The notes below the pieces were generated by a model that was given only the letters and a program-made list of their open reading frames with translations, was not told where the DNA came from and did no database searches. A DNA stretch of 64,000 bases from Blattabacterium cuenoti (GTDB lineage: Bacteria; Bacteroidota; Bacteroidia; Flavobacteriales; Blattabacteriaceae). The stretch lies in NCBI RefSeq assembly GCF_014252395.1, contig NZ_CP059219.1, forward strand, positions 234,610-298,609, read 5' to 3'. Position numbers and translations under genes: made by a program. Of this stretch, positions 1 to 64,000 are shown one piece after another (position 1 is the first letter of the stretch; each line of letters opens with the position of its first letter).

Positions 1-1809
1 AAAGAAGATCCATGGTTTATAAACAATAGATATTTTTTTCGTTATTTAATGTTAATTCTTTCTTTACCTGTTGTATCATTTTCTTTTTCAGATCATATAA
101 AATATGCTATTTTAGGATTAAAAAAACATATTTTTAATATTGATGTACCAATTTCTATTGGAGTATTTATTCTTTTTATATGGAGTTGTTACGAAGTTTT
201 TTTTGATTTAGGTTCTGGATATTTTGATAGTCTTTCTAGTTTTTCTTTATTTTTACTTATTAGTAAAATATTTAGAATTCATACACATAATAAGATTTTA
301 TCTTTTAATAAAGATTATAAATCTTTTTATCCTATTTCAGTAACAAAAATATATAAAAAAAATAAAAAAGAAGAAAAAATTTTGCTTTCTTCTTTAAAAA
401 AAGGAGATATCATTTTAATTAGAAATGAAGAAATTATTCCTGTTGATTCTTTTTTAATAAAAGGAAACGCTGTATTAGATAATAGTTTTATAACAGGAGA
501 ATCTTATTTAATAAATAAAAAAATAGGAGATCGTATTTATGCTGGATCTAAACAAAAAGGAGAAGCAATATTTTTAAAAGTCATTAAAAATATGGATCAT
601 AGTTATCTTAGTTTATTATGGAATAAAAAAAAATCTATGGATAAAAATTTTTTTTATCTAAATTCTATATCTACTAGATTTAGTCAATATTTTACTCCTT
701 CTATTTTAATTATTTCTATAATAACTGGATGTTTTTGGTTTTTTAATAAAAATATATCAAAAATGTTTCAAACTATTTGTTCCGTATTAATTGTTACTTG
801 TCCTTGTGCTTTAGCACTTTCTACTCCGTTAGTATTTGGAAATATTATAAAATTTTTCTCTAAAAAAGGTTTTTATATAAAAGATATTTTTACAATGGAA
901 AAAATATCTTCAATAAGAACTTTAATTTTTGATAAAACTGGTACTATAACTGATTCTAATAAAAATAAAATATTTTTTTTTGGAAAAAATCTTGATAAAA
1001 ATGAAAAAAAAATTATAGCTTCTTTATTAAGAAATTCTATCCATCCTTTAAGTAAAAAGATACTATCTCAATTATCCGTACAAAATTTTTATTCTGTAAA
1101 TAATTTTAAAGAAGAAATAGGTAAAGGATTAGAAGGAAAAATAAATAATATTTTAATTAAAATAGGATCTCCTAAATATTTAGGTATTACAATTAATAAT
1201 AAAAATAAAACAATAGTTGCAGTTTCTATAAATAGAAAATTTTTAGGTTATTTTTTATTCAAAAATTATTATCGTAAAGGAATAAAAAAAATATTTCAAG
1301 ATTTAAAAAAATATAAAATAGTTATTCTTTCTGGAGATAATAATGAATTAGAAAAAAAATATTTAAAATCTATTTTACCTAAATCAGGTAAAGTATTTTT
1401 TAGTCAAAGTCCAGAAGAAAAATTAAATTATGTTAAAAAATTACAAAAAACAGGGGAAAAAGTAATGATGTTTGGAGATGGAATTAATGATTGTTCTGCT
1501 TTAAATCAAAGTGAAGTAGGAGTTTCTATATCAGAAAATCCCACTGGATTTTTTCCTAGTTGTGATGCTTTTCTTCAATCTAATTGTTTAAATAGAATTT
1601 TTTTATTTTTAAAAATATCCAAAATATCTACAAAATTAGTAATTATTAATTTTGTAATTAGTTTATTTTATAATAGTATAGGAATATTATTTGCTGTTAC
1701 TGGAAATTTAAATCCTTTTATAGCAGCTATTTTAATGCCTTTAAGTTCTTTTTCAGTCATTATATTTTCTATAATATCTACTTGGATAATTTCTTATAGG
1801 TTATTTTAA
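1..1809 (+). CDS. ccoI: Copper-exporting P-type ATPase, cbb3 oxidase maturation (5' end outside window)
   Basis: P1B-type ATPase that moves copper across the inner membrane for cbb3 oxidase assembly. The frame is open from base 1, with 16 codons before the first ATG at 49, so the gene is cut by the window edge. About 602 residues remain of a family usually near 800, and the missing part would hold the N-terminal metal-binding domain. Visible motifs are TGES (actuator), CPC in a membrane helix (bases 799-807), DKTGT with the phosphorylated Asp (base 931), an HP motif (SIHPL) and GDGIND. Two hydrophobic helices close the C-terminus. ccoS follows 16 bases later, and the cco context supports CcoI/FixI rather than a general CopA. 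Confidence 0.9.
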   Translation, partial: KEDPWFINNRYFFRYLMLILSLPVVSFSFSDHIKYAILGLKKHIFNIDVPISIGVFILFIWSCYEVFFDLGSGYFDSLSSFSLFLLISKIFRIHTHNKILSFNKDYKSFYPISVTKIYKKNKKEEKILLSSLKKGDIILIRNEEIIPVDSFLIKGNAVLDNSFITGESYLINKKIGDRIYAGSKQKGEAIFLKVIKNMDHSYLSLLWNKKKSMDKNFFYLNSISTRFSQYFTPSILIISIITGCFWFFNKNISKMFQTICSVLIVTCPCALALSTPLVFGNIIKFFSKKGFYIKDIFTMEKISSIRTLIFDKTGTITDSNKNKIFFFGKNLDKNEKKIIASLLRNSIHPLSKKILSQLSVQNFYSVNNFKEEIGKGLEGKINNILIKIGSPKYLGITINNKNKTIVAVSINRKFLGYFLFKNYYRKGIKKIFQDLKKYKIVILSGDNNELEKKYLKSILPKSGKVFFSQSPEEKLNYVKKLQKTGEKVMMFGDGINDCSALNQSEVGVSISENPTGFFPSCDAFLQSNCLNRIFLFLKISKISTKLVIINFVISLFYNSIGILFAVTGNLNPFIAAILMPLSSFSVIIFSIISTWIISYRLF

Positions 1810-1825
1810 TTATTAATTAAATTTT

Positions 1826-1975
1826 ATGGATATATTAATTATTATGATATTATCTAGTATTTCTTTAGGGGCTTTGTTTCTTATATTTTTTTTAATTGCT
1901 CTTTATTCTGGTCAATTTGATGATTGTGAATCTTATAAAGTTAGGATTTTAATTGATGATATTGAAACAAATTAA
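1826..1975 (+). CDS. ccoS: cbb3 oxidase maturation protein CcoS
   Basis: A 49-codon gene. The protein is one hydrophobic helix (about residues 3-27) followed by SGQFDD and a short acidic tail. That motif just after the helix is the CcoS/FixS signature (SGQFDDLE in proteobacteria). CcoS is needed for cofactor insertion into CcoN. It lies between ccoI and ccoNO, the normal place, and its TAA overlaps the next ATG by one base (TAATG), implying translational coupling. The start is the first ATG after the ccoI stop. Confidence 0.88.
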   Translation: MDILIIMILSSISLGALFLIFFLIALYSGQFDDCESYKVRILIDDIETN

Positions 1976-4167
1976 TGATGAAATTAAAAATATCTTATTA
2001 TAACAATCGTATTGTAAAAGCATTTTTATATGCTACAATTTTTTGGGCTTTTATTGGTTTTTTAGCTGGATTATTTATAGCTATTCTATTATTTTATCCT
2101 GAATTACCAGAATTTTTTTTTGGAAAAAATTTAAAAAATTCTCAAGGAATAATGGGTTTCGGAAGATGGAGAATGCTACATACAAGTACTACTATTTTCG
2201 CTTTTGTAGGAAACGTTATTTTTACAGGATACTATTATTCATTACAACGTTTATTAAAAACTAGAATTTTTAGTGATATACTTAGTTGGATTCATTTTTG
2301 GGGATGGCAAATATTTATTTTATCTACTTGGATTACTTTTTTGTTAGGAATAAATACAAGTAAAGAATATGCTGAACATGAATGGCCTATAGATATAGGT
2401 ATTTTTATTATTTGGTTGATTTATGGTATAAATATGATAGGAAGTATTTTAAAAAGAAGAATTAAACATTTATATGTTAGCATATGGTTTTTATTAGGAA
2501 CATGGGTAGCTGTAGCTATGTTACATTTATTTAATAATTTAGAATTACCCATATCTCTTTTATCTTTTAAAAGTTATTCTATATATGCTGGAGTTCAAGA
2601 TGCATTAATGCAATGGTGGTATGGACATAATGCAGTAGCTTTTATTTTAACTACTCCTATACTTGGTCTAATGTATTATTTTGTACCGAAAGCTTCTAAT
2701 CAACCTATTTATTCTTATAAATTATCTATTATACATTTTTGGTCTTTAATATTTATATACATTTGGGCAGGTCCTCATCATTTAATGTATACTTCACTTC
2801 CTAATTGGTCTCAAGTATTGGGTACCGTTTTTTCAATAATGTTAATTGCTCCCTCTTGGGGAGGAATGTTGAATGGATTATTAACTTTAAGAGGGTCTTG
2901 GAATAAAATGAAAAAAAATCCTGTTTTAAAGTTTTTTGTAGTAAGTATTGTATGTTATGGTATGGCTACATTTGAAGGACCTATGTTAGCTACTAAAACT
3001 TTGAATTCAATCGGTCATTTTACAGATTGGGTTATCGCACATGTTCATTTAGGTACTTTAGGATGGAATGGTTTTATGGCTTTTGGAATAATTTATTGGT
3101 TAATACAAAAAATATGGAATACAAAATTATATTCTATATCATTAGCTAATTTACATTTTTGGTTAGGAGTAATAGGTATTATATTATATATTTTTCCTAT
3201 GTATTTTGGATCTATATTACAATCGATTATGTGGAAAAAATTTAATCCTGATGGAACTTTAACTTACAAAAATTTTTTAGATTCTGTTTTATCTATTATT
3301 CCGTTTTATAAAATAAGGTTTGCAGGAGGACTTTTTTATTTTTTAGGTTTTGTTTTAATGATTTTTAATATTATTAAAACAATTAATAAAGGATATTCAT
3401 TTAATAATGAAGAATTTAAATATTTTTCTTCATATGAAAATATGAAATATAAAAATGAAAAATTTCATAGTTGGTTAGAAAGAAAACCCGTACAATTAAC
3501 TATTTTATCTTTTGTAGCTGTAGCTATTGGAGGATTTATAGAAATAATTCCTACTTTAGTTATTAAATCTAATATTCCTACTATTCATTCTGTAAAACCT
3601 TATAAAGCTCTTGAATTAGAAGGAAGAGATTTATTTGTAAGAGAAGGTTGTAATGCTTGTCATAGTGCACAAGTTCGTCCATTTAGAGATGAAGTTGTTC
3701 GTTATGGAGAATATTCTAAAGCAGGAGAATTTGTATATGATCATCCATTTCTTTGGGGATCAAAACGTACTGGTCCAGATTTAGCTAGAGAAGGAGGTAA
3801 AAATCCTAATTCTTGGCATTATAATCATATGTATAATCCTCGTTATACTTCTCCTGGATCTATTATGCCAAGATATCCATGGTTAATTTATAACAAATTA
3901 GATAGATCTAATACAGAAAAAAAAATCAAAGCAATGATTAAATTAGGAGTTCCATATACTGTAAAATATGTTAAAAATATTTATAAAGATATGGATGAAC
4001 AAGCAAATAAAATAGTATTTGATATTTATAATGAATATCCAAATTTAAAAAAAGAAATAAATAGACAAAAAGAAATAGATAAAGATAAATTTATTCCATT
4101 AGAAAAAAGAGAAATTATAGCATTAATTGCTTATTTACAACGTTTAGGAACAGATATTAAATCTTAA
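1975..4167 (+). CDS. ccoNO: cbb3-type cytochrome c oxidase, fused subunits I and II (CcoNO)
   Basis: A 730-residue fusion of the catalytic subunit CcoN (about 1-530, roughly twelve helices) and the monohaem cytochrome c subunit CcoO (about 540-730). Visible ligands are His69 (low-spin haem), His218 and His268/His269 (CuB), and His356 and His358 in HVHLG (haem b3 and b). In the CcoO part, CNACH (559-563) binds haem c, and Met631 in SIMPRYP is the likely axial ligand. The fusion is typical of Bacteroidota. The enzyme reduces O2 at low concentration and pumps protons, which fits life inside host cells. It lies in the tight cluster ccoI-S-NO-Q-P-H. Confidence 0.95.
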   Translation: MMKLKISYYNNRIVKAFLYATIFWAFIGFLAGLFIAILLFYPELPEFFFGKNLKNSQGIMGFGRWRMLHTSTTIFAFVGNVIFTGYYYSLQRLLKTRIFSDILSWIHFWGWQIFILSTWITFLLGINTSKEYAEHEWPIDIGIFIIWLIYGINMIGSILKRRIKHLYVSIWFLLGTWVAVAMLHLFNNLELPISLLSFKSYSIYAGVQDALMQWWYGHNAVAFILTTPILGLMYYFVPKASNQPIYSYKLSIIHFWSLIFIYIWAGPHHLMYTSLPNWSQVLGTVFSIMLIAPSWGGMLNGLLTLRGSWNKMKKNPVLKFFVVSIVCYGMATFEGPMLATKTLNSIGHFTDWVIAHVHLGTLGWNGFMAFGIIYWLIQKIWNTKLYSISLANLHFWLGVIGIILYIFPMYFGSILQSIMWKKFNPDGTLTYKNFLDSVLSIIPFYKIRFAGGLFYFLGFVLMIFNIIKTINKGYSFNNEEFKYFSSYENMKYKNEKFHSWLERKPVQLTILSFVAVAIGGFIEIIPTLVIKSNIPTIHSVKPYKALELEGRDLFVREGCNACHSAQVRPFRDEVVRYGEYSKAGEFVYDHPFLWGSKRTGPDLAREGGKNPNSWHYNHMYNPRYTSPGSIMPRYPWLIYNKLDRSNTEKKIKAMIKLGVPYTVKYVKNIYKDMDEQANKIVFDIYNEYPNLKKEINRQKEIDKDKFIPLEKREIIALIAYLQRLGTDIKS

Positions 4168-4170
4168 ATA

Positions 4171-4383
4171 ATGATAAAATTTTTTAAACAATATTTTTCT
4201 GGAGAAAAAAATGTAGGAATTTTTCAATCTATTATGTTAATTTTATTCTTTTTATTTTTTTTATTTATTTTATTATTTGTTTTTTTTAAATCTAAAAAAT
4301 ATTATAGAAAATTAAGTTTAATTCCTTTAGATTCTAAAGAACCTTTAGATTCTAAAGAACCTTTAGAATCTAATAAAAAATAA
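4171..4383 (+). CDS. ccoQ: Small cbb3 oxidase subunit, CcoQ-like
   Basis: A 70-residue protein with one strongly hydrophobic helix (about residues 18-40), a basic stretch, then a tail containing PLDSKE twice and a third degenerate copy. It sits 3 bases after ccoNO and 7 bases before ccoP, which is where the small CcoQ/FixQ subunit occurs. CcoQ stabilises the complex and has little sequence conservation, so the name rests on size, topology and position. The repeat tail is encoded by an 18-base tandem repeat. Confidence 0.7.
   Translation: MIKFFKQYFSGEKNVGIFQSIMLILFFLFFLFILLFVFFKSKKYYRKLSLIPLDSKEPLDSKEPLESNKK
4324..4371 (+). repeat. 18-base tandem repeat in the 3' end of ccoQ
   Basis: Two exact copies of an 18-base unit beginning CCTTTAGATTCTAAAG (4324-4341 and 4342-4359), followed by 12 bases of a third copy with one mismatch. 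The unit is in frame and encodes PLDSKE, so copy-number change would lengthen or shorten the CcoQ tail without a frameshift. Confidence 0.85.
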
Positions 4384-4390
4384 ATATCTA

Positions 4391-5272
4391 ATGAGGTCTA
4401 AGATTTCATCTTTTATTATGATATCTTCTATTTTATCTGTTATAGGATTTATGTTGTATGTATTTCTTATAAGTTATAATCAGATGTCTTATTTAGTCCA
4501 TCCTATTACAATACTTTTTTTTATTACTACTATAATATTATTGTTTATTTTAGAATCTATTAACAACTTAATTTTTAAAAAAAAATTACAATCTCTTTCT
4601 GAAGAAGAAAAAAAAATAATTTTAGAAGAAAATGAAGGAAATTATTTGTATAGATTATACAAATTTTTATTTTATGATGATAAAAAAAATTCTATTGTTA
4701 AAAAAATAGATCATGGATTTGATGGAATAATAGAGTTAGATAATAAATTACCAATGTGGTGGATTCATTTATTTTGTCTTACAATTATTTTTTCTATAGT
4801 TTATTTTTTTTCTTATTTATTAATTGATTTTTCTAATCCTTATAAGGAATACGATGTTTTTTATAAAAATCAATTAAAAGAAATTGAAATTTTTGAAAAA
4901 AATACACCACAAGTAACTATAGAAAAGGCTTCGTTTAAAGAAAGTTTAATTGATAATGGTAAAATTCTTTTTGAAGAAAATTGTGCAACTTGTCATAAAT
5001 CAGATGGAAGTGGAAATATAGGACCTAATTTAACAGATGATTATTGGATAAATATAGTTGATAAAGATAAATTTAAAAACATATTTTCTATAATATGGAA
5101 TGGAAGTAATAATAATCCAACTATGCGTGCTTTTGGAAAATCAGGAGAAATTAAAGGAAATGACATTGAAAAAATATCTAGTTATGTTTATTTTATAAAT
5201 AAAAAAATTAAAAAACCTTTAAAACATAAAGATCCTCAAGGATCAAAAGTTGTAGAATGGAGCAAAATATAA
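4391..5272 (+). CDS. ccoP: cbb3-type cytochrome c oxidase subunit III (CcoP)
   Basis: A 293-residue membrane-bound cytochrome c. It has two N-terminal hydrophobic helices (about 8-28 and 36-56), a third helix near 122-146, then a periplasmic c-type domain with CATCH at residues 198-202 and a likely axial Met at 245 (NPTMRAFG). Proteobacterial CcoP binds two haems; only one CXXCH is present here. CcoP passes electrons from cytochrome c to CcoO. It starts 7 bases after ccoQ and is followed by ccoH after 25 bases. There is no ccoG between them. Confidence 0.9.
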   Translation: MRSKISSFIMISSILSVIGFMLYVFLISYNQMSYLVHPITILFFITTIILLFILESINNLIFKKKLQSLSEEEKKIILEENEGNYLYRLYKFLFYDDKKNSIVKKIDHGFDGIIELDNKLPMWWIHLFCLTIIFSIVYFFSYLLIDFSNPYKEYDVFYKNQLKEIEIFEKNTPQVTIEKASFKESLIDNGKILFEENCATCHKSDGSGNIGPNLTDDYWINIVDKDKFKNIFSIIWNGSNNNPTMRAFGKSGEIKGNDIEKISSYVYFINKKIKKPLKHKDPQGSKVVEWSKI

Positions 5273-5297
5273 ATTCTAAGTATAAAAAAATTTTATT

Positions 5298-5747
5298 ATG
5301 AAAATAAAATTTAATTGGGATACAGGAATTGTATTATCTTTGGTTATTTTTATAACCTTTATTATTTATATTACTTTTTTTTTCCCACATGTAGGAAGTG
5401 AATTAGTATCGGATAAATATTATGAAGAAGAAATAAAATATCAAGAAATTATAAATGAAAGAAAAAATGCATTGAAACTTCCTAAAAAAATAAAAGTTTA
5501 CATTTTATCTTATGGAATAAAAATAATATTTCCATCTATTAATAATATTAATAATAATATTAATGGTTTTTTTACTTTGTTTAGATCTTCTTCTAAAAAT
5601 TTAGATTATTCAAAAACTTTTAAATTAAATAAAAATAAAATATTATTTATTCCTAAAAAATTTCTTAAAAAAGGATATTATAAACTTATAATTAGGTGGA
5701 AATCGGATAAAAAATATTTTTTTGAAGAAGATTTATTTTGGAAATAA
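5298..5747 (+). CDS. ccoH: cbb3 oxidase assembly protein CcoH/FixH
   Basis: A 149-residue protein with one N-terminal membrane helix (about 8-28) and a periplasmic domain. The segment after the helix (SDKYYEEEIKYQ) resembles the FixH/CcoH family, where a Y-Y pair and an acidic stretch follow the anchor. CcoH helps assemble the oxidase. It is last in the cco cluster and is followed by a 48-base AT-rich gap before the malic enzyme gene. Overall similarity in this family is low, so position adds much of the support. Confidence 0.8.
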   Translation: MKIKFNWDTGIVLSLVIFITFIIYITFFFPHVGSELVSDKYYEEEIKYQEIINERKNALKLPKKIKVYILSYGIKIIFPSINNINNNINGFFTLFRSSSKNLDYSKTFKLNKNKILFIPKKFLKKGYYKLIIRWKSDKKYFFEEDLFWK

Positions 5748-5795
5748 ATAAACCTTTATTTTTTTTCATAATTTAATATTTTAATATAATGCATA

Positions 5796-8081
5796 ATGAG
5801 AAAAAACATAAATAATTTTCGTGATGAATCTTTAAATTATCATAGTCAATTTCCTTCTGGAAAAATACAAATAACTCCTACAAAAAAATATAGTAGTCAA
5901 AGAGATTTATCTCTTGCATATTCTCCAGGAGTAGCAGAGCCTTGTAAAGAAATAGCACGTTCTTCTAGAAAAGTATATAAATATACGGCTAAAGGAAATC
6001 TTGTAGCCGTAATTACCAATGGATCAGCTGTATTAGGTCTTGGAGATATTGGAGCCTTAGCTTCTAAACCAGTAATGGAAGGTAAAGCTCTTTTATTTAA
6101 AATATTTTCTGGTATTGATGTTTTTGATATAGAAATAAACGAATCTAATCCAGAAAAATTTATAGAAACAGTAAAAGCTATTGCTCCAACTTTTGGAGGT
6201 ATCAATTTAGAAGATATAAAAGCTCCAGAAGCTTTTGAAATAGAAAGAAGATTAAAAAAAGAATTAGATATTCCTGTAATGCATGATGATCAACATGGAA
6301 CAGCTATTATTTCAGGAGCAGCATTGCTTAATGCTATTAACTATGTTGGAAAAAAAATACAAGAAATAAAAATGGTAGTAAATGGAGCTGGTGCTGCTGC
6401 TATTTCTTGTACAAGGACATATAAACAATTAGGAGTAAATCCTAAAAATATTATTATGTTTGATAGCAAAGGATTATTACATACTTCAAGAACTGATTTA
6501 AATAAAGAAAAAAAAGAATTTGCTGTAAACACTTTACCAACTATTCTAAAATTAGAAGAAGCTATTAAAAATGTAGATGTTTTTATTGGTTTATCTATAG
6601 GTGGAATATTAACCGTAGATATGTTAAAAAGTATGGGTAAAAATCCTATTGTTTTTGCTATGGCCAACCCAGATCCTGAAATAGATTATAATTTAGCTAT
6701 AAAAATACGTCCAGATGTTATCATGGCTACTGGAAGAAGCGATTATCCTAATCAAGTAAATAATGTTTTAGGATTTCCTTATATTTTTAGAGGAGCATTA
6801 GATGTTCATGCTAGTGTTATTAATGATGAAATGAAATTAGCAGCAGTATATGCTATTGCTTCTTTAGCAAAAGAACCTGTTCCGGAACAAGTAAATATTG
6901 TTTATAATAAAAAAAATATTTCGTTTGGAAAAGATTATATAATTCCAAAACCTTTTGATAATAGATTAATTACTCGTGTTGCTCCTGCTGTAGCTCAAGC
7001 TGCTATGAATTCTGGAGTAGCAAGAAATCCCATTTCCGATTGGAAAATATATAAAGAAAAATTACTTGATAGAATGGGATATGAAAGTAAAATGCTTAGA
7101 ATGATACAAAATAGAGCACGTACTAATCCTAAAAAAATTGTTTTTTGTAATGGAGAAGAGTATGATGTTCTTAAATCAGTACAAATTCTTAGTGAAGAAG
7201 GCATTGTTTCTATTCCTATTGTATTAGGTAATGAAGATCGTATTAAACGTATAATGAATGAAAATAATTTATATATTGAATTATTGAAAATTATAGATCC
7301 AGAGAAAGAAGAAAATATAAAAAAAGTAGAGTTTTATGCTAAAATTCTTTGGAAAAGAAGAAATAGAAAAGGCTTAACTTTATATGATTCTAAAATTAGA
7401 ATGCGTACTAATGATCATTTTGGTGCTATGATGGTAGATCAAGGAGAAGCAGATGCCGTAATTACAGGATATTCCAGAAGTTTTTCATTAAGTTTACGTC
7501 CTATGTTAGAAGTTATAGGAATAGAAGATTCTGTTTATAAAGCCGCAGGTATGATGATTTTATTAACAAAACGTGGACCATTATTTTTAGCGGATACAGC
7601 TGTTATTCCAGATCCAACAAGTGAAGAATTAGCTAAGATAGCGATTATGACCTCTCATGTAGTTAGAGAATTTGATATTGAACCACGTATAGCTATATTA
7701 TCTTTTCAAAATTTTTCATCAAATTCTAAAACATCTTATAAAGTTTCTCAAACAGTATCTTTTTTACATAAAAAATATCCAAATTTAATTGTTGATGGAG
7801 AATTACAACCTGATTTTGCTTTAAATGAATTTTTATTAGCTAGTAAATTTCCATTTTCTAAACTTGTTAAAAAAAGAGCAAATATTTTTATTTTTCCTAA
7901 TTTAGAATCAGGAAATTTAACTTATAAATTTATTAGAGGAATGGGAGAGGTTCAAACTATTGGTCCTGTAATGTTAGGAATGAGAAAACCTGCACATGTT
8001 ATGCAAATGCAATCTAGTATAGAAGAAATAGTAAATTTAGCTACTCTTTCTGTAATAGATGCACAAATTAGATCCAATTAA
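5796..8081 (+). CDS. maeB: NADP-dependent malic enzyme with C-terminal phosphotransacetylase-like domain
   Basis: A 761-residue bifunctional-type malic enzyme that oxidatively decarboxylates malate to pyruvate with NADP. Residues 1 to about 420 are the malic domain, with the SPGVAEPC and MHDDQHGTA motifs and a Rossmann segment VVNGAGAAA. Residues from about 430 to the end are a phosphate acetyltransferase-like domain (for example AVITGYSRSFSLSLRPML), which in MaeB proteins is mainly regulatory. Full length for the family. It probably supplies pyruvate and NADPH from host-derived dicarboxylates, possibly imported by the symporter at 57387. The 3' end overlaps convergent murI by 14 bases. Confidence 0.95.
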   Translation: MRKNINNFRDESLNYHSQFPSGKIQITPTKKYSSQRDLSLAYSPGVAEPCKEIARSSRKVYKYTAKGNLVAVITNGSAVLGLGDIGALASKPVMEGKALLFKIFSGIDVFDIEINESNPEKFIETVKAIAPTFGGINLEDIKAPEAFEIERRLKKELDIPVMHDDQHGTAIISGAALLNAINYVGKKIQEIKMVVNGAGAAAISCTRTYKQLGVNPKNIIMFDSKGLLHTSRTDLNKEKKEFAVNTLPTILKLEEAIKNVDVFIGLSIGGILTVDMLKSMGKNPIVFAMANPDPEIDYNLAIKIRPDVIMATGRSDYPNQVNNVLGFPYIFRGALDVHASVINDEMKLAAVYAIASLAKEPVPEQVNIVYNKKNISFGKDYIIPKPFDNRLITRVAPAVAQAAMNSGVARNPISDWKIYKEKLLDRMGYESKMLRMIQNRARTNPKKIVFCNGEEYDVLKSVQILSEEGIVSIPIVLGNEDRIKRIMNENNLYIELLKIIDPEKEENIKKVEFYAKILWKRRNRKGLTLYDSKIRMRTNDHFGAMMVDQGEADAVITGYSRSFSLSLRPMLEVIGIEDSVYKAAGMMILLTKRGPLFLADTAVIPDPTSEELAKIAIMTSHVVREFDIEPRIAILSFQNFSSNSKTSYKVSQTVSFLHKKYPNLIVDGELQPDFALNEFLLASKFPFSKLVKKRANIFIFPNLESGNLTYKFIRGMGEVQTIGPVMLGMRKPAHVMQMQSSIEEIVNLATLSVIDAQIRSN

Positions 8082-8886
8082 AAGAATGTGTTTTAATGAA
8101 TACATTTTTACCGAAAAGTGTTCGCACTTTTTTTTCGAAAAAACTTGGTATATAACTAGATGTATAAAAAATAGGAATTTTATTATAATTTGGATAAATA
8201 CATAATAATTTTTTTTTGTTAAGTTGTTTTTTTATTTCTTGTACCACTATTTTTTGTATATCAATTAAATGAACTTTTCCATGAAAAAAATTTTCTATTT
8301 CTTGTTTAAAAAATAAATAATGAGTACAAGCTAATAATAATCTATCTATAGATTTTAATTGTAAAAAATTTAAATAATATTTTATAACATTATTTATTTT
8401 TTCTATATTATCACCTTTTTCTATAATAGGAGCTAATAAAGAAGTAGATATTTTAATAATATCTAAATGATGATAATATTTTTTTATTTTTTCTATATAA
8501 AAATTTGAACGTATAGTAGCTGGTGTTGCAATTATTCCTATTCTTTTAGAAGAAAGAAAAATATTGTTTTTTATCACAGGATCTATAACATTAAATATTA
8601 ATATTTTTTTATGAAATTTTTCTTTAATAACATCCAAAGCATTGGAAGCTATAGAATTACATGCTATTACTAAAGCTTTACATTTTTTTTTATAGAGAAA
8701 AGAAACTATTTTCATAGAATGATCTATGATAAAATTTTTAGATTTATCTCCATAAGGCATATTTATAGTATCTCCGAAATAAATAAAATATTCATTAGGC
8801 ATCTGAATTTTAATTTCTTTAGCTATAATAAGACCTCCAATTCCAGAATCAAATATTCCTATTGGAGATAAGGAATTTATTTTCAT
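8068..8886 (-). CDS. murI: Glutamate racemase
   Basis: A 272-residue cytoplasmic racemase that makes D-glutamate for peptidoglycan. The N-terminus has IGIFDSGIGGL. The two catalytic cysteines are in ACNSIASNA and LLACTHYLF, and YFGDTINMPYG is also typical. Length is normal. It lies downstream of rpsT on the same strand after a 77-base AT-rich gap and overlaps the convergent malic enzyme gene at the 3' end. It provides the substrate that MurD, encoded in the dcw cluster, adds to the stem peptide. Confidence 0.95.
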   Translation of the reverse strand: MKINSLSPIGIFDSGIGGLIIAKEIKIQMPNEYFIYFGDTINMPYGDKSKNFIIDHSMKIVSFLYKKKCKALVIACNSIASNALDVIKEKFHKKILIFNVIDPVIKNNIFLSSKRIGIIATPATIRSNFYIEKIKKYYHHLDIIKISTSLLAPIIEKGDNIEKINNVIKYYLNFLQLKSIDRLLLACTHYLFFKQEIENFFHGKVHLIDIQKIVVQEIKKQLNKKKLLCIYPNYNKIPIFYTSSYIPSFFEKKVRTLFGKNVFIKTHSFNWI

Positions 8887-8963
8887 ATAAATATAAAATT
8901 ATATATTAATAAAATATCTAATCTATTAAATTGATATAAAATAAATTAATAACTAAAAAAAAT

Positions 8964-9200
8964 TTAAATAAATAATTTTTTACTTAATTGTCTTTTAAAT
9001 CTAGCTGCTTTATTCATATGTATAATATTTCTTTTAGATAATTTATCTATCATAGAAATTATTTTAGAATATTTTTCTTTATTTCCATCTTTTAACAATT
9101 TTTTTATAGCAGTTCTTGCACTTTTATATACATATTTATTACGTAAGCGTTTAGTATTATTTTGTCTAATTCTTTTTATAGAAGATAAATTATTTGCCAT
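8964..9200 (-). CDS. rpsT: 30S ribosomal protein S20
   Basis: A 78-residue, very basic helical protein starting MANNLSSIKRIRQNN, matching S20. It binds 16S rRNA early in 30S assembly. The reading frame continues upstream to 9278 into the tRNA-Glu gene, but the MANN start is the conserved S20 N-terminus. The gene begins 20 bases after the tRNA on the same strand, so the two may be cotranscribed. Confidence 0.93.
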   Translation of the reverse strand: MANNLSSIKRIRQNNTKRLRNKYVYKSARTAIKKLLKDGNKEKYSKIISMIDKLSKRNIIHMNKAARFKRQLSKKLFI

Positions 9201-9220
9201 AAAAAATAAATTTTTATTTA

Positions 9221-9292
9221 TAGCCCATAGGGGAATCGAACCCCTCTTTCCAGGATGAAAACCTGACGTCCTAACCAATAGACGAATGGGCC
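9221..9292 (-). tRNA. tRNA-Glu (anticodon TTC)
   Basis: A 72-base cloverleaf on the minus strand. Acceptor GGCCCAT pairs with ATGGGCT (one G-U pair), with discriminator A. The anticodon arm TCAGG/CCTGG carries loop TTTTCAT, giving anticodon TTC. The T arm is AGGGG/CCCCT with loop TTCGATT. CCA is not encoded. It charges glutamate and reads GAA/GAG. It stands just upstream of rpsT. Confidence 0.96.
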
Positions 9293-9426
9293 TTTAAAAA
9301 AGAACTCAAAATTTACAAATTAAATTTTTTTTGTATTTAATACAAGTATTTTATTTACATTTGAAAATATCTTTTCTTTTTTTTATCATTTATATTTTTT
9401 AATTCAAAGTAAAAATAGTACTTATT
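9293..9426. other. AT-rich intergenic stretch between tRNA-Glu and the NlpC/P60 gene
   Basis: Divergent spacer that must hold promoters for tRNA-Glu/rpsT (minus) and the hydrolase gene (plus). I see long T and A runs, a TTTG at about 9360-9363 and no convincing TAnnTTTG box on either strand. No hairpin or RNA gene is evident. Confidence 0.5.
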
Positions 9427-9981
9427 ATAAATAAATTTTTTTTACTTATTATTTTTTGTTATCATTTTTTTTCTATTTCATTTTCATTGCATGGAGAAAA
9501 TATGAAATATAAAAAAAAGTATGAAAAAATTTTTTTTAGAAAAAAGAATAAATCAAAAAATTATTTAAAATTTTTAAAAAAAGAATTTTTTAAAAGAAAA
9601 GAATTTCTTATAGAAAAAGCTAAAGATTATATGTATTCTCCATATTTATATGGAGGTGAAACTAAAACAGGAATAGATTGTTCTGCTTTTATAAAAAATG
9701 TATTTGCATCTTACAAAATAACTTTACCTCGTATTTCTTATAATCAAGCCAAAAAAGGTTTTTTTGTCCCTAAAAAAAAAATAGAAAAAGGTGATTTATT
9801 ATTTTTTGCAACAGGATCATCTAAAAAAATAAATCATGTAGGTATGGTTATTTATGTGAATCCTAATAACATATTTTTTATTCATGCATCTACATCTAAT
9901 GGCGTAATTATATCTCAATTATACCAAAAATATTGGAATAATAGATTTGTTACAGCAAGAAGAATTATTTATCCGTCATAA
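9427..9981 (+). CDS. NlpC/P60-family cell-wall hydrolase, probably exported; non-AUG start suspected
   Basis: A cysteine peptidase of the NlpC/P60 fold that cuts peptidoglycan stem peptides. Numbered from the TTG at 9487, Cys65 lies in GIDCSAF, His117 in INHVGMV and a third polar residue His133 in FIHAST. From TTG 9487 the protein (164 residues) has no export signal. The same frame is open back to the stop at 9400, and codons from ATA 9427 encode a short basic start and a hydrophobic run (NKFFLLIIF...FFSISFS), a good signal peptide. I therefore extend the gene to 9427. The standard-start alternative is 9487-9981. The 3' end overlaps convergent aroA by 17 bases. Confidence 0.75.
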   Translation: MNKFFLLIIFCYHFFSISFSLHGENMKYKKKYEKIFFRKKNKSKNYLKFLKKEFFKRKEFLIEKAKDYMYSPYLYGGETKTGIDCSAFIKNVFASYKITLPRISYNQAKKGFFVPKKKIEKGDLLFFATGSSKKINHVGMVIYVNPNNIFFIHASTSNGVIISQLYQKYWNNRFVTARRIIYPS

Positions 9982-11212
9982 AATCGATTGAAAATCCTAA
10001 ATATTTTAAATCTTCCCAAAAATTTGGATATGATTTTTCTACTACATTTGGATTTTCTATTTGTAAATAAGGATAGCATAATCCAAAAGAAGAAAAAGAC
10101 ATAGCCATTCTATGATCTTGATAAGTTTTTATTCTTATAAAAGAACTTATTTTTTTTTGAAAAAAATCTGTTATTTCTAAACAAGAATTAGTAATTTTTA
10201 TAATTACTCCTAACTTTAAAAGTTCTTCTTTTAATGCTTGTAATCTATCTGTTTCCTTAATTCTTAAGGTTTCTAATCCTTTTAAATTACATTTAATTCC
10301 AAGAGAAGCACAAGTAACAGCAATAGTTTGAGCAATATCAGGTGTTTTATTTAAATCTAATTCTATAAATTTTGGTAGAGAAAAATTAAATTTTTTATTC
10401 AATATTATTTTATTGTTATTAAAAATTGTGGAAACACCAAAATATTCTTCATATATAGAAGAGATATCACTATCTCCTTGTAAACTATCACTTTTATATG
10501 AATATAAAGTTATATTACTATTTTTTGCTATAGAAGACATTGAATAATAGTAAGAAGCAGAACTCCAATCAGATTCTATATAAAATATTTTTTTACCTTC
10601 TTTTTTTCCTGGAAATATATGAATTATATCATTATTCCAATAAATTTTTATACCAGCTAAAGTTAGTAACTTAAAAGTCATTTTAATATATGGAATAGAT
10701 GTAATATTTTCTTTTAAAAAAATTTTAAGTCCCATATCAAATTTACTAGCTATCAACATTAGAGAACTGATGTACTGACTACTAATTTTGGCGTTTATAT
10801 TAATTACACCTCCTAAAATTTTTTTTCCAAATATTTTTATTGGAGGATATCCATCTTTTTCAAGATAAAATATTTTTGCTCCTAATTCTCTTAAAGCTTT
10901 TACCAATATAAAAATTGGTCTTTCTTTCATTCTATTTGATCCTGTTAACACTATTTCCTTTCCTTCTTGTATAGAAAAATAAGAAGTTAAAAAACGCATA
11001 GCCGTTCCTGCATGATGAATATTTAATATATTGGAAGTACTAATTAAACTATTTTTTAATATTTCTGTATCTTCACAATTAGAAATATTTTGAATATGAA
11101 TATCTTTATAAAGAGCATTTAAAATTAAAAGACGATTAGATACACTTTTAGATCCTGTTATAGATATTGAACCATATAGTGATTTTATATTTTTATAAAT
11201 ATTAATATACAT
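9965..11212 (-). CDS. aroA: 3-phosphoshikimate 1-carboxyvinyltransferase (EPSP synthase)
   Basis: A 415-residue enzyme joining shikimate-3-phosphate and PEP, the sixth shikimate step leading to chorismate and aromatic amino acids. Motifs are TGSKSVSNRLLILNAL at the N-terminus, HAGTAMRFLTSYF (the NAGTAMR loop, with His in place of Asn), RIKETDRLQAL and TYQDHRMAMSF. Length matches Bacteroidota AroA. It is last in the minus-strand unit tktN-tktC-mazG-aroA, one base after the mazG-like gene. Its product serves essential amino-acid provisioning typical of nutritional symbionts. Confidence 0.95.
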   Translation of the reverse strand: MYINIYKNIKSLYGSISITGSKSVSNRLLILNALYKDIHIQNISNCEDTEILKNSLISTSNILNIHHAGTAMRFLTSYFSIQEGKEIVLTGSNRMKERPIFILVKALRELGAKIFYLEKDGYPPIKIFGKKILGGVININAKISSQYISSLMLIASKFDMGLKIFLKENITSIPYIKMTFKLLTLAGIKIYWNNDIIHIFPGKKEGKKIFYIESDWSSASYYYSMSSIAKNSNITLYSYKSDSLQGDSDISSIYEEYFGVSTIFNNNKIILNKKFNFSLPKFIELDLNKTPDIAQTIAVTCASLGIKCNLKGLETLRIKETDRLQALKEELLKLGVIIKITNSCLEITDFFQKKISSFIRIKTYQDHRMAMSFSSFGLCYPYLQIENPNVVEKSYPNFWEDLKYLGFSIDFMTDK

Positions 11213-11213
11213 A

Positions 11214-11540
11214 TTACTTCAATTTTTTATTTTCATGATGTCTTATATGATCTCTTATTGTTTTTTCTCTTAATTTTTTATTAAAAGATTCTTCTAAATC
11301 AATTCCTGTTTGGTTAGCTAAACAAATTATAATAAATAAAACATCAGATAATTCTTTTCCAAGATCTTTATTTTGTTTATTCTTTTTTTTAGATTGTTCT
11401 CCATAATTTCTAGCTATAATACTGGAAACTTCTCCTACTTCTTCTGATAAAAGTATAGTATTTGTTAATACATCAAAATAACGAACACCATGAGTGATTA
11501 TCCAATTATGAACTAGTTTTTGTATATTTTTTATTTTCAA
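11214..11540 (-). CDS. MazG-like nucleotide pyrophosphohydrolase
   Basis: A 108-residue all-alpha NTP pyrophosphohydrolase-type protein. The metal-binding pattern EExxE appears in LSEEVGEVSS and the second acidic motif ExxD in ELSDVLF, as in single-domain MazG enzymes. The family hydrolyses (d)NTPs to monophosphates; the exact substrate cannot be read from sequence. The start overlaps the tktC stop by 4 bases, and aroA follows after one base, so it is embedded in a cotranscribed unit. Confidence 0.85.
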   Translation of the reverse strand: MKIKNIQKLVHNWIITHGVRYFDVLTNTILLSEEVGEVSSIIARNYGEQSKKKNKQNKDLGKELSDVLFIIICLANQTGIDLEESFNKKLREKTIRDHIRHHENKKLK

Positions 11541-12505
11541 AATTTTTTTTTATTATTTAATAATGTCTTTACCTTATTTATAATAGAATTTCTATCAATA
11601 TTATATTTTTTTAAAAGTTCTATTGGTTTTCCGCTTTCTCCAAAAGTATCATTAACGGCGACGAAACCTTGAGGTATAAAACATTTATTAGAAGTAAGAA
11701 TTCTTGCTACACTTTCTCCTAAACCACCCCAATAATTATGTTCTTCTGCAGTAAGAACACATTTTGTTTTAATAACAGATTCTAAAATTTTTTTTTCATC
11801 TAATGGTTTTATTGTATGAACATTAATTATTTCACATTCTATACCTTCATTATTATATAAAATTCTAGAAGCTTCTATAGATTCCCATACTAAATGTCCT
11901 GTACTTATAATAGTAATATCTTTTCCTTTCGTTAAAATAATTGCTTTACCTATTTCAAATGTTTTATTTATATCTGTAAAATTAGCTACAGAAGGACGTC
12001 CAAAACGTAAATAAACTGGACCAAAATAATTTGATATAGCTAAAGTAGCTGCATAAGTTTGATTATAATCACAAGTATTAATAACAGTCATTCCTGGTAA
12101 CATTTTCATCATTCCTATATCTTCTAAACTTTGATGAGTGGCTCCATCTTCACCTAAAGTCAAACCGGAATGAGAAGCACATATTTTTACATTTTTATAA
12201 GAATAAGAAATAGATTGACGTATTTGATCATATACACGAGATGTAGAAAAATTAGCAAATGTTCCAGTAAATGGGATATAATCTCCAATACTAAGTCCAG
12301 CAGCTATACCAATCATGTTAGCTTCTGCTATTCCTATTTGAAAAAATCTTTCAGGAAATTCTTTAGAGAATTGTGTCATAAATAAAGAGTTAGTAAGATC
12401 TGCGCATAATGCTACTACTTTTTTATTTTTTTTTCCTAAAAATGATAAAGCATCTCCAAATCCAGCTCTAGTTTCTTTTAATCCTTTATTCTGATATTTT
12501 TTCAT
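11537..12505 (-). CDS. Transketolase, C-terminal subunit
   Basis: A 322-residue protein equal to the pyrimidine-binding and C-terminal domains of transketolase, encoded separately from the N-terminal half. It begins near TRAGFGDAL and includes GIAEANMIGIAAGL and THQSLEDIGMM. Together with the neighbouring gene it forms the thiamine-diphosphate enzyme of the non-oxidative pentose phosphate pathway, giving erythrose-4-phosphate for the shikimate pathway (aroA lies downstream). Split transketolases occur in many bacteria and archaea. Eight bases separate it from tktN. Confidence 0.93.
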   Translation of the reverse strand: MKKYQNKGLKETRAGFGDALSFLGKKNKKVVALCADLTNSLFMTQFSKEFPERFFQIGIAEANMIGIAAGLSIGDYIPFTGTFANFSTSRVYDQIRQSISYSYKNVKICASHSGLTLGEDGATHQSLEDIGMMKMLPGMTVINTCDYNQTYAATLAISNYFGPVYLRFGRPSVANFTDINKTFEIGKAIILTKGKDITIISTGHLVWESIEASRILYNNEGIECEIINVHTIKPLDEKKILESVIKTKCVLTAEEHNYWGGLGESVARILTSNKCFIPQGFVAVNDTFGESGKPIELLKKYNIDRNSIINKVKTLLNNKKKF

Positions 12506-12513
12506 AATTTTTA

Positions 12514-13377
12514 CTATTTTATAGGATAATCTCCTAAAGGAGTTATAGGTATTTGACTTAAAGCATTATCCAATTCTTCTTTATTAGGATATTTACCATG
12601 CCATGCATTATTATCTACCATAAAATCTACTCCATATCCCATTTTAGTATATAGTATAATTAAAATTGGATATCCTTTTTTAGTTTCATTTTTAGCTTTT
12701 TTTAAAACATTAATAACTTTTTCAATATTGTTACCTTCCAATTCTTCAATAACTTTCCAATCAAAAGATTCAAATTTTTTCTTTAAATTTCCTAAAGGTA
12801 AAACTTCATTTGTACTTCCATCTATTTGTTGTCCATTATAATCTACAGTGGCTATATAATTATCTATATTTTTAGAACCAGCATATAAAGCTGCTTCCCA
12901 TATTTGTCCTTCATTCAATTCTCCATCTCCATGTAAACTATAAATAATATTATCAAATTCTTTATTTAATTTTTTTGATAAAGCTGCTCCAATAGAAACA
13001 GACATTCCTTGTCCTAAAGAACCAGAAGAAATTCGTATTCCAGGTAATTTTCTATGTACAGAGGGGTGACCTTGTAAACGTGAATTTAATTTTCTAAAAG
13101 AAGATAATTCCTTTATAGAGAAAAAACCAGATCTAGATAATACACTATAATAGACAGGGGATATATGTCCATTAGATAGAAAAAAAAGATCTTCTCCTTT
13201 TCCATTCATAGAAAATTCTTTTGGATTATAATGCATTATTTTTTGATATAAAGCAACAAAATATTCCGTACAACCTAAAGAACCACCAGGATGTCCTGAT
13301 TTTGCGTCATTAGTCATACGGAGTATATCTCTTCTTACTTGAAAACAAAAATCCTTTAAATAACGTTCTTCATTCAT
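12514..13377 (-). CDS. Transketolase, N-terminal subunit
   Basis: A 287-residue thiamine-diphosphate-binding half. Features are a conserved GHPGGSLG, the ThDP/Mg motif beginning GDGELNEGQ and ending near VDYNG, and NAWHGKYP near the C-terminus. It needs the C-terminal subunit encoded immediately downstream. It is the first gene of a minus-strand unit running to aroA and is divergent from smpB. A TATTTTTG box (minus strand, 13444-13451) is a weak promoter candidate. Confidence 0.93.
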   Translation of the reverse strand: MNEERYLKDFCFQVRRDILRMTNDAKSGHPGGSLGCTEYFVALYQKIMHYNPKEFSMNGKGEDLFFLSNGHISPVYYSVLSRSGFFSIKELSSFRKLNSRLQGHPSVHRKLPGIRISSGSLGQGMSVSIGAALSKKLNKEFDNIIYSLHGDGELNEGQIWEAALYAGSKNIDNYIATVDYNGQQIDGSTNEVLPLGNLKKKFESFDWKVIEELEGNNIEKVINVLKKAKNETKKGYPILIILYTKMGYGVDFMVDNNAWHGKYPNKEELDNALSQIPITPLGDYPIK

Positions 13378-13465
13378 TTTTTATTTTTTTTAAAACAAAA
13401 TTTCAATCTTATTATATTTTCGTATTTTCGTTTAAATATTTCACAAAAATAATAATTAATTATTT

Positions 13466-13918
13466 ATGAGTATTATTAATAGAAAAGCAAAATTTCAATA
13501 TTATTTTTTAGATTATTATATAGCTGGAATACAATTATTTGGTACAGAAGTTAAATCTATAAGACAAAAAACAGTTAATATAACAGAAAGTTTTTGTCAA
13601 ATGAAAAATGGAGAATTATATTCTATTAATATGTATATATCTGAATATAAATTTGGAACAAATTTTAATCATTCAAGCAGAAGAGAAAGAAAATTATTAC
13701 TTAATAAAAAAGAATTAATTAAAATTAATAAAAAATTAAAAACTTCAGGATTAACTATTATTCCTATAGAATTATTTTTTAATGAAAAAGGATATGTAAA
13801 AATGAAAATAGTTTTAGCTAAAGGAAAAAAAATATATGATAAACGTGAATTTTTGCGAAAAAAAGATTCAATTAGGGAGATTGAAAAATCTTTCAAAAGA
13901 AAAAAAAATTTTATTTAA
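13466..13918 (+). CDS. smpB: SsrA-binding protein SmpB
   Basis: A 150-residue RNA-binding beta-barrel protein that delivers tmRNA to stalled ribosomes. Motifs are NRKAKFQYY at the start, GIQLFGTEVKSIR, the SYxxxE-type region, and the C-terminal KKIYDKREFLRKKD tail that inserts into the mRNA channel. Length is normal. Trans-translation may matter where poly(A) slippage yields truncated products. I found no ssrA gene nearby. Confidence 0.95.
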   Translation: MSIINRKAKFQYYFLDYYIAGIQLFGTEVKSIRQKTVNITESFCQMKNGELYSINMYISEYKFGTNFNHSSRRERKLLLNKKELIKINKKLKTSGLTIIPIELFFNEKGYVKMKIVLAKGKKIYDKREFLRKKDSIREIEKSFKRKKNFI

Positions 13919-13936
13919 TGTATTTAATTTAATTAT

Positions 13937-13962
13937 TTGAAATTAAATATTTAATATATTTG
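13937..13962 (+). promoter_or_regulatory. Candidate Bacteroidota-type promoter for the OmpA-like gene
   Basis: TATATTTG at 13955-13962 matches the TAnnTTTG -7 box, and a TTG at 13937-13939 lies 15 bases upstream, shorter than the usual spacing. It ends 26 bases before the ATG. Sequence match only. Confidence 0.4.
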
Positions 13963-13988
13963 TTTAGATTCAAAGAAATTATAGTTGT

Positions 13989-15182
13989 ATGAAAAACGTC
14001 AATTTTTTTATTATTGCTTTATTTACTTTTTTTTCTTCTGTTTTTTCTCATTCTTCGGAAGAAAAATGGTTTATTAGAGGTACAGCTCATGATATAAATT
14101 TTTATCCTGTTCAATCTCCTTTTAAAGGTTTTTTTTTAAAAAGGAATAATAGTTTTACTCCTATTATTTCTAGTTTAGGGTTAGAGCATAAGATAAATGA
14201 TTATATAGGATTATATTCAGAAGGTTCAATAGGTATAGTAAATAATAATAAATGGAGAATATCAAATAACTTTTTCCTTAAACTTAGTCAAGGTGTAAAT
14301 TTATATGTTTTTCCTTATCAAAAATTTGATCCTTATTTAAGATTGGGGGCTGGATATCATAGATTTAATAATTATATAAATAGAGAATTAAGAGTATCAG
14401 ATGTAAAATATTTTAAAACGAATAGTAAAAACTTTTTTTTATTAGATGGTGGAGGAGGTATAAATCTTTGGTTAATACCAAATTTAGGTATTAATTTAGA
14501 AAGTACTTATAATCAAATAGTAGAACCAAAATCAAAAAATTATTTAAATTTTTGGAAACATAATATAGGCTTTATTTTCCGTTTTGGTAAAAATACTTTT
14601 AAAAAAAATAAGGAAAATAAAAATATGATGGAAAATAAATATGATTTACCATCAAAAGAAGAAAAAAATTTTTATGAAGAAAAAATTTGTTGTAAAGATA
14701 AAGATATAGATAATGATGGAGTTTTAGATAAAGACGATTTATGTCCAAATCAATTTGGATTAAAAAAATTTAAAGGATGTCCTGATACAGATTTAGATAA
14801 TATACCAGATTATGAAGATAAATGTCCTAATAAATTTGGAAAAAAAGAAAATGGAGGATGTCCTAATGTTGTTTTTAATCCTATTTTATTTAATATGGGA
14901 AAATATTCATTATCTAATCATTCTTTAGTTATTATTAAAGATATTGCTAATATGATGAATAATTATTTTCCTAATTCTAAATTTTATATAAATGGATATG
15001 CTGATTCTCATGGAAAATTTTATCAAAATAAAATATTATCCATAAAAAGAGCAAATTCTGTTTTTGAAGCTTTAGTTAACAGAGGAATTAATCCTTCTAG
15101 AATAGAAATTAGAGGATTAGGAAGTTCAAAAAAATATAAAAAAGGAAGACGTGTTGAAATAATAATACAAAAGAAAAAATAA
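13989..15182 (+). CDS. OmpA-family outer membrane protein with thrombospondin type-3 repeats
   Basis: A 397-residue protein. It has a signal peptide (residues 1 to about 20, hydrophobic, ending near SVFSHSS), an N-terminal beta-barrel domain (about 25-205), calcium-binding type-3 repeats (about 235-290, DIDNDGVLDKDDLCP and DLDNIPDYEDKCP), and a C-terminal OmpA peptidoglycan-binding domain (NGYADSHG, LSIKRANSVFEAL). It anchors the outer membrane to the wall. Promoter and terminator signals on both sides suggest a single-gene transcript, unlike most genes here. A surface-exposed barrel may face the host vacuole. Confidence 0.9.
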   Translation: MKNVNFFIIALFTFFSSVFSHSSEEKWFIRGTAHDINFYPVQSPFKGFFLKRNNSFTPIISSLGLEHKINDYIGLYSEGSIGIVNNNKWRISNNFFLKLSQGVNLYVFPYQKFDPYLRLGAGYHRFNNYINRELRVSDVKYFKTNSKNFFLLDGGGGINLWLIPNLGINLESTYNQIVEPKSKNYLNFWKHNIGFIFRFGKNTFKKNKENKNMMENKYDLPSKEEKNFYEEKICCKDKDIDNDGVLDKDDLCPNQFGLKKFKGCPDTDLDNIPDYEDKCPNKFGKKENGGCPNVVFNPILFNMGKYSLSNHSLVIIKDIANMMNNYFPNSKFYINGYADSHGKFYQNKILSIKRANSVFEALVNRGINPSRIEIRGLGSSKKYKKGRRVEIIIQKKK

Positions 15183-15214
15183 ATACAAAAATCTGTAATC
15201 TGTAAAAATTAAAA

Positions 15215-15248
15215 TAAAAAAACCTCTTATAATTAAGAGGTTTTTTTA
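15215..15248. terminator. Bidirectional intrinsic terminator between the OmpA-like gene and tatC
   Basis: A perfect 9-base stem AACCTCTTA / TAAGAGGTT (15221-15229 and 15234-15242) with a TAAT loop, preceded by an A run and followed by a T run. It works in both directions and includes the tatC stop codon. It is the only clear rho-independent terminator I found in the window. Confidence 0.85.
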
Positions 15249-16033
15249 TTCACATAAAAAGATATATATATACTTAACTGATAAAGTATTAGTAAAGGTA
15301 TTAAAACTATTATAGTACTTATAATATCTCCAGGTGTAATAGCAGAAGCAAAAATTAACATTATTAAAAAAGCATGTTTTCTATATTTTCTTAAAAAGAA
15401 ATATGAAATTAATTCCATCTTGGTAAGAAAATATATGATAAAAGGAAATAAAAAAATAATTCCCATAGATAATACAGAATGAGTTACTAAAGAAATATAA
15501 TCTGAAAGATCAAATATATTTTTTGGAATAAAACTTATTCTAAAAGAATATCCAAAGTGAATTAAAAATGGACATAATATAAAATATCCAAAAAAAACTC
15601 CTAAAATAAATAAAGTAGTTGCTGTTATAAAAATTACTATGGAATATTTTTTTTCTTTATCAGAAAGAGCCGGTTTTATAAATTTCCAAAATTCATATAA
15701 AATATATGGAAAAGATAAAATAAAACTTCCAATAAAACAAGTCCATACATAAATATTAAATTGACCAAATATTTTTCTATTTTGTATTTCTAAATTTTGG
15801 TATAAAAAAGAAAAAGAATTAGAATGAAGGCCTAAAAAAGTATTTGTTAATTTATAAAATAAACGATAAGTAATAAAATCCATTCTAGATGGACCGAAAA
15901 TAATATAATTGAATATAATATTTTTATTATTCATTAAAATGATCATTACAATGATAATAGCTAAAAAACAATTAATTACATGTTTTCTCAATTCTTCAAT
16001 ATGTTGCCAAAAAGGCATCTTATTTTTATTCAT
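15233..16033 (-). CDS. tatC: Sec-independent protein translocase TatC
   Basis: A 266-residue inner-membrane protein with about six helices, the substrate receptor of the twin-arginine system. Family marks are the N-terminal PFWQHIEELRKHV, the segment FGQFNIYVWTCFIGSF, and PFIIYFLTKMELIS followed by KYRKHAFLIMLIFASAITPGD. tatA is not in this window. Its 3' end is shared with the bidirectional terminator. Confidence 0.94.
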   Translation of the reverse strand: MNKNKMPFWQHIEELRKHVINCFLAIIIVMIILMNNKNIIFNYIIFGPSRMDFITYRLFYKLTNTFLGLHSNSFSFLYQNLEIQNRKIFGQFNIYVWTCFIGSFILSFPYILYEFWKFIKPALSDKEKKYSIVIFITATTLFILGVFFGYFILCPFLIHFGYSFRISFIPKNIFDLSDYISLVTHSVLSMGIIFLFPFIIYFLTKMELISYFFLRKYRKHAFLIMLIFASAITPGDIISTIIVLIPLLILYQLSIYISFYVNKKTS

Positions 16034-16112
16034 TCATATAATTAATTTTTTATTATAAAAATAATAATACTTTTTTATAAAAATTGTATTTTATATAATA
16101 AAAAATATCTAT

Positions 16113-17132
16113 ATGAAATGTGGAATTATTGGTCTTCCAAATACAGGAAAATCGACATTTTTTAATCTTATTTCTAATTCTCAAGTTTTATCTGAAAATT
16201 TTCCTTTTTGTACTATAGAACCTAATTATGGAATTACAAAAGTTCCAGATCAAAGATTATACGAATTACAAAAAATTGTAAATCCAATTAAAGTTATTCC
16301 ATCTGAAATAAAAATAGTAGATATAGCTGGATTAATCAGAGGATCTCATAAAGGAGATGGATTAGGAAATAAATTTTTATCCCATATTAGAGAAACAAAT
16401 GTAATTCTTCATATAATACGTGTTTTTAATGATATTAGCATTCTTCATATAGAAGGATCTATAAATCCTGTTAGAGATATAGAAATTATTAACATGGAAT
16501 TACAATTAAAAGATATAGAAACAATAGAAAAAAAATTAGAAAAAATTAGTAAAAAAAAAGAAAATAAAAAATTTACATATTTATTAAACAAAATTCTTTC
16601 TTTTCTTAAAGAAGGAAAAAATATTAGAATATATCCATTAAAAGAAGATGAAAATAAATATATAAAAAATTTACAATTATTAACTATAAAACCAGTTATT
16701 TATATATGTAATATAAACGATTTATTAGATAAAGAAACTAAATTACATATAGAAAATATTAAAAAAATAGTTGAAATTGAAAATTCAACTTTAATGGTTG
16801 TATCCTTAAAAAATAAATGTAAAAAAAAAAATAAAATAGATAAAATTCTTCAAAAAGCATATAAGTTATTAAACTTACAAAGTTTTTTTACAGTAGGAAA
16901 AAAAGAAATACGTGCTTGGTCAATACCAAATATATGTACAGCTCATACTGCTTCATCAGTAATTCATACAGATTTAAAAAAAGGATTTATACGAGCAGAA
17001 ATAATTCATTATAATGATTTTATAAAATATAAATCAGAAGAACAAGCAAAAAAAGCTGGAAAAATATTTTTAGTAGGAAAAAATTATTTAATTCAAGATG
17101 GAGATATTATTCATTTCAGATTTAATTTATGA
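16113..17132 (+). CDS. ychF: Ribosome-associated GTPase/ATPase YchF
   Basis: A 339-residue Obg-family P-loop protein. GLPNTGKSTFFN is the Walker A, DIAGLIRGSHKGDGLGNKFL covers the switch and G3 region, and a C-terminal TGS-like domain includes IRAWSIPNICTAHTAS and DGDIIHFRFN. YchF prefers ATP in characterised cases and associates with ribosomes. It is slightly shorter than the usual 363 residues, with the shortening in the coiled-coil region. It overlaps the convergent M42 peptidase gene by 22 bases. Confidence 0.93.
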   Translation: MKCGIIGLPNTGKSTFFNLISNSQVLSENFPFCTIEPNYGITKVPDQRLYELQKIVNPIKVIPSEIKIVDIAGLIRGSHKGDGLGNKFLSHIRETNVILHIIRVFNDISILHIEGSINPVRDIEIINMELQLKDIETIEKKLEKISKKKENKKFTYLLNKILSFLKEGKNIRIYPLKEDENKYIKNLQLLTIKPVIYICNINDLLDKETKLHIENIKKIVEIENSTLMVVSLKNKCKKKNKIDKILQKAYKLLNLQSFFTVGKKEIRAWSIPNICTAHTASSVIHTDLKKGFIRAEIIHYNDFIKYKSEEQAKKAGKIFLVGKNYLIQDGDIIHFRFNL

Positions 17133-18202
17133 AAATTAAAAAATTCTTTATAATTATTATTTATCTCTTGTAAAGTTTCAAATATTAATAATATAGTTTT
17201 TTCTACGTCTTTTTTATGTACCATTTCTACTGTTGTATGCATATATCTAAGTGGTATGGATATTAAAGCTGAGGATACTCCTTTGTTAGAATAAGCAAAA
17301 GCATCTGTATCTGTTCCAGTATATCTAGATACTAAACGTTGAAAACATATTTTTTTATTTTTAGCAGTATTAATAATAAGTTCTCTTACATTTTTTTGTA
17401 TTGATGAAGAATATCCTATTACAGGTCCTAATCCACATTTAATATCTCCTTGTATTTTTTTATCAATCATAGGAGTATGAGTATCGTGTGTTACATCTGT
17501 TACAATAGCAATATGAGGTCGTATAGTTCTAGAAATCATTTTAGCTCCTTTTAATCCAACTTCTTCTTGAACTGAATTAACTATATATAATCCAAATTTT
17601 AAATCTATATGATTTTTTTTTATCATTTTTGCTACTTCCGCTATTATAAAACCTCCTATTTTATTATCTAATGCTTTAGATACAAAATAATTATGGTTCA
17701 TAATGAAAAAATTATCTGGATAAGTAATAATACAACCTACATGAACTCCCAAATTTATTGCTTCTTTTTTATTAGAAACTCCAATATCTATAAATATGTT
17801 ATCAACATTAGGGTATTTTTCTTCTTTTCTAGTATGAATAGCAGGCCATCCAAATATTCCATCTACTAATCCTTTTTCTGTATGAATTACTACTTTTTTA
17901 GATGGTGCTATTTGATGATCAGATCCTCCATTACGAGAAACATATATAATTCCATCTTCTGTTATATAATTAACATACCAAGATATTTCATCCGCATGAG
18001 CTTCAATAATTAATTTATACGGAGATACAGGATTAATTAATCCTACTGCAGTTCCATATAAATCTGTATATATCTTATCTACATAAGAATTTATATGATT
18101 TATCCATATTTTTTGTCCTTTATTTTCTTCTCCTACAGGAGAAAAAGTATTTAAGTATTCTTTAATAAATTTTAAAGATACTAAGTCAATTGAATAATTC
18201 AT
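17111..18202 (-). CDS. M42-family metallo-aminopeptidase/endoglucanase-like protein
   Basis: A 363-residue cytoplasmic dinuclear-metal peptidase of family M42. Likely metal or catalytic positions are EAHADE (His and Asp), DNKIGG (Asp), the Glu pair in QEEVGLKG, the Asp in VTDVTHDT and the His in MHTTVEMVHKKD. The family releases N-terminal amino acids from peptides. It lies 7 bases after dapF on the same strand, so the two are probably cotranscribed. Confidence 0.92.
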   Translation of the reverse strand: MNYSIDLVSLKFIKEYLNTFSPVGEENKGQKIWINHINSYVDKIYTDLYGTAVGLINPVSPYKLIIEAHADEISWYVNYITEDGIIYVSRNGGSDHQIAPSKKVVIHTEKGLVDGIFGWPAIHTRKEEKYPNVDNIFIDIGVSNKKEAINLGVHVGCIITYPDNFFIMNHNYFVSKALDNKIGGFIIAEVAKMIKKNHIDLKFGLYIVNSVQEEVGLKGAKMISRTIRPHIAIVTDVTHDTHTPMIDKKIQGDIKCGLGPVIGYSSSIQKNVRELIINTAKNKKICFQRLVSRYTGTDTDAFAYSNKGVSSALISIPLRYMHTTVEMVHKKDVEKTILLIFETLQEINNNYKEFFNFHKLNLK

Positions 18203-18209
18203 AATATTT

Positions 18210-19004
18210 TTATATGTTAATGTATCCTTTAAATATAAAATTAACAGATCCAGTTAAATAAATATTTTTATATATATTTTTATTTTTTTTTAAAGAAACT
18301 GATAAATTACCTCCTAAAGTATTAACTAATATTTTTTCCTCATTAATTTTATTTATTTCACATGCAGCAATAACTGAAGCAGTAACACCTGTTCCACAAG
18401 ATAAGGTTTCATTTTCTACTCCTCTTTCATAAGTTCGTACTTGTATAGACTTATTATTAAGTACTTCTACAAAATTTACATTAATTCCTTTTTCAAAATA
18501 TTCATTGTTAAATCTTATTTTTTTACCTTCTTCATATACATTTATATTTTTCATTTTTTCTACAAATACAATATAATGTGGAGATCCAGTATTTAAAATA
18601 ATATGTTTTTTATAAATTTTTATATCTTTTTTTTTTATATCAAGTAAACTTATAGATACGTTTTTATTAATTATAAATCCATGATGATATCCGTCTATAG
18701 CCTTAAAATGAATTTTTTCATTATCTTTTTTTAAAAAACCTAATTTTTTAGAAAAAAGTATAGCACATCTTCCTCCATTCCCACACATAGTACTTTCTCT
18801 TCCGTCAGAATTAAAATATTTCATATAAAAACTACTTTTATGATCATTTTGAATTAAAATAACTCCATTTGCACCAATTCCAAAATGTCTATCACACAAT
18901 TTTTTGAATAAAAAAATATCATTTTTTTTTACAATTTTTTTTCTATAATCTAGAATAATAAAATCGTTACCTGTTCCATTGTATTTAAAAAAATCTAGTT
19001 CCAT
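18210..19004 (-). CDS. dapF: Diaminopimelate epimerase
   Basis: A 264-residue epimerase that converts LL- to meso-diaminopimelate, used for lysine and for peptidoglycan cross-links. The two catalytic cysteines are in TMCGNGGRCA and LSCGTGVTAS, with NDFIILDYR near the start. Length is normal. The product feeds MurE, whose gene is frameshifted in this window, and lysine supply to the host. It is divergent from degP. Confidence 0.95.
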   Translation of the reverse strand: MELDFFKYNGTGNDFIILDYRKKIVKKNDIFLFKKLCDRHFGIGANGVILIQNDHKSSFYMKYFNSDGRESTMCGNGGRCAILFSKKLGFLKKDNEKIHFKAIDGYHHGFIINKNVSISLLDIKKKDIKIYKKHIILNTGSPHYIVFVEKMKNINVYEEGKKIRFNNEYFEKGINVNFVEVLNNKSIQVRTYERGVENETLSCGTGVTASVIAACEINKINEEKILVNTLGGNLSVSLKKNKNIYKNIYLTGSVNFIFKGYINI

Positions 19005-19080
19005 AAATAACGAAGTTAATATTTTTTATTTTTTTTAAATATATAAAAAAAAGTAATGAACGTTATATCTAATATTTACA

Positions 19081-19088
19081 TATATTTG
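19081..19088 (+). promoter_or_regulatory. Candidate -7 promoter box for degP
   Basis: TATATTTG matches TAnnTTTG, 26 bases before the degP ATG. No TTG is visible at the expected -33 distance, so the support is weak. Confidence 0.3.
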
Positions 19089-19114
19089 TTTCTTATTACC
19101 ATAAAATATTAAGG

Positions 19115-20611
19115 ATGAAGAAAATAATTTTTTATATTGTATTTAGCAGTATTATGAGTTCAATTATAACTATTGCTGCATATAAACATACAATAAAAGA
19201 AAAACCTTTATTATTTCCATATACTTCATCTTCTAATAATTTACCTTTATCTAATTCTTCTTTAGTTAGTTCTGCTGGATTACCGGATTTTACAAGAGTA
19301 GTAGAAAAAACTATTGATGCAGTAGTTAATGTAAAAAATTTTTCAAAAAAATATAGTAATCAATTTGATCCGTTTGATTTCTTTTTTGGTTTTCCTGATG
19401 ATTTTGGTGGTAATAAAGATAAAAAACCTCAAAAAAATGATATTCCTGGACTTCATGGTTCAGGAGTTATAATTTCACCAGATGGATATGTTGTTACTAA
19501 TAATCATGTTATAAAAGAAGCAGAAAAAATAGAAATAACTCTTAGTGATCAAAGAACTTATAGAGCTAAATTAATAGGTTCAGATCCTAGTACGGATATT
19601 GCTTTATTAAAAATAAATGAAAAAAATTTACCTTTTATTTATTTTTCAGATTCTAATAAAGTGCAAGTAGGAGAATGGGTTTTAGCTATAGGAAATCCTT
19701 TTGATTTAAATTCTACTGTTACAGCAGGTATAATTAGTGCAAAAAATAGAAGTTTAGGAATATTAAGAGGAGAAACACAATCTTCTATTGAATCGTTTTT
19801 CCAAACGGATGCTGCTGTCAATCCTGGAAATAGTGGTGGTGCTTTGGTAAACACTAATGGAGAATTAATTGGAATTAATACTGCTATTTCTTCTGCTTCA
19901 GGTAATTTTATAGGATATAGTTTTGCAGCTCCTTCTAATTTGGTATCAAAAGTTATACAGGATATAAAAAAATATGGAGCAGTACAACGTGCATATTTAG
20001 GAGTAAGAGGAATGGATTTATCAAAAACAGAATATTTAAAAGCATATAATAAGGAAACTCATCAAAATATAAAACCACAACAAGGGTTTTTGATAGGAGA
20101 AGTATTTGCAAAAAGTGGAGCAGAAGATGCAGGACTTAAAAAAGGAGACATAATAAAAAGTATAGATGGTAAACTAATACAAAATATTGCAGATTTATCA
20201 TTTATTGTAGGGACAAAACATCCAGGAGATAAAGTAAAAGTTAATATAATACGAAATAAATATAAAAAGTCTTTTAACATTACTTTAAAAGATTTACAAG
20301 GAAGAACAAAAATAAGAACTAGAGAAGAAATTACTCCATCTGAATTATTAGGTGCTACTTTTGAAGATCTCAGTAAAGAATCTAAAAAAGATTTTGGTAT
20401 TGATTATGGAATTAGAATAAAAGAAATAAAAACAGGTCGTTTAAGTACTATTGGATTAGAAGAAGGAGATATTATTTTATCTATTAATGGAAATAAAATG
20501 AAAAAAATTGGTGATGTTGATCGTGTTTTAAAAAAATATTCAGGAGATGTTACTATAAAGTCTATTAAACAGAATGGACAAGTATATATTGCAGGATTTG
20601 AAATGAATTAA
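19115..20611 (+). CDS. degP: Periplasmic serine protease/chaperone DegP (HtrA)
   Basis: A 498-residue HtrA protein with an N-terminal signal or anchor helix (about 3-22), a trypsin-like domain and two PDZ domains (about 285-390 and 400-498). The catalytic triad is His131 (NNHV), Asp161 (TDIALLK) and Ser240 (NPGNSGGAL). It degrades or refolds damaged envelope proteins, a task that matters with mutation-laden proteins in symbionts. It overlaps the convergent lptG-like gene by 4 bases. Confidence 0.95.
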   Translation: MKKIIFYIVFSSIMSSIITIAAYKHTIKEKPLLFPYTSSSNNLPLSNSSLVSSAGLPDFTRVVEKTIDAVVNVKNFSKKYSNQFDPFDFFFGFPDDFGGNKDKKPQKNDIPGLHGSGVIISPDGYVVTNNHVIKEAEKIEITLSDQRTYRAKLIGSDPSTDIALLKINEKNLPFIYFSDSNKVQVGEWVLAIGNPFDLNSTVTAGIISAKNRSLGILRGETQSSIESFFQTDAAVNPGNSGGALVNTNGELIGINTAISSASGNFIGYSFAAPSNLVSKVIQDIKKYGAVQRAYLGVRGMDLSKTEYLKAYNKETHQNIKPQQGFLIGEVFAKSGAEDAGLKKGDIIKSIDGKLIQNIADLSFIVGTKHPGDKVKVNIIRNKYKKSFNITLKDLQGRTKIRTREEITPSELLGATFEDLSKESKKDFGIDYGIRIKEIKTGRLSTIGLEEGDIILSINGNKMKKIGDVDRVLKKYSGDVTIKSIKQNGQVYIAGFEMN

Positions 20612-21690
20612 TATTTATTTCTATTATTCCATAATAAAAATGCAATCATTCCAAAAATAATATTTGGAGACCAAACAGATATATAAGATGAAATATAATC
20701 TTTTGTTGAATATATTTTTGTAATTTCTATAAAGAAGATATATATAAAAGATAATATTACACCTATTATAATATTATAACCAATTTCTACTTTCTTTCTT
20801 GAAGAAATAGATAACCCTAAGATAGTAAATATAAAAGTTGAAAAAGGTAAACTTGTTCTTTGATAATATTCATTTAAATAAATATTTACATTTTTTATTT
20901 TTTTTTCTATATCAATGAATTTTTTTAATTCAAAAATAGTCATAGTTTCCGCTATATATTCTTCTGGTAATAGTTCTTCCGGAGTCATAGGTAATTTTAT
21001 TATTTTATAAAAATAACTTATAAAAAAATCATGATTTTTTTTGATTTTAGTTTCGTTACAATCATATAATATGTATATTTTATTTTTTTTAAATCCAAAA
21101 ATTTTTTTAGATTTTAGAATATATATTAATTTTTTTTTATAAAATTTTTGATAAATAAAGTTTTTTCCTATATTTTTTTTTTTTGAAAAATTTCGTATAA
21201 AAATATATTCATTATTTGAAATTTGAACACTTACAGTTTGATTGTTTTCATATTTATTTTTATATCTTGAATTTAATAAATATTGGTAATGAAATTTATT
21301 TTTTTTTTTATTAGCTAAAGGTAAAAAATAATAATTTATAATTAAGGATAATAATACTATAATACTAGATGATAATAAATAGGGAATAGTTAATCTTTTA
21401 AAACTAATTCCACTTACTAGAATCGCATTTATTTCTGAATTTTTTGCTAATTTAGATGTAAAAAAAATAACTGATAAAAAAACGGATATAGGATAAAAAG
21501 TATTAACTAACCATATACTCCAAAAAGGATAATAAAAAATTAAAGCATCTTTAATTGATCCTTGATTATTTTCTAAACGATGTATACGTTGAGATATATC
21601 TATAATCACAGATAATGATAATAAAGAAAAAGTTATAAATACAAAAGAAATAAAAAAATTACGAATAATATAATGATCAATAATTTTCAT
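20608..21690 (-). CDS. LptF/LptG-family lipopolysaccharide export permease
   Basis: A 360-residue inner-membrane protein starting MKIIDHYIIRNFFISF, the typical YjgP/YjgQ opening. It has six predicted helices, three before and three after a periplasmic domain (about 130-265). It forms the permease half of the ABC transporter that moves LPS to the outer membrane; a second paralogue and the ATPase are not here. I chose ATG 21690 because it overlaps the tgt stop as ATGA and fits the family. The frame extends 13 codons further upstream inside tgt. Confidence 0.88.
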   Translation of the reverse strand: MKIIDHYIIRNFFISFVFITFSLLSLSVIIDISQRIHRLENNQGSIKDALIFYYPFWSIWLVNTFYPISVFLSVIFFTSKLAKNSEINAILVSGISFKRLTIPYLLSSSIIVLLSLIINYYFLPLANKKKNKFHYQYLLNSRYKNKYENNQTVSVQISNNEYIFIRNFSKKKNIGKNFIYQKFYKKKLIYILKSKKIFGFKKNKIYILYDCNETKIKKNHDFFISYFYKIIKLPMTPEELLPEEYIAETMTIFELKKFIDIEKKIKNVNIYLNEYYQRTSLPFSTFIFTILGLSISSRKKVEIGYNIIIGVILSFIYIFFIEITKIYSTKDYISSYISVWSPNIIFGMIAFLLWNNRNKY

Positions 21691-22811
21691 ATTCTTTTTT
21701 TCAACAAAGGAATTATTGATTTTTTCCAAGAAAAAAAATTATTATGCATAATATGAATTCTTGCTTTTTTAAGTAAATTATAGTAAAAATAAATATTATG
21801 TATTGAAGCTATTTCTTTTGCTAAATTTTCTTTAGATAAAAAAAGGTGTCTAACATAAGATTTACTATATAATTTGTCTACATATGAATTTCCAAATTCA
21901 TCTAAGCAAGAAAAATTTTTTTCCCATTTTTTATTTTTTATATTTATTATTCCTTTCCATGTAAATAACATACCATGACGTCCATTTCTTGTAGGAATAA
22001 CACAATCAAACATATCTACTCCAAGAGAAATTCCTTCTAAAAGATCTTCTGGATAACCTACACCCATTAAATATCTAGGTTTTTTTTTAGGTAAAACATT
22101 TGTTAATAAATCTATTATATTAAATGTTATTTCTTTATTTTCTCCTAAACTTAAACCACCTATAGCGTATCCTTCCGCTTTTAAAAGCGATATTTTTTCT
22201 GCGGAATATTGTCTTAAATCAGGATAAATACTACCCTGTATAATAGGAAAAAATCCTTGTTTATAATTATATTTTTCTGGATTTTTATCTAAATAAGAAT
22301 AACATTTTTTAAGCCAAGAATGTGTTATTTTTACAGATTCTTTTGCTTCATTATAACTACATGGAAAAGAAGGACAATCATCAAAAGCCATAATAATATC
22401 TCCTCCAATATAACGTTGTATTTCCATAGATTTTTCTGGAGAAAAAAAATGGTAAGATCCATTTATAATAGATTTAAACATTACTCCATTTTCTGTTTTT
22501 TTATTTAATTTTCTCATAGAAAAAATTTGAAAACCTCCACTATCTGTTAAAATAGATTTTTTCCAATTCATAAAATAATGAATTCCTCCTACTTTATGTA
22601 ATGTTTTAATTCCTGGTCTAAAATATAAATGATAAGTATTTCCAAGAATTATATCGGATATTTTATAAAGTTCTTGTATTGGAACAGATTTAACAAAACC
22701 ACTTGAAGCTATTGTCATAAAAATGGGAGTTTTTATTTTACCATGTTCTGTTTCTAAAATACCAACTCTTGCTTTAGAAAAATTATCTGTTTTTATTAAA
22801 TGAAATTTCAT
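21687..22811 (-). CDS. tgt: Queuine/preQ1 tRNA-guanine transglycosylase
   Basis: A 374-residue TIM-barrel enzyme that exchanges guanine-34 of GUN anticodon tRNAs for preQ1. Key Asp residues are in LTDSGGFQIF and DMFDCVIPTRNGR, and IMAFDDCPSFPC is typical. The usual zinc cysteines (CxCxxC) near the C-terminus are replaced here by GNSYVD, while the later His in SIHNIY remains. I recall similar loss in other Bacteroidota Tgt proteins. It is followed by the LPS permease with an ATGA overlap. Confidence 0.92.
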   Translation of the reverse strand: MKFHLIKTDNFSKARVGILETEHGKIKTPIFMTIASSGFVKSVPIQELYKISDIILGNTYHLYFRPGIKTLHKVGGIHYFMNWKKSILTDSGGFQIFSMRKLNKKTENGVMFKSIINGSYHFFSPEKSMEIQRYIGGDIIMAFDDCPSFPCSYNEAKESVKITHSWLKKCYSYLDKNPEKYNYKQGFFPIIQGSIYPDLRQYSAEKISLLKAEGYAIGGLSLGENKEITFNIIDLLTNVLPKKKPRYLMGVGYPEDLLEGISLGVDMFDCVIPTRNGRHGMLFTWKGIINIKNKKWEKNFSCLDEFGNSYVDKLYSKSYVRHLFLSKENLAKEIASIHNIYFYYNLLKKARIHIMHNNFFSWKKSIIPLLKKRI

Positions 22812-22834
22812 AAAATTTTTTAATTTATAAAATA

Positions 22835-22842
22835 TAATTTTG
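22835..22842 (+). promoter_or_regulatory. Candidate -7 promoter box ahead of the dcw cluster
   Basis: TAATTTTG fits TAnnTTTG, 24 bases before the rsmH ATG. There is no clear TTG at -33. It may drive the long division and wall operon, since downstream genes are spaced by under 50 bases. Confidence 0.3.
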
Positions 22843-22866
22843 TATTATTTATACAAAAAAAATAAA

Positions 22867-23763
22867 ATGAATCAGTATCATCATAAGTCCGTTCTTCTAA
22901 AGGAAAGTACTGAAAATTTAATAACAGATAAGAATGGTGTTTATGTAGATGTTACTTTTGGAGGAGGAGGACATTCTTATGCTATTTTAAAAAAATTAAA
23001 TAAAAAAGGTACTTTAATAGCTTTAGATCAGGATAAAGAATCTATAAAAAAAAATTTTATTAATGATAAACGTTTTTATCTATTTCATAAAAATTTTGTT
23101 CATATACGAGATATTATTATAAATAATAAACGTATTGAAAAAGTATCAGGTATCTTAGCAGATTTAGGCCTTTCATCATTTCAAATAAATAATCCTAATA
23201 GAGGTTTTTCTAATCAATTGAATTGTATTTTGGATATGAGAATGAATCAAGATTCTTATTATTCTGCTCTAAATGTTATTAATGAATCTTCAAAAAAAGA
23301 ATTATCTAATATATTTTATGAATATGGAGAGTTTAAAAATTCAAAAAAAATTGCAGAAAAAATACTAAAAAAACGTTTAAAAAAAAATATTAATACGACT
23401 TTTGATTTAATGAATATTTTTTTCGTTAAAGGATCTTTTAAAAAAAAGAAAAGATTTTTTGCTAGGCTTTTCCAAGCTATACGAATAAAAGTAAATAATG
23501 AGATTCATTTTTTAAAATATTTTTTATTAGAATCTTCTAAAATAATAATTCCAGGAGGAAGAATAGCCATTATTTCATATCATTCTATTGAAGATAGAAT
23601 TATTAAATATTTTTTTAAAAAAGGAATTTTATTAGGAATAACTAATTTAAAAAATATACCATTTAGAATGATTCACAAAAAAGTAATAAAACCAAAAATT
23701 CAAGAAATATTGAATAATAGAAGATCTAGAAGTGCTAGATTAAGAATTGCAGAAAAGATTTAG
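22867..23763 (+). CDS. rsmH: 16S rRNA (cytosine-1402-N4) methyltransferase RsmH
   Basis: A 298-residue SAM-dependent methyltransferase (MraW). The N-terminus MNQYHHKSVLLKES is standard, followed by VDVTFGGGGHSYAIL (SAM motif), ILADLGLSSFQINN and GRIAIISYHSIEDRIIK. I chose ATG 22867 over TTG 22840, which would add nine unconserved residues. It opens the dcw cluster; mraZ, which normally precedes it, is absent and a divergent tgt gene stands in its place. Confidence 0.95.
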   Translation: MNQYHHKSVLLKESTENLITDKNGVYVDVTFGGGGHSYAILKKLNKKGTLIALDQDKESIKKNFINDKRFYLFHKNFVHIRDIIINNKRIEKVSGILADLGLSSFQINNPNRGFSNQLNCILDMRMNQDSYYSALNVINESSKKELSNIFYEYGEFKNSKKIAEKILKKRLKKNINTTFDLMNIFFVKGSFKKKKRFFARLFQAIRIKVNNEIHFLKYFLLESSKIIIPGGRIAIISYHSIEDRIIKYFFKKGILLGITNLKNIPFRMIHKKVIKPKIQEILNNRRSRSARLRIAEKI

Positions 23764-23774
23764 AAAATGAAAAG

Positions 23775-24086
23775 ATGAAAACAAAAGATATTATAAAAGG
23801 AAAATTTTTAGTAAAAGAATACGCTTATCGTAGTTGGAATTTTATTGTTTTTATTACTATACTATCTTTAATTAGTATTACTAGTTCACATATAATGGAT
23901 CGAAAAATAAGAAAAATAACTAAAATAAGTGAAGAAATAAAAGAATTAAAATCTGAATATGCAGATATACATAGTCAATGTATGAAAATGCAATTAGCTT
24001 CTTTTTTAAAAAAAAAATTAGTTAATGGATTGGAACATATAGAAGAACCTCCATATGAATTAATTTTAGAAGATATAAAAAATTAA
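23775..24086 (+). CDS. ftsL: FtsL-like cell division protein
   Basis: A 103-residue protein with a cytoplasmic N-terminus, one membrane helix (about 24-42) and a short coiled coil (about 45-80, KISEEIKELKSEYADI). Sequence conservation in FtsL is poor. The assignment rests on topology and on its fixed place between rsmH and ftsI. FtsL bridges FtsQ/B and the FtsWI synthase. Confidence 0.75.
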   Translation: MKTKDIIKGKFLVKEYAYRSWNFIVFITILSLISITSSHIMDRKIRKITKISEEIKELKSEYADIHSQCMKMQLASFLKKKLVNGLEHIEEPPYELILEDIKN

Positions 24087-24128
24087 ATAATTAGTATAGT
24101 TTTATATAATACGTATAAATAAATAAAT

Positions 24129-26099
24129 GTGAAACGTAAAAGATATATTTTATTATACAAATCTTATTTAATTGGTTTTTTATTCATTTTTATTGCTGCA
24201 TTAATAATTTTTAATTTATTTTATATTCAAAATTCTTCAGAAGGATACAAAAAATATGTCATAGAAAAAACAATTAGATCCAATTTAATTAAAGCTAAAC
24301 GTGGAAATATTTATGCTTCAGATAGAAGTATTTTAGCTATGTCTGTTATAAAATATAATATACATGTTGATTTTAGATCAATACCTGAAAAATTATTTAA
24401 AGAAAATATTTACTCTTTATGTAACTCCCTAGAGTTTTTGTTTAAAAAACCAAAATTTTTTTATATAAAAAAATTTCAATTAGAAAAGAAAAAAGGTAAT
24501 AGATATTTTTTATTAGCAAAAAATATAGATTATCCACATTTTAAAATATTACGTAATTTTCCAATTTTTAATAAAGGACAAATAAGAGGAGGATTTATTG
24601 TAGAAAAAAAAATATGTAGGATTCATACATTAGGAAATATTGGAAAAAGAACATTAGGATATGATGATCATAGAGGAAAAGTAGGATTAGAAGGAGCATT
24701 TAGTAAATATTTAAAAGGAAGAGATGGAAAAAGATTAGAACAAAAAATCAGTTCTAAAATATGGAAACCATTAAAATCAGAAAATGAAATTGATCCAGAA
24801 GATGGAAAAGATGTTTATTCCACTATAGATATATATTTACAAGATATAGCTTATCACGCATTGCTTCAACAATTATCTATTTCTCAAGCGGACCATGGAT
24901 GTGTTATCCTTATGGATGTAAAAAGTGGAGAAATTCCTGCTATGATTAATTTAGAAAAAACAAAAAAAAATACTTATGAAGATTTAAGAAATTTTTCCGT
25001 ATGGGAAGGAAGTGAACCTGGATCTACTTTTAAAACTATGTCTATTCTTGCTGCTTTAGAAGATAAAAAAATAGATATTAATATGATTATAAATACTAAG
25101 GGTGGAGTTATGAAATTAAAAGGAAAAAAAATACGAGATAGTCATTATAAAGGATATCTAAAAATGAATCCAAAACAAATATTGGAATTTTCTTCAAATG
25201 TAGGAGTAGCAAAAATTATATATGATAATTATAAAAAAAATCCAGATAAATTTATAAAACATTTATGTAAATGGAAATTAGATAAAAAAATAGGTATAGA
25301 TATACCAGGTGAAAGTTCCCCTTTTATACCAAAACCTGGAGAAAAAAATTGGAATAGTATAACATTACCTTGGATGACTTTTGGATATAATATTAAATTA
25401 ACTCCTTTACAAATACTAACTTTTTATAATGCTATAGCAAATAAAGGTAAAATGGTAAAACCTATGTTCATAAAAGAAATAAAATATAATGGAAAAAGTA
25501 TCAAAAAATATACAAAACCTATTGTTATAAATTATTCTATAGCTAAAAAATCCTCTTTAAGTAAAATTCAAAATATGTTAGAAGGAGTAGTAAAAAATGG
25601 AACAGCTAAAAAATATTACCATACAGAATATCCATATGCAGGAAAAACTGGAACAACTCAATTAAATTATTGGATAAAAGGAAAACCTTTGACCTATAAT
25701 AGTTCTTTTGTAGGATATTTTCCAGCTAAAAATCCTAAATATTCTTGTATTGTTGTCATTTCAAAGCCAGAAATAGGATATTATGGTATTGAAGTAGCAG
25801 TTCCTGTATTTGATAAAATTGCTAAATCTATATATCCAATAATAGGTAGAAAAAAAATTTTAAAAAAAGAAAATAAAGAAAATTTGATAAATAAAATTGT
25901 AGAATCAAAAAAAATTTTTATAGAAAAAAGTAAAATGCCTAATGTTATTTCCTTTCCAGGAAAAGAGGTTATACCTATGTTAGAAAATAATGGATTTAAT
26001 ATACGATATAAAGGTATAGGAAAAGTCATAAAACAATCTGTTAAACCAGGAAGTAAATTAAAAAAAAATCAAATTATATTTTTGAAACTAGAAGAATGA
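24129..26099 (+). CDS. ftsI: Peptidoglycan transpeptidase FtsI (PBP3) with PASTA domain
   Basis: A 656-residue class B penicillin-binding protein for septal cross-linking. It has an N-terminal membrane helix (about 12-32), a dimerisation domain, then the transpeptidase domain with SxxK at Ser299-Lys302, SSN (SxN motif) and KTGT from Lys506. The C-terminus from about 605 is a PASTA domain (MPNVISFPGKEVIPML). The start is GTG; the ATG two bases earlier runs straight into TGA. The stop overlaps the murE ATG as ATGA. Confidence 0.94.
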   Translation: MKRKRYILLYKSYLIGFLFIFIAALIIFNLFYIQNSSEGYKKYVIEKTIRSNLIKAKRGNIYASDRSILAMSVIKYNIHVDFRSIPEKLFKENIYSLCNSLEFLFKKPKFFYIKKFQLEKKKGNRYFLLAKNIDYPHFKILRNFPIFNKGQIRGGFIVEKKICRIHTLGNIGKRTLGYDDHRGKVGLEGAFSKYLKGRDGKRLEQKISSKIWKPLKSENEIDPEDGKDVYSTIDIYLQDIAYHALLQQLSISQADHGCVILMDVKSGEIPAMINLEKTKKNTYEDLRNFSVWEGSEPGSTFKTMSILAALEDKKIDINMIINTKGGVMKLKGKKIRDSHYKGYLKMNPKQILEFSSNVGVAKIIYDNYKKNPDKFIKHLCKWKLDKKIGIDIPGESSPFIPKPGEKNWNSITLPWMTFGYNIKLTPLQILTFYNAIANKGKMVKPMFIKEIKYNGKSIKKYTKPIVINYSIAKKSSLSKIQNMLEGVVKNGTAKKYYHTEYPYAGKTGTTQLNYWIKGKPLTYNSSFVGYFPAKNPKYSCIVVISKPEIGYYGIEVAVPVFDKIAKSIYPIIGRKKILKKENKENLINKIVESKKIFIEKSKMPNVISFPGKEVIPMLENNGFNIRYKGIGKVIKQSVKPGSKLKKNQIIFLKLEE

Positions 26100-27564
26100 A
26101 AAAAATATTGAAAAATATTTTAGAAAAAGTATGTGTGTTAAAAATAATAGGAAAAGATATTTATAAATCTATAAAAGGAATTTATATATATTCTAAATTA
26201 GTTCAAACAAACACCATGTTTGTAGCAAACAAAGGAAAAATAATAGATGGACATAAATTTATAAAAGACGCTATAAAAAATGGTGCAAATACTATTGTTT
26301 GTGAGACTATTCCTTTTTTTATTCAAAAAAATATAACTTATGTTATTGTTCCAAATTCTATGGAAGCTTTAGGAATAATATCCTCTAATTTTTATGATCA
26401 TCCTACAAAAAAAATAAAATTGATAGGAATTACTGGAACAAATGGAAAAACATCTGTAGCGGTTATACTTCATCAATTATTTTCTAATATGGGTGAAAAA
26501 AATATTCTTATATCAACTATAGGTATAAAAATATTATCTCATAAATATACTACAACACATACAACTCCAAATATTATTGAAATTAATAAATATTTAAATT
26601 TATCAATACAAAAAGGATGTAAGTATGCTTTTATGGAGGTAAGTTCACATGGAATACATCAAAATAGAATTTCAGGTTTATTATTTAAAGGTGGAATTTT
26701 TACTAATATTACACATGATCATTTAGATTATCATAAATCTTTTAATAATTATTTATCTACTAAAAAACTTTTTTTTAATAATCTATCTAAAGATTCTTTT
26801 GCATTGATTAATTACGATGATAAAAATTCAAATAAAATAATAAAAAATGTTTTGTCTAAAATTTATTTTTATGGATTAAAAAAAAATTCAAATTTTAAAA
26901 TTAAAATTTTGAAAATAAACATTAATGGTAGTCAATTATTAATTGATAAACATAAATTTTTTTCTAATTTAATTGGAAAATGTAATGTTTATAATTTATT
27001 AGCCAGTTACGCTACAGCTATTATATTAGGTAAAAAAAAAATGATATTATTAAAATAATAAAAAATATAAATCCCATTGAAGGACGTTTTGAAAAATTTT
27101 TATCTCATTCAGGAATTAGAGTCATTGTTGATTACGCACATAATCCAGATGGATTAAAAACTGTTTTAAATACCATTAAAGAAACAAAAAAAAATAAAGA
27201 AAAATTGATTTGCGTTATAGGTTGTGGAGGAAATAGAGATAAAAAAAAACGTTCTTTAATGGGTAAGATTGTTTACGAAAAATGTGATATATCTATTTTT
27301 ACATCTGATAATCCTAGAGGAGAATCTCCAGAAAAAATATTAATGGATATGAAAAATTTTAAATCATATCTAAATAAAAAACCTATTTTAACTTTTGTTA
27401 ATAGAAAAAAAGCTATTGAAACTGCAATTCAAATTGCAAAAAAAAAAGATATTATTTTAATAGCAGGAAAAGGACATGAAACTTATCAAGAAATAAAAGG
27501 AAAACGTTATCCTTTTAATGATATGAAAATTACTAAATATTTATTCAAAATTTATAATAAATAA
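26096..27564 (+). pseudogene. murE: UDP-MurNAc-tripeptide ligase murE, interrupted at an A10 tract (probably rescued by slippage)
   Basis: MurE adds meso-diaminopimelate to UDP-MurNAc-L-Ala-D-Glu. The first frame (26096-27058) encodes the UDP-binding and ATPase domains (GITGTNGKTSV, THTTPN, EVSSHGI) and then stops soon after the tract. The second frame, open from 27034 to 27564, continues with PIEGRFEKF, VIVDYAHNPDGL, VIGCGGNRDK, SDNPRGESP and AGKGHETYQ. One extra A in the ten-A run at 27032-27041 joins them into 489 residues, the normal MurE length, and the joined text matches the family. No frame is lost and no other stop occurs, so decay looks recent or the gene is rescued at transcription. 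mraY starts directly after the stop. Confidence 0.9.
27032..27041 (+). other. A10 slippage/frameshift site in murE
   Basis: Ten consecutive A. Ten gives GKKKMILLK then stop; eleven gives GKKKNDIIK and continues to the C-terminal ligase domain. Upstream the second frame is closed by TAA at 27031-27033, so the shift must occur within the tract. Confidence 0.88.
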
Positions 27565-28725
27565 ATGATTAATACTATACTTTTTTTTCATCCTATTTTT
27601 TATAAATCTTTAATAGCTTTTTTTTTATCTTTTTTTACAGCTTTAATTTCTTATAAATGTATTATTATATATTGTAATGAAAATAAAAAAAATAACATAG
27701 TAGAAACTATACGAGATCTTGGTCTTATTGGACAAAAAGAAAAAGAAGGAATTCCAACAATGGGTGGTCTTATAATTATATTTTCTACATTAATTTATAC
27801 AATACTTTTTTCTTCATTGAAAAATATATATGTTTTTATGTTAATTATTACTATATTATATATGGGAAGTATTGGTTTTATAGATGATTATATTAAAATA
27901 AAATATAAAAACAAAAAAGGACTTAGTGTAACTGGTAAAATATTAAGTCAGATGATATTAGGACTTTTTATTGGATATACTATGTATTTTAATACAAATA
28001 TATCTATTCATGAAAAAAATTCACATTTTTTATATAAAAAAGAAAATGGATTTAAAACTTCTATTCCTTTTTTTATTCATAAAAATGAGTTTAATTATGC
28101 TTATTTTTTTAGTTGGTATAATAAAAAATGGAATAAATATTCATGGATGGTTTTTATTCCTTTTATTATTATAATCGTTACATTTTTATCCAATGGGGCT
28201 AATTTAACTGATGGCATAGATGGATTAACAGCTGGTATTTCTTCTATAATTATTTTAACATTATCTTTATTATCTATAATATCCAGCAATAAAATTTATT
28301 CCTATTATTTACATATAATGTATATACCTAATATAGAAGAGATTATTGTGTTTTCTTTTTCTTTTTTGGGATCTTTAATAAGTTTTCTTTGGTATAATGT
28401 TTATCCAGCACAAATTTTCATGGGAGATACTGGTAGTTTGACTATAGGTAGTGTAATAGCAACATTATCTATTATAAATAGAAAAGAATTCACTTTACCT
28501 ATTTTATGTGGTATATTTTTTATAGAAAATATTTCTGTACTTGTACAAGTTTTGTATTTTAAATATTCTAAAAAAAAATATGGAATAGGAAAAAGAATTT
28601 TTCTTATGGCTCCTTTACATCATCATTTTCAAAAATTAGGATATCATGAAAATAAAATTTTTAATCGTTGTATGATTATACAAATCATGCTTTCTTTGTT
28701 AGTATTAATATTATTCATTTATTAA
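27565..28725 (+). CDS. mraY: Phospho-MurNAc-pentapeptide transferase MraY
   Basis: A 386-residue integral membrane enzyme with about ten helices that makes lipid I from UDP-MurNAc-pentapeptide and undecaprenyl phosphate. Motifs are TPTMGG-like PTMGGLIIIF, GFIDDYIKI (Asp pair), NLTDGIDGL and FMGDTGSL, with APLHHHFQKLG near the end. It starts on the base after the murE stop. UppP, encoded at 55338, regenerates its lipid substrate. Confidence 0.95.
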   Translation: MINTILFFHPIFYKSLIAFFLSFFTALISYKCIIIYCNENKKNNIVETIRDLGLIGQKEKEGIPTMGGLIIIFSTLIYTILFSSLKNIYVFMLIITILYMGSIGFIDDYIKIKYKNKKGLSVTGKILSQMILGLFIGYTMYFNTNISIHEKNSHFLYKKENGFKTSIPFFIHKNEFNYAYFFSWYNKKWNKYSWMVFIPFIIIIVTFLSNGANLTDGIDGLTAGISSIIILTLSLLSIISSNKIYSYYLHIMYIPNIEEIIVFSFSFLGSLISFLWYNVYPAQIFMGDTGSLTIGSVIATLSIINRKEFTLPILCGIFFIENISVLVQVLYFKYSKKKYGIGKRIFLMAPLHHHFQKLGYHENKIFNRCMIIQIMLSLLVLILFIY

Positions 28726-28732
28726 AAAAATA

Positions 28733-30121
28733 ATGAAAAAAAAATTTATAGTAGTATTAGGTGGAGGAGAAAGTGGAGTAGGAGCCGCTTTATTAGCAAA
28801 AAAAAATGGATTAAAAATATTTATTTCTGATTCTGGAATTATAATGAATAAATATAAAAAAATTTTAAAAAAAAATGAAATTATTTTTGAAGAAAAAGGA
28901 CATACAGAAAACTTTATAATTGAAAAAGCTACTGAAATTATAAAAAGCCCTGGAATTTGTAAAAAAAATATTCTAATAAAAAAAATTAATTCTTTTGGTA
29001 TTCCTATTTTATCTGAATTAGAATTTGGTAAAAGTTATCTAAAAAAAAACTATTTAATAAGCATTACAGGAAGTAATGGAAAAACTACTACAACTTCTAT
29101 TGTATATAAAATTCTTAAAAAAGAAGGAATTAATGTAGGAATAGCTGGTAATATTGGACGTAGTTTTTCCAAAGAAGTTTTAAAAAAAAAAGATATTTAT
29201 GTATTAGAAGTCAGTAGTTTTCAATTAGATGACTGTTATAATTTTCGTTCAAATATTGCAGTATTATTAAATATTACAAGAGATCATCTAAATAGATATG
29301 ATAATATTGAAAATTACATTTATTCTAAATTTAAAATAGCACTTTTTCAAAAAAAAAAAGATATATTCATTTATAATCATGATGATCCTATTATTAGAAA
29401 TGGATTAAAAAAATTTTATATAAAATCTAATTGTATTCCTTTTTCTATCAAAGAAAAACTACCTATTGGAGCTTACTTAAAAGATAAAAAAATATGGATG
29501 ATTAAAAAAAAAAATACAAAAAATAAAGAAAAATTGTTAATGGATATTAATAATATTTCTTTAATAGGAGATCATAATTTATACAATATTATGGCTTCAT
29601 TAATTATATCCGAAATATTAAACGTAAAAAAAGAATCAATAATTTCTATATTATCAAAATTAAAAGCTATAGAACACCGTATGGAAAAAGTATTAAACGT
29701 AAATGGAGTTTATTTTATTAACGATTCTAAAGCTACTAATGTTAATGCTGTTTTTTATGCATTACAAAGTATAAATAAACCTATTATATGGATAGCAGGA
29801 GGAGAAGATAAAGGAAATAATTATCAAGAATTGATACCATTAGTTAAAGAAAAAGTAAAAGCTATAATTTGTTTAGGAATAAATAATGAAAAAATTATCT
29901 TTTTTTTTAAAAATATTATTAATATTATTTTAGAAACAATAAGCATGAAAAATGCTATTAAAATGGCTTATGAATTATCTTTACCTGGATGTAATGTATT
30001 ATTATCTCCTGCTTGTTCCAGTTTTGATCTTTTTAAAAATTATAAGGAAAAAGGAAATAAATTTAAAAAAGAAGTAAAAAAATTTTTTATAAAAAAAAAT
30101 GAAAAAAATAGAGACTTTTAA
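28733..30121 (+). CDS. murD: UDP-MurNAc-L-alanine:D-glutamate ligase
   Basis: A 462-residue Mur ligase. Residues 1 to about 95 are the Rossmann-like UDP-binding domain (VVLGGGESGVG), the central ATPase domain has SITGSNGKTTTTS, and EVSSFQLD and HRMEKV also fit. FINDSKATN marks the C-terminal domain. It adds the D-Glu made by MurI. The 3' end overlaps ftsW by 23 bases. Several A runs of ten or more occur within the gene, but the frame is intact. Confidence 0.94.
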   Translation: MKKKFIVVLGGGESGVGAALLAKKNGLKIFISDSGIIMNKYKKILKKNEIIFEEKGHTENFIIEKATEIIKSPGICKKNILIKKINSFGIPILSELEFGKSYLKKNYLISITGSNGKTTTTSIVYKILKKEGINVGIAGNIGRSFSKEVLKKKDIYVLEVSSFQLDDCYNFRSNIAVLLNITRDHLNRYDNIENYIYSKFKIALFQKKKDIFIYNHDDPIIRNGLKKFYIKSNCIPFSIKEKLPIGAYLKDKKIWMIKKKNTKNKEKLLMDINNISLIGDHNLYNIMASLIISEILNVKKESIISILSKLKAIEHRMEKVLNVNGVYFINDSKATNVNAVFYALQSINKPIIWIAGGEDKGNNYQELIPLVKEKVKAIICLGINNEKIIFFFKNIINIILETISMKNAIKMAYELSLPGCNVLLSPACSSFDLFKNYKEKGNKFKKEVKKFFIKKNEKNRDF

Positions 30122-31271
30122 TAAGTATATAAAAGGAGACCGATATCTATGGGCTTTTATATCTTTATTAGCTATATTTTCTTTTTTACCAGTATATTCT
30201 GCAAGTACTAATTTAGTTAGTACATATGGAGGAACAAATACAGTATTTAGTTATTTATTAAAACATGCTTTATTTTTATTAATTGGTTTTTTTATACTTT
30301 TATTTACTCAATTTATAGATTATAAATATTTTTATCGTATGTCTATAATTTTTATGCCTATAGTGTTAATTTTATTAGTATTTACTATAAATCAGGGTAA
30401 AGAAGTAGATGGAGTTAATGCTTCTCGTTGGCTGCATATTCCTATCATCAATATATCTTTTCAAACTTCAAGTATTGCGTCTCTAGTACTTTTTATTTAT
30501 TGCGCTAGATATTTAGCTAAAAAAAAAAAAAAAAGGATCAATTTTATTAATTCTTTTTTTCCATTATTATTTCCTATATTTTTTATTATAGGTCTTATTT
30601 TTCCAGCTAATGGTTCTACTGCAGGCATTATTTTCATTTCTGTTTTAATTTTACTTTTTATAGGAGGTTATCCTATAAAAGGAATTATTAATATTTTATT
30701 AATGGGAATTTTATTTTCTGTAATATATATTTATTCTGTGATAAAATGGGGAGATAAAAACCCTATTCATAGAGTTTTTACATGGAAAAGTCGCATAGAA
30801 AAATTTTTAGATAATGAATCTGAAGAAAGTTATCAAATGATACAATCTAAAACAGCTATTGTTTTAGGAAATAAATTTGGTCGTGGTCCTGGTAAAAGCG
30901 TTTTAAAAGCTTTTTTACCACAATCTTCTTCTGATTTTATTTATGCTATTATTATAGAAGAATATGGATTTTTTGGAGGAGTAATACTTTTATTTATTTA
31001 TCTACTTATTTTGCTTAGAATTATGGTTATAGCTACTAAAGTTAAAAATTATTTTTGTTCTTTATTAGTTCTTGCTGTAGGATTACCTATTATTTATCAA
31101 GCACTCATTAATATGGGAATAGCTGTAGGTTTATTTCCTATTACAGGACAAACTTTACCTCTTATTAGTGCTGGAGGAACTTCTATGTGGGTTACTTTTT
31201 TTAGTTTTGGTATCATATTAAGTGTAAGCAAAATTATATATTATGAAAAAACCAATACTAAAATTGTCTAA
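30099..31271 (+). CDS. ftsW: SEDS-family septal peptidoglycan polymerase FtsW
   Basis: A 390-residue protein with about ten helices that polymerises glycan strands with FtsI. Motifs are ASRWLHIP, AYQ-type YQMIQSKTAI, GRGPGKS, and the C-terminal PLISAGGTS. It starts inside murD and ends inside murG. A run of sixteen A (30519-30534) encodes AKKKKKR in a cytoplasmic loop and keeps the frame as sequenced. Confidence 0.93.
   Translation: MKKIETFNKYIKGDRYLWAFISLLAIFSFLPVYSASTNLVSTYGGTNTVFSYLLKHALFLLIGFFILLFTQFIDYKYFYRMSIIFMPIVLILLVFTINQGKEVDGVNASRWLHIPIINISFQTSSIASLVLFIYCARYLAKKKKKRINFINSFFPLLFPIFFIIGLIFPANGSTAGIIFISVLILLFIGGYPIKGIINILLMGILFSVIYIYSVIKWGDKNPIHRVFTWKSRIEKFLDNESEESYQMIQSKTAIVLGNKFGRGPGKSVLKAFLPQSSSDFIYAIIIEEYGFFGGVILLFIYLLILLRIMVIATKVKNYFCSLLVLAVGLPIIYQALINMGIAVGLFPITGQTLPLISAGGTSMWVTFFSFGIILSVSKIIYYEKTNTKIV
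30519..30534 (+). repeat. A16 homopolymer inside ftsW
   Basis: The longest single-base run I noticed in a coding region of the window. It reads as five Lys codons plus the A of AGG. Any one-base slip by polymerase would shift the frame. Confidence 0.9.
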
Positions 31272-32363
31272 TATTCCTAGAATACTTATAGGAAGTGGAG
31301 GAACTGGAGGTCATATATATCCAGGAATAGCTATTGCAAATGAACTAAAAAAAAAATTCCAAAAACCAATATATTGTTTATAGGATCTAAAAATCATATG
31401 GAAATGCAAGAAGTTCCTAAATTCGGATATTCTATTGAAGGAATTTGTATTTCAGGAGGAATAGATAAACTTTTTTCTTTATCAGGTTTCATTTTTTTTG
31501 TAAAATTAATATATAGTTTTATTTGGGTAAATAAAATTATTAAAAAATTTTGTCCAGATATAGTTATTGGAACTGGAGGTTTTGTAAGTTTTCCTACCTT
31601 ATATGCTGCAAAAAAAAATAAAATACCTATTCTTATTCAAGAACAAAATTCTTTTCCTGGATTAACCAATAGAATATTTTCTCGTTATGCCAATAAAATA
31701 TGTATTGCTTATGAAGAAGCAAAAAAATTTTTTCCAGAAAAAAAAACTGTAATTACTGGAAATCCAGTAAGATCTGAAATATTAAAAATACCTAGTAGAG
31801 AGATTGCTTGTAATTATTTAGGATTAAAAAAAGAAAAACCTATTGTTTTATCTATAGGTGGAAGTCAAGGATCTAACAGTATTAATAATGCTTTAATAAA
31901 AGGATTAAAAAAATTAATAGAATTAGATATACAACTTATTTGGCAGGTAGGAAAAATGGATATTCATAGAATTAAAAAAAATGAAATATCTCATCATTCA
32001 AATTTTATTTTAATGGAATTTATTGAAAATATATCAATATGTTATGCTGCTGCAGATGTTATTGTATCTAGAGCTGGTGCTTTAACTATATCTGAAATAT
32101 GTTTAGTAGGAAAACCTTATATATTAATACCTATTCCTTGGTCTTCAGATGATCATCAAAATAAGAATGCTAAAATATTAGAAGAAAAAAAGGCAGCTTT
32201 GATTATTAAAAATGAGGAAATAAATAAAAAATTAATGAATTCTATTATTAAATTAATAAATAATTCAAAAATGAAGAATAAAATGATTAAAAATATATTA
32301 CGATTAGGAAAACCAAGTGCTACAAATGATGTAGTAAACGAAATATTACAAATTATTTTATGA
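31243..32363 (+). pseudogene. murG: UDP-GlcNAc transferase murG, interrupted at an A10 tract (probably rescued by slippage)
   Basis: MurG converts lipid I to lipid II. The N-terminal frame starts at ATG 31243 (overlapping ftsW by 29 bases), contains the family loop GSGGTGGHIYPGIA and stops at 31378-31380. The second frame is open from 31344 and carries NILFIGSKNHMEMQEVPK, VIGTGGFVSFP, IQEQNSFPGLTN, GGSQGSNSIN and SRAGALTISE. One extra A in the ten-A run at 31347-31356 joins them into about 373 residues, a normal MurG length. Starting only at TTG 31374 would leave out the essential glycine-rich loop. The stop overlaps murC as ATGA. Confidence 0.9.
31347..31356 (+). other. A10 slippage/frameshift site in murG
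   Basis: Ten A. As sequenced they give ELKKKFQKPIYCL then stop; eleven A give LKKKIPKTNILFIGS, which matches MurG. The second frame is closed upstream by TGA at 31341-31343, so the shift point lies in the run. Confidence 0.88.
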
Positions 32364-33745
32364 ACTTAAATAAAATAAATTATTTTTATTTTTTAGGAAT
32401 AGGAGGGATAGGTATGAGTTCTATTGCTAAATATTTTCATCTTATTGGAAAAAAAGTTTTTGGTCATGATCAAAATAAAACTTTATTAACAAAAAAATTA
32501 GAAAAAGAAGGTATATCTATTAATTATAATGATAGTATAAGTTTTTTACCAAAATGTGTTCTTTCTAAAGAATGTTTAATAGTCTATACTCCAGCTATTT
32601 CTAATAATAACAAACAATGGATTTTTTTAAAAAAATATGGAAAAAATATAAAAAAACGTTCTCAAGTATTGGCTTTAATTACAGAAAATGAACTTTGTAT
32701 AGCTATAGGAGGTACTCATGGAAAAACAACTACTTGTACATTATTAGGACATATTTTATATAGTGCAGGAATGAAAATTACTGCTTTTTTAGGAGGAATA
32801 TCCGAAAATTATAAATCTAATCTTTTATTTAATAAAAAATCTAAAATTTTTTTAGTAGAAGCGGATGAATTTGACCATTCTTTTTTATATTTATCTCCTA
32901 ATATAGCATGTATAACATCTTTAGATCAAGATCATATAGATATCTATCCTACAAAAGAAAACCTAAAAAAATCTTATATAGATTTTTCAAATAGAATAAA
33001 AAAACCATATAGAAAAATATTTCTTTGTAAAGAAGAATCTTTACGAGCAAAAAATTCTATTTATTATTCAATAATAGAAAAAAAAGTAAATTATTATTCG
33101 GACCATCTTTGCATAAAAGAAAATAAATGGTATTTCGATTTTCATACCCCTAAAGAAACATGGACTTCTTTACCATTACCTATTCCAGGAATACATAATC
33201 TAAAAAATGTAACAGCAGCATTAGCTATATCTGACTATCTAAAAATTAATAAAAAGGAAATAAAAAAAGCTTTATTCTTATTTAAAGGAATAAAAAGAAG
33301 ATTTTCTATTCATTATCAAAAAAAAAAAATATATATAGATGATTATGCACATCATCCTACAGAAATAAACGCATTAATTCATACTGTAAGAAAATGTTTC
33401 CCAAAAAAAAAGATATTAGGAATTTTTCAACCACATTTATTTAGTAGAACTAAATTTTTTGAAAAATTTTTTGTAAAAAGTTTAGAAAAATTAGACATTT
33501 TAATTCTATTAGATATTTATCCAGCTAGAGAAAATCCTATTAATAATGTTAATTCCAATAATTTATTAAAAAAAATAAAAATAAATTATGAAAATAAAGA
33601 AATATCTACTTTATCCAAAGTTTTAGAAAAACTTAAAAAAAAACATTTTGATATTATTATTACAATGGGAGCTGGAAATATAGATACTTTAATCCTTCCT
33701 ATAACAAAGTGGTTGAATAAACAATATAGAGATGAAAAAAAATAA
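32360..33745 (+). CDS. murC: UDP-MurNAc:L-alanine ligase
   Basis: A 461-residue Mur ligase that adds the first stem residue. Motifs are FLGIGGIGMSSIA (UDP-binding), AIGGTHGKTTTCTL (ATP-binding), EADEFDHSFL, DDYAHHPTEI and FQPHLFSRTK. Full length. It overlaps murG by 4 bases and ftsQ by 14. A run of twelve A (33318-33329) is in frame. Confidence 0.95.
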   Translation: MNLNKINYFYFLGIGGIGMSSIAKYFHLIGKKVFGHDQNKTLLTKKLEKEGISINYNDSISFLPKCVLSKECLIVYTPAISNNNKQWIFLKKYGKNIKKRSQVLALITENELCIAIGGTHGKTTTCTLLGHILYSAGMKITAFLGGISENYKSNLLFNKKSKIFLVEADEFDHSFLYLSPNIACITSLDQDHIDIYPTKENLKKSYIDFSNRIKKPYRKIFLCKEESLRAKNSIYYSIIEKKVNYYSDHLCIKENKWYFDFHTPKETWTSLPLPIPGIHNLKNVTAALAISDYLKINKKEIKKALFLFKGIKRRFSIHYQKKKIYIDDYAHHPTEINALIHTVRKCFPKKKILGIFQPHLFSRTKFFEKFFVKSLEKLDILILLDIYPARENPINNVNSNNLLKKIKINYENKEISTLSKVLEKLKKKHFDIIITMGAGNIDTLILPITKWLNKQYRDEKK

Positions 33746-34457
33746 GGTTTTTATTTTTATTTTCATATTATATATAATTTGTATGATATCACTTTTTTTA
33801 TTTTCTCAAAAAACACATAAAAATAGAAACTTAAAAAAGTTAAGTATTATTATTGATCCATTTTCAAAAGATCATTTTGTAAATAAAAAAATTATTAAAC
33901 ATATTCTATTTTACAAAAAAAAAAAAATTGAAAAAAAAATCGGTCAATTATGTATATTGAAAATTGAAAAAAAACTAAATAATTACCCTTTTATAAAAAA
34001 ATCTGAAGTTTTTATTAGTGTAGATGGAACCCTTAATATTAATATTTGGCAAAAAGAACCTATTTTAAGAATAAAAAATGGAAATAAAGAATATTATATA
34101 ACAAAAAATGCGGAAAAATTAGAATTATCTTCTTTTTATTCCTCAAATGTTATTTTAGCGAAGGGTATTTTTTCAAAAAAAGAAAAAAAATATTTAGTTG
34201 ATTTAGTCAAGTATATTAATTCTGATAAATTATTAAAAAATCAAATTATTAGTATAAAAAAAAATGATGAAAACTCATTTGTTTTAATTCCAAAAATAGG
34301 AAATCATCATATTATATTAGGTAGTATTAAAAATTTTAAAAAAAAATTGAATAAATTAAAAGCATTTTATAAGCAGTACCTAAATAAAATAAATATAAAT
34401 CAATATAAAAGTATTGATTTACAATATACAGACCAAGTAGTCGCAAAAAAAAGATAA
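33732..34457 (+). CDS. ftsQ: FtsQ-like cell division protein
   Basis: A 241-residue bitopic protein with one N-terminal helix (about 5-24), a POTRA-like region (about 30-105) and a beta domain. Sequence similarity to FtsQ is low, but the position between murC and ftsA is diagnostic. KEPILRIKNG and YYITKNAEKLELSS fit the FtsQ beta-domain pattern. A run of thirteen A (33915-33927) lies in frame. Confidence 0.8.
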   Translation: MKKNKVFIFIFILYIICMISLFLFSQKTHKNRNLKKLSIIIDPFSKDHFVNKKIIKHILFYKKKKIEKKIGQLCILKIEKKLNNYPFIKKSEVFISVDGTLNINIWQKEPILRIKNGNKEYYITKNAEKLELSSFYSSNVILAKGIFSKKEKKYLVDLVKYINSDKLLKNQIISIKKNDENSFVLIPKIGNHHIILGSIKNFKKKLNKLKAFYKQYLNKININQYKSIDLQYTDQVVAKKR

Positions 34458-34461
34458 GTCT

Positions 34462-35826
34462 ATGGAATATCAAGATATAGCTATAGGTCTTGATGTGGGA
34501 ACCACTAAGATTGTAGCTATGGTAGGAAGGAGAAATGAATATAATAAAATAGAAATACTAGGGATAGGAAGATCTAAAAGTATAGGCGTGCATATAGGAG
34601 TTGTGAATAATATAACTCAAACGATAGAAGCTATTCGAGAAGCTGTTTCTGAAGCAGAACATAGTTCTGGTTTTAAAATAAAAGAAGTTATTGTTGGAAT
34701 AGCTGGACAACATATTAGAAGTCTACAACATAATGATTATATTACTAGATTAGATTTTGAAAATGTAATAAACCAACAAGATATACAAAAATTAATTGAT
34801 CAAGTTCATAAATTAGTTATGCTACCTGGAGAAGAAATTATTCATGTTTTACCACAAGAATATAAAGTAGATAGTCAAGCAGAAATAGGAGAACCAATAG
34901 GAATGTATGGAAGTCGTTTAGAAGCTAATTTTCATGTAGTAGTAGGACAAATTTCTTCTATTCGTAATATTGGAAGATGTGTAAAAGCTGCAGGATTAAA
35001 TTTAGCAGGAATGACTTTAGAACCATTAGCTTCTGCAGAAGCTGTATTAAGTACAGAAGAAAGAGAAGCTGGTGTAGCTTTAGTAGATATAGGAGGAGGA
35101 ACTACAGATTTAGCTATATTTAAAGATAATATTATTCGTCACACAGCTGTCATTCCTTTTGGAGGAAATGTTATTACTGAAAATATTAAAACAAATTGTT
35201 TAATTATAGAAAGACAAGCAGAATTACTAAAAATAAAATTTGGATCTGCTTGGCCTGGAGAAAATAAGGAAACAGAAATTGTTTGTATACCTGGATTAAG
35301 GGGTCGTGATCCTAAAGAAATTTCTTTGAAACGTCTTTCTCAAATTATACATACACGAGTATGTAAAATTTTAGAACAGGTTAATTTAGAAATTAAAAAT
35401 TATGGAAATGAAGAACAAAAGAAAAGACTCATAGCTGGTTTAGTTATGACAGGAGGAGGATCTCAACTGAAACATATTCGTCCTTTAACTGAGTATATTA
35501 CTGGTATGGATGTACGTATAGGATATTCTAATGAATACATTTCTGGAGGAGAAAATGGTCTTATAAGTAATCCAGAATATGCTACATCTATAGGATTAGT
35601 AATAAAAGGTCTTGATGATAAAAAAAAATATCTTTGTACAAAAGACATAATACATAAACATGAAGAAAATCATACTTCAGAAGTTATTTCTACAAAATTT
35701 TATAAAAAAAATAAATCATCTTATGATGATGATTCTTTAAAAAAGAAAACAAATAAAAAAAAATCAAAATCTTTTCTTGAAATTTGGGCTGATAAATTCC
35801 GTCAAATATTGAATGACACAGAATAA
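34462..35826 (+). CDS. ftsA: Cell division protein FtsA
   Basis: A 454-residue actin-like ATPase that tethers FtsZ to the membrane. Motifs are IGLDVGTTKIVAMVG, VDIGGGTTDLAIF and MTGGGSQLKHI. The C-terminus holds a basic stretch followed by SFLEIWADKFRQIL, the likely amphipathic membrane anchor. The stop and the ftsZ ATG overlap by one base (TAATG). Confidence 0.95.
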   Translation: MEYQDIAIGLDVGTTKIVAMVGRRNEYNKIEILGIGRSKSIGVHIGVVNNITQTIEAIREAVSEAEHSSGFKIKEVIVGIAGQHIRSLQHNDYITRLDFENVINQQDIQKLIDQVHKLVMLPGEEIIHVLPQEYKVDSQAEIGEPIGMYGSRLEANFHVVVGQISSIRNIGRCVKAAGLNLAGMTLEPLASAEAVLSTEEREAGVALVDIGGGTTDLAIFKDNIIRHTAVIPFGGNVITENIKTNCLIIERQAELLKIKFGSAWPGENKETEIVCIPGLRGRDPKEISLKRLSQIIHTRVCKILEQVNLEIKNYGNEEQKKRLIAGLVMTGGGSQLKHIRPLTEYITGMDVRIGYSNEYISGGENGLISNPEYATSIGLVIKGLDDKKKYLCTKDIIHKHEENHTSEVISTKFYKKNKSSYDDDSLKKKTNKKKSKSFLEIWADKFRQILNDTE

Positions 35827-37187
35827 TGAAAAAAGAAGATTTTATACAAAAAAAAGAAAACGTACAATTAGGATTTCCTAAAAATCGTTCAGCTGCAATT
35901 AAAGTTATTGGAGTAGGGGGTGGTGGAAGCAATGCTTTAAGTCATATGTTTGAACAAGGAATTACTGGAGTAGATTTTATAGCGTGTAATACAGATGCAC
36001 AAGCTTTAAACAATAATCCAGTACCTTTAAAAATTCAATTAGGAGCTTCTATTACAGAAGGATTAGGAGCTGGAGCTGATCCTGAAGTAGGAGAAAAGGC
36101 TGCTTTAGAAAGTTTAGAGGAAATAAAAAGTATTTTAGACTCTAATACTAAAATGACTTTTATTACAGCAGGTATGGGCGGTGGAACAGGAACAGGTGCT
36201 GCTCCAATTATTGCTGGAATTTCTAAAGAAAAAGGAATACTTACTGTAGGTATTGTAACTATTCCATTTCATTTTGAAGGAAAAATGAGATTGCAACAAG
36301 CTCAAAAAGGAATAGAAGCATTAAGAAAAAATGTAGATTCTCTTATTGTTATTAATAATGATAAATTAAGAGAACTATATGGTAATCTTGGTTTTAAAGC
36401 AGGATTTGCAAAAGCAGATGAAGTTCTAACAACTGCTGCTAAAGGTATTGCAGAAGTAATCACTCATCATTATAAACAAAATATAGATTTAAGAGATACA
36501 AGAACAGTTCTTAAAGAAAGTGGAACTGCTGTTATGGGATCAGCTATTTCTGTTGGAGAAAATAGAGCAAAAGAAGCAGTTGGACAAGCATTAGATTCTC
36601 CATTATTAAATGATAATAAAATTACAGGAGCAAAAAATGTTCTTTTATTGATTGTTTCAGGAAGAATTGAAATAACTATAGATGAAATAGGAATTATCAG
36701 CGATTATATTCAAGCAGAAGCAGGAAATAATGCAAACATTATTATGGGAATAGGAGAAGATGAAAGTTTAGAAGAAAGCATTTCAGTAACTATAGTTGCT
36801 ACAGGATTTCCTACAGAAATACAACGTGCTATTAATCACGAGGAAAAAAAAATATTTCATAGGTTGGAAGAACCATATGAACAAAAATTAAATAAAATAG
36901 AAGAATTTCATTCTTATTCTAAACGAATAAACCCTTTTTATACAAAAAATTATTCAAATAATTCAAAAAAAAATACTTATAAAGATAATTTTTCATTAAA
37001 TAAAAAACAAATTATTTTTGATCAAACAATTAATTCTAATTTTTTTATAGAAAAAAAACATAAAAAATATATACTAGAAGATAATTTTGATCTTCCTATT
37101 TCATCATATAATAAAAAGGAAAAAATGTTAAAAAAACATATTAAAAAAGAAAATAATAAAAGTGAGGAAATTAATAATGATTTTTAA
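35826..37187 (+). CDS. ftsZ: Cell division GTPase FtsZ
   Basis: A 453-residue tubulin homologue that forms the division ring. GVGGGGSNAL at the N-terminus and the GTP loop GGGTGTG near residue 118 are intact. NNDKLRE and DLRDTRTVL also fit. The core ends near residue 340 and is followed by a long Lys/Asn-rich linker. It closes the dcw cluster; hisS follows after 11 bases. Confidence 0.97.
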   Translation: MKKEDFIQKKENVQLGFPKNRSAAIKVIGVGGGGSNALSHMFEQGITGVDFIACNTDAQALNNNPVPLKIQLGASITEGLGAGADPEVGEKAALESLEEIKSILDSNTKMTFITAGMGGGTGTGAAPIIAGISKEKGILTVGIVTIPFHFEGKMRLQQAQKGIEALRKNVDSLIVINNDKLRELYGNLGFKAGFAKADEVLTTAAKGIAEVITHHYKQNIDLRDTRTVLKESGTAVMGSAISVGENRAKEAVGQALDSPLLNDNKITGAKNVLLLIVSGRIEITIDEIGIISDYIQAEAGNNANIIMGIGEDESLEESISVTIVATGFPTEIQRAINHEEKKIFHRLEEPYEQKLNKIEEFHSYSKRINPFYTKNYSNNSKKNTYKDNFSLNKKQIIFDQTINSNFFIEKKHKKYILEDNFDLPISSYNKKEKMLKKHIKKENNKSEEINNDF

Positions 37188-37198
37188 AATTTTTACTT

Positions 37199-38602
37199 AT
37201 GAAGTATCCTAATATCCCTAAAGGGACTAGAGATTTTTCATCTATAGAAATGAATAAAAGAAATTTTTTAATTAAAATTATTAAAAATAAATTTAGACTT
37301 TTTGGTTTTTCTCCTATAGAAACCCCTTCTTTTGAAAATATTTCTACTCTAATTGGTAAATATGGTGATGAAGCAGATTATTTAATGTTCAAATTACTTC
37401 ATTCAGGTAATTTTTTTAAAAAAAAAATTTTAAATTTAATAAAAAAAAAAGAGGTTAATTCCATTCAATTTTTAACTAAAAATTTATCTAATAAAGCACT
37501 TAGATATGATTTAACAGTTCCTTTTGTTCGTTATACAGCTATGCATAAAAATGAAATTATTTTTCCTTTTAGGAGATATCAAATACAACCTGTATGGCGT
37601 GCAGATAATCCTCAAAAAGGTAGATATAGAGAATTCTATCAATGTGATGCGGATATACTATCATATTCTTCTTCTTTATGGGAAGAAATAGAATTAATTC
37701 TACTTTGTGACGAAATTTTTACTAAATTAAAATTTCCTATAGTTATTTATATTAATCATAGGGATATATTAGGAGGATTAATAGAAATTTCTGGAATAGA
37801 AAATAAATTATGGAAAGATTTTACTACATCTTTAGATAAATGGAATAAAATAGGAAGAGATTTAGTAAAAAAAGAAATGCTTTGTAAAGGTATTTCTTCT
37901 AAATCATTTGATGAAATAGCATTTTTTTTAGATATGAAAGAAAGTTTTTATAAAAAAAAGGAATATTTAACTATAGCTTTTAAACATTCCAAGAATGGAA
38001 AAAAAGGAATAGAAGATCTTAGTTTTATTTATAATAAAATAAATAATATTTCTTTACAAAATACAAAATTGGAATGGAACATTTCTTTAGCTAGAGGATT
38101 GACCTATTATACAGGTACAATATTAGAAATTATTCCAAATATTAATTCTAGTAATTATAATTCTATTTCTATTGGAGGAGGAGGAAGATATGATCAATTA
38201 GCTAATTTATTTGGTATGAAAAATATTTCTGGAGTAGGAATTTCTTTAGGTTTAGATAGAATTTATTTATCTATGAATAAAGAAAATTTATTAAAAACTA
38301 TTTCTAATTATCCTTCAAAAGTTTTATTTATTAATTTTGGAGATAAAGAAGTTTTATTTGCATATAAAATGATAAAATTTATGAGAAAAAAAGGGATTTC
38401 TACTCAATTATATCCTAACGCAGTGAAAATAAGTAAACAATTTAGATATGCTAATGATAACAATATTCCATTTGTTATCAGTGTAGGAGAAAATGAAATA
38501 AAAAGAAATAAAATAAAAGTAAAAAATATTAAAATGAGAATAGAAAAAGAATACAATAATATTAATGATGTAACAAATCAATTAATAAAAGAATTTTTGT
38601 AA
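37199..38602 (+). CDS. hisS: Histidyl-tRNA synthetase
   Basis: A 467-residue class II synthetase. PKGTRDFSS opens the protein; motif 2 is PFRRYQIQPVWRAD followed by GRYREFYQCDAD; the His-binding LARGLTYYTG and motif 3 GLDRIYL are present. A C-terminal anticodon-binding domain covers about 380-467. It charges the tRNA-His encoded at 59886. It overlaps convergent pnuC by 25 bases. Confidence 0.95.
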   Translation: MKYPNIPKGTRDFSSIEMNKRNFLIKIIKNKFRLFGFSPIETPSFENISTLIGKYGDEADYLMFKLLHSGNFFKKKILNLIKKKEVNSIQFLTKNLSNKALRYDLTVPFVRYTAMHKNEIIFPFRRYQIQPVWRADNPQKGRYREFYQCDADILSYSSSLWEEIELILLCDEIFTKLKFPIVIYINHRDILGGLIEISGIENKLWKDFTTSLDKWNKIGRDLVKKEMLCKGISSKSFDEIAFFLDMKESFYKKKEYLTIAFKHSKNGKKGIEDLSFIYNKINNISLQNTKLEWNISLARGLTYYTGTILEIIPNINSSNYNSISIGGGGRYDQLANLFGMKNISGVGISLGLDRIYLSMNKENLLKTISNYPSKVLFINFGDKEVLFAYKMIKFMRKKGISTQLYPNAVKISKQFRYANDNNIPFVISVGENEIKRNKIKVKNIKMRIEKEYNNINDVTNQLIKEFL

Positions 38603-39207
38603 AATTTTAATGCTTTTATTTTCCAAATAAAAAATCCTTTTATAGCTAATAAAACAAGAATAAAAAATAAAATTCCTGTTAATAAAAAACCTTTTAAAAA
38701 ATAAATAGGAACGGAAATTAAATTACCAATTATCCAAAATATCCAATTTTCTACTTTTTTAATGGACATTTGATACATTCCAGAAAAATAAATACCAGTT
38801 GTAAATACATCTATCCAATCAAAATTAGAATGAAGTTTTCCATTAAAATAATATGTAATTATACAGAAAATACAGGTAAATGAAAAAAGAATAAATGTGT
38901 ATAAATAATCCTTTTTTTTACAAAAAGTTATAGGTATTTCTTTATTATTTTTTTTCCATATATACCATCCATAAAAGCTCATAATAGTGTAATAAATATT
39001 AATAATAAAATCTCCATATAGAGAAATAACAAAAGTTAAATAACTATATATAATAGTACTTATTATTCCTATTGGATATACCAATATATTATTTTTTTGA
39101 GCAAAAAAAATACTAAATATTGTAAATACAACTGCTATAAATTCTAAAATTATATGAATTTTATTAGTATAATAATAAGGATATAATAAATCTATCCAAT
39201 CATTCAT
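38578..39207 (-). CDS. pnuC: PnuC-family nicotinamide riboside/vitamin transporter
   Basis: A 209-residue membrane protein with about seven helices. SFYGWYIWKK and VENWIFWIIGNLISVPIY correspond to the conserved Trp-rich PnuC segments. PnuC proteins facilitate uptake of nicotinamide riboside; relatives carry thiamine or riboflavin. No riboswitch is visible upstream, where it follows the phosphopantetheinyl transferase gene by 8 bases. The substrate is therefore open, but vitamin uptake from the host is likely. Confidence 0.85.
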   Translation of the reverse strand: MNDWIDLLYPYYYTNKIHIILEFIAVVFTIFSIFFAQKNNILVYPIGIISTIIYSYLTFVISLYGDFIINIYYTIMSFYGWYIWKKNNKEIPITFCKKKDYLYTFILFSFTCIFCIITYYFNGKLHSNFDWIDVFTTGIYFSGMYQMSIKKVENWIFWIIGNLISVPIYFLKGFLLTGILFFILVLLAIKGFFIWKIKALKFYKNSFIN

Positions 39208-39215
39208 AATGAATT

Positions 39216-39875
39216 TTATTTATCTATACTATAAACTAAGTAATGGTCTCCTATTTTTTTATAAAAAGCAGAAAATTTTTTACTATAAGTATTTTTTATT
39301 ATCCAACATGATATACAATCATCTTTTTTAATGCAAAAAGGAGATACTTTATAATGATTTAAAAAACTATAAAATAATCCACCTTCTAACTTATATAAAC
39401 TTTCTTTAATTCCCCATATAATATGTAGGTAATCCTCTTCATAATTTGTATTAATAAAAATTGATTCATCTTCTCTAATAAATTTTTTTTTTATTTTTAC
39501 TATTTTTTTATCTTTTCTTAATTTTTCTATATCTATTCCTATATGATAGGAACTAATAGATACTGCTATTTTTTCAAATGAATGACTCAAGGATATATAT
39601 TTATTTTTACTAAAAAGTAAGGGTTTTCTTTTTTTATTATAAAACATTTTTTTTATACCTAAATATTTTAAAGCATAACGTATTCCTAAAAATTCTATTT
39701 TTCTTTTTTTTGATAAAGATAAAAAAAACACTTTATCTTTATCAGAAAGATCTAGTTTTTCTAAAACTATAGTTTTTAATAAATTTTTACATCTACATAC
39801 TATAATCTTGGTATGAATTTTATGATTATCAATATATAAATCTATATTATTTTTATATATAATTTTTTTATTCAT
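39216..39875 (-). CDS. 4'-phosphopantetheinyl transferase, Sfp type
   Basis: A 219-residue protein with the superfamily motifs SHSFEKIAVSIS, GIDIEKL (Mg-binding Asp) and WGIKESLYKLEGG. It moves the phosphopantetheine arm from CoA to carrier proteins. In a genome this small, the acyl carrier protein is the likely substrate, so it may replace AcpS. It is first in a two-gene minus unit with pnuC, divergent from mrp. Confidence 0.88.
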   Translation of the reverse strand: MNKKIIYKNNIDLYIDNHKIHTKIIVCRCKNLLKTIVLEKLDLSDKDKVFFLSLSKKRKIEFLGIRYALKYLGIKKMFYNKKRKPLLFSKNKYISLSHSFEKIAVSISSYHIGIDIEKLRKDKKIVKIKKKFIREDESIFINTNYEEDYLHIIWGIKESLYKLEGGLFYSFLNHYKVSPFCIKKDDCISCWIIKNTYSKKFSAFYKKIGDHYLVYSIDK

Positions 39876-39938
39876 TTTATACTTTTTTTTGTACTATTGT
39901 GAATACATAATAATCAAATTAATATAAAATATACATAA

Positions 39939-40703
39939 ATGAATACGATAAAAAATATAATAGGTATAGCTTCTGGAAAAGGTGGAGTAGGAAAATCTAC
40001 AATAGCAGTTAATTTATCTGTTTCTTTAGTTAAAATGGGCTTTCATGTTGGATTATTAGATGCAGATATTTATGGTCCATCTATACCATTGATGTTTAAC
40101 ATTGAAAATATCACTCCCTGTCAAATACAACATAAAAATGGAATCATGAATCCTATTACTAGTTATGGAGTTCAAATTTTATCTATAGGTTTTTTTTCAA
40201 AATATGGACAGGCTATTGTTTGGAGAGGGCCAATGGTTACTAAAGTTTTAAGACAATTTATTCATGAAACTAATTGGGGAAAATTAGATTTTTTAATTGT
40301 GGATTTACCTCCAGGAACAGGTGATATTCATTTATCTATTTTACAAGAAATTTCGTTAAAAGGAATTGTTATAGTTAGTACATCTCAAAAAGTAGCTTTA
40401 TCAGATGTAAATAGAACATTAGGAATGTTTCGTATTAAATCTATTTATGTTCCAATACTTGGAATTATAGAAAATATGTCTTATTTTCTAACAGAAGATA
40501 AAACAAAAAAAAAATGGTTTCTTTTTGGAAAAGATGGAGTAAAAAAATTATCCAAAGAAATGGATATTTTATTTCTTGGAGAAATACCAATATTGCAAAT
40601 AATACAAAAATACTCAGATTTAGGAATACCTGTTATTTTAGAAAATGAGGAAATTAAAAATATTTTTATAAAAATTACGAAAAATATAATAAATCAATTA
40701 TAA
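39939..40703 (+). CDS. mrp: Mrp/NBP35-family P-loop ATPase (Fe-S carrier)
   Basis: A 254-residue ATPase with the deviant Walker A GKGGVGKSTIAVNL, LDADIYGPSIP and DLPPGTGDIHLS. Mrp/ApbC proteins deliver Fe-S clusters. The usual N-terminal MIP18-like domain (about 100 residues) is absent, and the CxxC cluster-binding motif expected after ENMSYF is missing. The latter also seems common in Bacteroidota, as I recall. It ends 3 bases before the convergent PNP gene. Confidence 0.9.
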   Translation: MNTIKNIIGIASGKGGVGKSTIAVNLSVSLVKMGFHVGLLDADIYGPSIPLMFNIENITPCQIQHKNGIMNPITSYGVQILSIGFFSKYGQAIVWRGPMVTKVLRQFIHETNWGKLDFLIVDLPPGTGDIHLSILQEISLKGIVIVSTSQKVALSDVNRTLGMFRIKSIYVPILGIIENMSYFLTEDKTKKKWFLFGKDGVKKLSKEMDILFLGEIPILQIIQKYSDLGIPVILENEEIKNIFIKITKNIINQL

Positions 40704-40706
40704 TTA

Positions 40707-41486
40707 TCATGAACAAAGTTTAATTAATTCTTTTATTATTAAGATTAATAGTGGTATAGATTTATCTGTTCCTTGAAAATTTATATAATTTGTATTAGAT
40801 TTAATATTAGACAATCCCATAACAATAATAGAAATAGCAAATACTCGTATATTCATACATCTAGCTGTTATAACATCCGTTACTATATTCATTCCAACAC
40901 AATCACCACCTATAGATCGTATCATAGCATATTCTGCATAAGTTTTATAATTTGGATATGGAAAAGCAACATACACACCTTTTTGTATAATTATATTATG
41001 ATTCATAGCTATGTTTTCTGCTATTTCAAGCATTTTTTGATCATATGGGGCTGTCTCAAAATATTTATTTTCTATAAGTTCTTTTATATTATTAAAGTTT
41101 TCTGGAAAAAAATTTATATGGTCTTTAACAAACATGACATCTCCTATTTTATAGTTAGGATTAACTCCTCCAGAAATATTAATCAATATTAATTTTTCTA
41201 TTCCTATTTTTTTACATAAAATAATAGGAAAATAGTTAGTTTTTTTATTATAAAAAGGTTCTATTAAAAAAACTACATTTTTACTTTCTATTTTTCCGAA
41301 AACTAATTTTCCATATAATTTTTTTTTATAAAAAAAGGGAATTTCTTCATAAGAAATATATATAGGATTTTTAATCTCCTTTATCAGTTGATCAAATTGA
41401 TTACCTAATAATAAAATTCCAAAATCAGGTTTTTCTTTAATTTTATTTTGTATGTATTGTTTGGATTTTTCTAAAGAAATTGACAT
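40707..41486 (-). CDS. Purine nucleoside phosphorylase-like protein with degenerate active site
   Basis: A 259-residue intact frame aligning end to end with PNP class I. Recognisable parts are the N-terminal helix, KLVFG, ISGGVNP, IGDVMFVKDHINFFPEN, GVYVAFPYP, AEYAMIRSIGGDCVGM and the C-terminal helix. Key catalytic motifs differ: the phosphate loop ILGTGLG is LLGNQFD, the RFHYYEG motif reads EPFYNKK, the GPTFETPAE motif is YPNYKTYAE (Lys for the base-binding Glu) and GMSTVPE is GMNIVTD. Purine salvage activity is therefore doubtful. It may be a pseudoenzyme or a gene decaying without stops. Confidence 0.75.
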   Translation of the reverse strand: MSISLEKSKQYIQNKIKEKPDFGILLLGNQFDQLIKEIKNPIYISYEEIPFFYKKKLYGKLVFGKIESKNVVFLIEPFYNKKTNYFPIILCKKIGIEKLILINISGGVNPNYKIGDVMFVKDHINFFPENFNNIKELIENKYFETAPYDQKMLEIAENIAMNHNIIIQKGVYVAFPYPNYKTYAEYAMIRSIGGDCVGMNIVTDVITARCMNIRVFAISIIVMGLSNIKSNTNYINFQGTDKSIPLLILIIKELIKLCS

Positions 41487-41563
41487 AATAATAAATTCAA
41501 TTTTTATTAAATTATAAAGCGTAATATTTAAAAAATAAAATAAAATAAAAACATTTGATTATT

Positions 41564-42586
41564 TTATTGTATGACATTTACTTCTCTTGATAAAACAATT
41601 CCAAATTTTTTTCTTATGTCTTTATTTATTTTTTTTGAAACAGAATAAATATCCATTCCGTTTGCTTTTCCATAATTTACTAGAATTATAGGTTGTTTTT
41701 TATATACTCCTACATTTCTAATTTTTTTTCCTTTCCATCCTATGTTTTCAATTAATGAATTAGCAGATAGTTTTACTTTATTATTATAAATATAATTTCC
41801 TGTTATAGTAGAATCATATAATTTTATTTTTTTAAAATCAAAAATACCTACTGTAGGATTCATAAAAAAACTACCAGCATTTCCAATTTTTTTTGGATTT
41901 GGAAGTTTTCTATTTCTAATATTAAAAATAGCTTTACTTAAATTATAAATATTAGGTTTTTTAATATTCATATTTTCTAATTCTTTTTGAATTTCTACAT
42001 AGGATGTATTCAATTGATGATTTCTTTTTCTTAAAAGAAAAAAAACAGATAAAATTACAAATTTTTTTTTGTAAATAGGATGTTTAAAAAAAGAATAACG
42101 GTATTTAAATTGACATTCTTTACATGTAAATTCTCTTATCTTTCTATTATCTACTTCATATACTTGCACTTTTAGTAAAGTATCTTTGATTTCTGATCCA
42201 TATGCTCCTATATTTTGAATCGGCGCAGCTCCAACAGTTCCAGGAATAAATGATAAATTTTCCAAACCACTAAATCCCTTTTTTATAGTCCACTTTACAA
42301 ATTCATTCCAATTTTCTCCAGCAAAAGCTTGTACAATAATATTATTATCATTTTCATGAATGATTTTTATTCCTTTTATTTCCATTTTAATTACTAATCC
42401 AGGATAATATTTTTTTAAAAAAAGAACATTGCTTCCATTTCCTAAAAAAAGTTTTGGAATGGATGTATACATTAAAAATATTCTTTTAATTTCCTCTATT
42501 TTTTTTATTTTTATAAAGTAACGAGCATAAACATTTATTCCAAATGTATTAAATTTTTTTAATGAAAAATTTTTTTTAATTAACAT
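41564..42586 (-). CDS. murB: UDP-N-acetylenolpyruvoylglucosamine reductase
   Basis: A 340-residue FAD enzyme (type I MurB) making UDP-MurNAc. FNTFGINVYAR opens the protein, FIPGTVGAAPIQNIGAYG binds FAD, NAGSFFMNP holds the catalytic Ser, and the C-terminal EVNVI holds the catalytic Glu. Normal length. It supplies substrate to MurC. It stands alone on the minus strand, divergent from the YtxH-like gene. Confidence 0.95.
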   Translation of the reverse strand: MLIKKNFSLKKFNTFGINVYARYFIKIKKIEEIKRIFLMYTSIPKLFLGNGSNVLFLKKYYPGLVIKMEIKGIKIIHENDNNIIVQAFAGENWNEFVKWTIKKGFSGLENLSFIPGTVGAAPIQNIGAYGSEIKDTLLKVQVYEVDNRKIREFTCKECQFKYRYSFFKHPIYKKKFVILSVFFLLRKRNHQLNTSYVEIQKELENMNIKKPNIYNLSKAIFNIRNRKLPNPKKIGNAGSFFMNPTVGIFDFKKIKLYDSTITGNYIYNNKVKLSANSLIENIGWKGKKIRNVGVYKKQPIILVNYGKANGMDIYSVSKKINKDIRKKFGIVLSREVNVIQ

Positions 42587-42618
42587 ATAAAAATATTTTA
42601 TAAATACACAAATACAAT

Positions 42619-42650
42619 TTTGTACGTAAGTATTGTTATGATTAAATTTA
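42619..42650 (+). promoter_or_regulatory. Candidate promoter for the YtxH-like gene
   Basis: TTTG at 42619-42622, a 20-base spacer, then TAAATTTA at 42643-42650 (seven of eight to TAnnTTTG). It ends 29 bases before the ATG at 42680. Good spacing, imperfect -7 box. Confidence 0.38.
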
Positions 42651-42679
42651 TACGTTATAAAATATAATTGTTTTTTTTT

Positions 42680-42943
42680 ATGAAAAAAATAGGAAGTTTT
42701 TTTAGTGGATTTATTATAGGAACCATAGCTGGTTTAATAATGGGAATAATGTTATCTACAAAGAAAGAAAAAAAAATAAAAAATATATTAGAAAAAAAAA
42801 CAGAAAAAATAAAAAATAATTTACAGGAAATTAGTAAAAAAATTGGAAAAAAAATGCATAAAATAAAATCAGATTTTGAAGAAAATTGGAAAAAAAATAA
42901 AATAGAAAAAATAGATCAAGTAGAAGATGAATTAGGAACTTAA
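42680..42943 (+). CDS. YtxH-like small membrane protein
   Basis: An 87-residue protein with one N-terminal glycine-rich helix (about 4-28, SGFIIGTIAGLIMGIML) and a Lys/Glu-rich, probably coiled-coil tail. This matches the YtxH/gas-vesicle-like general stress family seen in Flavobacteria. I start at ATG 42680 rather than TTG 42668. Function is unknown. It lies 15 bases before another small membrane protein, and the pair is common in Flavobacteria as I recall. Confidence 0.75.
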   Translation: MKKIGSFFSGFIIGTIAGLIMGIMLSTKKEKKIKNILEKKTEKIKNNLQEISKKIGKKMHKIKSDFEENWKKNKIEKIDQVEDELGT

Positions 42944-42958
42944 TAAAGTTTTTAAAAA

Positions 42959-43291
42959 ATGTTTATTTTTTTTAAAACTTTTATACATAAAAAATGGTGT
43001 TCTTTTAAAGAAAGAATTATAAATTTACTTATTTATATCATAACAGAGATTTTTTTAAATTTTTTTTTGTTGATATTTGGAATCATTATTTTTTTTTTAG
43101 TAAGTATTTTTTTATCATATTTTTTTTTATCCTTTTATTTTGTAAATAATATTATTGTATTCATTCCTATCACCATTTTATATTTTTTTATTTTTATTTT
43201 TATATTTTTTTTCTGCAAAAAAATTACACGTTTTTTTATAAAAAAACTATTAGATAAATCAATTAAAACTTTTCATAAAAAAAAATTATAG
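42959..43291 (+). CDS. Small hydrophobic membrane protein, putative holin-superfamily type
   Basis: A 110-residue, Phe-rich protein with two long hydrophobic helices (about 28-58 and 65-90) and basic ends. Topology and its place after a YtxH-like gene resemble the phage-holin-family or DUF1469-type protein of Flavobacteria, but I see no motif. It lies two bases before rlmB. Function unknown. Confidence 0.65.
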   Translation: MFIFFKTFIHKKWCSFKERIINLLIYIITEIFLNFFLLIFGIIIFFLVSIFLSYFFLSFYFVNNIIVFIPITILYFFIFIFIFFFCKKITRFFIKKLLDKSIKTFHKKKL

Positions 43292-43293
43292 AT

Positions 43294-44046
43294 GTGAAAA
43301 AATTAGAAATTATTTATGGTATACATCCATTAATAGAAGCTATTCAGTCTAAAAAAAATATTAGAAAAATTTTTTTTCATAAAGAACTTATACAAGTATC
43401 AAATGCTTATAAAAAATTAATAAATATTTCTAAAAAAGAAAATATTATAATTCAAACTGTTCCAAAACAAAAATTTCATAAATTAAAAAATAAAAATCAT
43501 CAAGGTGTTTTTGGAATTATTTCACCTATAAAAACTTATTCTATAGTAGATTTACTTCCTGTATTTTACGAAAATGGAAAAAATCCACTATTAATAATTT
43601 TAGATCGTATTACAGATGTAAGAAATTTTGGATCTATAATACGTACGGCAGTATGTGCAGGTGTAGATGCTATTATTATTCCTAATAAAAATACAGCACA
43701 TATTGGATCTGATTCAATAAAAACTTCTTCAGGAGCTTTATTTAAAATTCCAATATGTAAAGAAAAAAGTATAAAAAATACTATTGAATTATTAATAAAT
43801 TATGGATTAAAAATTGTATCAGCTACAGAAAAATCTAATATAGATTGGTACAACATAGATTTTTCAGGACCAACAGCTTTAATATTAGGTAATGAAGAAA
43901 AAGGAATTTCTCCTATATATTTAGAAATTTCTTGTGAAAAAGCAAAAATTCCAGTAATAGAAGGAATATCATCATTAAACGTTTCTGTAGCTTGTGGTAT
44001 TATTTTATATGAAGTTTTTAGACAAAGAAAATTTATTACAAAATAA
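43294..44046 (+). CDS. rlmB: 23S rRNA (guanosine-2'-O) methyltransferase RlmB, SpoU family
   Basis: A 250-residue TrmH/SpoU methyltransferase with an N-terminal substrate-binding domain (IIYGIHPLIEAI) and a knotted SAM domain: DRITDVRNFGSIIRTA, LILGNEEKGIS and SSLNVSVACGIIL. It methylates G2251 in 23S rRNA in E. coli. The start is GTG; the ATG three bases earlier is followed by TGA. It ends one base before convergent pheS. Confidence 0.92.
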   Translation: MKKLEIIYGIHPLIEAIQSKKNIRKIFFHKELIQVSNAYKKLINISKKENIIIQTVPKQKFHKLKNKNHQGVFGIISPIKTYSIVDLLPVFYENGKNPLLIILDRITDVRNFGSIIRTAVCAGVDAIIIPNKNTAHIGSDSIKTSSGALFKIPICKEKSIKNTIELLINYGLKIVSATEKSNIDWYNIDFSGPTALILGNEEKGISPIYLEISCEKAKIPVIEGISSLNVSVACGIILYEVFRQRKFITK

Positions 44047-44047
44047 T

Positions 44048-45031
44048 CTAAAATTCACTTTTAAATTGTTTTAAAAAACGAATATCATTTTCAAAATAAT
44101 TACGAATATCTTTAATTTTATATATCATTAAAGATAAACGTTCTATTCCTAGTCCAAAAGCAAATCCTGAATACATTTCTGAATCTATATTTACATTTTC
44201 CAAAACTTTAGGATCTATCATACCACAACCCATAATTTCTAACCATTCTCTATTACAATATATATCTACTTCAGCACTAGGTTCTGTAAATGGAAAATAA
44301 GAAGGACGAAATCTTATTTTTTCTTCTCCAAAAAGAGAATTAATTAAATAGTGAATTGTTTGTTTTAAATCAGAAAAGGAAACTTTTTTATCTATATAAA
44401 ATCCTTCTGTTTGATGAAACATAAAATTAGATTTTGATGATATAGTTTCGTTTCTATATACTTTTCCTATAGATAAAACCCTAAAAGGAGGATTATGTTC
44501 TTTCATATATCGTATTTGTACAGAAGATGTATGTGTTCTCAACAAAATATCCGGTGTTTTATGCAAAAAAAAGGTATCTTGCATATCTCTAGAAGGATGA
44601 AATAATGGAATATTTAAAGCAGTAAAATTATGCCAATCATCCTCTATTTCAGGGCCATCTACATAAATAAATCCAATTTTTTGAAAAATATCTATAATTC
44701 TATTTATTATAATAGACAATGGATGTATAGAACCTATTTCTATAGATTTTCCTGGAAAAGTTGGATCAAATTTTATAATTTTTTCATTTTTAATAAAATT
44801 TTTATGTTTAAAAATATCTATTTTTTTTTGAACTTCTTTTTTTAATTCATTAATAATTTTTCCAAAAGTTTTTCTTTTATTAATGGGAATTTTATTTAAT
44901 TCTTTAAATAAAATTGTTAATAATCCTTTTTTTTTACCTAAAAATTTAATTCTAAATGTTTCTAAATTATTATATGTTTTCATATGAAAACATTTTAATT
45001 CTTTTTTTATTTCATATATTTTTTTATCCAT
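44048..45031 (-). CDS. pheS: Phenylalanyl-tRNA synthetase alpha subunit
   Basis: A 327-residue class II synthetase subunit. It has an N-terminal coiled coil, motif 2 ([22 protein letters not shown]), HQTEGFYID and [13 protein letters not shown] (motif 3). It works as an alpha2-beta2 enzyme; pheT is not in the window. It follows the hypothetical gene by two bases on the same strand. Confidence 0.95.
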
Positions 45032-45033
45032 TT

Positions 45034-45393
45034 TTAAAGAATATTTTCTTCACTCATATAATGAATGATAGCTTTTTTAATTAAAAAAAGTTTCTTTTTT
45101 TGATCAAAAGGAATTTTTTTTTTCAACATATAATGTGGCCAACCATCTTTATCTCTTCTAACAAAAGAATAATAACCAAAAGGTTCTAATATTCTACATA
45201 CAGCAATATGTAGAATATTTACTTTATCTTCTCTATTAAAAAGTATATTTGTACCTTTTCCAAGTTCTTGAATTCCTATTATGTAAATAATACCAATAAT
45301 ATCCATATTTCCTTCTATGTAAAAATTATTTTGCATATATAATATTACTTTATTCCAATTTATATGAAATTGTTGCATAAATTCTTTTTCCAT
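45034..45393 (-). CDS. Conserved hypothetical protein upstream of pheS
   Basis: A 119-residue soluble protein that I do not recognise beyond resemblance to uncharacterised Flavobacteriales proteins. It reads as a small alpha/beta domain with patterns [29 protein letters not shown] and [13 protein letters not shown]. There is no signal peptide or membrane segment. It lies 2 bases before pheS and is divergent from cvpA with an 18-base gap, so it is probably cotranscribed with pheS. The start could also be Met6. Confidence 0.7.
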
Positions 45394-45411
45394 TTTATCA
45401 AAAAAAATAGT

Positions 45412-45921
45412 ATGATTTTAAATATAATTATTATAGCTATAGTTCTATATGGAGGATATCATGGTTATAAAAAAGGATTTATATCTCAATTTTTTATGTT
45501 TATGACGTTTTTAATTTTTTTTTATAAAGGAGAATCTATTTACTACATAATAACAGAATTATTAAATAAATTAAATATAATAAATAAGTTTTCCTCTTAT
45601 TTTATAATTTATTCTTTAATTATTTCTTTTTTTTCTATAATTATTTTATCCTTTTTATTTAAAAAAATTATAAAAATTTTTCTACATATTACATGTATGA
45701 AACCTATGGATAGGTTTTTTGGTATAATATTAGGCATGATAAAATATTTTTTTTATTTATCAATATGTTTTTTTTTCTTGAAGGAAGCAAATAGAAAAAT
45801 AAATATCATACCTGATATTTATTTAAAAAATTCCTTTGAAAAGGAATTTCAATTTATTTTTTCAGAATTTTTATTTAATAAAATAAAAAAATTATATTTT
45901 ATTTTTAAATTTTATTTTTAA
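45412..45921 (+). CDS. CvpA-family membrane protein
   Basis: A 169-residue protein with four helices (about 2-20, 28-46, 60-85 and 98-125). The GGYHGYKKGFISQF pattern after helix 1 is typical of CvpA (colicin V production family) proteins, as is CMKPMDRFFGIILGMIKY. Its role is unclear, possibly in envelope maintenance. I start at ATG 45412, which avoids a 30-base overlap with the divergent gene. The next gene follows after 4 bases. Confidence 0.8.
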   Translation: MILNIIIIAIVLYGGYHGYKKGFISQFFMFMTFLIFFYKGESIYYIITELLNKLNIINKFSSYFIIYSLIISFFSIIILSFLFKKIIKIFLHITCMKPMDRFFGIILGMIKYFFYLSICFFFLKEANRKINIIPDIYLKNSFEKEFQFIFSEFLFNKIKKLYFIFKFYF

Positions 45922-45925
45922 AATA

Positions 45926-46900
45926 ATGAATTTTAAAAAAAATATTTTTTCTATAACCTCAAAAAAGGAATTTGAAGATTTAACATTAGAATTATTTCAT
46001 TATCAAATTATAAATAACAAAATTTATAGAAATTATATTAATTTATTAAAAATAAATACACTTAAAATAAAAAATATTTCTGATATTCCTTTTTTACCTA
46101 TTTCTTTTTTTAAAACACATCGTATTTGTAATAAAAAAAATGAAGATATTATTTTTACTAGTAGTGGAACAACAGGTAGTATAAAAAGTAAACATTATGT
46201 AGCAGATTTAAGTATTTATATGAATAGTATTCAAAAAGGATTTGAATATTTTTATGGACCAATAAATAAATTCAAATTTTTAGTTTTTTTTCCTACTGAT
46301 AGAATAGATTCTTCTTTAATTTATATGGTAAATTATTTTATACAAAAAACTTATAAAAATGGAAGTTGTTTTGTATCTACTTATGAAGATATAAAAACTA
46401 TTTATAATAGCAAAAAAAATATTTTAATTTTTGGTCTTAGTTTTTCTTTATTAGATTTTATAGAAAAATATAATATAGGTAAATATGATGAAAAAAAATT
46501 AATTATTATGGAAACAGGAGGAATGAAAGGAAAAAGAAAAGAAATGATTAGAGAAGAATTGCATTATATTTTAAAAAAATATTTTCATGTTAATGAAATT
46601 CATTCAGAATATGGAATGACAGAATTGCTTTCTCAAGCATATGCAAAAAAAAAAGGATTATTTCAATGTCCTCCTTGGATGAGAATATATATACGAGATT
46701 TGGAAGATCCTTTTATGCATATAAATAACAATAAAATAGGAGGTATTGATTTGATAGATTTATCTAATTATTTATCTTGTCCTTTTATTTCCACCGATGA
46801 TTTAGGAAAAAAAATAAATGATAATGAATTTGAAGTCTTGGGAAGAACGGATTTATCAGATATACGAGGATGTAATATAATGAATCATTCAATTTTATAA
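45926..46900 (+). CDS. LuxE-like acyl-protein synthetase / adenylating enzyme
   Basis: A 324-residue protein with an AMP-binding motif TSSGTTGSIKSKH and a later SEYGMTELLSQAYA segment, the pattern of LuxE/PaaK-like ligases. LuxE activates fatty acids, but no luxC or luxD is here, so the substrate is unknown. Relatives are widespread in Flavobacteria. The C-terminus ISTDDLGKKI and LGRTDLSDIRGCNI fits the closing domain of adenylating enzymes. It lies 4 bases after cvpA and 4 bases from the convergent phosphate transporter. Confidence 0.8.
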   Translation: MNFKKNIFSITSKKEFEDLTLELFHYQIINNKIYRNYINLLKINTLKIKNISDIPFLPISFFKTHRICNKKNEDIIFTSSGTTGSIKSKHYVADLSIYMNSIQKGFEYFYGPINKFKFLVFFPTDRIDSSLIYMVNYFIQKTYKNGSCFVSTYEDIKTIYNSKKNILIFGLSFSLLDFIEKYNIGKYDEKKLIIMETGGMKGKRKEMIREELHYILKKYFHVNEIHSEYGMTELLSQAYAKKKGLFQCPPWMRIYIRDLEDPFMHINNNKIGGIDLIDLSNYLSCPFISTDDLGKKINDNEFEVLGRTDLSDIRGCNIMNHSIL

Positions 46901-46904
46901 CAAC

Positions 46905-49169
46905 CTATAAATCTGCATTTGATGTAATATTTTGATATATTAAAATAATATCTTTTATACTTTCTGTTATTTTTTTTGATTGTAAAAGAATATCTAACAT
47001 TAATAATGTATTTTTTGTACCATATTTATTTTGAATAATTCCCATTACTTGTTGATTCATTTGTTCCTCAATTTTTTTTATAATTTTATTTTGTACGATA
47101 GAAACATATTGTATATGTTGACAATTTTTATCTATTGTAATTTTTTTTATTATGTTGAAATGTTCAAACATAAGATGTTTAAGGTTTAAAATATTTTTTT
47201 TTTGTTTATATATTAAAGGTTTATGACTATTTATGACATGAACTAATGTACTATGTGTTAAAATATCTGAAGATTCAATGATATCTTTAGTTTTATTATA
47301 TATATGTAAATAAATTATTCCAGCAATAGGTTCATTATTTTTTGTTCTTCTAATCACTTGAATTAAAGTATTATGTATATTTTTAAAATTTTCTTTAACT
47401 TTTAATAAATTATTTCTGCTATTTTGAATAGTTTTTAAATTTTCTTGAGTAATTCCTTCTATACTATTTTTATAAATATTTTCTATATATTCAAGTGTAG
47501 GTTTTAGAATATTAAAAGTTCTATTTAATGAACTCTTTAAAGTCATATCTATTGTATTATTAAAGAGTAATTTTTCTTCTATGTTATATTGTATTTTATA
47601 ATATTTATTATAACTTTTATAAAAAACAAATAATATTAAAAAAATAAAAAAAATAAGAGCCCATTTTTTAAAAAAAAATAAAAAAGAAGCGATGGTTCCT
47701 GCCATAATAAATGCTATAAAACCTGTTAAAAACCATCCTCTTATAACCTTTATAACTCCTGAAACTCTGTAAACTGCACTTTCTCTATTCCAAGCTCTAT
47801 CTGAAAGAGAAGTTCCCATAGATACCATAAAAGTAACAAAAGTAGTAGATAATGGTAATTTTTGAACTGTTGCTATAGATATTAAAATACTAGATATCGT
47901 TAAATTAGCAGAAGCTCTAACTAAGTCAAAAGCAGGGGATTCTTCTTTTTTATTTTTTTTTTGTTTAAAATTTTTTTCTATTTTAACTAAAAATCTTTTA
48001 GGAAAAAATTTAAAAATATTTTTTCCTAAAAATATAAAAAATCGAACAATTCCTCTAGAAAAAGAATTAGATAAAAATATCTCTGTTCCTTCATTTTGTC
48101 TACTTAAATTTAGTTCTGTACTAGTAATATTTTTAGTTTTTTTTGAAAACCAAAGCGTTAATATCATAATTATTCCTGCAACAATTAAAATTAAAGATGG
48201 AACTTGAACATTTCCAGATAAACTTTTCATATTGTATTTTTCAGCAGGAGGACTACCAGCTTCTTTCCATATATTATAAGATTGTATACTAGCTATGGGA
48301 ACACCTATAAAATTTACTAAATCATTTCCTGCAAAAGCCATAGCTAGAGAAAAGGTTCCATATAATACTACAAATTTTAATATATTATATCCTAAAGAAA
48401 CAAATATCTTTGCTATAATAGTCCATGTAGAAAATAAAATTAATAAAAAAATAATAAAATTATGATGAATATATTTTATAAAACGTTGTATGAATAAATA
48501 AAAGCCCATATCATTATTACCCTGTAAAGTACTATACAGTCCTTTTATAATAAGAAAATACGTCATACTACTTAATGAAATAGCTGCCCATATTACTCCT
48601 ATATATTTTAATCTACTTTCATATTCAAAACTTAATAAAAAACGAATAAAATAGTGAATAAAAGCACCAGAAATAAAAGAAATTACAATAGATAAAAAAA
48701 TACCTATACTAATAATTAAGGTTCTTTCAATTTTAATATATTTAGTTAAATGATGAAAAGGCTCCTCATTTAATGGAGAAATCATTTTTAGTATAGCTAT
48801 ACTGAATGCTCCTCCTAATAAGCAAAAAACCATAGATACTGTAGTAGAAGTAGGTAATCCTAAAGTATTAAAAATATCTAATAAAATAATATCGGATATC
48901 ATAACTGATAAAAAAATAAAAATAATATCTGAAAAATAAAAAAAGGAAGGATCAAAAACGCCTTTTCTTGCTACTTCCATCATTCCACTGGATAAAAAAG
49001 CTCCTAATAAAATACCCAAACTAGCAAAAATCATAATAATTCTACGAGAGGCTACTTGAGATCCAATTGCAGAATTTAGAAAATTAACAGCATCATTAAT
49101 TAAACCTACAACAAGATCAAATATTGATAAAAAAAGAATTACTATGATGGATGAATAAAAAAGTACCAT
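46905..49169 (-). CDS. PiT-family inorganic phosphate transporter with C-terminal PhoU-like region
   Basis: A 754-residue protein. Residues 1 to about 535 hold two PiT repeats with inverted signatures, GLINDAVNFLNSAIGSQVA near residue 22 and FAGNDLVNFIGVPIAS near 280. Further helices lie near 425-530 and include SIATVQKLPLSTTFVTFMVS. The remainder (about 540-754) is soluble and helical, like the PhoU/DUF47 family normally made as a separate partner. It imports phosphate by ion symport. It lies last in the minus-strand run der-ruvA-PiT, 78 bases after ruvA. Confidence 0.88.
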   Translation of the reverse strand: MVLFYSSIIVILFLSIFDLVVGLINDAVNFLNSAIGSQVASRRIIMIFASLGILLGAFLSSGMMEVARKGVFDPSFFYFSDIIFIFLSVMISDIILLDIFNTLGLPTSTTVSMVFCLLGGAFSIAILKMISPLNEEPFHHLTKYIKIERTLIISIGIFLSIVISFISGAFIHYFIRFLLSFEYESRLKYIGVIWAAISLSSMTYFLIIKGLYSTLQGNNDMGFYLFIQRFIKYIHHNFIIFLLILFSTWTIIAKIFVSLGYNILKFVVLYGTFSLAMAFAGNDLVNFIGVPIASIQSYNIWKEAGSPPAEKYNMKSLSGNVQVPSLILIVAGIIMILTLWFSKKTKNITSTELNLSRQNEGTEIFLSNSFSRGIVRFFIFLGKNIFKFFPKRFLVKIEKNFKQKKNKKEESPAFDLVRASANLTISSILISIATVQKLPLSTTFVTFMVSMGTSLSDRAWNRESAVYRVSGVIKVIRGWFLTGFIAFIMAGTIASFLFFFKKWALIFFIFLILFVFYKSYNKYYKIQYNIEEKLLFNNTIDMTLKSSLNRTFNILKPTLEYIENIYKNSIEGITQENLKTIQNSRNNLLKVKENFKNIHNTLIQVIRRTKNNEPIAGIIYLHIYNKTKDIIESSDILTHSTLVHVINSHKPLIYKQKKNILNLKHLMFEHFNIIKKITIDKNCQHIQYVSIVQNKIIKKIEEQMNQQVMGIIQNKYGTKNTLLMLDILLQSKKITESIKDIILIYQNITSNADL

Positions 49170-49247
49170 ATAGATATTATTGAATTCACAAAAACAAAAT
49201 GAAAAAATAATATACTTTTGTTTTTTGATAAATTGTAAAAAATTTTA

Positions 49248-49844
49248 TTATTTTGCAATTTTTTTTAAAGATTCTTTAATCAAATTTTCTACAGAAAATT
49301 CTGTATTTTTATCCAAAATATCGTCCAAAATTTTATTTGAATTTTTAATAGAAAATCCAAGTACGCTTAAAGCACTTAAAGCTTCTTTTTTTAAAAAAAT
49401 TCTTTTTTCTAAAAATTTTACGTTTTTTTTATCTTTATGGATATAAATTTTATCTTTAAGTTCTATAATTATTTTTTGAGCTGTTTTTTTTCCAATACCT
49501 TTTACTTTATTAAAAACATTTACATCTTCTTGAAAGATGTATTTTTCTATTTCATATGGAGTAAGGTTAGATAATAACATGATAGCAGAGCTTGGCCCTA
49601 TACCATTAACTGATATTAAATAAGAAAATATTTTTCTTTCTATTTTTTCAAAAAAACCATATAAAACATGTTGATTTTCTTTTATAAAGAGATATGTATA
49701 TATATATACCTCTTTACCTTCTTCTTCTAATAAAGAAGAATATGTGTATGAGGAAATATGAATATAATATCCCACACCATGACAATCTATAATTAAATAA
49801 GATTTATTTTTTTCTATTAATTTTCCTCTTAAATGTGTTATCAC
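49248..49844 (-). CDS. ruvA: Holliday junction DNA helicase subunit RuvA
   Basis: A 198-residue junction-binding protein. It starts MITHLRGKLIEKN (OB domain), followed by the helix-hairpin-helix segments LISVNGIGPSSAIML and FNKVKGIGKKTAQKIIIELKD, then a C-terminal RuvB-binding domain. Normal length. ruvB and ruvC are not in this window. Twenty bases separate it from der upstream. Confidence 0.95.
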   Translation of the reverse strand: MITHLRGKLIEKNKSYLIIDCHGVGYYIHISSYTYSSLLEEEGKEVYIYTYLFIKENQHVLYGFFEKIERKIFSYLISVNGIGPSSAIMLLSNLTPYEIEKYIFQEDVNVFNKVKGIGKKTAQKIIIELKDKIYIHKDKKNVKFLEKRIFLKKEALSALSVLGFSIKNSNKILDDILDKNTEFSVENLIKESLKKIAK

Positions 49845-49864
49845 TATATGAAGAATAATAAAAA

Positions 49865-51187
49865 TTATTTTTTTCTAAAAAAAATTTGTATGGGAACTCC
49901 ACTAAAATTAAAATGATAACGAATTTTATTTTCAACAAATCTTTTATAAGAATCTTTTATATATTGAGGATAATTAGAAAAAAATATAAATTTTGGAGTA
50001 TATGATGGAATTTGAGTACAATATTTAATGGTTATCAATTTATTTTTTTTCTTTATAGAAGGAGGTGGATTTTGTTTTAAAATAGGTAACATAATTTTAT
50101 TTAAAATATTCGTTTTTAATCTATTTTTACGGGTTTTTAAAACTTGATAAGCTGTAGGAATAATATTATGTATTCCATCTTTATTTTTAGCGGATATAAA
50201 AAGAATAGGAACATTATAAAATGGAGAAATTTTATTTCTAATAAAAACTTCGTAATTTTTTTGCATGGAATAATTATTTTTATGAAGTAAATCCCATTTG
50301 TTAATAAGTATTATAATTCCTTTATTGTTTTTTTCCACCAATCTAAAAATATTCATATCTTGTTTATCCCATCCTATTACTGCATCTATTAATAAAAAAC
50401 AAATGTCTGTATATTCTATTGTTCTAACCGTTTTCATAGCAGAATAAAATTCAAGGTTTTCTTTTATTTTAGATTTTTTCCTAACTCCAGGTGTATCAAT
50501 TAAAATACACTCATATCCAAAATTTTTATATAAAACATCTAAACTATCTCTAGTAGTTCCAGAAATATTTGTTACAATATGATGATTTTTATTTAAAAAA
50601 GAATTAATTAAAGTAGATTTTCCTACATTTGGACGTCCTACTACCGAAAAACGAGGCATGAATTTATGTTCTTCTATTATATCTTTTTTTTCTTTTTTAA
50701 AAATTTCTACTAAATTATCGAGTAATTCTCCTGTTCCACTACCATTTATGGATGATATAAAACAATAATTTTTAAATCCTAAATGGAAAAAATCTGTATT
50801 AGAATATAATAACTTACCTTTATCTACTTTATTGATTACTAAATAAATTATTTTATTACATTTTCTTAAAAATTTAGCTATTTCTACATCTATATTTAAT
50901 ATTCCTACTTTTATATCTACTAAAAATAAAATAACGTATGATTCTTTGATAGCAAAGAAAATTTGATTTCTTATTTCTTTTTCAAGAATGTCATTTTTAT
51001 TATTAGTGAATCCTCCTGTATCTATTACAGAAAATTTTATACCATTCCATTCTGAATATCCATAAATACGATCCCTTGTTACTCCACTTTTTATATGAAC
51101 AATAGCTTTTCTTCTTCCTACAAGTCTATTGAATAAAGTAGATTTTCCTACATTTGGACGTCCTACTATAGATACAATATAATTCAT
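49865..51187 (-). CDS. der: Ribosome-assembly GTPase Der (EngA)
   Basis: A 440-residue protein with two consecutive GTPase domains, GRPNVGKSTLFN near residue 9 and GRPNVGKSTLIN near residue 185, plus DTGG and DTPG switch motifs and NKVDK/NKWDL base-recognition motifs. A C-terminal KH-like domain follows. It acts in 50S subunit maturation and is essential in bacteria. It is first in the minus run with ruvA and divergent from trmD. Confidence 0.96.
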   Translation of the reverse strand: MNYIVSIVGRPNVGKSTLFNRLVGRRKAIVHIKSGVTRDRIYGYSEWNGIKFSVIDTGGFTNNKNDILEKEIRNQIFFAIKESYVILFLVDIKVGILNIDVEIAKFLRKCNKIIYLVINKVDKGKLLYSNTDFFHLGFKNYCFISSINGSGTGELLDNLVEIFKKEKKDIIEEHKFMPRFSVVGRPNVGKSTLINSFLNKNHHIVTNISGTTRDSLDVLYKNFGYECILIDTPGVRKKSKIKENLEFYSAMKTVRTIEYTDICFLLIDAVIGWDKQDMNIFRLVEKNNKGIIILINKWDLLHKNNYSMQKNYEVFIRNKISPFYNVPILFISAKNKDGIHNIIPTAYQVLKTRKNRLKTNILNKIMLPILKQNPPPSIKKKNKLITIKYCTQIPSYTPKFIFFSNYPQYIKDSYKRFVENKIRYHFNFSGVPIQIFFRKK

Positions 51188-51202
51188 TTTTTAAAATATA
51201 TA

Positions 51203-51210
51203 CAAAGGTA
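51203..51210 (-). promoter_or_regulatory. Candidate -7 promoter box for der
   Basis: Minus strand TACCTTTG matches TAnnTTTG, 15 bases upstream of the der ATG. No TTTG is seen at the usual distance upstream. Confidence 0.3.
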
Positions 51211-51275
51211 AAATTTTTTTATTAGTTTCATTACTAGATTTTTAGTCAAAGTGTATATTACTTTAAAAAAAAATA

Positions 51276-51932
51276 ATGCGTATAGATATTATTAGTATAA
51301 TTCCTGAAATTTTTTATAGTACTTTTTCTAATTCTATTATTCAAAAAGCAATCAATAATAGATTGATTAATATTAAAATTCATGACTTACGAAAATATGG
51401 TTTAGGAAAACGTAAAAAAGTGGATGATTATCCTTATGGAGGAGGATCTGGAATGGTTATTCGAATAGAACCTGTATATCAATGTTTTTATAAACTTTTA
51501 TCAGAAAGAAATTATGATGAAAAAATTTTTATGACACCTGATGGAACTATATTTAACCAAAAATATGCTAAATCTTTAACTTACAATAAAAATATTATTA
51601 TTCTTTGTGGACGTTATAAAGGAATTGATCAAAGAATTAGAGATCACTTAATTTCCAAAGAAATTTCAATTGGAAATTATATTCTATCTGGAGGAGAGTT
51701 AGCTGCAGCTGTTGTAGTAGAAGCTGTGGTAAGATTATTACCAGGAGTCATTAAAAATAAAAATTCTATTATAACGGATTCTTTTCAAAAAAAGGAATAT
51801 TTTATAGCTCCTCCTATTTATACTCGTCCAAAAATATATAAAGGTTGGTCTGTTCCAAAAATACTTTTATCTGGAAATCATAAAAAAATTAAAGATTGGT
51901 TAAATCAAAAAGCTATTCAATTTAAGAAATAA
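51276..51932 (+). CDS. trmD: tRNA (guanine-37-N1) methyltransferase
   Basis: A 218-residue SPOUT enzyme. Its start MRIDIISIIPEIF, DDYPYGGGSGMVI, LCGRYKGIDQRI and IGNYILSGGELAAAV (trefoil knot) are all conserved. It methylates G37 next to the anticodon and so prevents frameshifting. It overlaps convergent argH by 11 bases. The C-terminal domain is shorter than in E. coli, as in other Bacteroidota. Confidence 0.95.
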   Translation: MRIDIISIIPEIFYSTFSNSIIQKAINNRLINIKIHDLRKYGLGKRKKVDDYPYGGGSGMVIRIEPVYQCFYKLLSERNYDEKIFMTPDGTIFNQKYAKSLTYNKNIIILCGRYKGIDQRIRDHLISKEISIGNYILSGGELAAAVVVEAVVRLLPGVIKNKNSIITDSFQKKEYFIAPPIYTRPKIYKGWSVPKILLSGNHKKIKDWLNQKAIQFKK

Positions 51933-53313
51933 AAATTGGATTTTTAGAGGATCCTTCAAAAGAAATTTTACTATAAATTAAACGCGTTATAACTTCATTT
52001 ATTTTATAAAAATCAAATTCTTTCATAATATTTTGCATCAAATTTGTAATTTTTTCATTACATAAATTTCCTATACTTCCTTCATGAGAATAACAAATAT
52101 TTTTACTACAGGGTATAAAAATTCTATTTTGTATATCTAAACCTATTTTTTGATAAGCTTCTCTAAAAGAATATCCTTTTTCAACAACAAGGTTATTTAC
52201 CTCTTCTACACTGAATAAATATTTATATTTATTATCCTTAAGGATATCTTTTTTTACTATAATATGATTTAACATATACTTAAACATAGAAAAACATTTC
52301 TTTATTTCTTCAAAAATAGGAATAAATCTTTCTTTTATTATTTGAAAATCTCTATGATATCCAGAACATAAATTAGAAACAATTAAAGAAATTTCATTAG
52401 GTAATGATATAATTCTATTACATTTAGCTCGTATAATTTCAAAAACATCTGGATTTTTTTTATGAGGCATAATACTAGATCCGGTAGTAAGATGATCAGG
52501 AAAACTAATAAAATTAAAATTTTGACTTAAATATAAACAAATATCTTGAGCCATTTTACTTAAAGTTCTAGCTAAAGAGGCTATAGATTCTGAAACAATT
52601 TTTTCCATTTTTCCACGTACCATTTGAGCATATACTACATTATAATTTAAACTTTCAAATCCAAGTAAATCCGTTGTCATTTTTCTATTTAAAGGGAGAG
52701 AAGATCCATAACCAGCAGCAGAACCTAAAGGATTTTTATTAACAATACGATATGCTGCTCGCATTAATAATAAATCATCTATTAAACTTTCTGCATACGC
52801 AGCAAACCAAAGACCAAAAGAAGATGGCATCGCTATTTGATAATGTGTATAACCAGGCATTAATATATTTTTATATTGTTCACTTAATTTTAATAATAAA
52901 TCAAAAAAAGAACGAACAATAAAAACTATTTCTTTTATTTCTTCTCTAACAAAAAGTTTTAAATCTACCAATATTTGATCATTTCTAGATCTACCACTAT
53001 GTATTTTTTTACCTACTACTCCTAAACGATTTATTAATAAAAATTCTATTTGAGAATGTATATCTTCTATTCCTTCATCTATATTAAAACTATTTTTTAA
53101 TATTTCGTTTATATAAATATTGCGTAATTCTTTAACTAAAATTAATAAATCATTTTTATTTAATAATCCAATACTTTTCAACATTATTATATGAGCGATA
53201 GTCCCTACAACATCATGTGGAGCTAAAAGTAAATCTATTTTAGAATCTTTTTCTGAAGTAAAATTTTCAATTTTTTTATTTATATGATTAGTTTTTTTGA
53301 ACCAAATTTTCAC
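51922..53313 (-). CDS. argH: Argininosuccinate lyase
   Basis: A 463-residue member of the fumarase/aspartase superfamily that splits argininosuccinate into arginine and fumarate. Key regions are SRNDQILVDL, MPGYTHYQIAMPSSFG and the flexible signature loop GSSIMPHKKNPDVFE with its catalytic Ser. Full length for the family. Arginine provisioning is expected in this symbiont group. It is divergent from gyrB. Confidence 0.95.
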   Translation of the reverse strand: MKIWFKKTNHINKKIENFTSEKDSKIDLLLAPHDVVGTIAHIIMLKSIGLLNKNDLLILVKELRNIYINEILKNSFNIDEGIEDIHSQIEFLLINRLGVVGKKIHSGRSRNDQILVDLKLFVREEIKEIVFIVRSFFDLLLKLSEQYKNILMPGYTHYQIAMPSSFGLWFAAYAESLIDDLLLMRAAYRIVNKNPLGSAAGYGSSLPLNRKMTTDLLGFESLNYNVVYAQMVRGKMEKIVSESIASLARTLSKMAQDICLYLSQNFNFISFPDHLTTGSSIMPHKKNPDVFEIIRAKCNRIISLPNEISLIVSNLCSGYHRDFQIIKERFIPIFEEIKKCFSMFKYMLNHIIVKKDILKDNKYKYLFSVEEVNNLVVEKGYSFREAYQKIGLDIQNRIFIPCSKNICYSHEGSIGNLCNEKITNLMQNIMKEFDFYKINEVITRLIYSKISFEGSSKNPIFIS

Positions 53314-53396
53314 GAAAAAAATATTTTTATATTTTTATTTGATATAAAACTATAAATTTTTATGGTAAAAATAAAAATTTCTCATAAAATTGTATT

Positions 53397-55316
53397 ATGA
53401 ATAATACAGAATATACAGCAGATAGTATTCAATCTTTAGAAGGGATTGAACATATAAGATTAAGACCTTCTATGTACATAGGTGATGTAGGAGTTAGAGG
53501 ATTACATCATTTAGTATACGAAGTAATAGATAATTCGGTAGATGAAGCTTTAGCAGGTTATTGTAATAAAATATGGGTTACAATTCATAAAAATGGATTT
53601 ATAACTGTTCTTGATAATGGTCGTGGAATTCCAGTAGAAATTCATAAAAAAGAAGGAATATCTGCACTTGAAGTAGTTATGACTAAAATTGGAGCTGGAG
53701 GAAAATTTGATAAAAATTCTTATAAAGTTTCTGGAGGATTACATGGTGTAGGTATTTCTTGTGTTAATGCTTTATCTAAAAAACTTATAGTTACTATTTA
53801 TCGTAATGGAAAAATTTATGAACAAGAATATTTAAAAGGAAAAGCTATTTATTCGGTAAAGTGTTTAGAAGAAACTAATATGCAAGGAACAAAAATTAGT
53901 TATATAGCAGATAATTCTATTTTTAATTCTATTACATATAATTATGAAATATTAGCCAATAGATTGAAAGAACTATCTTTTTTAAATAAAGGATTACATT
54001 TATTTTTAATAGATGAAAGAAATAATATAAAAGAAGATTTTTTTTCTGAAAATGGATTAAAAGAATATATTACTATTTTAGATAAAAATCAAGAATCTTT
54101 AAATAAAAATGTCATTTTTATTGAAGGAGAAAAAGAAAATACTATTGTAGAAGTTGCAATGCAGTATAATACTTCTTTTAAAGAAAAAATTTATTCTTAT
54201 GTTAACAATATTAATACTTCTGAAGGAGGAACTCACATTTCTGGATTTAGAAGAGCATTAACCAGAACATTAAAAAAATATACAGAAGGATATGGAATAT
54301 TATCAAATAAAGATAAAGTGTTGGAGTTAACAGGAGATGATTTTAGAGAAGGAATTACAGTCATTATATCTGTTAGAGTAATAAATCCTCAATTTGAAGG
54401 ACAAACTAAAACAAAACTAAGTAATCACGAAGTTGGTGGTATTGTAGATAAAATTGTGGGAGAAATGTTAACTATATATTTAGAAGAACATCCTATTGAA
54501 AGAAAAAAAATCATTGATAAAGTAATTTTAGCTGCTAAAGCCCGTCAAGCTGCTAAAAAAGCTCGTGAATTAATACAAAAAAAGAATCCTATTATAAATA
54601 GTATTTTACCTGGAAAATTAGCAGATTGTTCTTTCAACAATCCAGAAAATTGTGAAATTTACTTAGTAGAAGGTGATTCTGCTGGTGGGACAGCCAAACA
54701 AGGTAGAGATAGAAATTTTCAAGCTATTTTACCTTTACGAGGAAAAATATTAAATGTAGAAAAGGCTATGCAATATAAAATATTTGAAAATGAGGAAATA
54801 AAAAATATATTTACTTCTTTAGGTGTTTCTATTGGAACAGAAGAAGATCAAAAAGTTTTAAATATAAAAAAACTTAGATACAATAAAATTATTATTATGA
54901 CAGATGCGGATACAGATGGTAGTCATATTTCTACTTTAATTTTAACATTGTTTTTCCGTTATATGAAACCATTAATAGAAAAAGGTCATATTTATATTGC
55001 TACGCCTCCACTTTATTTAATTCAAAAAGGGAATCATTATCAATACGCTTGGAATGATAAAGAAAGAGAAAATATTCTAAATAAATTAGGAAGTAAAAAA
55101 TATGTAAATATACAACGTTATAAAGGATTAGGAGAAATGAATGCAGAACAACTTTGGGAAACAACTATGAACCCAAAAAAAAGAACACTACGAAAGGTAA
55201 ATATAGAAAATTATTATGATGCAGATAAAATATTTTCAATTCTTATGGGATATGAAGTTCCTCCAAGAAGAGATTTTATAGAAAAAAATGCTATATATGC
55301 AAAAATTAATGTTTAG
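53397..55316 (+). CDS. gyrB: DNA gyrase subunit B
   Basis: A 639-residue GHKL ATPase and Toprim subunit. Motifs are LRPSMYIGDVGVRGLHHL, DNGRGIPVEIH, GGLHGVGISCVNAL, the Toprim EGDSAGG and DADTDGSHI, and the C-terminal QRYKGLGEMN. It introduces negative supercoils with GyrA, which is outside the window. It starts a short plus run, gyrB-uppP-truB. Confidence 0.97.
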   Translation: MNNTEYTADSIQSLEGIEHIRLRPSMYIGDVGVRGLHHLVYEVIDNSVDEALAGYCNKIWVTIHKNGFITVLDNGRGIPVEIHKKEGISALEVVMTKIGAGGKFDKNSYKVSGGLHGVGISCVNALSKKLIVTIYRNGKIYEQEYLKGKAIYSVKCLEETNMQGTKISYIADNSIFNSITYNYEILANRLKELSFLNKGLHLFLIDERNNIKEDFFSENGLKEYITILDKNQESLNKNVIFIEGEKENTIVEVAMQYNTSFKEKIYSYVNNINTSEGGTHISGFRRALTRTLKKYTEGYGILSNKDKVLELTGDDFREGITVIISVRVINPQFEGQTKTKLSNHEVGGIVDKIVGEMLTIYLEEHPIERKKIIDKVILAAKARQAAKKARELIQKKNPIINSILPGKLADCSFNNPENCEIYLVEGDSAGGTAKQGRDRNFQAILPLRGKILNVEKAMQYKIFENEEIKNIFTSLGVSIGTEEDQKVLNIKKLRYNKIIIMTDADTDGSHISTLILTLFFRYMKPLIEKGHIYIATPPLYLIQKGNHYQYAWNDKERENILNKLGSKKYVNIQRYKGLGEMNAEQLWETTMNPKKRTLRKVNIENYYDADKIFSILMGYEVPPRRDFIEKNAIYAKINV

Positions 55317-55337
55317 AAAATTGATGATTATTTAATC

Positions 55338-56147
55338 ATGAATTATATTCAATCAATCCTATTAGGGATTATTGAAGGAATAACAGAATTATTTCCTGTT
55401 TCTTCCACAGGACATATGATTCTGGCAGCTTATGTTATGGGAATATTAGAAAATAAAATAACAAATTTATTTATTATTTCGGTTCAATTTGGAGCTGTTT
55501 TTTCGGTAGTATTCCTATATAGAAAAGATTTTTTTTTTCAAAAATGGAACTTTTATCTAAAAATTTTTTTAGCTAGTTTACCAGTGTGTTTTTTTGGTTT
55601 TTTATTAAATAGAAAAAACAATCTATTTTTAGATAATCCACTTGTAGTAGCTATATCTCTTTTTATAGGAGGTTTTTTAATTTTAAAAACAGAAAATTTA
55701 TACGAAAAAAAAAATTATAAAAAAAGAAATAATATTACTTATTTTAAAGCTATTATTATTGGATTATTTCAATGTTTAGCTTTGATACCAGGAGTATCTA
55801 GAAGTGCTACTACTATTGTAGCTTGCATGCTACAAAATGTTAATAGAAAAGAAACTATTGAATTTTCTTTTTTTTTATCTGTTCCTGTTATTATAATTGC
55901 TACATGTAAAAAATTATTCGATTATTACTATTTTAAAGTAGATTACTTATTTTTTGATTTTTATCTTTTTTTTAAAGAAATAGAGTTATTATTATTGGGA
56001 AATATAGCAGCTTTCTTTACAGCTATAATAACTATAAAATGTTTCATTACATATTTAAATAATTTTAAATTATTTGGATACTATAGAATTTTTTTAGGAA
56101 TTTTTTTTATTATTCTACATTATTTTAAACCAATTGTAAAGTATTGA
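55338..56147 (+). CDS. uppP: Undecaprenyl-diphosphatase UppP (BacA)
   Basis: A 269-residue membrane enzyme that recycles undecaprenyl diphosphate to the monophosphate carrier used by MraY. GIIEGITELFPVSSTGHM and IPGVSRSATTI are the two active-site segments. It has about seven helices. Its TGA overlaps the truB start by three bases (TTGA). Confidence 0.95.
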   Translation: MNYIQSILLGIIEGITELFPVSSTGHMILAAYVMGILENKITNLFIISVQFGAVFSVVFLYRKDFFFQKWNFYLKIFLASLPVCFFGFLLNRKNNLFLDNPLVVAISLFIGGFLILKTENLYEKKNYKKRNNITYFKAIIIGLFQCLALIPGVSRSATTIVACMLQNVNRKETIEFSFFLSVPVIIIATCKKLFDYYYFKVDYLFFDFYLFFKEIELLLLGNIAAFFTAIITIKCFITYLNNFKLFGYYRIFLGIFFIILHYFKPIVKY

Positions 56148-56857
56148 TTCAAAATTTATCAGAATTTAAGAATGGAAAAATTTTGTTAATAGATAAACCA
56201 TGGGGATGGACTTCTTTTGAAATCGTAAAAAAGATTAAAAAATACTTTCTATCAAAAAAAGAAATTTTTAAAATAGGACATACAGGAACTTTAGATCCTC
56301 TTGCTACAGGTTTATTAATTGTTCTCACAGGAGAATATACTAAAAAAGTTAGTTATATTCAAAATTATAAAAAATATTATACAGGTATTATTAAATTAGG
56401 TTGTGAAACATTATCTTTCGATTCAGAAACAGAAGAACATAATTTTTCTTCTATATCCCATATTACTTCTAAACTTATTAAAAAAACAGCTAAAAAATTT
56501 ATAGGAGAAATCAATCAATTTCCTCCATCTTTTTCTGCTTTAAAAATAAAAGGTAAAAGATTTTATGAATATGCTAGAAACGGAGAAAAAATAGAAAATA
56601 TAAAATATAGACGTGTAAAAATCTACCAATTTCATATCCTAAAAATAGGTATTCCCTATATAAAATTTTTTATAAAATGTGGAAAAGGTACTTATATTAG
56701 ATCTATAGCTAAAGATTTTGGAAAAAAAATTCAAAGCGGAGCTTATCTCCTTTCTTTAAGAAGAGAACGTATAGGAAATTTTTATATGAATAATAATTAT
56801 TCTATAAAATTAGATATATCAAAAGAATTTCCATGTTATTTATCCAATTTCATTTGA
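56144..56857 (+). CDS. truB: tRNA pseudouridine-55 synthase
   Basis: A 237-residue synthase. Motif [18 protein letters not shown] starts the fold and [14 protein letters not shown] holds the catalytic Asp. [12 protein letters not shown] and [16 protein letters not shown] are also conserved. The start is TTG at 56144, overlapping the uppP stop; no ATG lies near the conserved N-terminus. It overlaps convergent rpsP by 22 bases. Confidence 0.93.
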
Positions 56858-57183
56858 AATTTATACCATGTATCAAATTTTTTATGGGATTCTTCATCAG
56901 TTAATACTCCCTTTTTAACACCTTCTAATAAATATTTTTTAAGTAATACCCCATTTTTAGAAAAAATAGATTTAACTGTATTAGTAGGTTGTGCCCCTTT
57001 CATAAGCCAAGAAACTGCATCTTGCATTTTTAATACAGTTGAAGGAGGATCTGTGTGAGGATTATAGGTTCCTAATTTTTCAATAAATCTTCCATCTCTA
57101 GGAGAACGAGAATCAGCTACTACTATATGATAAATAGGTTTGTGTTTTTTACCAATTCTTTTTAAACGTATTTTAACAGACAT
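56836..57183 (-). CDS. rpsP: 30S ribosomal protein S16
   Basis: A 115-residue ribosomal protein starting [18 protein letters not shown], with [22 protein letters not shown]. It is near the usual length for Bacteroidota, with an extra C-terminal helix. The frame is open 28 codons further upstream, but only ATG 57183 matches the family. It is divergent from tRNA-Gln. Confidence 0.94.
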
Positions 57184-57268
57184 AAAAAGGTTTTTTATTA
57201 AGTAACCTAAATTTAGATATAAATATAATGTTTTTGAAAAAAAATGGTATATATTTATATTTTTCATA

Positions 57269-57339
57269 AGACCCGTTGTGTAACGGTAGCACAGCAGATT
57301 TTGGTTCTGTTAGTTGGGGTTCGAGTCCCTACGGGTCTG
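57269..57339 (+). tRNA. tRNA-Gln (anticodon TTG)
   Basis: A 71-base cloverleaf. Acceptor AGACCCG pairs with CGGGTCT, with discriminator G. The anticodon arm GCAGA/TCTGT has loop TTTTGGT, giving TTG. The T arm is TGGGG/CCCTA with loop TTCGAGT. No CCA is encoded. Confidence 0.95.
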
Positions 57340-57386
57340 TTACCGATTTTTGTATCCTTTTTTTTAGATATGTTGAATTTTACAAA

Positions 57387-58793
57387 ATGAGTATTGGAAT
57401 GAAAGTAAAAAAAGAAAAAATTCTATTAATAGCTTTTTTAAGTGTTTTAGCATATATCATTATACATTTATTCAAATCTTTTTTAGGATTAGATAAATAT
57501 TATCTTTGCATATTAAGATGTTCCGTTATATCTATTTTTATATTATATGCTTTTCTGAAAAAAGATTTAACAACTTGGATTTTATTATCCATTATCATAG
57601 GAATAGAAGTAGGATTAGATATACCAAAAATTGCTGTTGAACTAAGATTTCTATCTCAAATATTTTTGAGATTGATAAAAACTATTATTGCTCCAATATT
57701 ATTTTCAACTTTAGTAGTTGGTATAGCAAGTCATTCTAATATTAAACAATTAGGTAGTATGGGATGGAAATCTTTACTATATTTTGAAGTGGTTACTACT
57801 TTAGCATTGTTTATAGGTCTTATTGCTATTAATATATCTCAAGCTGGTGTTGGTATTGTTATGCCTTCAGGAATTATAGAACAAAAATTACCAAAAGTAG
57901 AAAGTAGATCTTGGCAAGATACTATTATTCATGTATTTCCAGAAAATTTTATAAAGTCAATATATCATGGAGATGTATTACCTATCGTTGTATTTTCCGT
58001 TATATTCGGCATATCTATGGTTTTTTTAGAAGAAAAAAAAAGAAATCCAATATTACTATTTGCAGAAAGTCTTTCCGAGATTATGTTTAAATTTACTAAG
58101 ATTATTATGTATTTTGCTCCTATAGGCGTGGGATCTGCTATAGCATATACAGTAGGACATATGGGGTTGGATATTTTATATAATCTATTTCAATTATTAT
58201 TGACACTTTATATTGCTTTATTTATTTTTTTGATAGTAGTTTTACTTCCAATTCTTTTATGGATAAAAGTTTCTCTAAAAGGTTTTATAAAAGCATTAAT
58301 TGAACCTGTATCACTAGCTTTTGCTACTACAAGTTCTGAATCGGCTTTACCTTTACTTATGGAAAATTTAGAAAAATTAGGAGTACCTAAAAAAATTATT
58401 GCTTTTGTTATTCCTACAGGTTATAGTTTTAACTTAGATGGGACTACTTTATATTTATCTTTAGCAACTGTTTTTGTTGCACAAGCATCCGGTATTCCCT
58501 TAAGTTTTAGTCAACAAATATTTATAGGTTTAACTCTAATTTTAACTAGTAAAGGAGTAGCTGGTGTTCCTAGAGCTTCTTTAGTAATTCTTTTAGCTAC
58601 GGTAGCGTCTTTTGGATTACCTACTTGGCCTATATTAGCTATTATAGGAATAGATGAATTAATGGATATGGCAAGAACTACCGTAAATGTTATAGGAAAT
58701 GGATTAGCTAGTTGTGTTATAGCTCGTTCTGAAGGAGAATTAGACGATAAAAAAATGTTAGATTATGTTAGTAATAGAGAAAATGATTTATAA
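57387..58793 (+). CDS. Dicarboxylate/glutamate:cation symporter (DAACS family)
   Basis: A 468-residue membrane transporter of the GltP/DctA family. It has about eight helices and two re-entrant loops; FATTSSESALP is the Ser-rich loop and NLDGTTLY corresponds to the NMDGT motif. It imports glutamate, aspartate or C4-dicarboxylates with protons or sodium. The frame is open back into tRNA-Gln, but ATG 57387 gives the normal N-terminus. Its substrate would supply nitrogen or malate for the malic enzyme at 5796. Confidence 0.92.
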   Translation: MSIGMKVKKEKILLIAFLSVLAYIIIHLFKSFLGLDKYYLCILRCSVISIFILYAFLKKDLTTWILLSIIIGIEVGLDIPKIAVELRFLSQIFLRLIKTIIAPILFSTLVVGIASHSNIKQLGSMGWKSLLYFEVVTTLALFIGLIAINISQAGVGIVMPSGIIEQKLPKVESRSWQDTIIHVFPENFIKSIYHGDVLPIVVFSVIFGISMVFLEEKKRNPILLFAESLSEIMFKFTKIIMYFAPIGVGSAIAYTVGHMGLDILYNLFQLLLTLYIALFIFLIVVLLPILLWIKVSLKGFIKALIEPVSLAFATTSSESALPLLMENLEKLGVPKKIIAFVIPTGYSFNLDGTTLYLSLATVFVAQASGIPLSFSQQIFIGLTLILTSKGVAGVPRASLVILLATVASFGLPTWPILAIIGIDELMDMARTTVNVIGNGLASCVIARSEGELDDKKMLDYVSNRENDL

Positions 58794-58808
58794 TTAAATT
58801 TTTAAAAA

Positions 58809-59864
58809 TTGTTTTTTTATAAAAAAAAATATTCTATAGAACCAAATGGAATAATAACAAGAAAAAGTTATTCAAATATTGCTTTAATTAAATATTGGGG
58901 TAAACATAATAATAAAATTCAGATTCCGTTAAATTCATCAATTAGTTATACTTTAGGTAGTAAAGTATATACGGAAACACGTTTAATTTATCATATAAGA
59001 AAAAAAAAAAATATTTCTATAAGAGTTTTTCTTTCCGGAAAAGAAAAAAAAAGTTTTGTTCCAAAAATTTTGGAATTTTTTCATAGAATATCATTTTATT
59101 GTTCTTACCTAAAACATTTTAATTTTATTATAGAAACTTATAATAGTTTTCCTCATAGTAGTGGAATAGCGTCTTCTGCTTCTTCTATGAGTGCTTTATC
59201 CTTATGCATTATGGAAATAGAAAAAAAATTAGGATACTCTTTAAAAAAAGATTTTTTTTTTAGAAAAGCATCTTTTTTAGCTAGATTAGGTTCTGGTAGT
59301 GCCTGCAGATCGATTTATCCTGGACTAGTTGTATGGGGGTATCATCAATCTATAAAAGGAAGTAATAATCTTTATGCTATTCGATATCCATATAAAATAC
59401 ATCCAATTTTTACTAAAATAGTAGATACTATTTTAATAATAGATGAAAATCCTAAAAAAATTTTAAGTTCAAAGGGACATCAGTTAATGAATAAACATCC
59501 TTATGCGAAGGAAAGATTTAAATATGCTAACAAAAATATGGATAGACTCATATCTATCCTAAAAATAGGAGATTTTCAAGAATTTGGAGAATTAATAGAA
59601 CATGAAGCATTAAATTTACATGCTATGATAATGACCTCTATACCTTATTTTTTATGTATGAAACCAAATACTATTCATGTTATTCATAATGTATGGGATT
59701 TTAGAATACAAAGTAAAAAAAATATCTATTTTACACTAGATGCTGGGGCAAATATTCATCTTTTATATCCTATAAAAGAAAAAAAATCCATATTAAAATG
59801 GATATATAGCGATCTTTTTTTTTATAGTAAAAAAATTATAGAAAGTTATTGTTTTAATAATTAA
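58809..59864 (+). CDS. mvaD: Diphosphomevalonate decarboxylase
   Basis: A 351-residue GHMP-kinase-fold enzyme that makes isopentenyl diphosphate from mevalonate diphosphate. SNIALIKYWGKHNNKIQIP is the family signature, FPHSSGIASSASSMSAL is the ATP loop, and SGSACRSIYPGLVVWG and LDAGANIHLL are conserved. The start is TTG at 58809; TAA lies directly upstream and no ATG is available. The mevalonate route fits Flavobacteria, with isoprenoids needed for undecaprenyl carrier and menaquinone. Confidence 0.93.
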   Translation: MFFYKKKYSIEPNGIITRKSYSNIALIKYWGKHNNKIQIPLNSSISYTLGSKVYTETRLIYHIRKKKNISIRVFLSGKEKKSFVPKILEFFHRISFYCSYLKHFNFIIETYNSFPHSSGIASSASSMSALSLCIMEIEKKLGYSLKKDFFFRKASFLARLGSGSACRSIYPGLVVWGYHQSIKGSNNLYAIRYPYKIHPIFTKIVDTILIIDENPKKILSSKGHQLMNKHPYAKERFKYANKNMDRLISILKIGDFQEFGELIEHEALNLHAMIMTSIPYFLCMKPNTIHVIHNVWDFRIQSKKNIYFTLDAGANIHLLYPIKEKKSILKWIYSDLFFYSKKIIESYCFNN

Positions 59865-59885
59865 TTATATTTGTTTTGTTTCTAT

Positions 59886-59961
59886 GGTGGACGTAGCTCA
59901 GTTGGGTTAGAGCATCAGATTGTGGTTCTGAGGGTCGCCGGTTCGAATCCGGTCGTCCACC
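59886..59961 (+). tRNA. tRNA-His (anticodon GTG)
   Basis: A 76-base cloverleaf including an encoded G at position -1 that pairs with C73, the tRNA-His identity pair. Acceptor GTGGACG pairs with CGTCCAC. The anticodon loop TTGTGGT gives GTG. The T loop is TTCGAAT. Cognate HisRS is encoded at 37199. Confidence 0.96.
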
Positions 59962-59965
59962 CAAA

Positions 59966-61156
59966 TTAAATTAATACTTTTTTTATTCTTGTAAATGCTT
60001 CTATAATTTTATCTTCTGAAGAAGCATAAGAAATTCGTAAACACTCATTATTTCCAAAAGCACTTCCACTAACAGTAGCTACTTTAGTTTTTTCAAGTAA
60101 AAAATCAGAAAAATCATCAGAATTTTTAATAATTTTTTTATATAATTTTTTTCCAAAAAAATATGAAATTTTTGGAAAAATATAAAAAGATCCATTTGGT
60201 TTATTAAATTGAAAACCTTTAATTTCTTTCATCATATCTAAAACTATATTTCTCCTTTTTTTAAATTCTTTTATCATATATTCTATTTTATTTGGATTAG
60301 CTTTTAACGCAGTTATAGCCGCTCTCTGAGCAATAGAATTAGTACAAGAAGTCATTTGTCCTTGTATTTTATCACAAGATTTAGCAATCCATTCTGGAGC
60401 TCCAATATATCCAATTCTCCAACCAGTCATTGAAAAAGCTTTAGATAATCCATTTAATGTGATAACTTGATTATAAATATCAGGAAATATAGCTATACTG
60501 GAATGTTTTTCTGAGGAGTAAGAAATATGTTCATAAATCTCATCAGAAATAATCATTATTTTAGGAAATTTTTTAAAAATTTCTGCTAAATTTCTTAATT
60601 CTTTATAAGAATAAATACTTCCAGTAGGATTACAAGGTGTACTAAAAATAAATAATTTTGTTTTATCTGTAATAGCTTTTTCTAACTGTTCTGGATAAAT
60701 TTTGAAATTATTTTTCATGTTTGTAGGAACTACAACAGGATTAGATTCACAAATCTTAACCATTTGTAAATAACTTACCCAATATGGAGATGGAATAATG
60801 ACTTCATCATTTTTATTAAGTAAGGATAAAAGAACATTCATTATAGCTTGTTTCGCCCCAGTAGAAACTACAATTTGAGACGGAGTATATTTCAAATTAT
60901 TATCACGATAGAATTTATCGCATATTACTTTTCTAAGTTCTAAATATCCGGATACAGGAGTATAATAATGAAATCCTTCATCTATAGCTTTTTTAGCGTC
61001 ATTTAATATAAAATTAGGAGGTAAAAAATCTGGTTCTCCCAAACTTAAATTAATAATATCATATCCTTTATTTTTCAACTCTCTTACTTTAGCTGACATA
61101 GCTATAGTTTGAGAATAAGATATATTCTGTAAACGATCGGATAATCTATTTTTCAT
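59966..61156 (-). CDS. aspC: Class I PLP-dependent aminotransferase (aspartate aminotransferase type)
   Basis: A 396-residue fold-type I aminotransferase of the thermophile-type subgroup I-gamma. Regions are NLSLGEPDFLPP, YTPVSGYLELRK, GAKQAIMN, SPYWVSY, STPCNPTGSIYS, ISDEIYEHI and LSKAFSMTGWRIGY, with the PLP Lys in SKAF. FRISYASSE-like LRISYASSE is the C-terminal Arg motif. It probably moves amino groups between glutamate and aspartate or related keto acids. It is convergent with tRNA-His and divergent from rsmG. Confidence 0.92.
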   Translation of the reverse strand: MKNRLSDRLQNISYSQTIAMSAKVRELKNKGYDIINLSLGEPDFLPPNFILNDAKKAIDEGFHYYTPVSGYLELRKVICDKFYRDNNLKYTPSQIVVSTGAKQAIMNVLLSLLNKNDEVIIPSPYWVSYLQMVKICESNPVVVPTNMKNNFKIYPEQLEKAITDKTKLFIFSTPCNPTGSIYSYKELRNLAEIFKKFPKIMIISDEIYEHISYSSEKHSSIAIFPDIYNQVITLNGLSKAFSMTGWRIGYIGAPEWIAKSCDKIQGQMTSCTNSIAQRAAITALKANPNKIEYMIKEFKKRRNIVLDMMKEIKGFQFNKPNGSFYIFPKISYFFGKKLYKKIIKNSDDFSDFLLEKTKVATVSGSAFGNNECLRISYASSEDKIIEAFTRIKKVLI

Positions 61157-61164
61157 AGTTAAAA

Positions 61165-61195
61165 TTTGAAATGATTACAAATCTAAATAAATTTG
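61165..61195 (+). promoter_or_regulatory. Bacteroidota-type promoter for rsmG
   Basis: TTTG at 61165-61168, a 19-base spacer, then TAAATTTG at 61188-61195, a full match to TTTG / TAnnTTTG. It ends 23 bases before the rsmG ATG. A divergent TAGATTTG box (minus strand, 61178-61185) could serve the aminotransferase gene and would overlap it. Confidence 0.5.
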
Positions 61196-61218
61196 ATCTA
61201 TAAATTTATTTATTTATA

Positions 61219-61839
61219 ATGGAATTAATCAAAAAATATTTTCCAAATTTATTGGATCAACAAATACATCAATTTTCTTATTTAAAAAATTTATATGCAT
61301 ATTGGAATGCCCATGTTAATATAATTTCTAGAAAAACATTTGATGATTTTTATAAAATACATGTTCTTTTTTGTTTAGGTATAGCTAAAGTTTTTTATTT
61401 TTTTCCTGGATCATGTGTTATGGATTTAGGAACAGGAGGAGGTTTTCCTGGAATTCCTTTATCTATAATTTTTCCTAATACAGAATTTATATTAGTAGAT
61501 TCTATAAGAAAAAAAATTAAAATTCTAGAAAATATAATAAATTTTCTTCATCTAAAAAATGCACATCCTATTTGTATACGTGCAGAAAAATTAGAAAAAA
61601 AATTTGATTTTGTAGTCACTAGAGCTGTATCAAAAATAGATACAATTCATAAATGGATAAAAAATAAGTTTAAATATCAATCTAGTTTTAGAATTAAAAA
61701 TGGAGCTATACATTTAAAAGGAGGAAATATTTTTAATGAAATAAAAAAATATCCTCATGCAATAGAATATCCCTTAAATCATTATTTTAATGAACCATTT
61801 TTTGAAACTAAAAAAGTTGTTTGGATTTCTAACATTTAA
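61219..61839 (+). CDS. rsmG: 16S rRNA (guanine-527-N7) methyltransferase RsmG
   Basis: A 206-residue SAM methyltransferase (GidB). Motifs are YWNAHVNIISRK near residue 28, VMDLGTGGGFPGIPLSI (SAM loop), LVDSIRKKIKIL and FVVTRAVSK. Normal length. It precedes the amidohydrolase gene by 9 bases, so the two are probably cotranscribed from the promoter upstream. Confidence 0.95.
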   Translation: MELIKKYFPNLLDQQIHQFSYLKNLYAYWNAHVNIISRKTFDDFYKIHVLFCLGIAKVFYFFPGSCVMDLGTGGGFPGIPLSIIFPNTEFILVDSIRKKIKILENIINFLHLKNAHPICIRAEKLEKKFDFVVTRAVSKIDTIHKWIKNKFKYQSSFRIKNGAIHLKGGNIFNEIKKYPHAIEYPLNHYFNEPFFETKKVVWISNI

Positions 61840-61848
61840 TCTCCTAAA

Positions 61849-62814
61849 ATGAATCCTAAAAAAAAATTTTTAGAAAAAATAAAACAAAAAGGAGGTTGGG
61901 TTAATGCTCATTCTCACTTAGATAGAGCTTATACTTTAACAAAAAAAAATTTTAAATATTCTTATTTTCCTATTCAAAAAAAATGGTATTTAGTTGATGA
62001 AATGAAACGTTTAGCTTCGGAAGAAGATATATATTTTCGTATGGAAAAAGCTTTAGAATATTTTTTAATACAAGGGACACAAGCTTTATGTACATTTATA
62101 GATGTAGATGAAGTTATAGAAGATCGTGCTTTAAAAGCTGCTCAAAAAATAAAAAATAATTATGGAAATTATATTCATATTTGTTTTGCTAACCAAGTTC
62201 TTAAAGGAGTTTTGGATAAAAATTCAAAATATTGGTTTGATCAATCAATAGAATTTGTGGATATTATCGGAGGTCTACCTGCTAAAGATTATGGTAGAGA
62301 AGATGAACATTTAGATATTTTATTTAAAACAGCTAAAAGTAAAGGTAAAATATTACATGTTCATGTAGATCAATTTAATACTAATGAAGAAAAAGAAACT
62401 GAAAAATTAGCTAAAAAAACAATTGAACATGGAATGCAAGGGAAAGTAGTAGCTATACATAGTATTTCTTTAGCTGCACATAATAGAGCATATCGTTATG
62501 AAATATATAAATTAATGAAAAAAGCAAATTTAATGGTTATATCTTGTCCAATTGCTTGGATAGATCATACTAGAAGTGAACGTTTAACTCCTAGCCATAA
62601 TTCTATCACTCCAGTGGATGAAATGGTACCTGAAGGAATTATAGTTGCTTTTGGTACAGATAATATTTGTGATATATATAAACCTTTTTCTGATGGTAAT
62701 CTTTGGATAGAATTACGTGTAATGTTGGAAGCTTGTCATTATTATGATATAGATAATTTAGTAAAAATAGCTACGATAAATGGATTAAAAGTATTAGGTT
62801 TAGTAAAAAAATAA
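61849..62814 (+). CDS. CodA-like amidohydrolase, substrate unknown
   Basis: A 321-residue TIM-barrel amidohydrolase resembling cytosine deaminase. Expected metal ligands are His-x-His in VNAHSHLDRA, His in LHVHVDQFN, His in VAIHSISLA and Asp in FGTDNICD. In cytosine deaminase the third region reads HCDE, whose Glu is catalytic; here it is HVDQ. It is also shorter than CodA (about 425 residues) and lacks much of the N-terminal beta domain. Both points make simple cytosine deamination uncertain. It sits between rsmG and convergent lysS. Confidence 0.78.
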   Translation: MNPKKKFLEKIKQKGGWVNAHSHLDRAYTLTKKNFKYSYFPIQKKWYLVDEMKRLASEEDIYFRMEKALEYFLIQGTQALCTFIDVDEVIEDRALKAAQKIKNNYGNYIHICFANQVLKGVLDKNSKYWFDQSIEFVDIIGGLPAKDYGREDEHLDILFKTAKSKGKILHVHVDQFNTNEEKETEKLAKKTIEHGMQGKVVAIHSISLAAHNRAYRYEIYKLMKKANLMVISCPIAWIDHTRSERLTPSHNSITPVDEMVPEGIIVAFGTDNICDIYKPFSDGNLWIELRVMLEACHYYDIDNLVKIATINGLKVLGLVKK

Positions 62815-62815
62815 C

Positions 62816-64000
62816 TTATCTTTTTCCTCCTTTTTCTGTACGCATTTGTGGAAAAAATAAAACTTCTTGAATTGAATTTTTATTAGTAAGTAACATTATT
62901 AAACGATCTATTCCAATTCCAATACCTGCAGTAGGAGGCATTCCGAATTCTAAAGCACGTATGAAATCTTGATCAATAGATAAGGATTCATCTTTTTTAT
63001 TATTTTTTTCTGATAACTTAATTTGTTCTCGTAAACGATTAAGTTGATCTATAGGATCATTAAGTTCTGAATAAGCATTAGCAATTTCTTGTCCATTTAT
63101 AATAAGTTCAAAACGTTCTGATAAATTCTCTATATGACGATGTTTTTTAGTTAACGGACTCATTTCTATAGGATAATCAATAATAAAAGTAGGATTTATA
63201 TAATGTTTTTCGCATTTTTCTTCAAAAATATTTTCAATAAGTTTAGCTTTACTCATTTTTACATTTTCTTCTATATGTAATTTTTTACAAACTGTTCTTA
63301 AGTCTTCTTTATCCATTTTTTTAATATCAAATCCAGTATATTTTTTAATAGAATCCAACATAGATATACGGTAAAAAGGAGTTTTGAAACTAATATGATT
63401 ATTATCTATATCTTTTGTAAATTTATTAAAAATACACTTCATTAATTTTTCTGTAAAATTCATCATCCAATAATAATCTTTATAAGCTACATAAAGTTCT
63501 AATACAGTAAATTCTGGATTATGAATACGATCCATTCCTTCATTTCTAAAATTTCTAGAAAATTCATATACTCCGTTAAATCCACCAATTATAAGCCTTT
63601 TTAGATATAGTTCGTTAGCTATACGTAAATATAATGGAATCCCAAGAGTATTATGATATGTTTCAAAAGGACGAGCTACAGCTCCTCCAGGAATGGATTG
63701 TAGAATAGGAGTATCTACTTCTAAATACCCTTTTTTATCCAAAAAATTTCTAATTTCTTGTATAATACGAGTACGTTTTAAAAAAATATTTTTAACATGA
63801 TCATTAACTATAAGATCTACATAACGCATGCGATAACGTTGTTCTGTATTAGAAAAAGCATCATATATTTTTTTATTTTTATCCACTTTTACTTGTGGTA
63901 ATGGACGTATAGACTTAGATAACAAAGTTAATTTATGAACATCTACAGTTTTTTCATTCATTTTTGTTTTAAATAAAACTCCTTTTATTCCAATAATATC
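62816..64000 (-). CDS. lysS: Lysyl-tRNA synthetase (5' end outside window)
   Basis: Class II LysRS. The frame is open through base 64000: 13 codons precede the ATG at 63961 and read DIIGIKGVLFKTK, a normal internal LysRS segment. About 394 residues are visible and the N-terminal OB-fold lies beyond the edge. Visible are RYRMRYVDLI, FLDKKGYLEVDTPIL (motif 1), FRNEGMDRIHNPEFT (motif 2), NGQEIANAYSELNDP and GIGIGIDRLIMLLT (motif 3). It ends one base after the convergent amidohydrolase stop. Confidence 0.95.
   Translation of the reverse strand, partial: DIIGIKGVLFKTKMNEKTVDVHKLTLLSKSIRPLPQVKVDKNKKIYDAFSNTEQRYRMRYVDLIVNDHVKNIFLKRTRIIQEIRNFLDKKGYLEVDTPILQSIPGGAVARPFETYHNTLGIPLYLRIANELYLKRLIIGGFNGVYEFSRNFRNEGMDRIHNPEFTVLELYVAYKDYYWMMNFTEKLMKCIFNKFTKDIDNNHISFKTPFYRISMLDSIKKYTGFDIKKMDKEDLRTVCKKLHIEENVKMSKAKLIENIFEEKCEKHYINPTFIIDYPIEMSPLTKKHRHIENLSERFELIINGQEIANAYSELNDPIDQLNRLREQIKLSEKNNKKDESLSIDQDFIRALEFGMPPTAGIGIGIDRLIMLLTNKNSIQEVLFFPQMRTEKGGKR

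Follow-up and report, generated by a model that had tools for sequence, protein, structure and literature searches.

The genome analysed here (G000; 626,430 bp, 22.6% GC) belongs to Blattabacterium, the symbiont of the cockroach fat body, and the stretch of its DNA under study (64,000 nucleotides, termed the window) carries a wall and division gene cluster in the order penicillin-binding protein gene, murE, mraY, murD, ftsW, murG, murC. The murE gene of this cluster, an essential gene of the cell wall, is broken into two reading frames at a run of ten A. The question raised by the locus is whether a gene in this state can still give rise to full-length MurE and, if it does, at which step of expression the frame would be mended.

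Structure of the split murE gene

The elements of the locus are as follows (coordinates are those of the window).

26096-27058, + strand: murE 5′ frame, 320 aa, with the Mur ligase N-terminal and middle domains; in-frame TAA at 27056-27058
27032-27041, + strand: uninterrupted A10 tract at the junction of the murE frames, needing one more A for the frame to be open
27034-27564, + strand: murE 3′ frame, 176 aa, with the Mur_ligase_C (glutamate ligase) domain and its DNPRGE and GKGHE motifs; uninterrupted by a stop
27565-28725, + strand: mraY, intact; ATG immediately after the murE stop codon

The letters at the split read ...TTA GGT AAA AAA AAA ATG ATA TTA TTA AAA TAA. The start codon of murE overlaps with the stop codon of the preceding gene (24129-26099); at the other end, the adjoining mraY ATG indicates that the 3′ half has kept its tight place within the wall operon. 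The two frames carry complementary Mur ligase domains, the break falling between the middle and C-terminal domains. The preliminary description had taken them for one normal MurE split at the A10 tract, with one extra A restoring the usual length, and both points were borne out: addition of a single A gave a 489-aa product scoring 586.5 bits against the meso-DAP-type MurE model NF001126 (cut-off 373), compared with 345.7 and 227.3 bits for the separate halves. The frame switch had also been confined to the ten A, and this part of the claim has to be relaxed. Stop codons set the limits, a TAA at 27031-27033 for the second frame and the TAA at 27056-27058 for the first, and a switch is formally possible throughout 27034-27055; the KK(K/N)xND residues conserved in relatives nevertheless favour the A run as the probable site.

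murE in related genomes

The tract was compared across 49 Blattabacterium genomes of ~0.5-0.64 Mb each, G000 included, a check that had been proposed at the outset. The murE gene is a single open frame in 47 of them and split only in G000 and G019, and neither murE nor murD is absent from any of the 49. Both split genes are broken at the identical tract, GGN-A10-TGAT, and these are the only two such pure tracts in the set. No in-frame pure tract ending in TGAT occurs among the 49 genomes, the run of the in-frame relatives being mostly interrupted or differently terminated. In G046, the sister of G019, the tract reads AAA AAC AAA AAT and is interrupted and in frame. Since G000 and G019 are not sisters and G046 is in frame, the murE breaks are two independent events; common ancestry of the two is ruled out by the two changes on the tree together with the in-frame G046.

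The 3′ half of murE is open over 165 of 165 expected codons in both split genomes. Its pN ratio relative to the 5′ half (3′/5′) is 0.94 in G000 and 1.21 in G019, with a range of 0.84-1.48 for intact genes, and the faster amino-acid change, extra stops or deletions of a pseudogene were not seen. On the tree, G000 forms a lone long branch, and murE may have broken there so recently that decay is not yet visible. For murE of G000, rescue is argued from analogy and from the intact, undecayed 3′ half.

Selection on murD while out of frame

The murD gene, two genes downstream, supplies the analogy.

28733-30121, + strand: murD, in frame in G000, 462 aa
29182-29191, + strand: A10 tract of murD; the homologous tract lacks one A in 23 of the 49 genomes

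The murD splits, surveyed with those of murG in a 19-kb cluster of the 49 genomes, all lie in this single homologous tract (A9-A14) and are always one A short. In one clade, 13 of the 15 members are split, one is in frame and one has been re-framed by a 2-nt deletion. No stops were found in the out-of-frame 3′ part of murD, either in these 13 genomes or in all 23. If the 3′ part were untranslated, ~74 stop-making changes would be expected in the clade (1.59 x 876 x 0.053, that is 1.59 substitutions per third position, 876 sites and 5.3% of single changes making a stop), a figure that assumes that the split persisted through the clade. The dN/dS of the 3′ part is ~0.2 (0.14-0.33 in split pairs vs 0.18-0.43 in in-frame pairs), which equals the values for the 5′ part and for in-frame genomes, and the median 3′/5′ pN ratio is 0.93 in split and 1.07 in in-frame genomes. 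Given the lack of stops and the normal dN/dS, full-length protein is almost certainly still made from split murD, as judged by these patterns of substitution. In G046 the shared A9 of murD is kept and a downstream 2-nt deletion restores the frame; this natural second-site revertant indicates that the murD product matters. On these comparisons, the out-of-frame state of murD has persisted over long lineages while the remainder of the gene stayed intact.

Other genes split at poly(A) tracts

The G000 genome was scanned for further frameshifts by whole-genome comparison with G019 and G030, the gene set being filtered by conservation. Four internal poly(A) frameshifts were found, in murE (A10), murG (A10), murF (A16) and ftsK (A12), and all four are one A short, each without a second lesion. 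The three besides murE, which the preliminary description had missed, are located as follows.

31243-31383, + strand: murG 5′ frame, 46 aa, ending with TAG at 31381-31383
31347-31356, + strand: murG A10 tract at which the frame is lost, one A short
31374-32363, + strand: murG 3′ frame, 329 aa by open reading frame search; its open stretch begins earlier, inside the A tract
G000:C1:540158-540182, outside the window: murF split at A16
G000:C1:326795-326825, outside the window: ftsK split at A12

The remaining matches of the scan lay at rRNA or tRNA borders or at N termini and were set aside as artefacts of open reading frame starts. The out-of-frame state is rare among the long A runs of G000: of 731 coding-strand runs with at least 9 A, just four have lost the frame, and the 178 runs of A10 account for two of these. 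G000 is an unusually AT-rich lineage, with 22.6% GC vs 26.5-27.4% in G019 and G030 and 731 coding A runs of at least 9 vs 408-470 in those genomes.

Across the genus, murG is split in five genomes (G000, G011, G021, G033 and G046); the tract has A9 forms in G021, G033 and G046, and G011 shares the split of G000. Searches of all 49 genomes found murF split in four, topA in 13 and nadD in 37 (for example G030:C1:330835-330868). The nadD gene is normally essential for NAD synthesis. Its tract occurs as an in-frame A12 (G042), as A11 or A10 one short and, in eight genomes, as A10 two short. For topA, a pure A12 is present in the split genomes that were read by pattern, and the in-frame relatives have a G inside the run. 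The topA N-terminal query was unmatched in the long-branch genomes G010, G038 and G039, which suggests that topoisomerase I is lost or strongly diverged there. Splits were found only in uninterrupted tracts of at least 9 A, and in the mur genes the missing base was always a single A (murD 23/23, murE 2/2, murG 5/5, murF 4/4). A run of 117 A that interrupts a 319-aa gene at G030:C1:463252-463524 looks like an assembly artefact.

A proposed slippage model for murE

The best mechanism for these observations is transcriptional slippage; recent inactivation and −1 shifting by ribosomes rank behind it. Arguing by analogy, and with a probability of about 0.62, murE of G000 would be a functional though out-of-frame gene that gives full-length MurE via RNA polymerase slippage. 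Substitutions would first have turned the murE tract into pure A, and a slip in replication would then have left it one A short. At this run, RNA polymerase would insert one more A into some of the transcripts, and these mRNAs would encode full-length MurE. The same out-of-frame state would have arisen repeatedly in Blattabacterium, chiefly in the wall genes murD, murE, murF and murG, and also in nadD and topA. For murE in G000 we infer all three of the product, the transcriptional step and the share of corrected transcripts. Rescue by slippage, as the preliminary description had put it, thus stands as the best-supported reading, on the strength of the selection on murD and the recurrence in G019; that recent inactivation or a −1 shift also fit qualifies it.

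The sole lesion of murE is a frameshift in a pure A10, the rest of the gene being in frame, and the sign of the break, one A short in all murD, murE, murF and murG cases, fits a product of slippage by +1 A. Insertions by RNA polymerase prevail in A/T runs and increase exponentially with run length (PMC5574713), a bias that matches this sign. Note, however, that the same genome-wide study of transcription errors in Buchnera found no error restoring a frame (PMC5574713), and that the E. coli RNA polymerase slips less on runs of A than on runs of T (PMC6260861). The nadD tracts that are two A short could be mended by heterogeneity in transcript length and not by a −1 ribosomal shift, an argument for slippage that holds only where nadD still functions. 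Wall-building capacity may, as the preliminary description suggested, be set by the rate of slippage. It is conceivable, if rather improbable, that Blattabacterium, convergently with Buchnera, holds its wall-precursor ligase genes out of frame and that slippage in this way throttles peptidoglycan synthesis in host cells, dosage being set by tract length and not by a promoter.

Alternative explanations

Wall synthesis could be undergoing stepwise loss in this strain, murE, murG and murF having been inactivated recently and no full-length enzyme being made. Blattabacterium is known for gene loss that proceeds pathway by pathway. Three of the four internal frameshifts of G000 lie in peptidoglycan genes, the fourth being ftsK, and three broken wall genes in one genome would also fit loss of the pathway. 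This explanation is nevertheless unlikely: each of the four genes carries just one poly(A) frameshift, always of the same sign and unaccompanied by further lesions, murE shows no decay in its 3′ half, all 49 genomes have murE and murD, and in other strains selection demonstrably acts on murD despite the same lesion.

Slightly less probable again is that ribosomes shift by −1 on A AAA AAA, decoded by tRNA-Lys(UUU), and make the same full-length protein from mRNA with ten A. An in-frame slippery heptamer is present in murE (A AAA AAA) and in most split murD genes (A AAA AAG), the single tRNA-Lys of the genome has the anticodon UUU, and the need of every mur split is exactly what a −1 shift supplies. 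Against this, downstream RNA structure is lacking (mean z −0.19 in split murD vs −0.08 in in-frame murD, and +1.55 for murE here), and no Rfam match was found within 24000-34000 of the window. Moreover, the split tracts always have at least 9 A though the heptamer would suffice, and the nadD tracts two A short are beyond repair by such a shift.

An error of sequencing or assembly, with a true murE tract of A11, is a far weaker candidate. Homopolymers are a weak spot of sequencing, and the tract is known here from the assembled sequence. Yet only four of the 731 long A runs of G000 are out of frame, G019 independently lacks one A in the same murE tract and analogous splits at a mere A9 recur in many genomes, and systematic miscalling of homopolymers is thus unlikely. 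Finally, two separate polypeptides that assemble into MurE, as the position of the break between domains might allow, can be dismissed, since the 3′ frame has no ATG, GTG or TTG before a TTG at 27205, already inside the C domain, and MurE is a single chain in all in-frame relatives.

Implications for gene inventories

Frameshifted genes are routinely struck from gene lists as pseudogenes. By that practice nadD would count as lost in most of the genus and murD in half of it, though murD at least is clearly maintained. In a survey of Buchnera, frameshifted coding sequences were removed and murE, murF and murC were reported as lost, yet the cells still build walls (PMC9116674); genes rescued by slippage could explain such contradictions between lost genes and wall building. 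Two unrelated symbiont lineages are hit in one pathway, and why wall ligases tolerate a reduced dosage becomes directly testable. Taken by itself, the murE split is of moderate interest; more comes from the set of splits across the genus, above all from murD, on which selection acts in spite of its out-of-frame state in 23 genomes.

Comparison with known systems

Programmed −1 frameshifting of the dnaX or insertion-sequence type shares with murE an A-rich slippery heptamer, the −1 direction and tRNA-Lys(UUU). It differs in that murE has no downstream structure, a tract far exceeding the heptamer and, as product, one full-length enzyme; murE was not assigned to this class, the heptamer being present and the stimulatory RNA structure absent.

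In Blochmannia, ancient homopolymer frameshifts are maintained (Wernegreen et al. 2010, cited in PMC3017870). There, as here, a homopolymer frameshift is kept across related species without gene decay. Unlike that case, splits reach 23 of 49 genomes for murD and 37 of 49 for nadD within a single genus, in which splits have been gained, and frames restored, more than once.

The closest counterpart is Buchnera, for which slippage rescue of poly(A)-frameshifted cell-wall genes is already established. This is the precedent invoked in the preliminary description: according to a review, poly(A) slippage corrects 12-50% of the transcripts of these genes (PMC5009743, which like PMC3164680 summarises Tamas et al. 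2008 PNAS). Homopolymer frameshifts are described for murE, murF and mraY of Buchnera-Sg, and those of murF arose on four independent occasions (PMC3164680). In the literature searched, no paper was found that links Blattabacterium with nadD, transcriptional slippage or, in a relevant way, murD, though annotation, supplements or key subscription papers may mention such a link. Both systems are AT-rich insect endosymbionts in which a single indel in a long A run leaves the rest of the gene intact, and murE and murF are among the genes hit in each. They differ in that Blattabacterium belongs to the Bacteroidota and Buchnera to the Gammaproteobacteria, that the present cases are known from DNA whereas those of Buchnera have cDNA evidence, and that murD, murG, nadD and topA are also affected in Blattabacterium. 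As the two belong to different phyla, the hits in mur genes are convergent. By analogy, the Blattabacterium cases would extend the known kind of slippage rescue to another phylum, in the same pathway.
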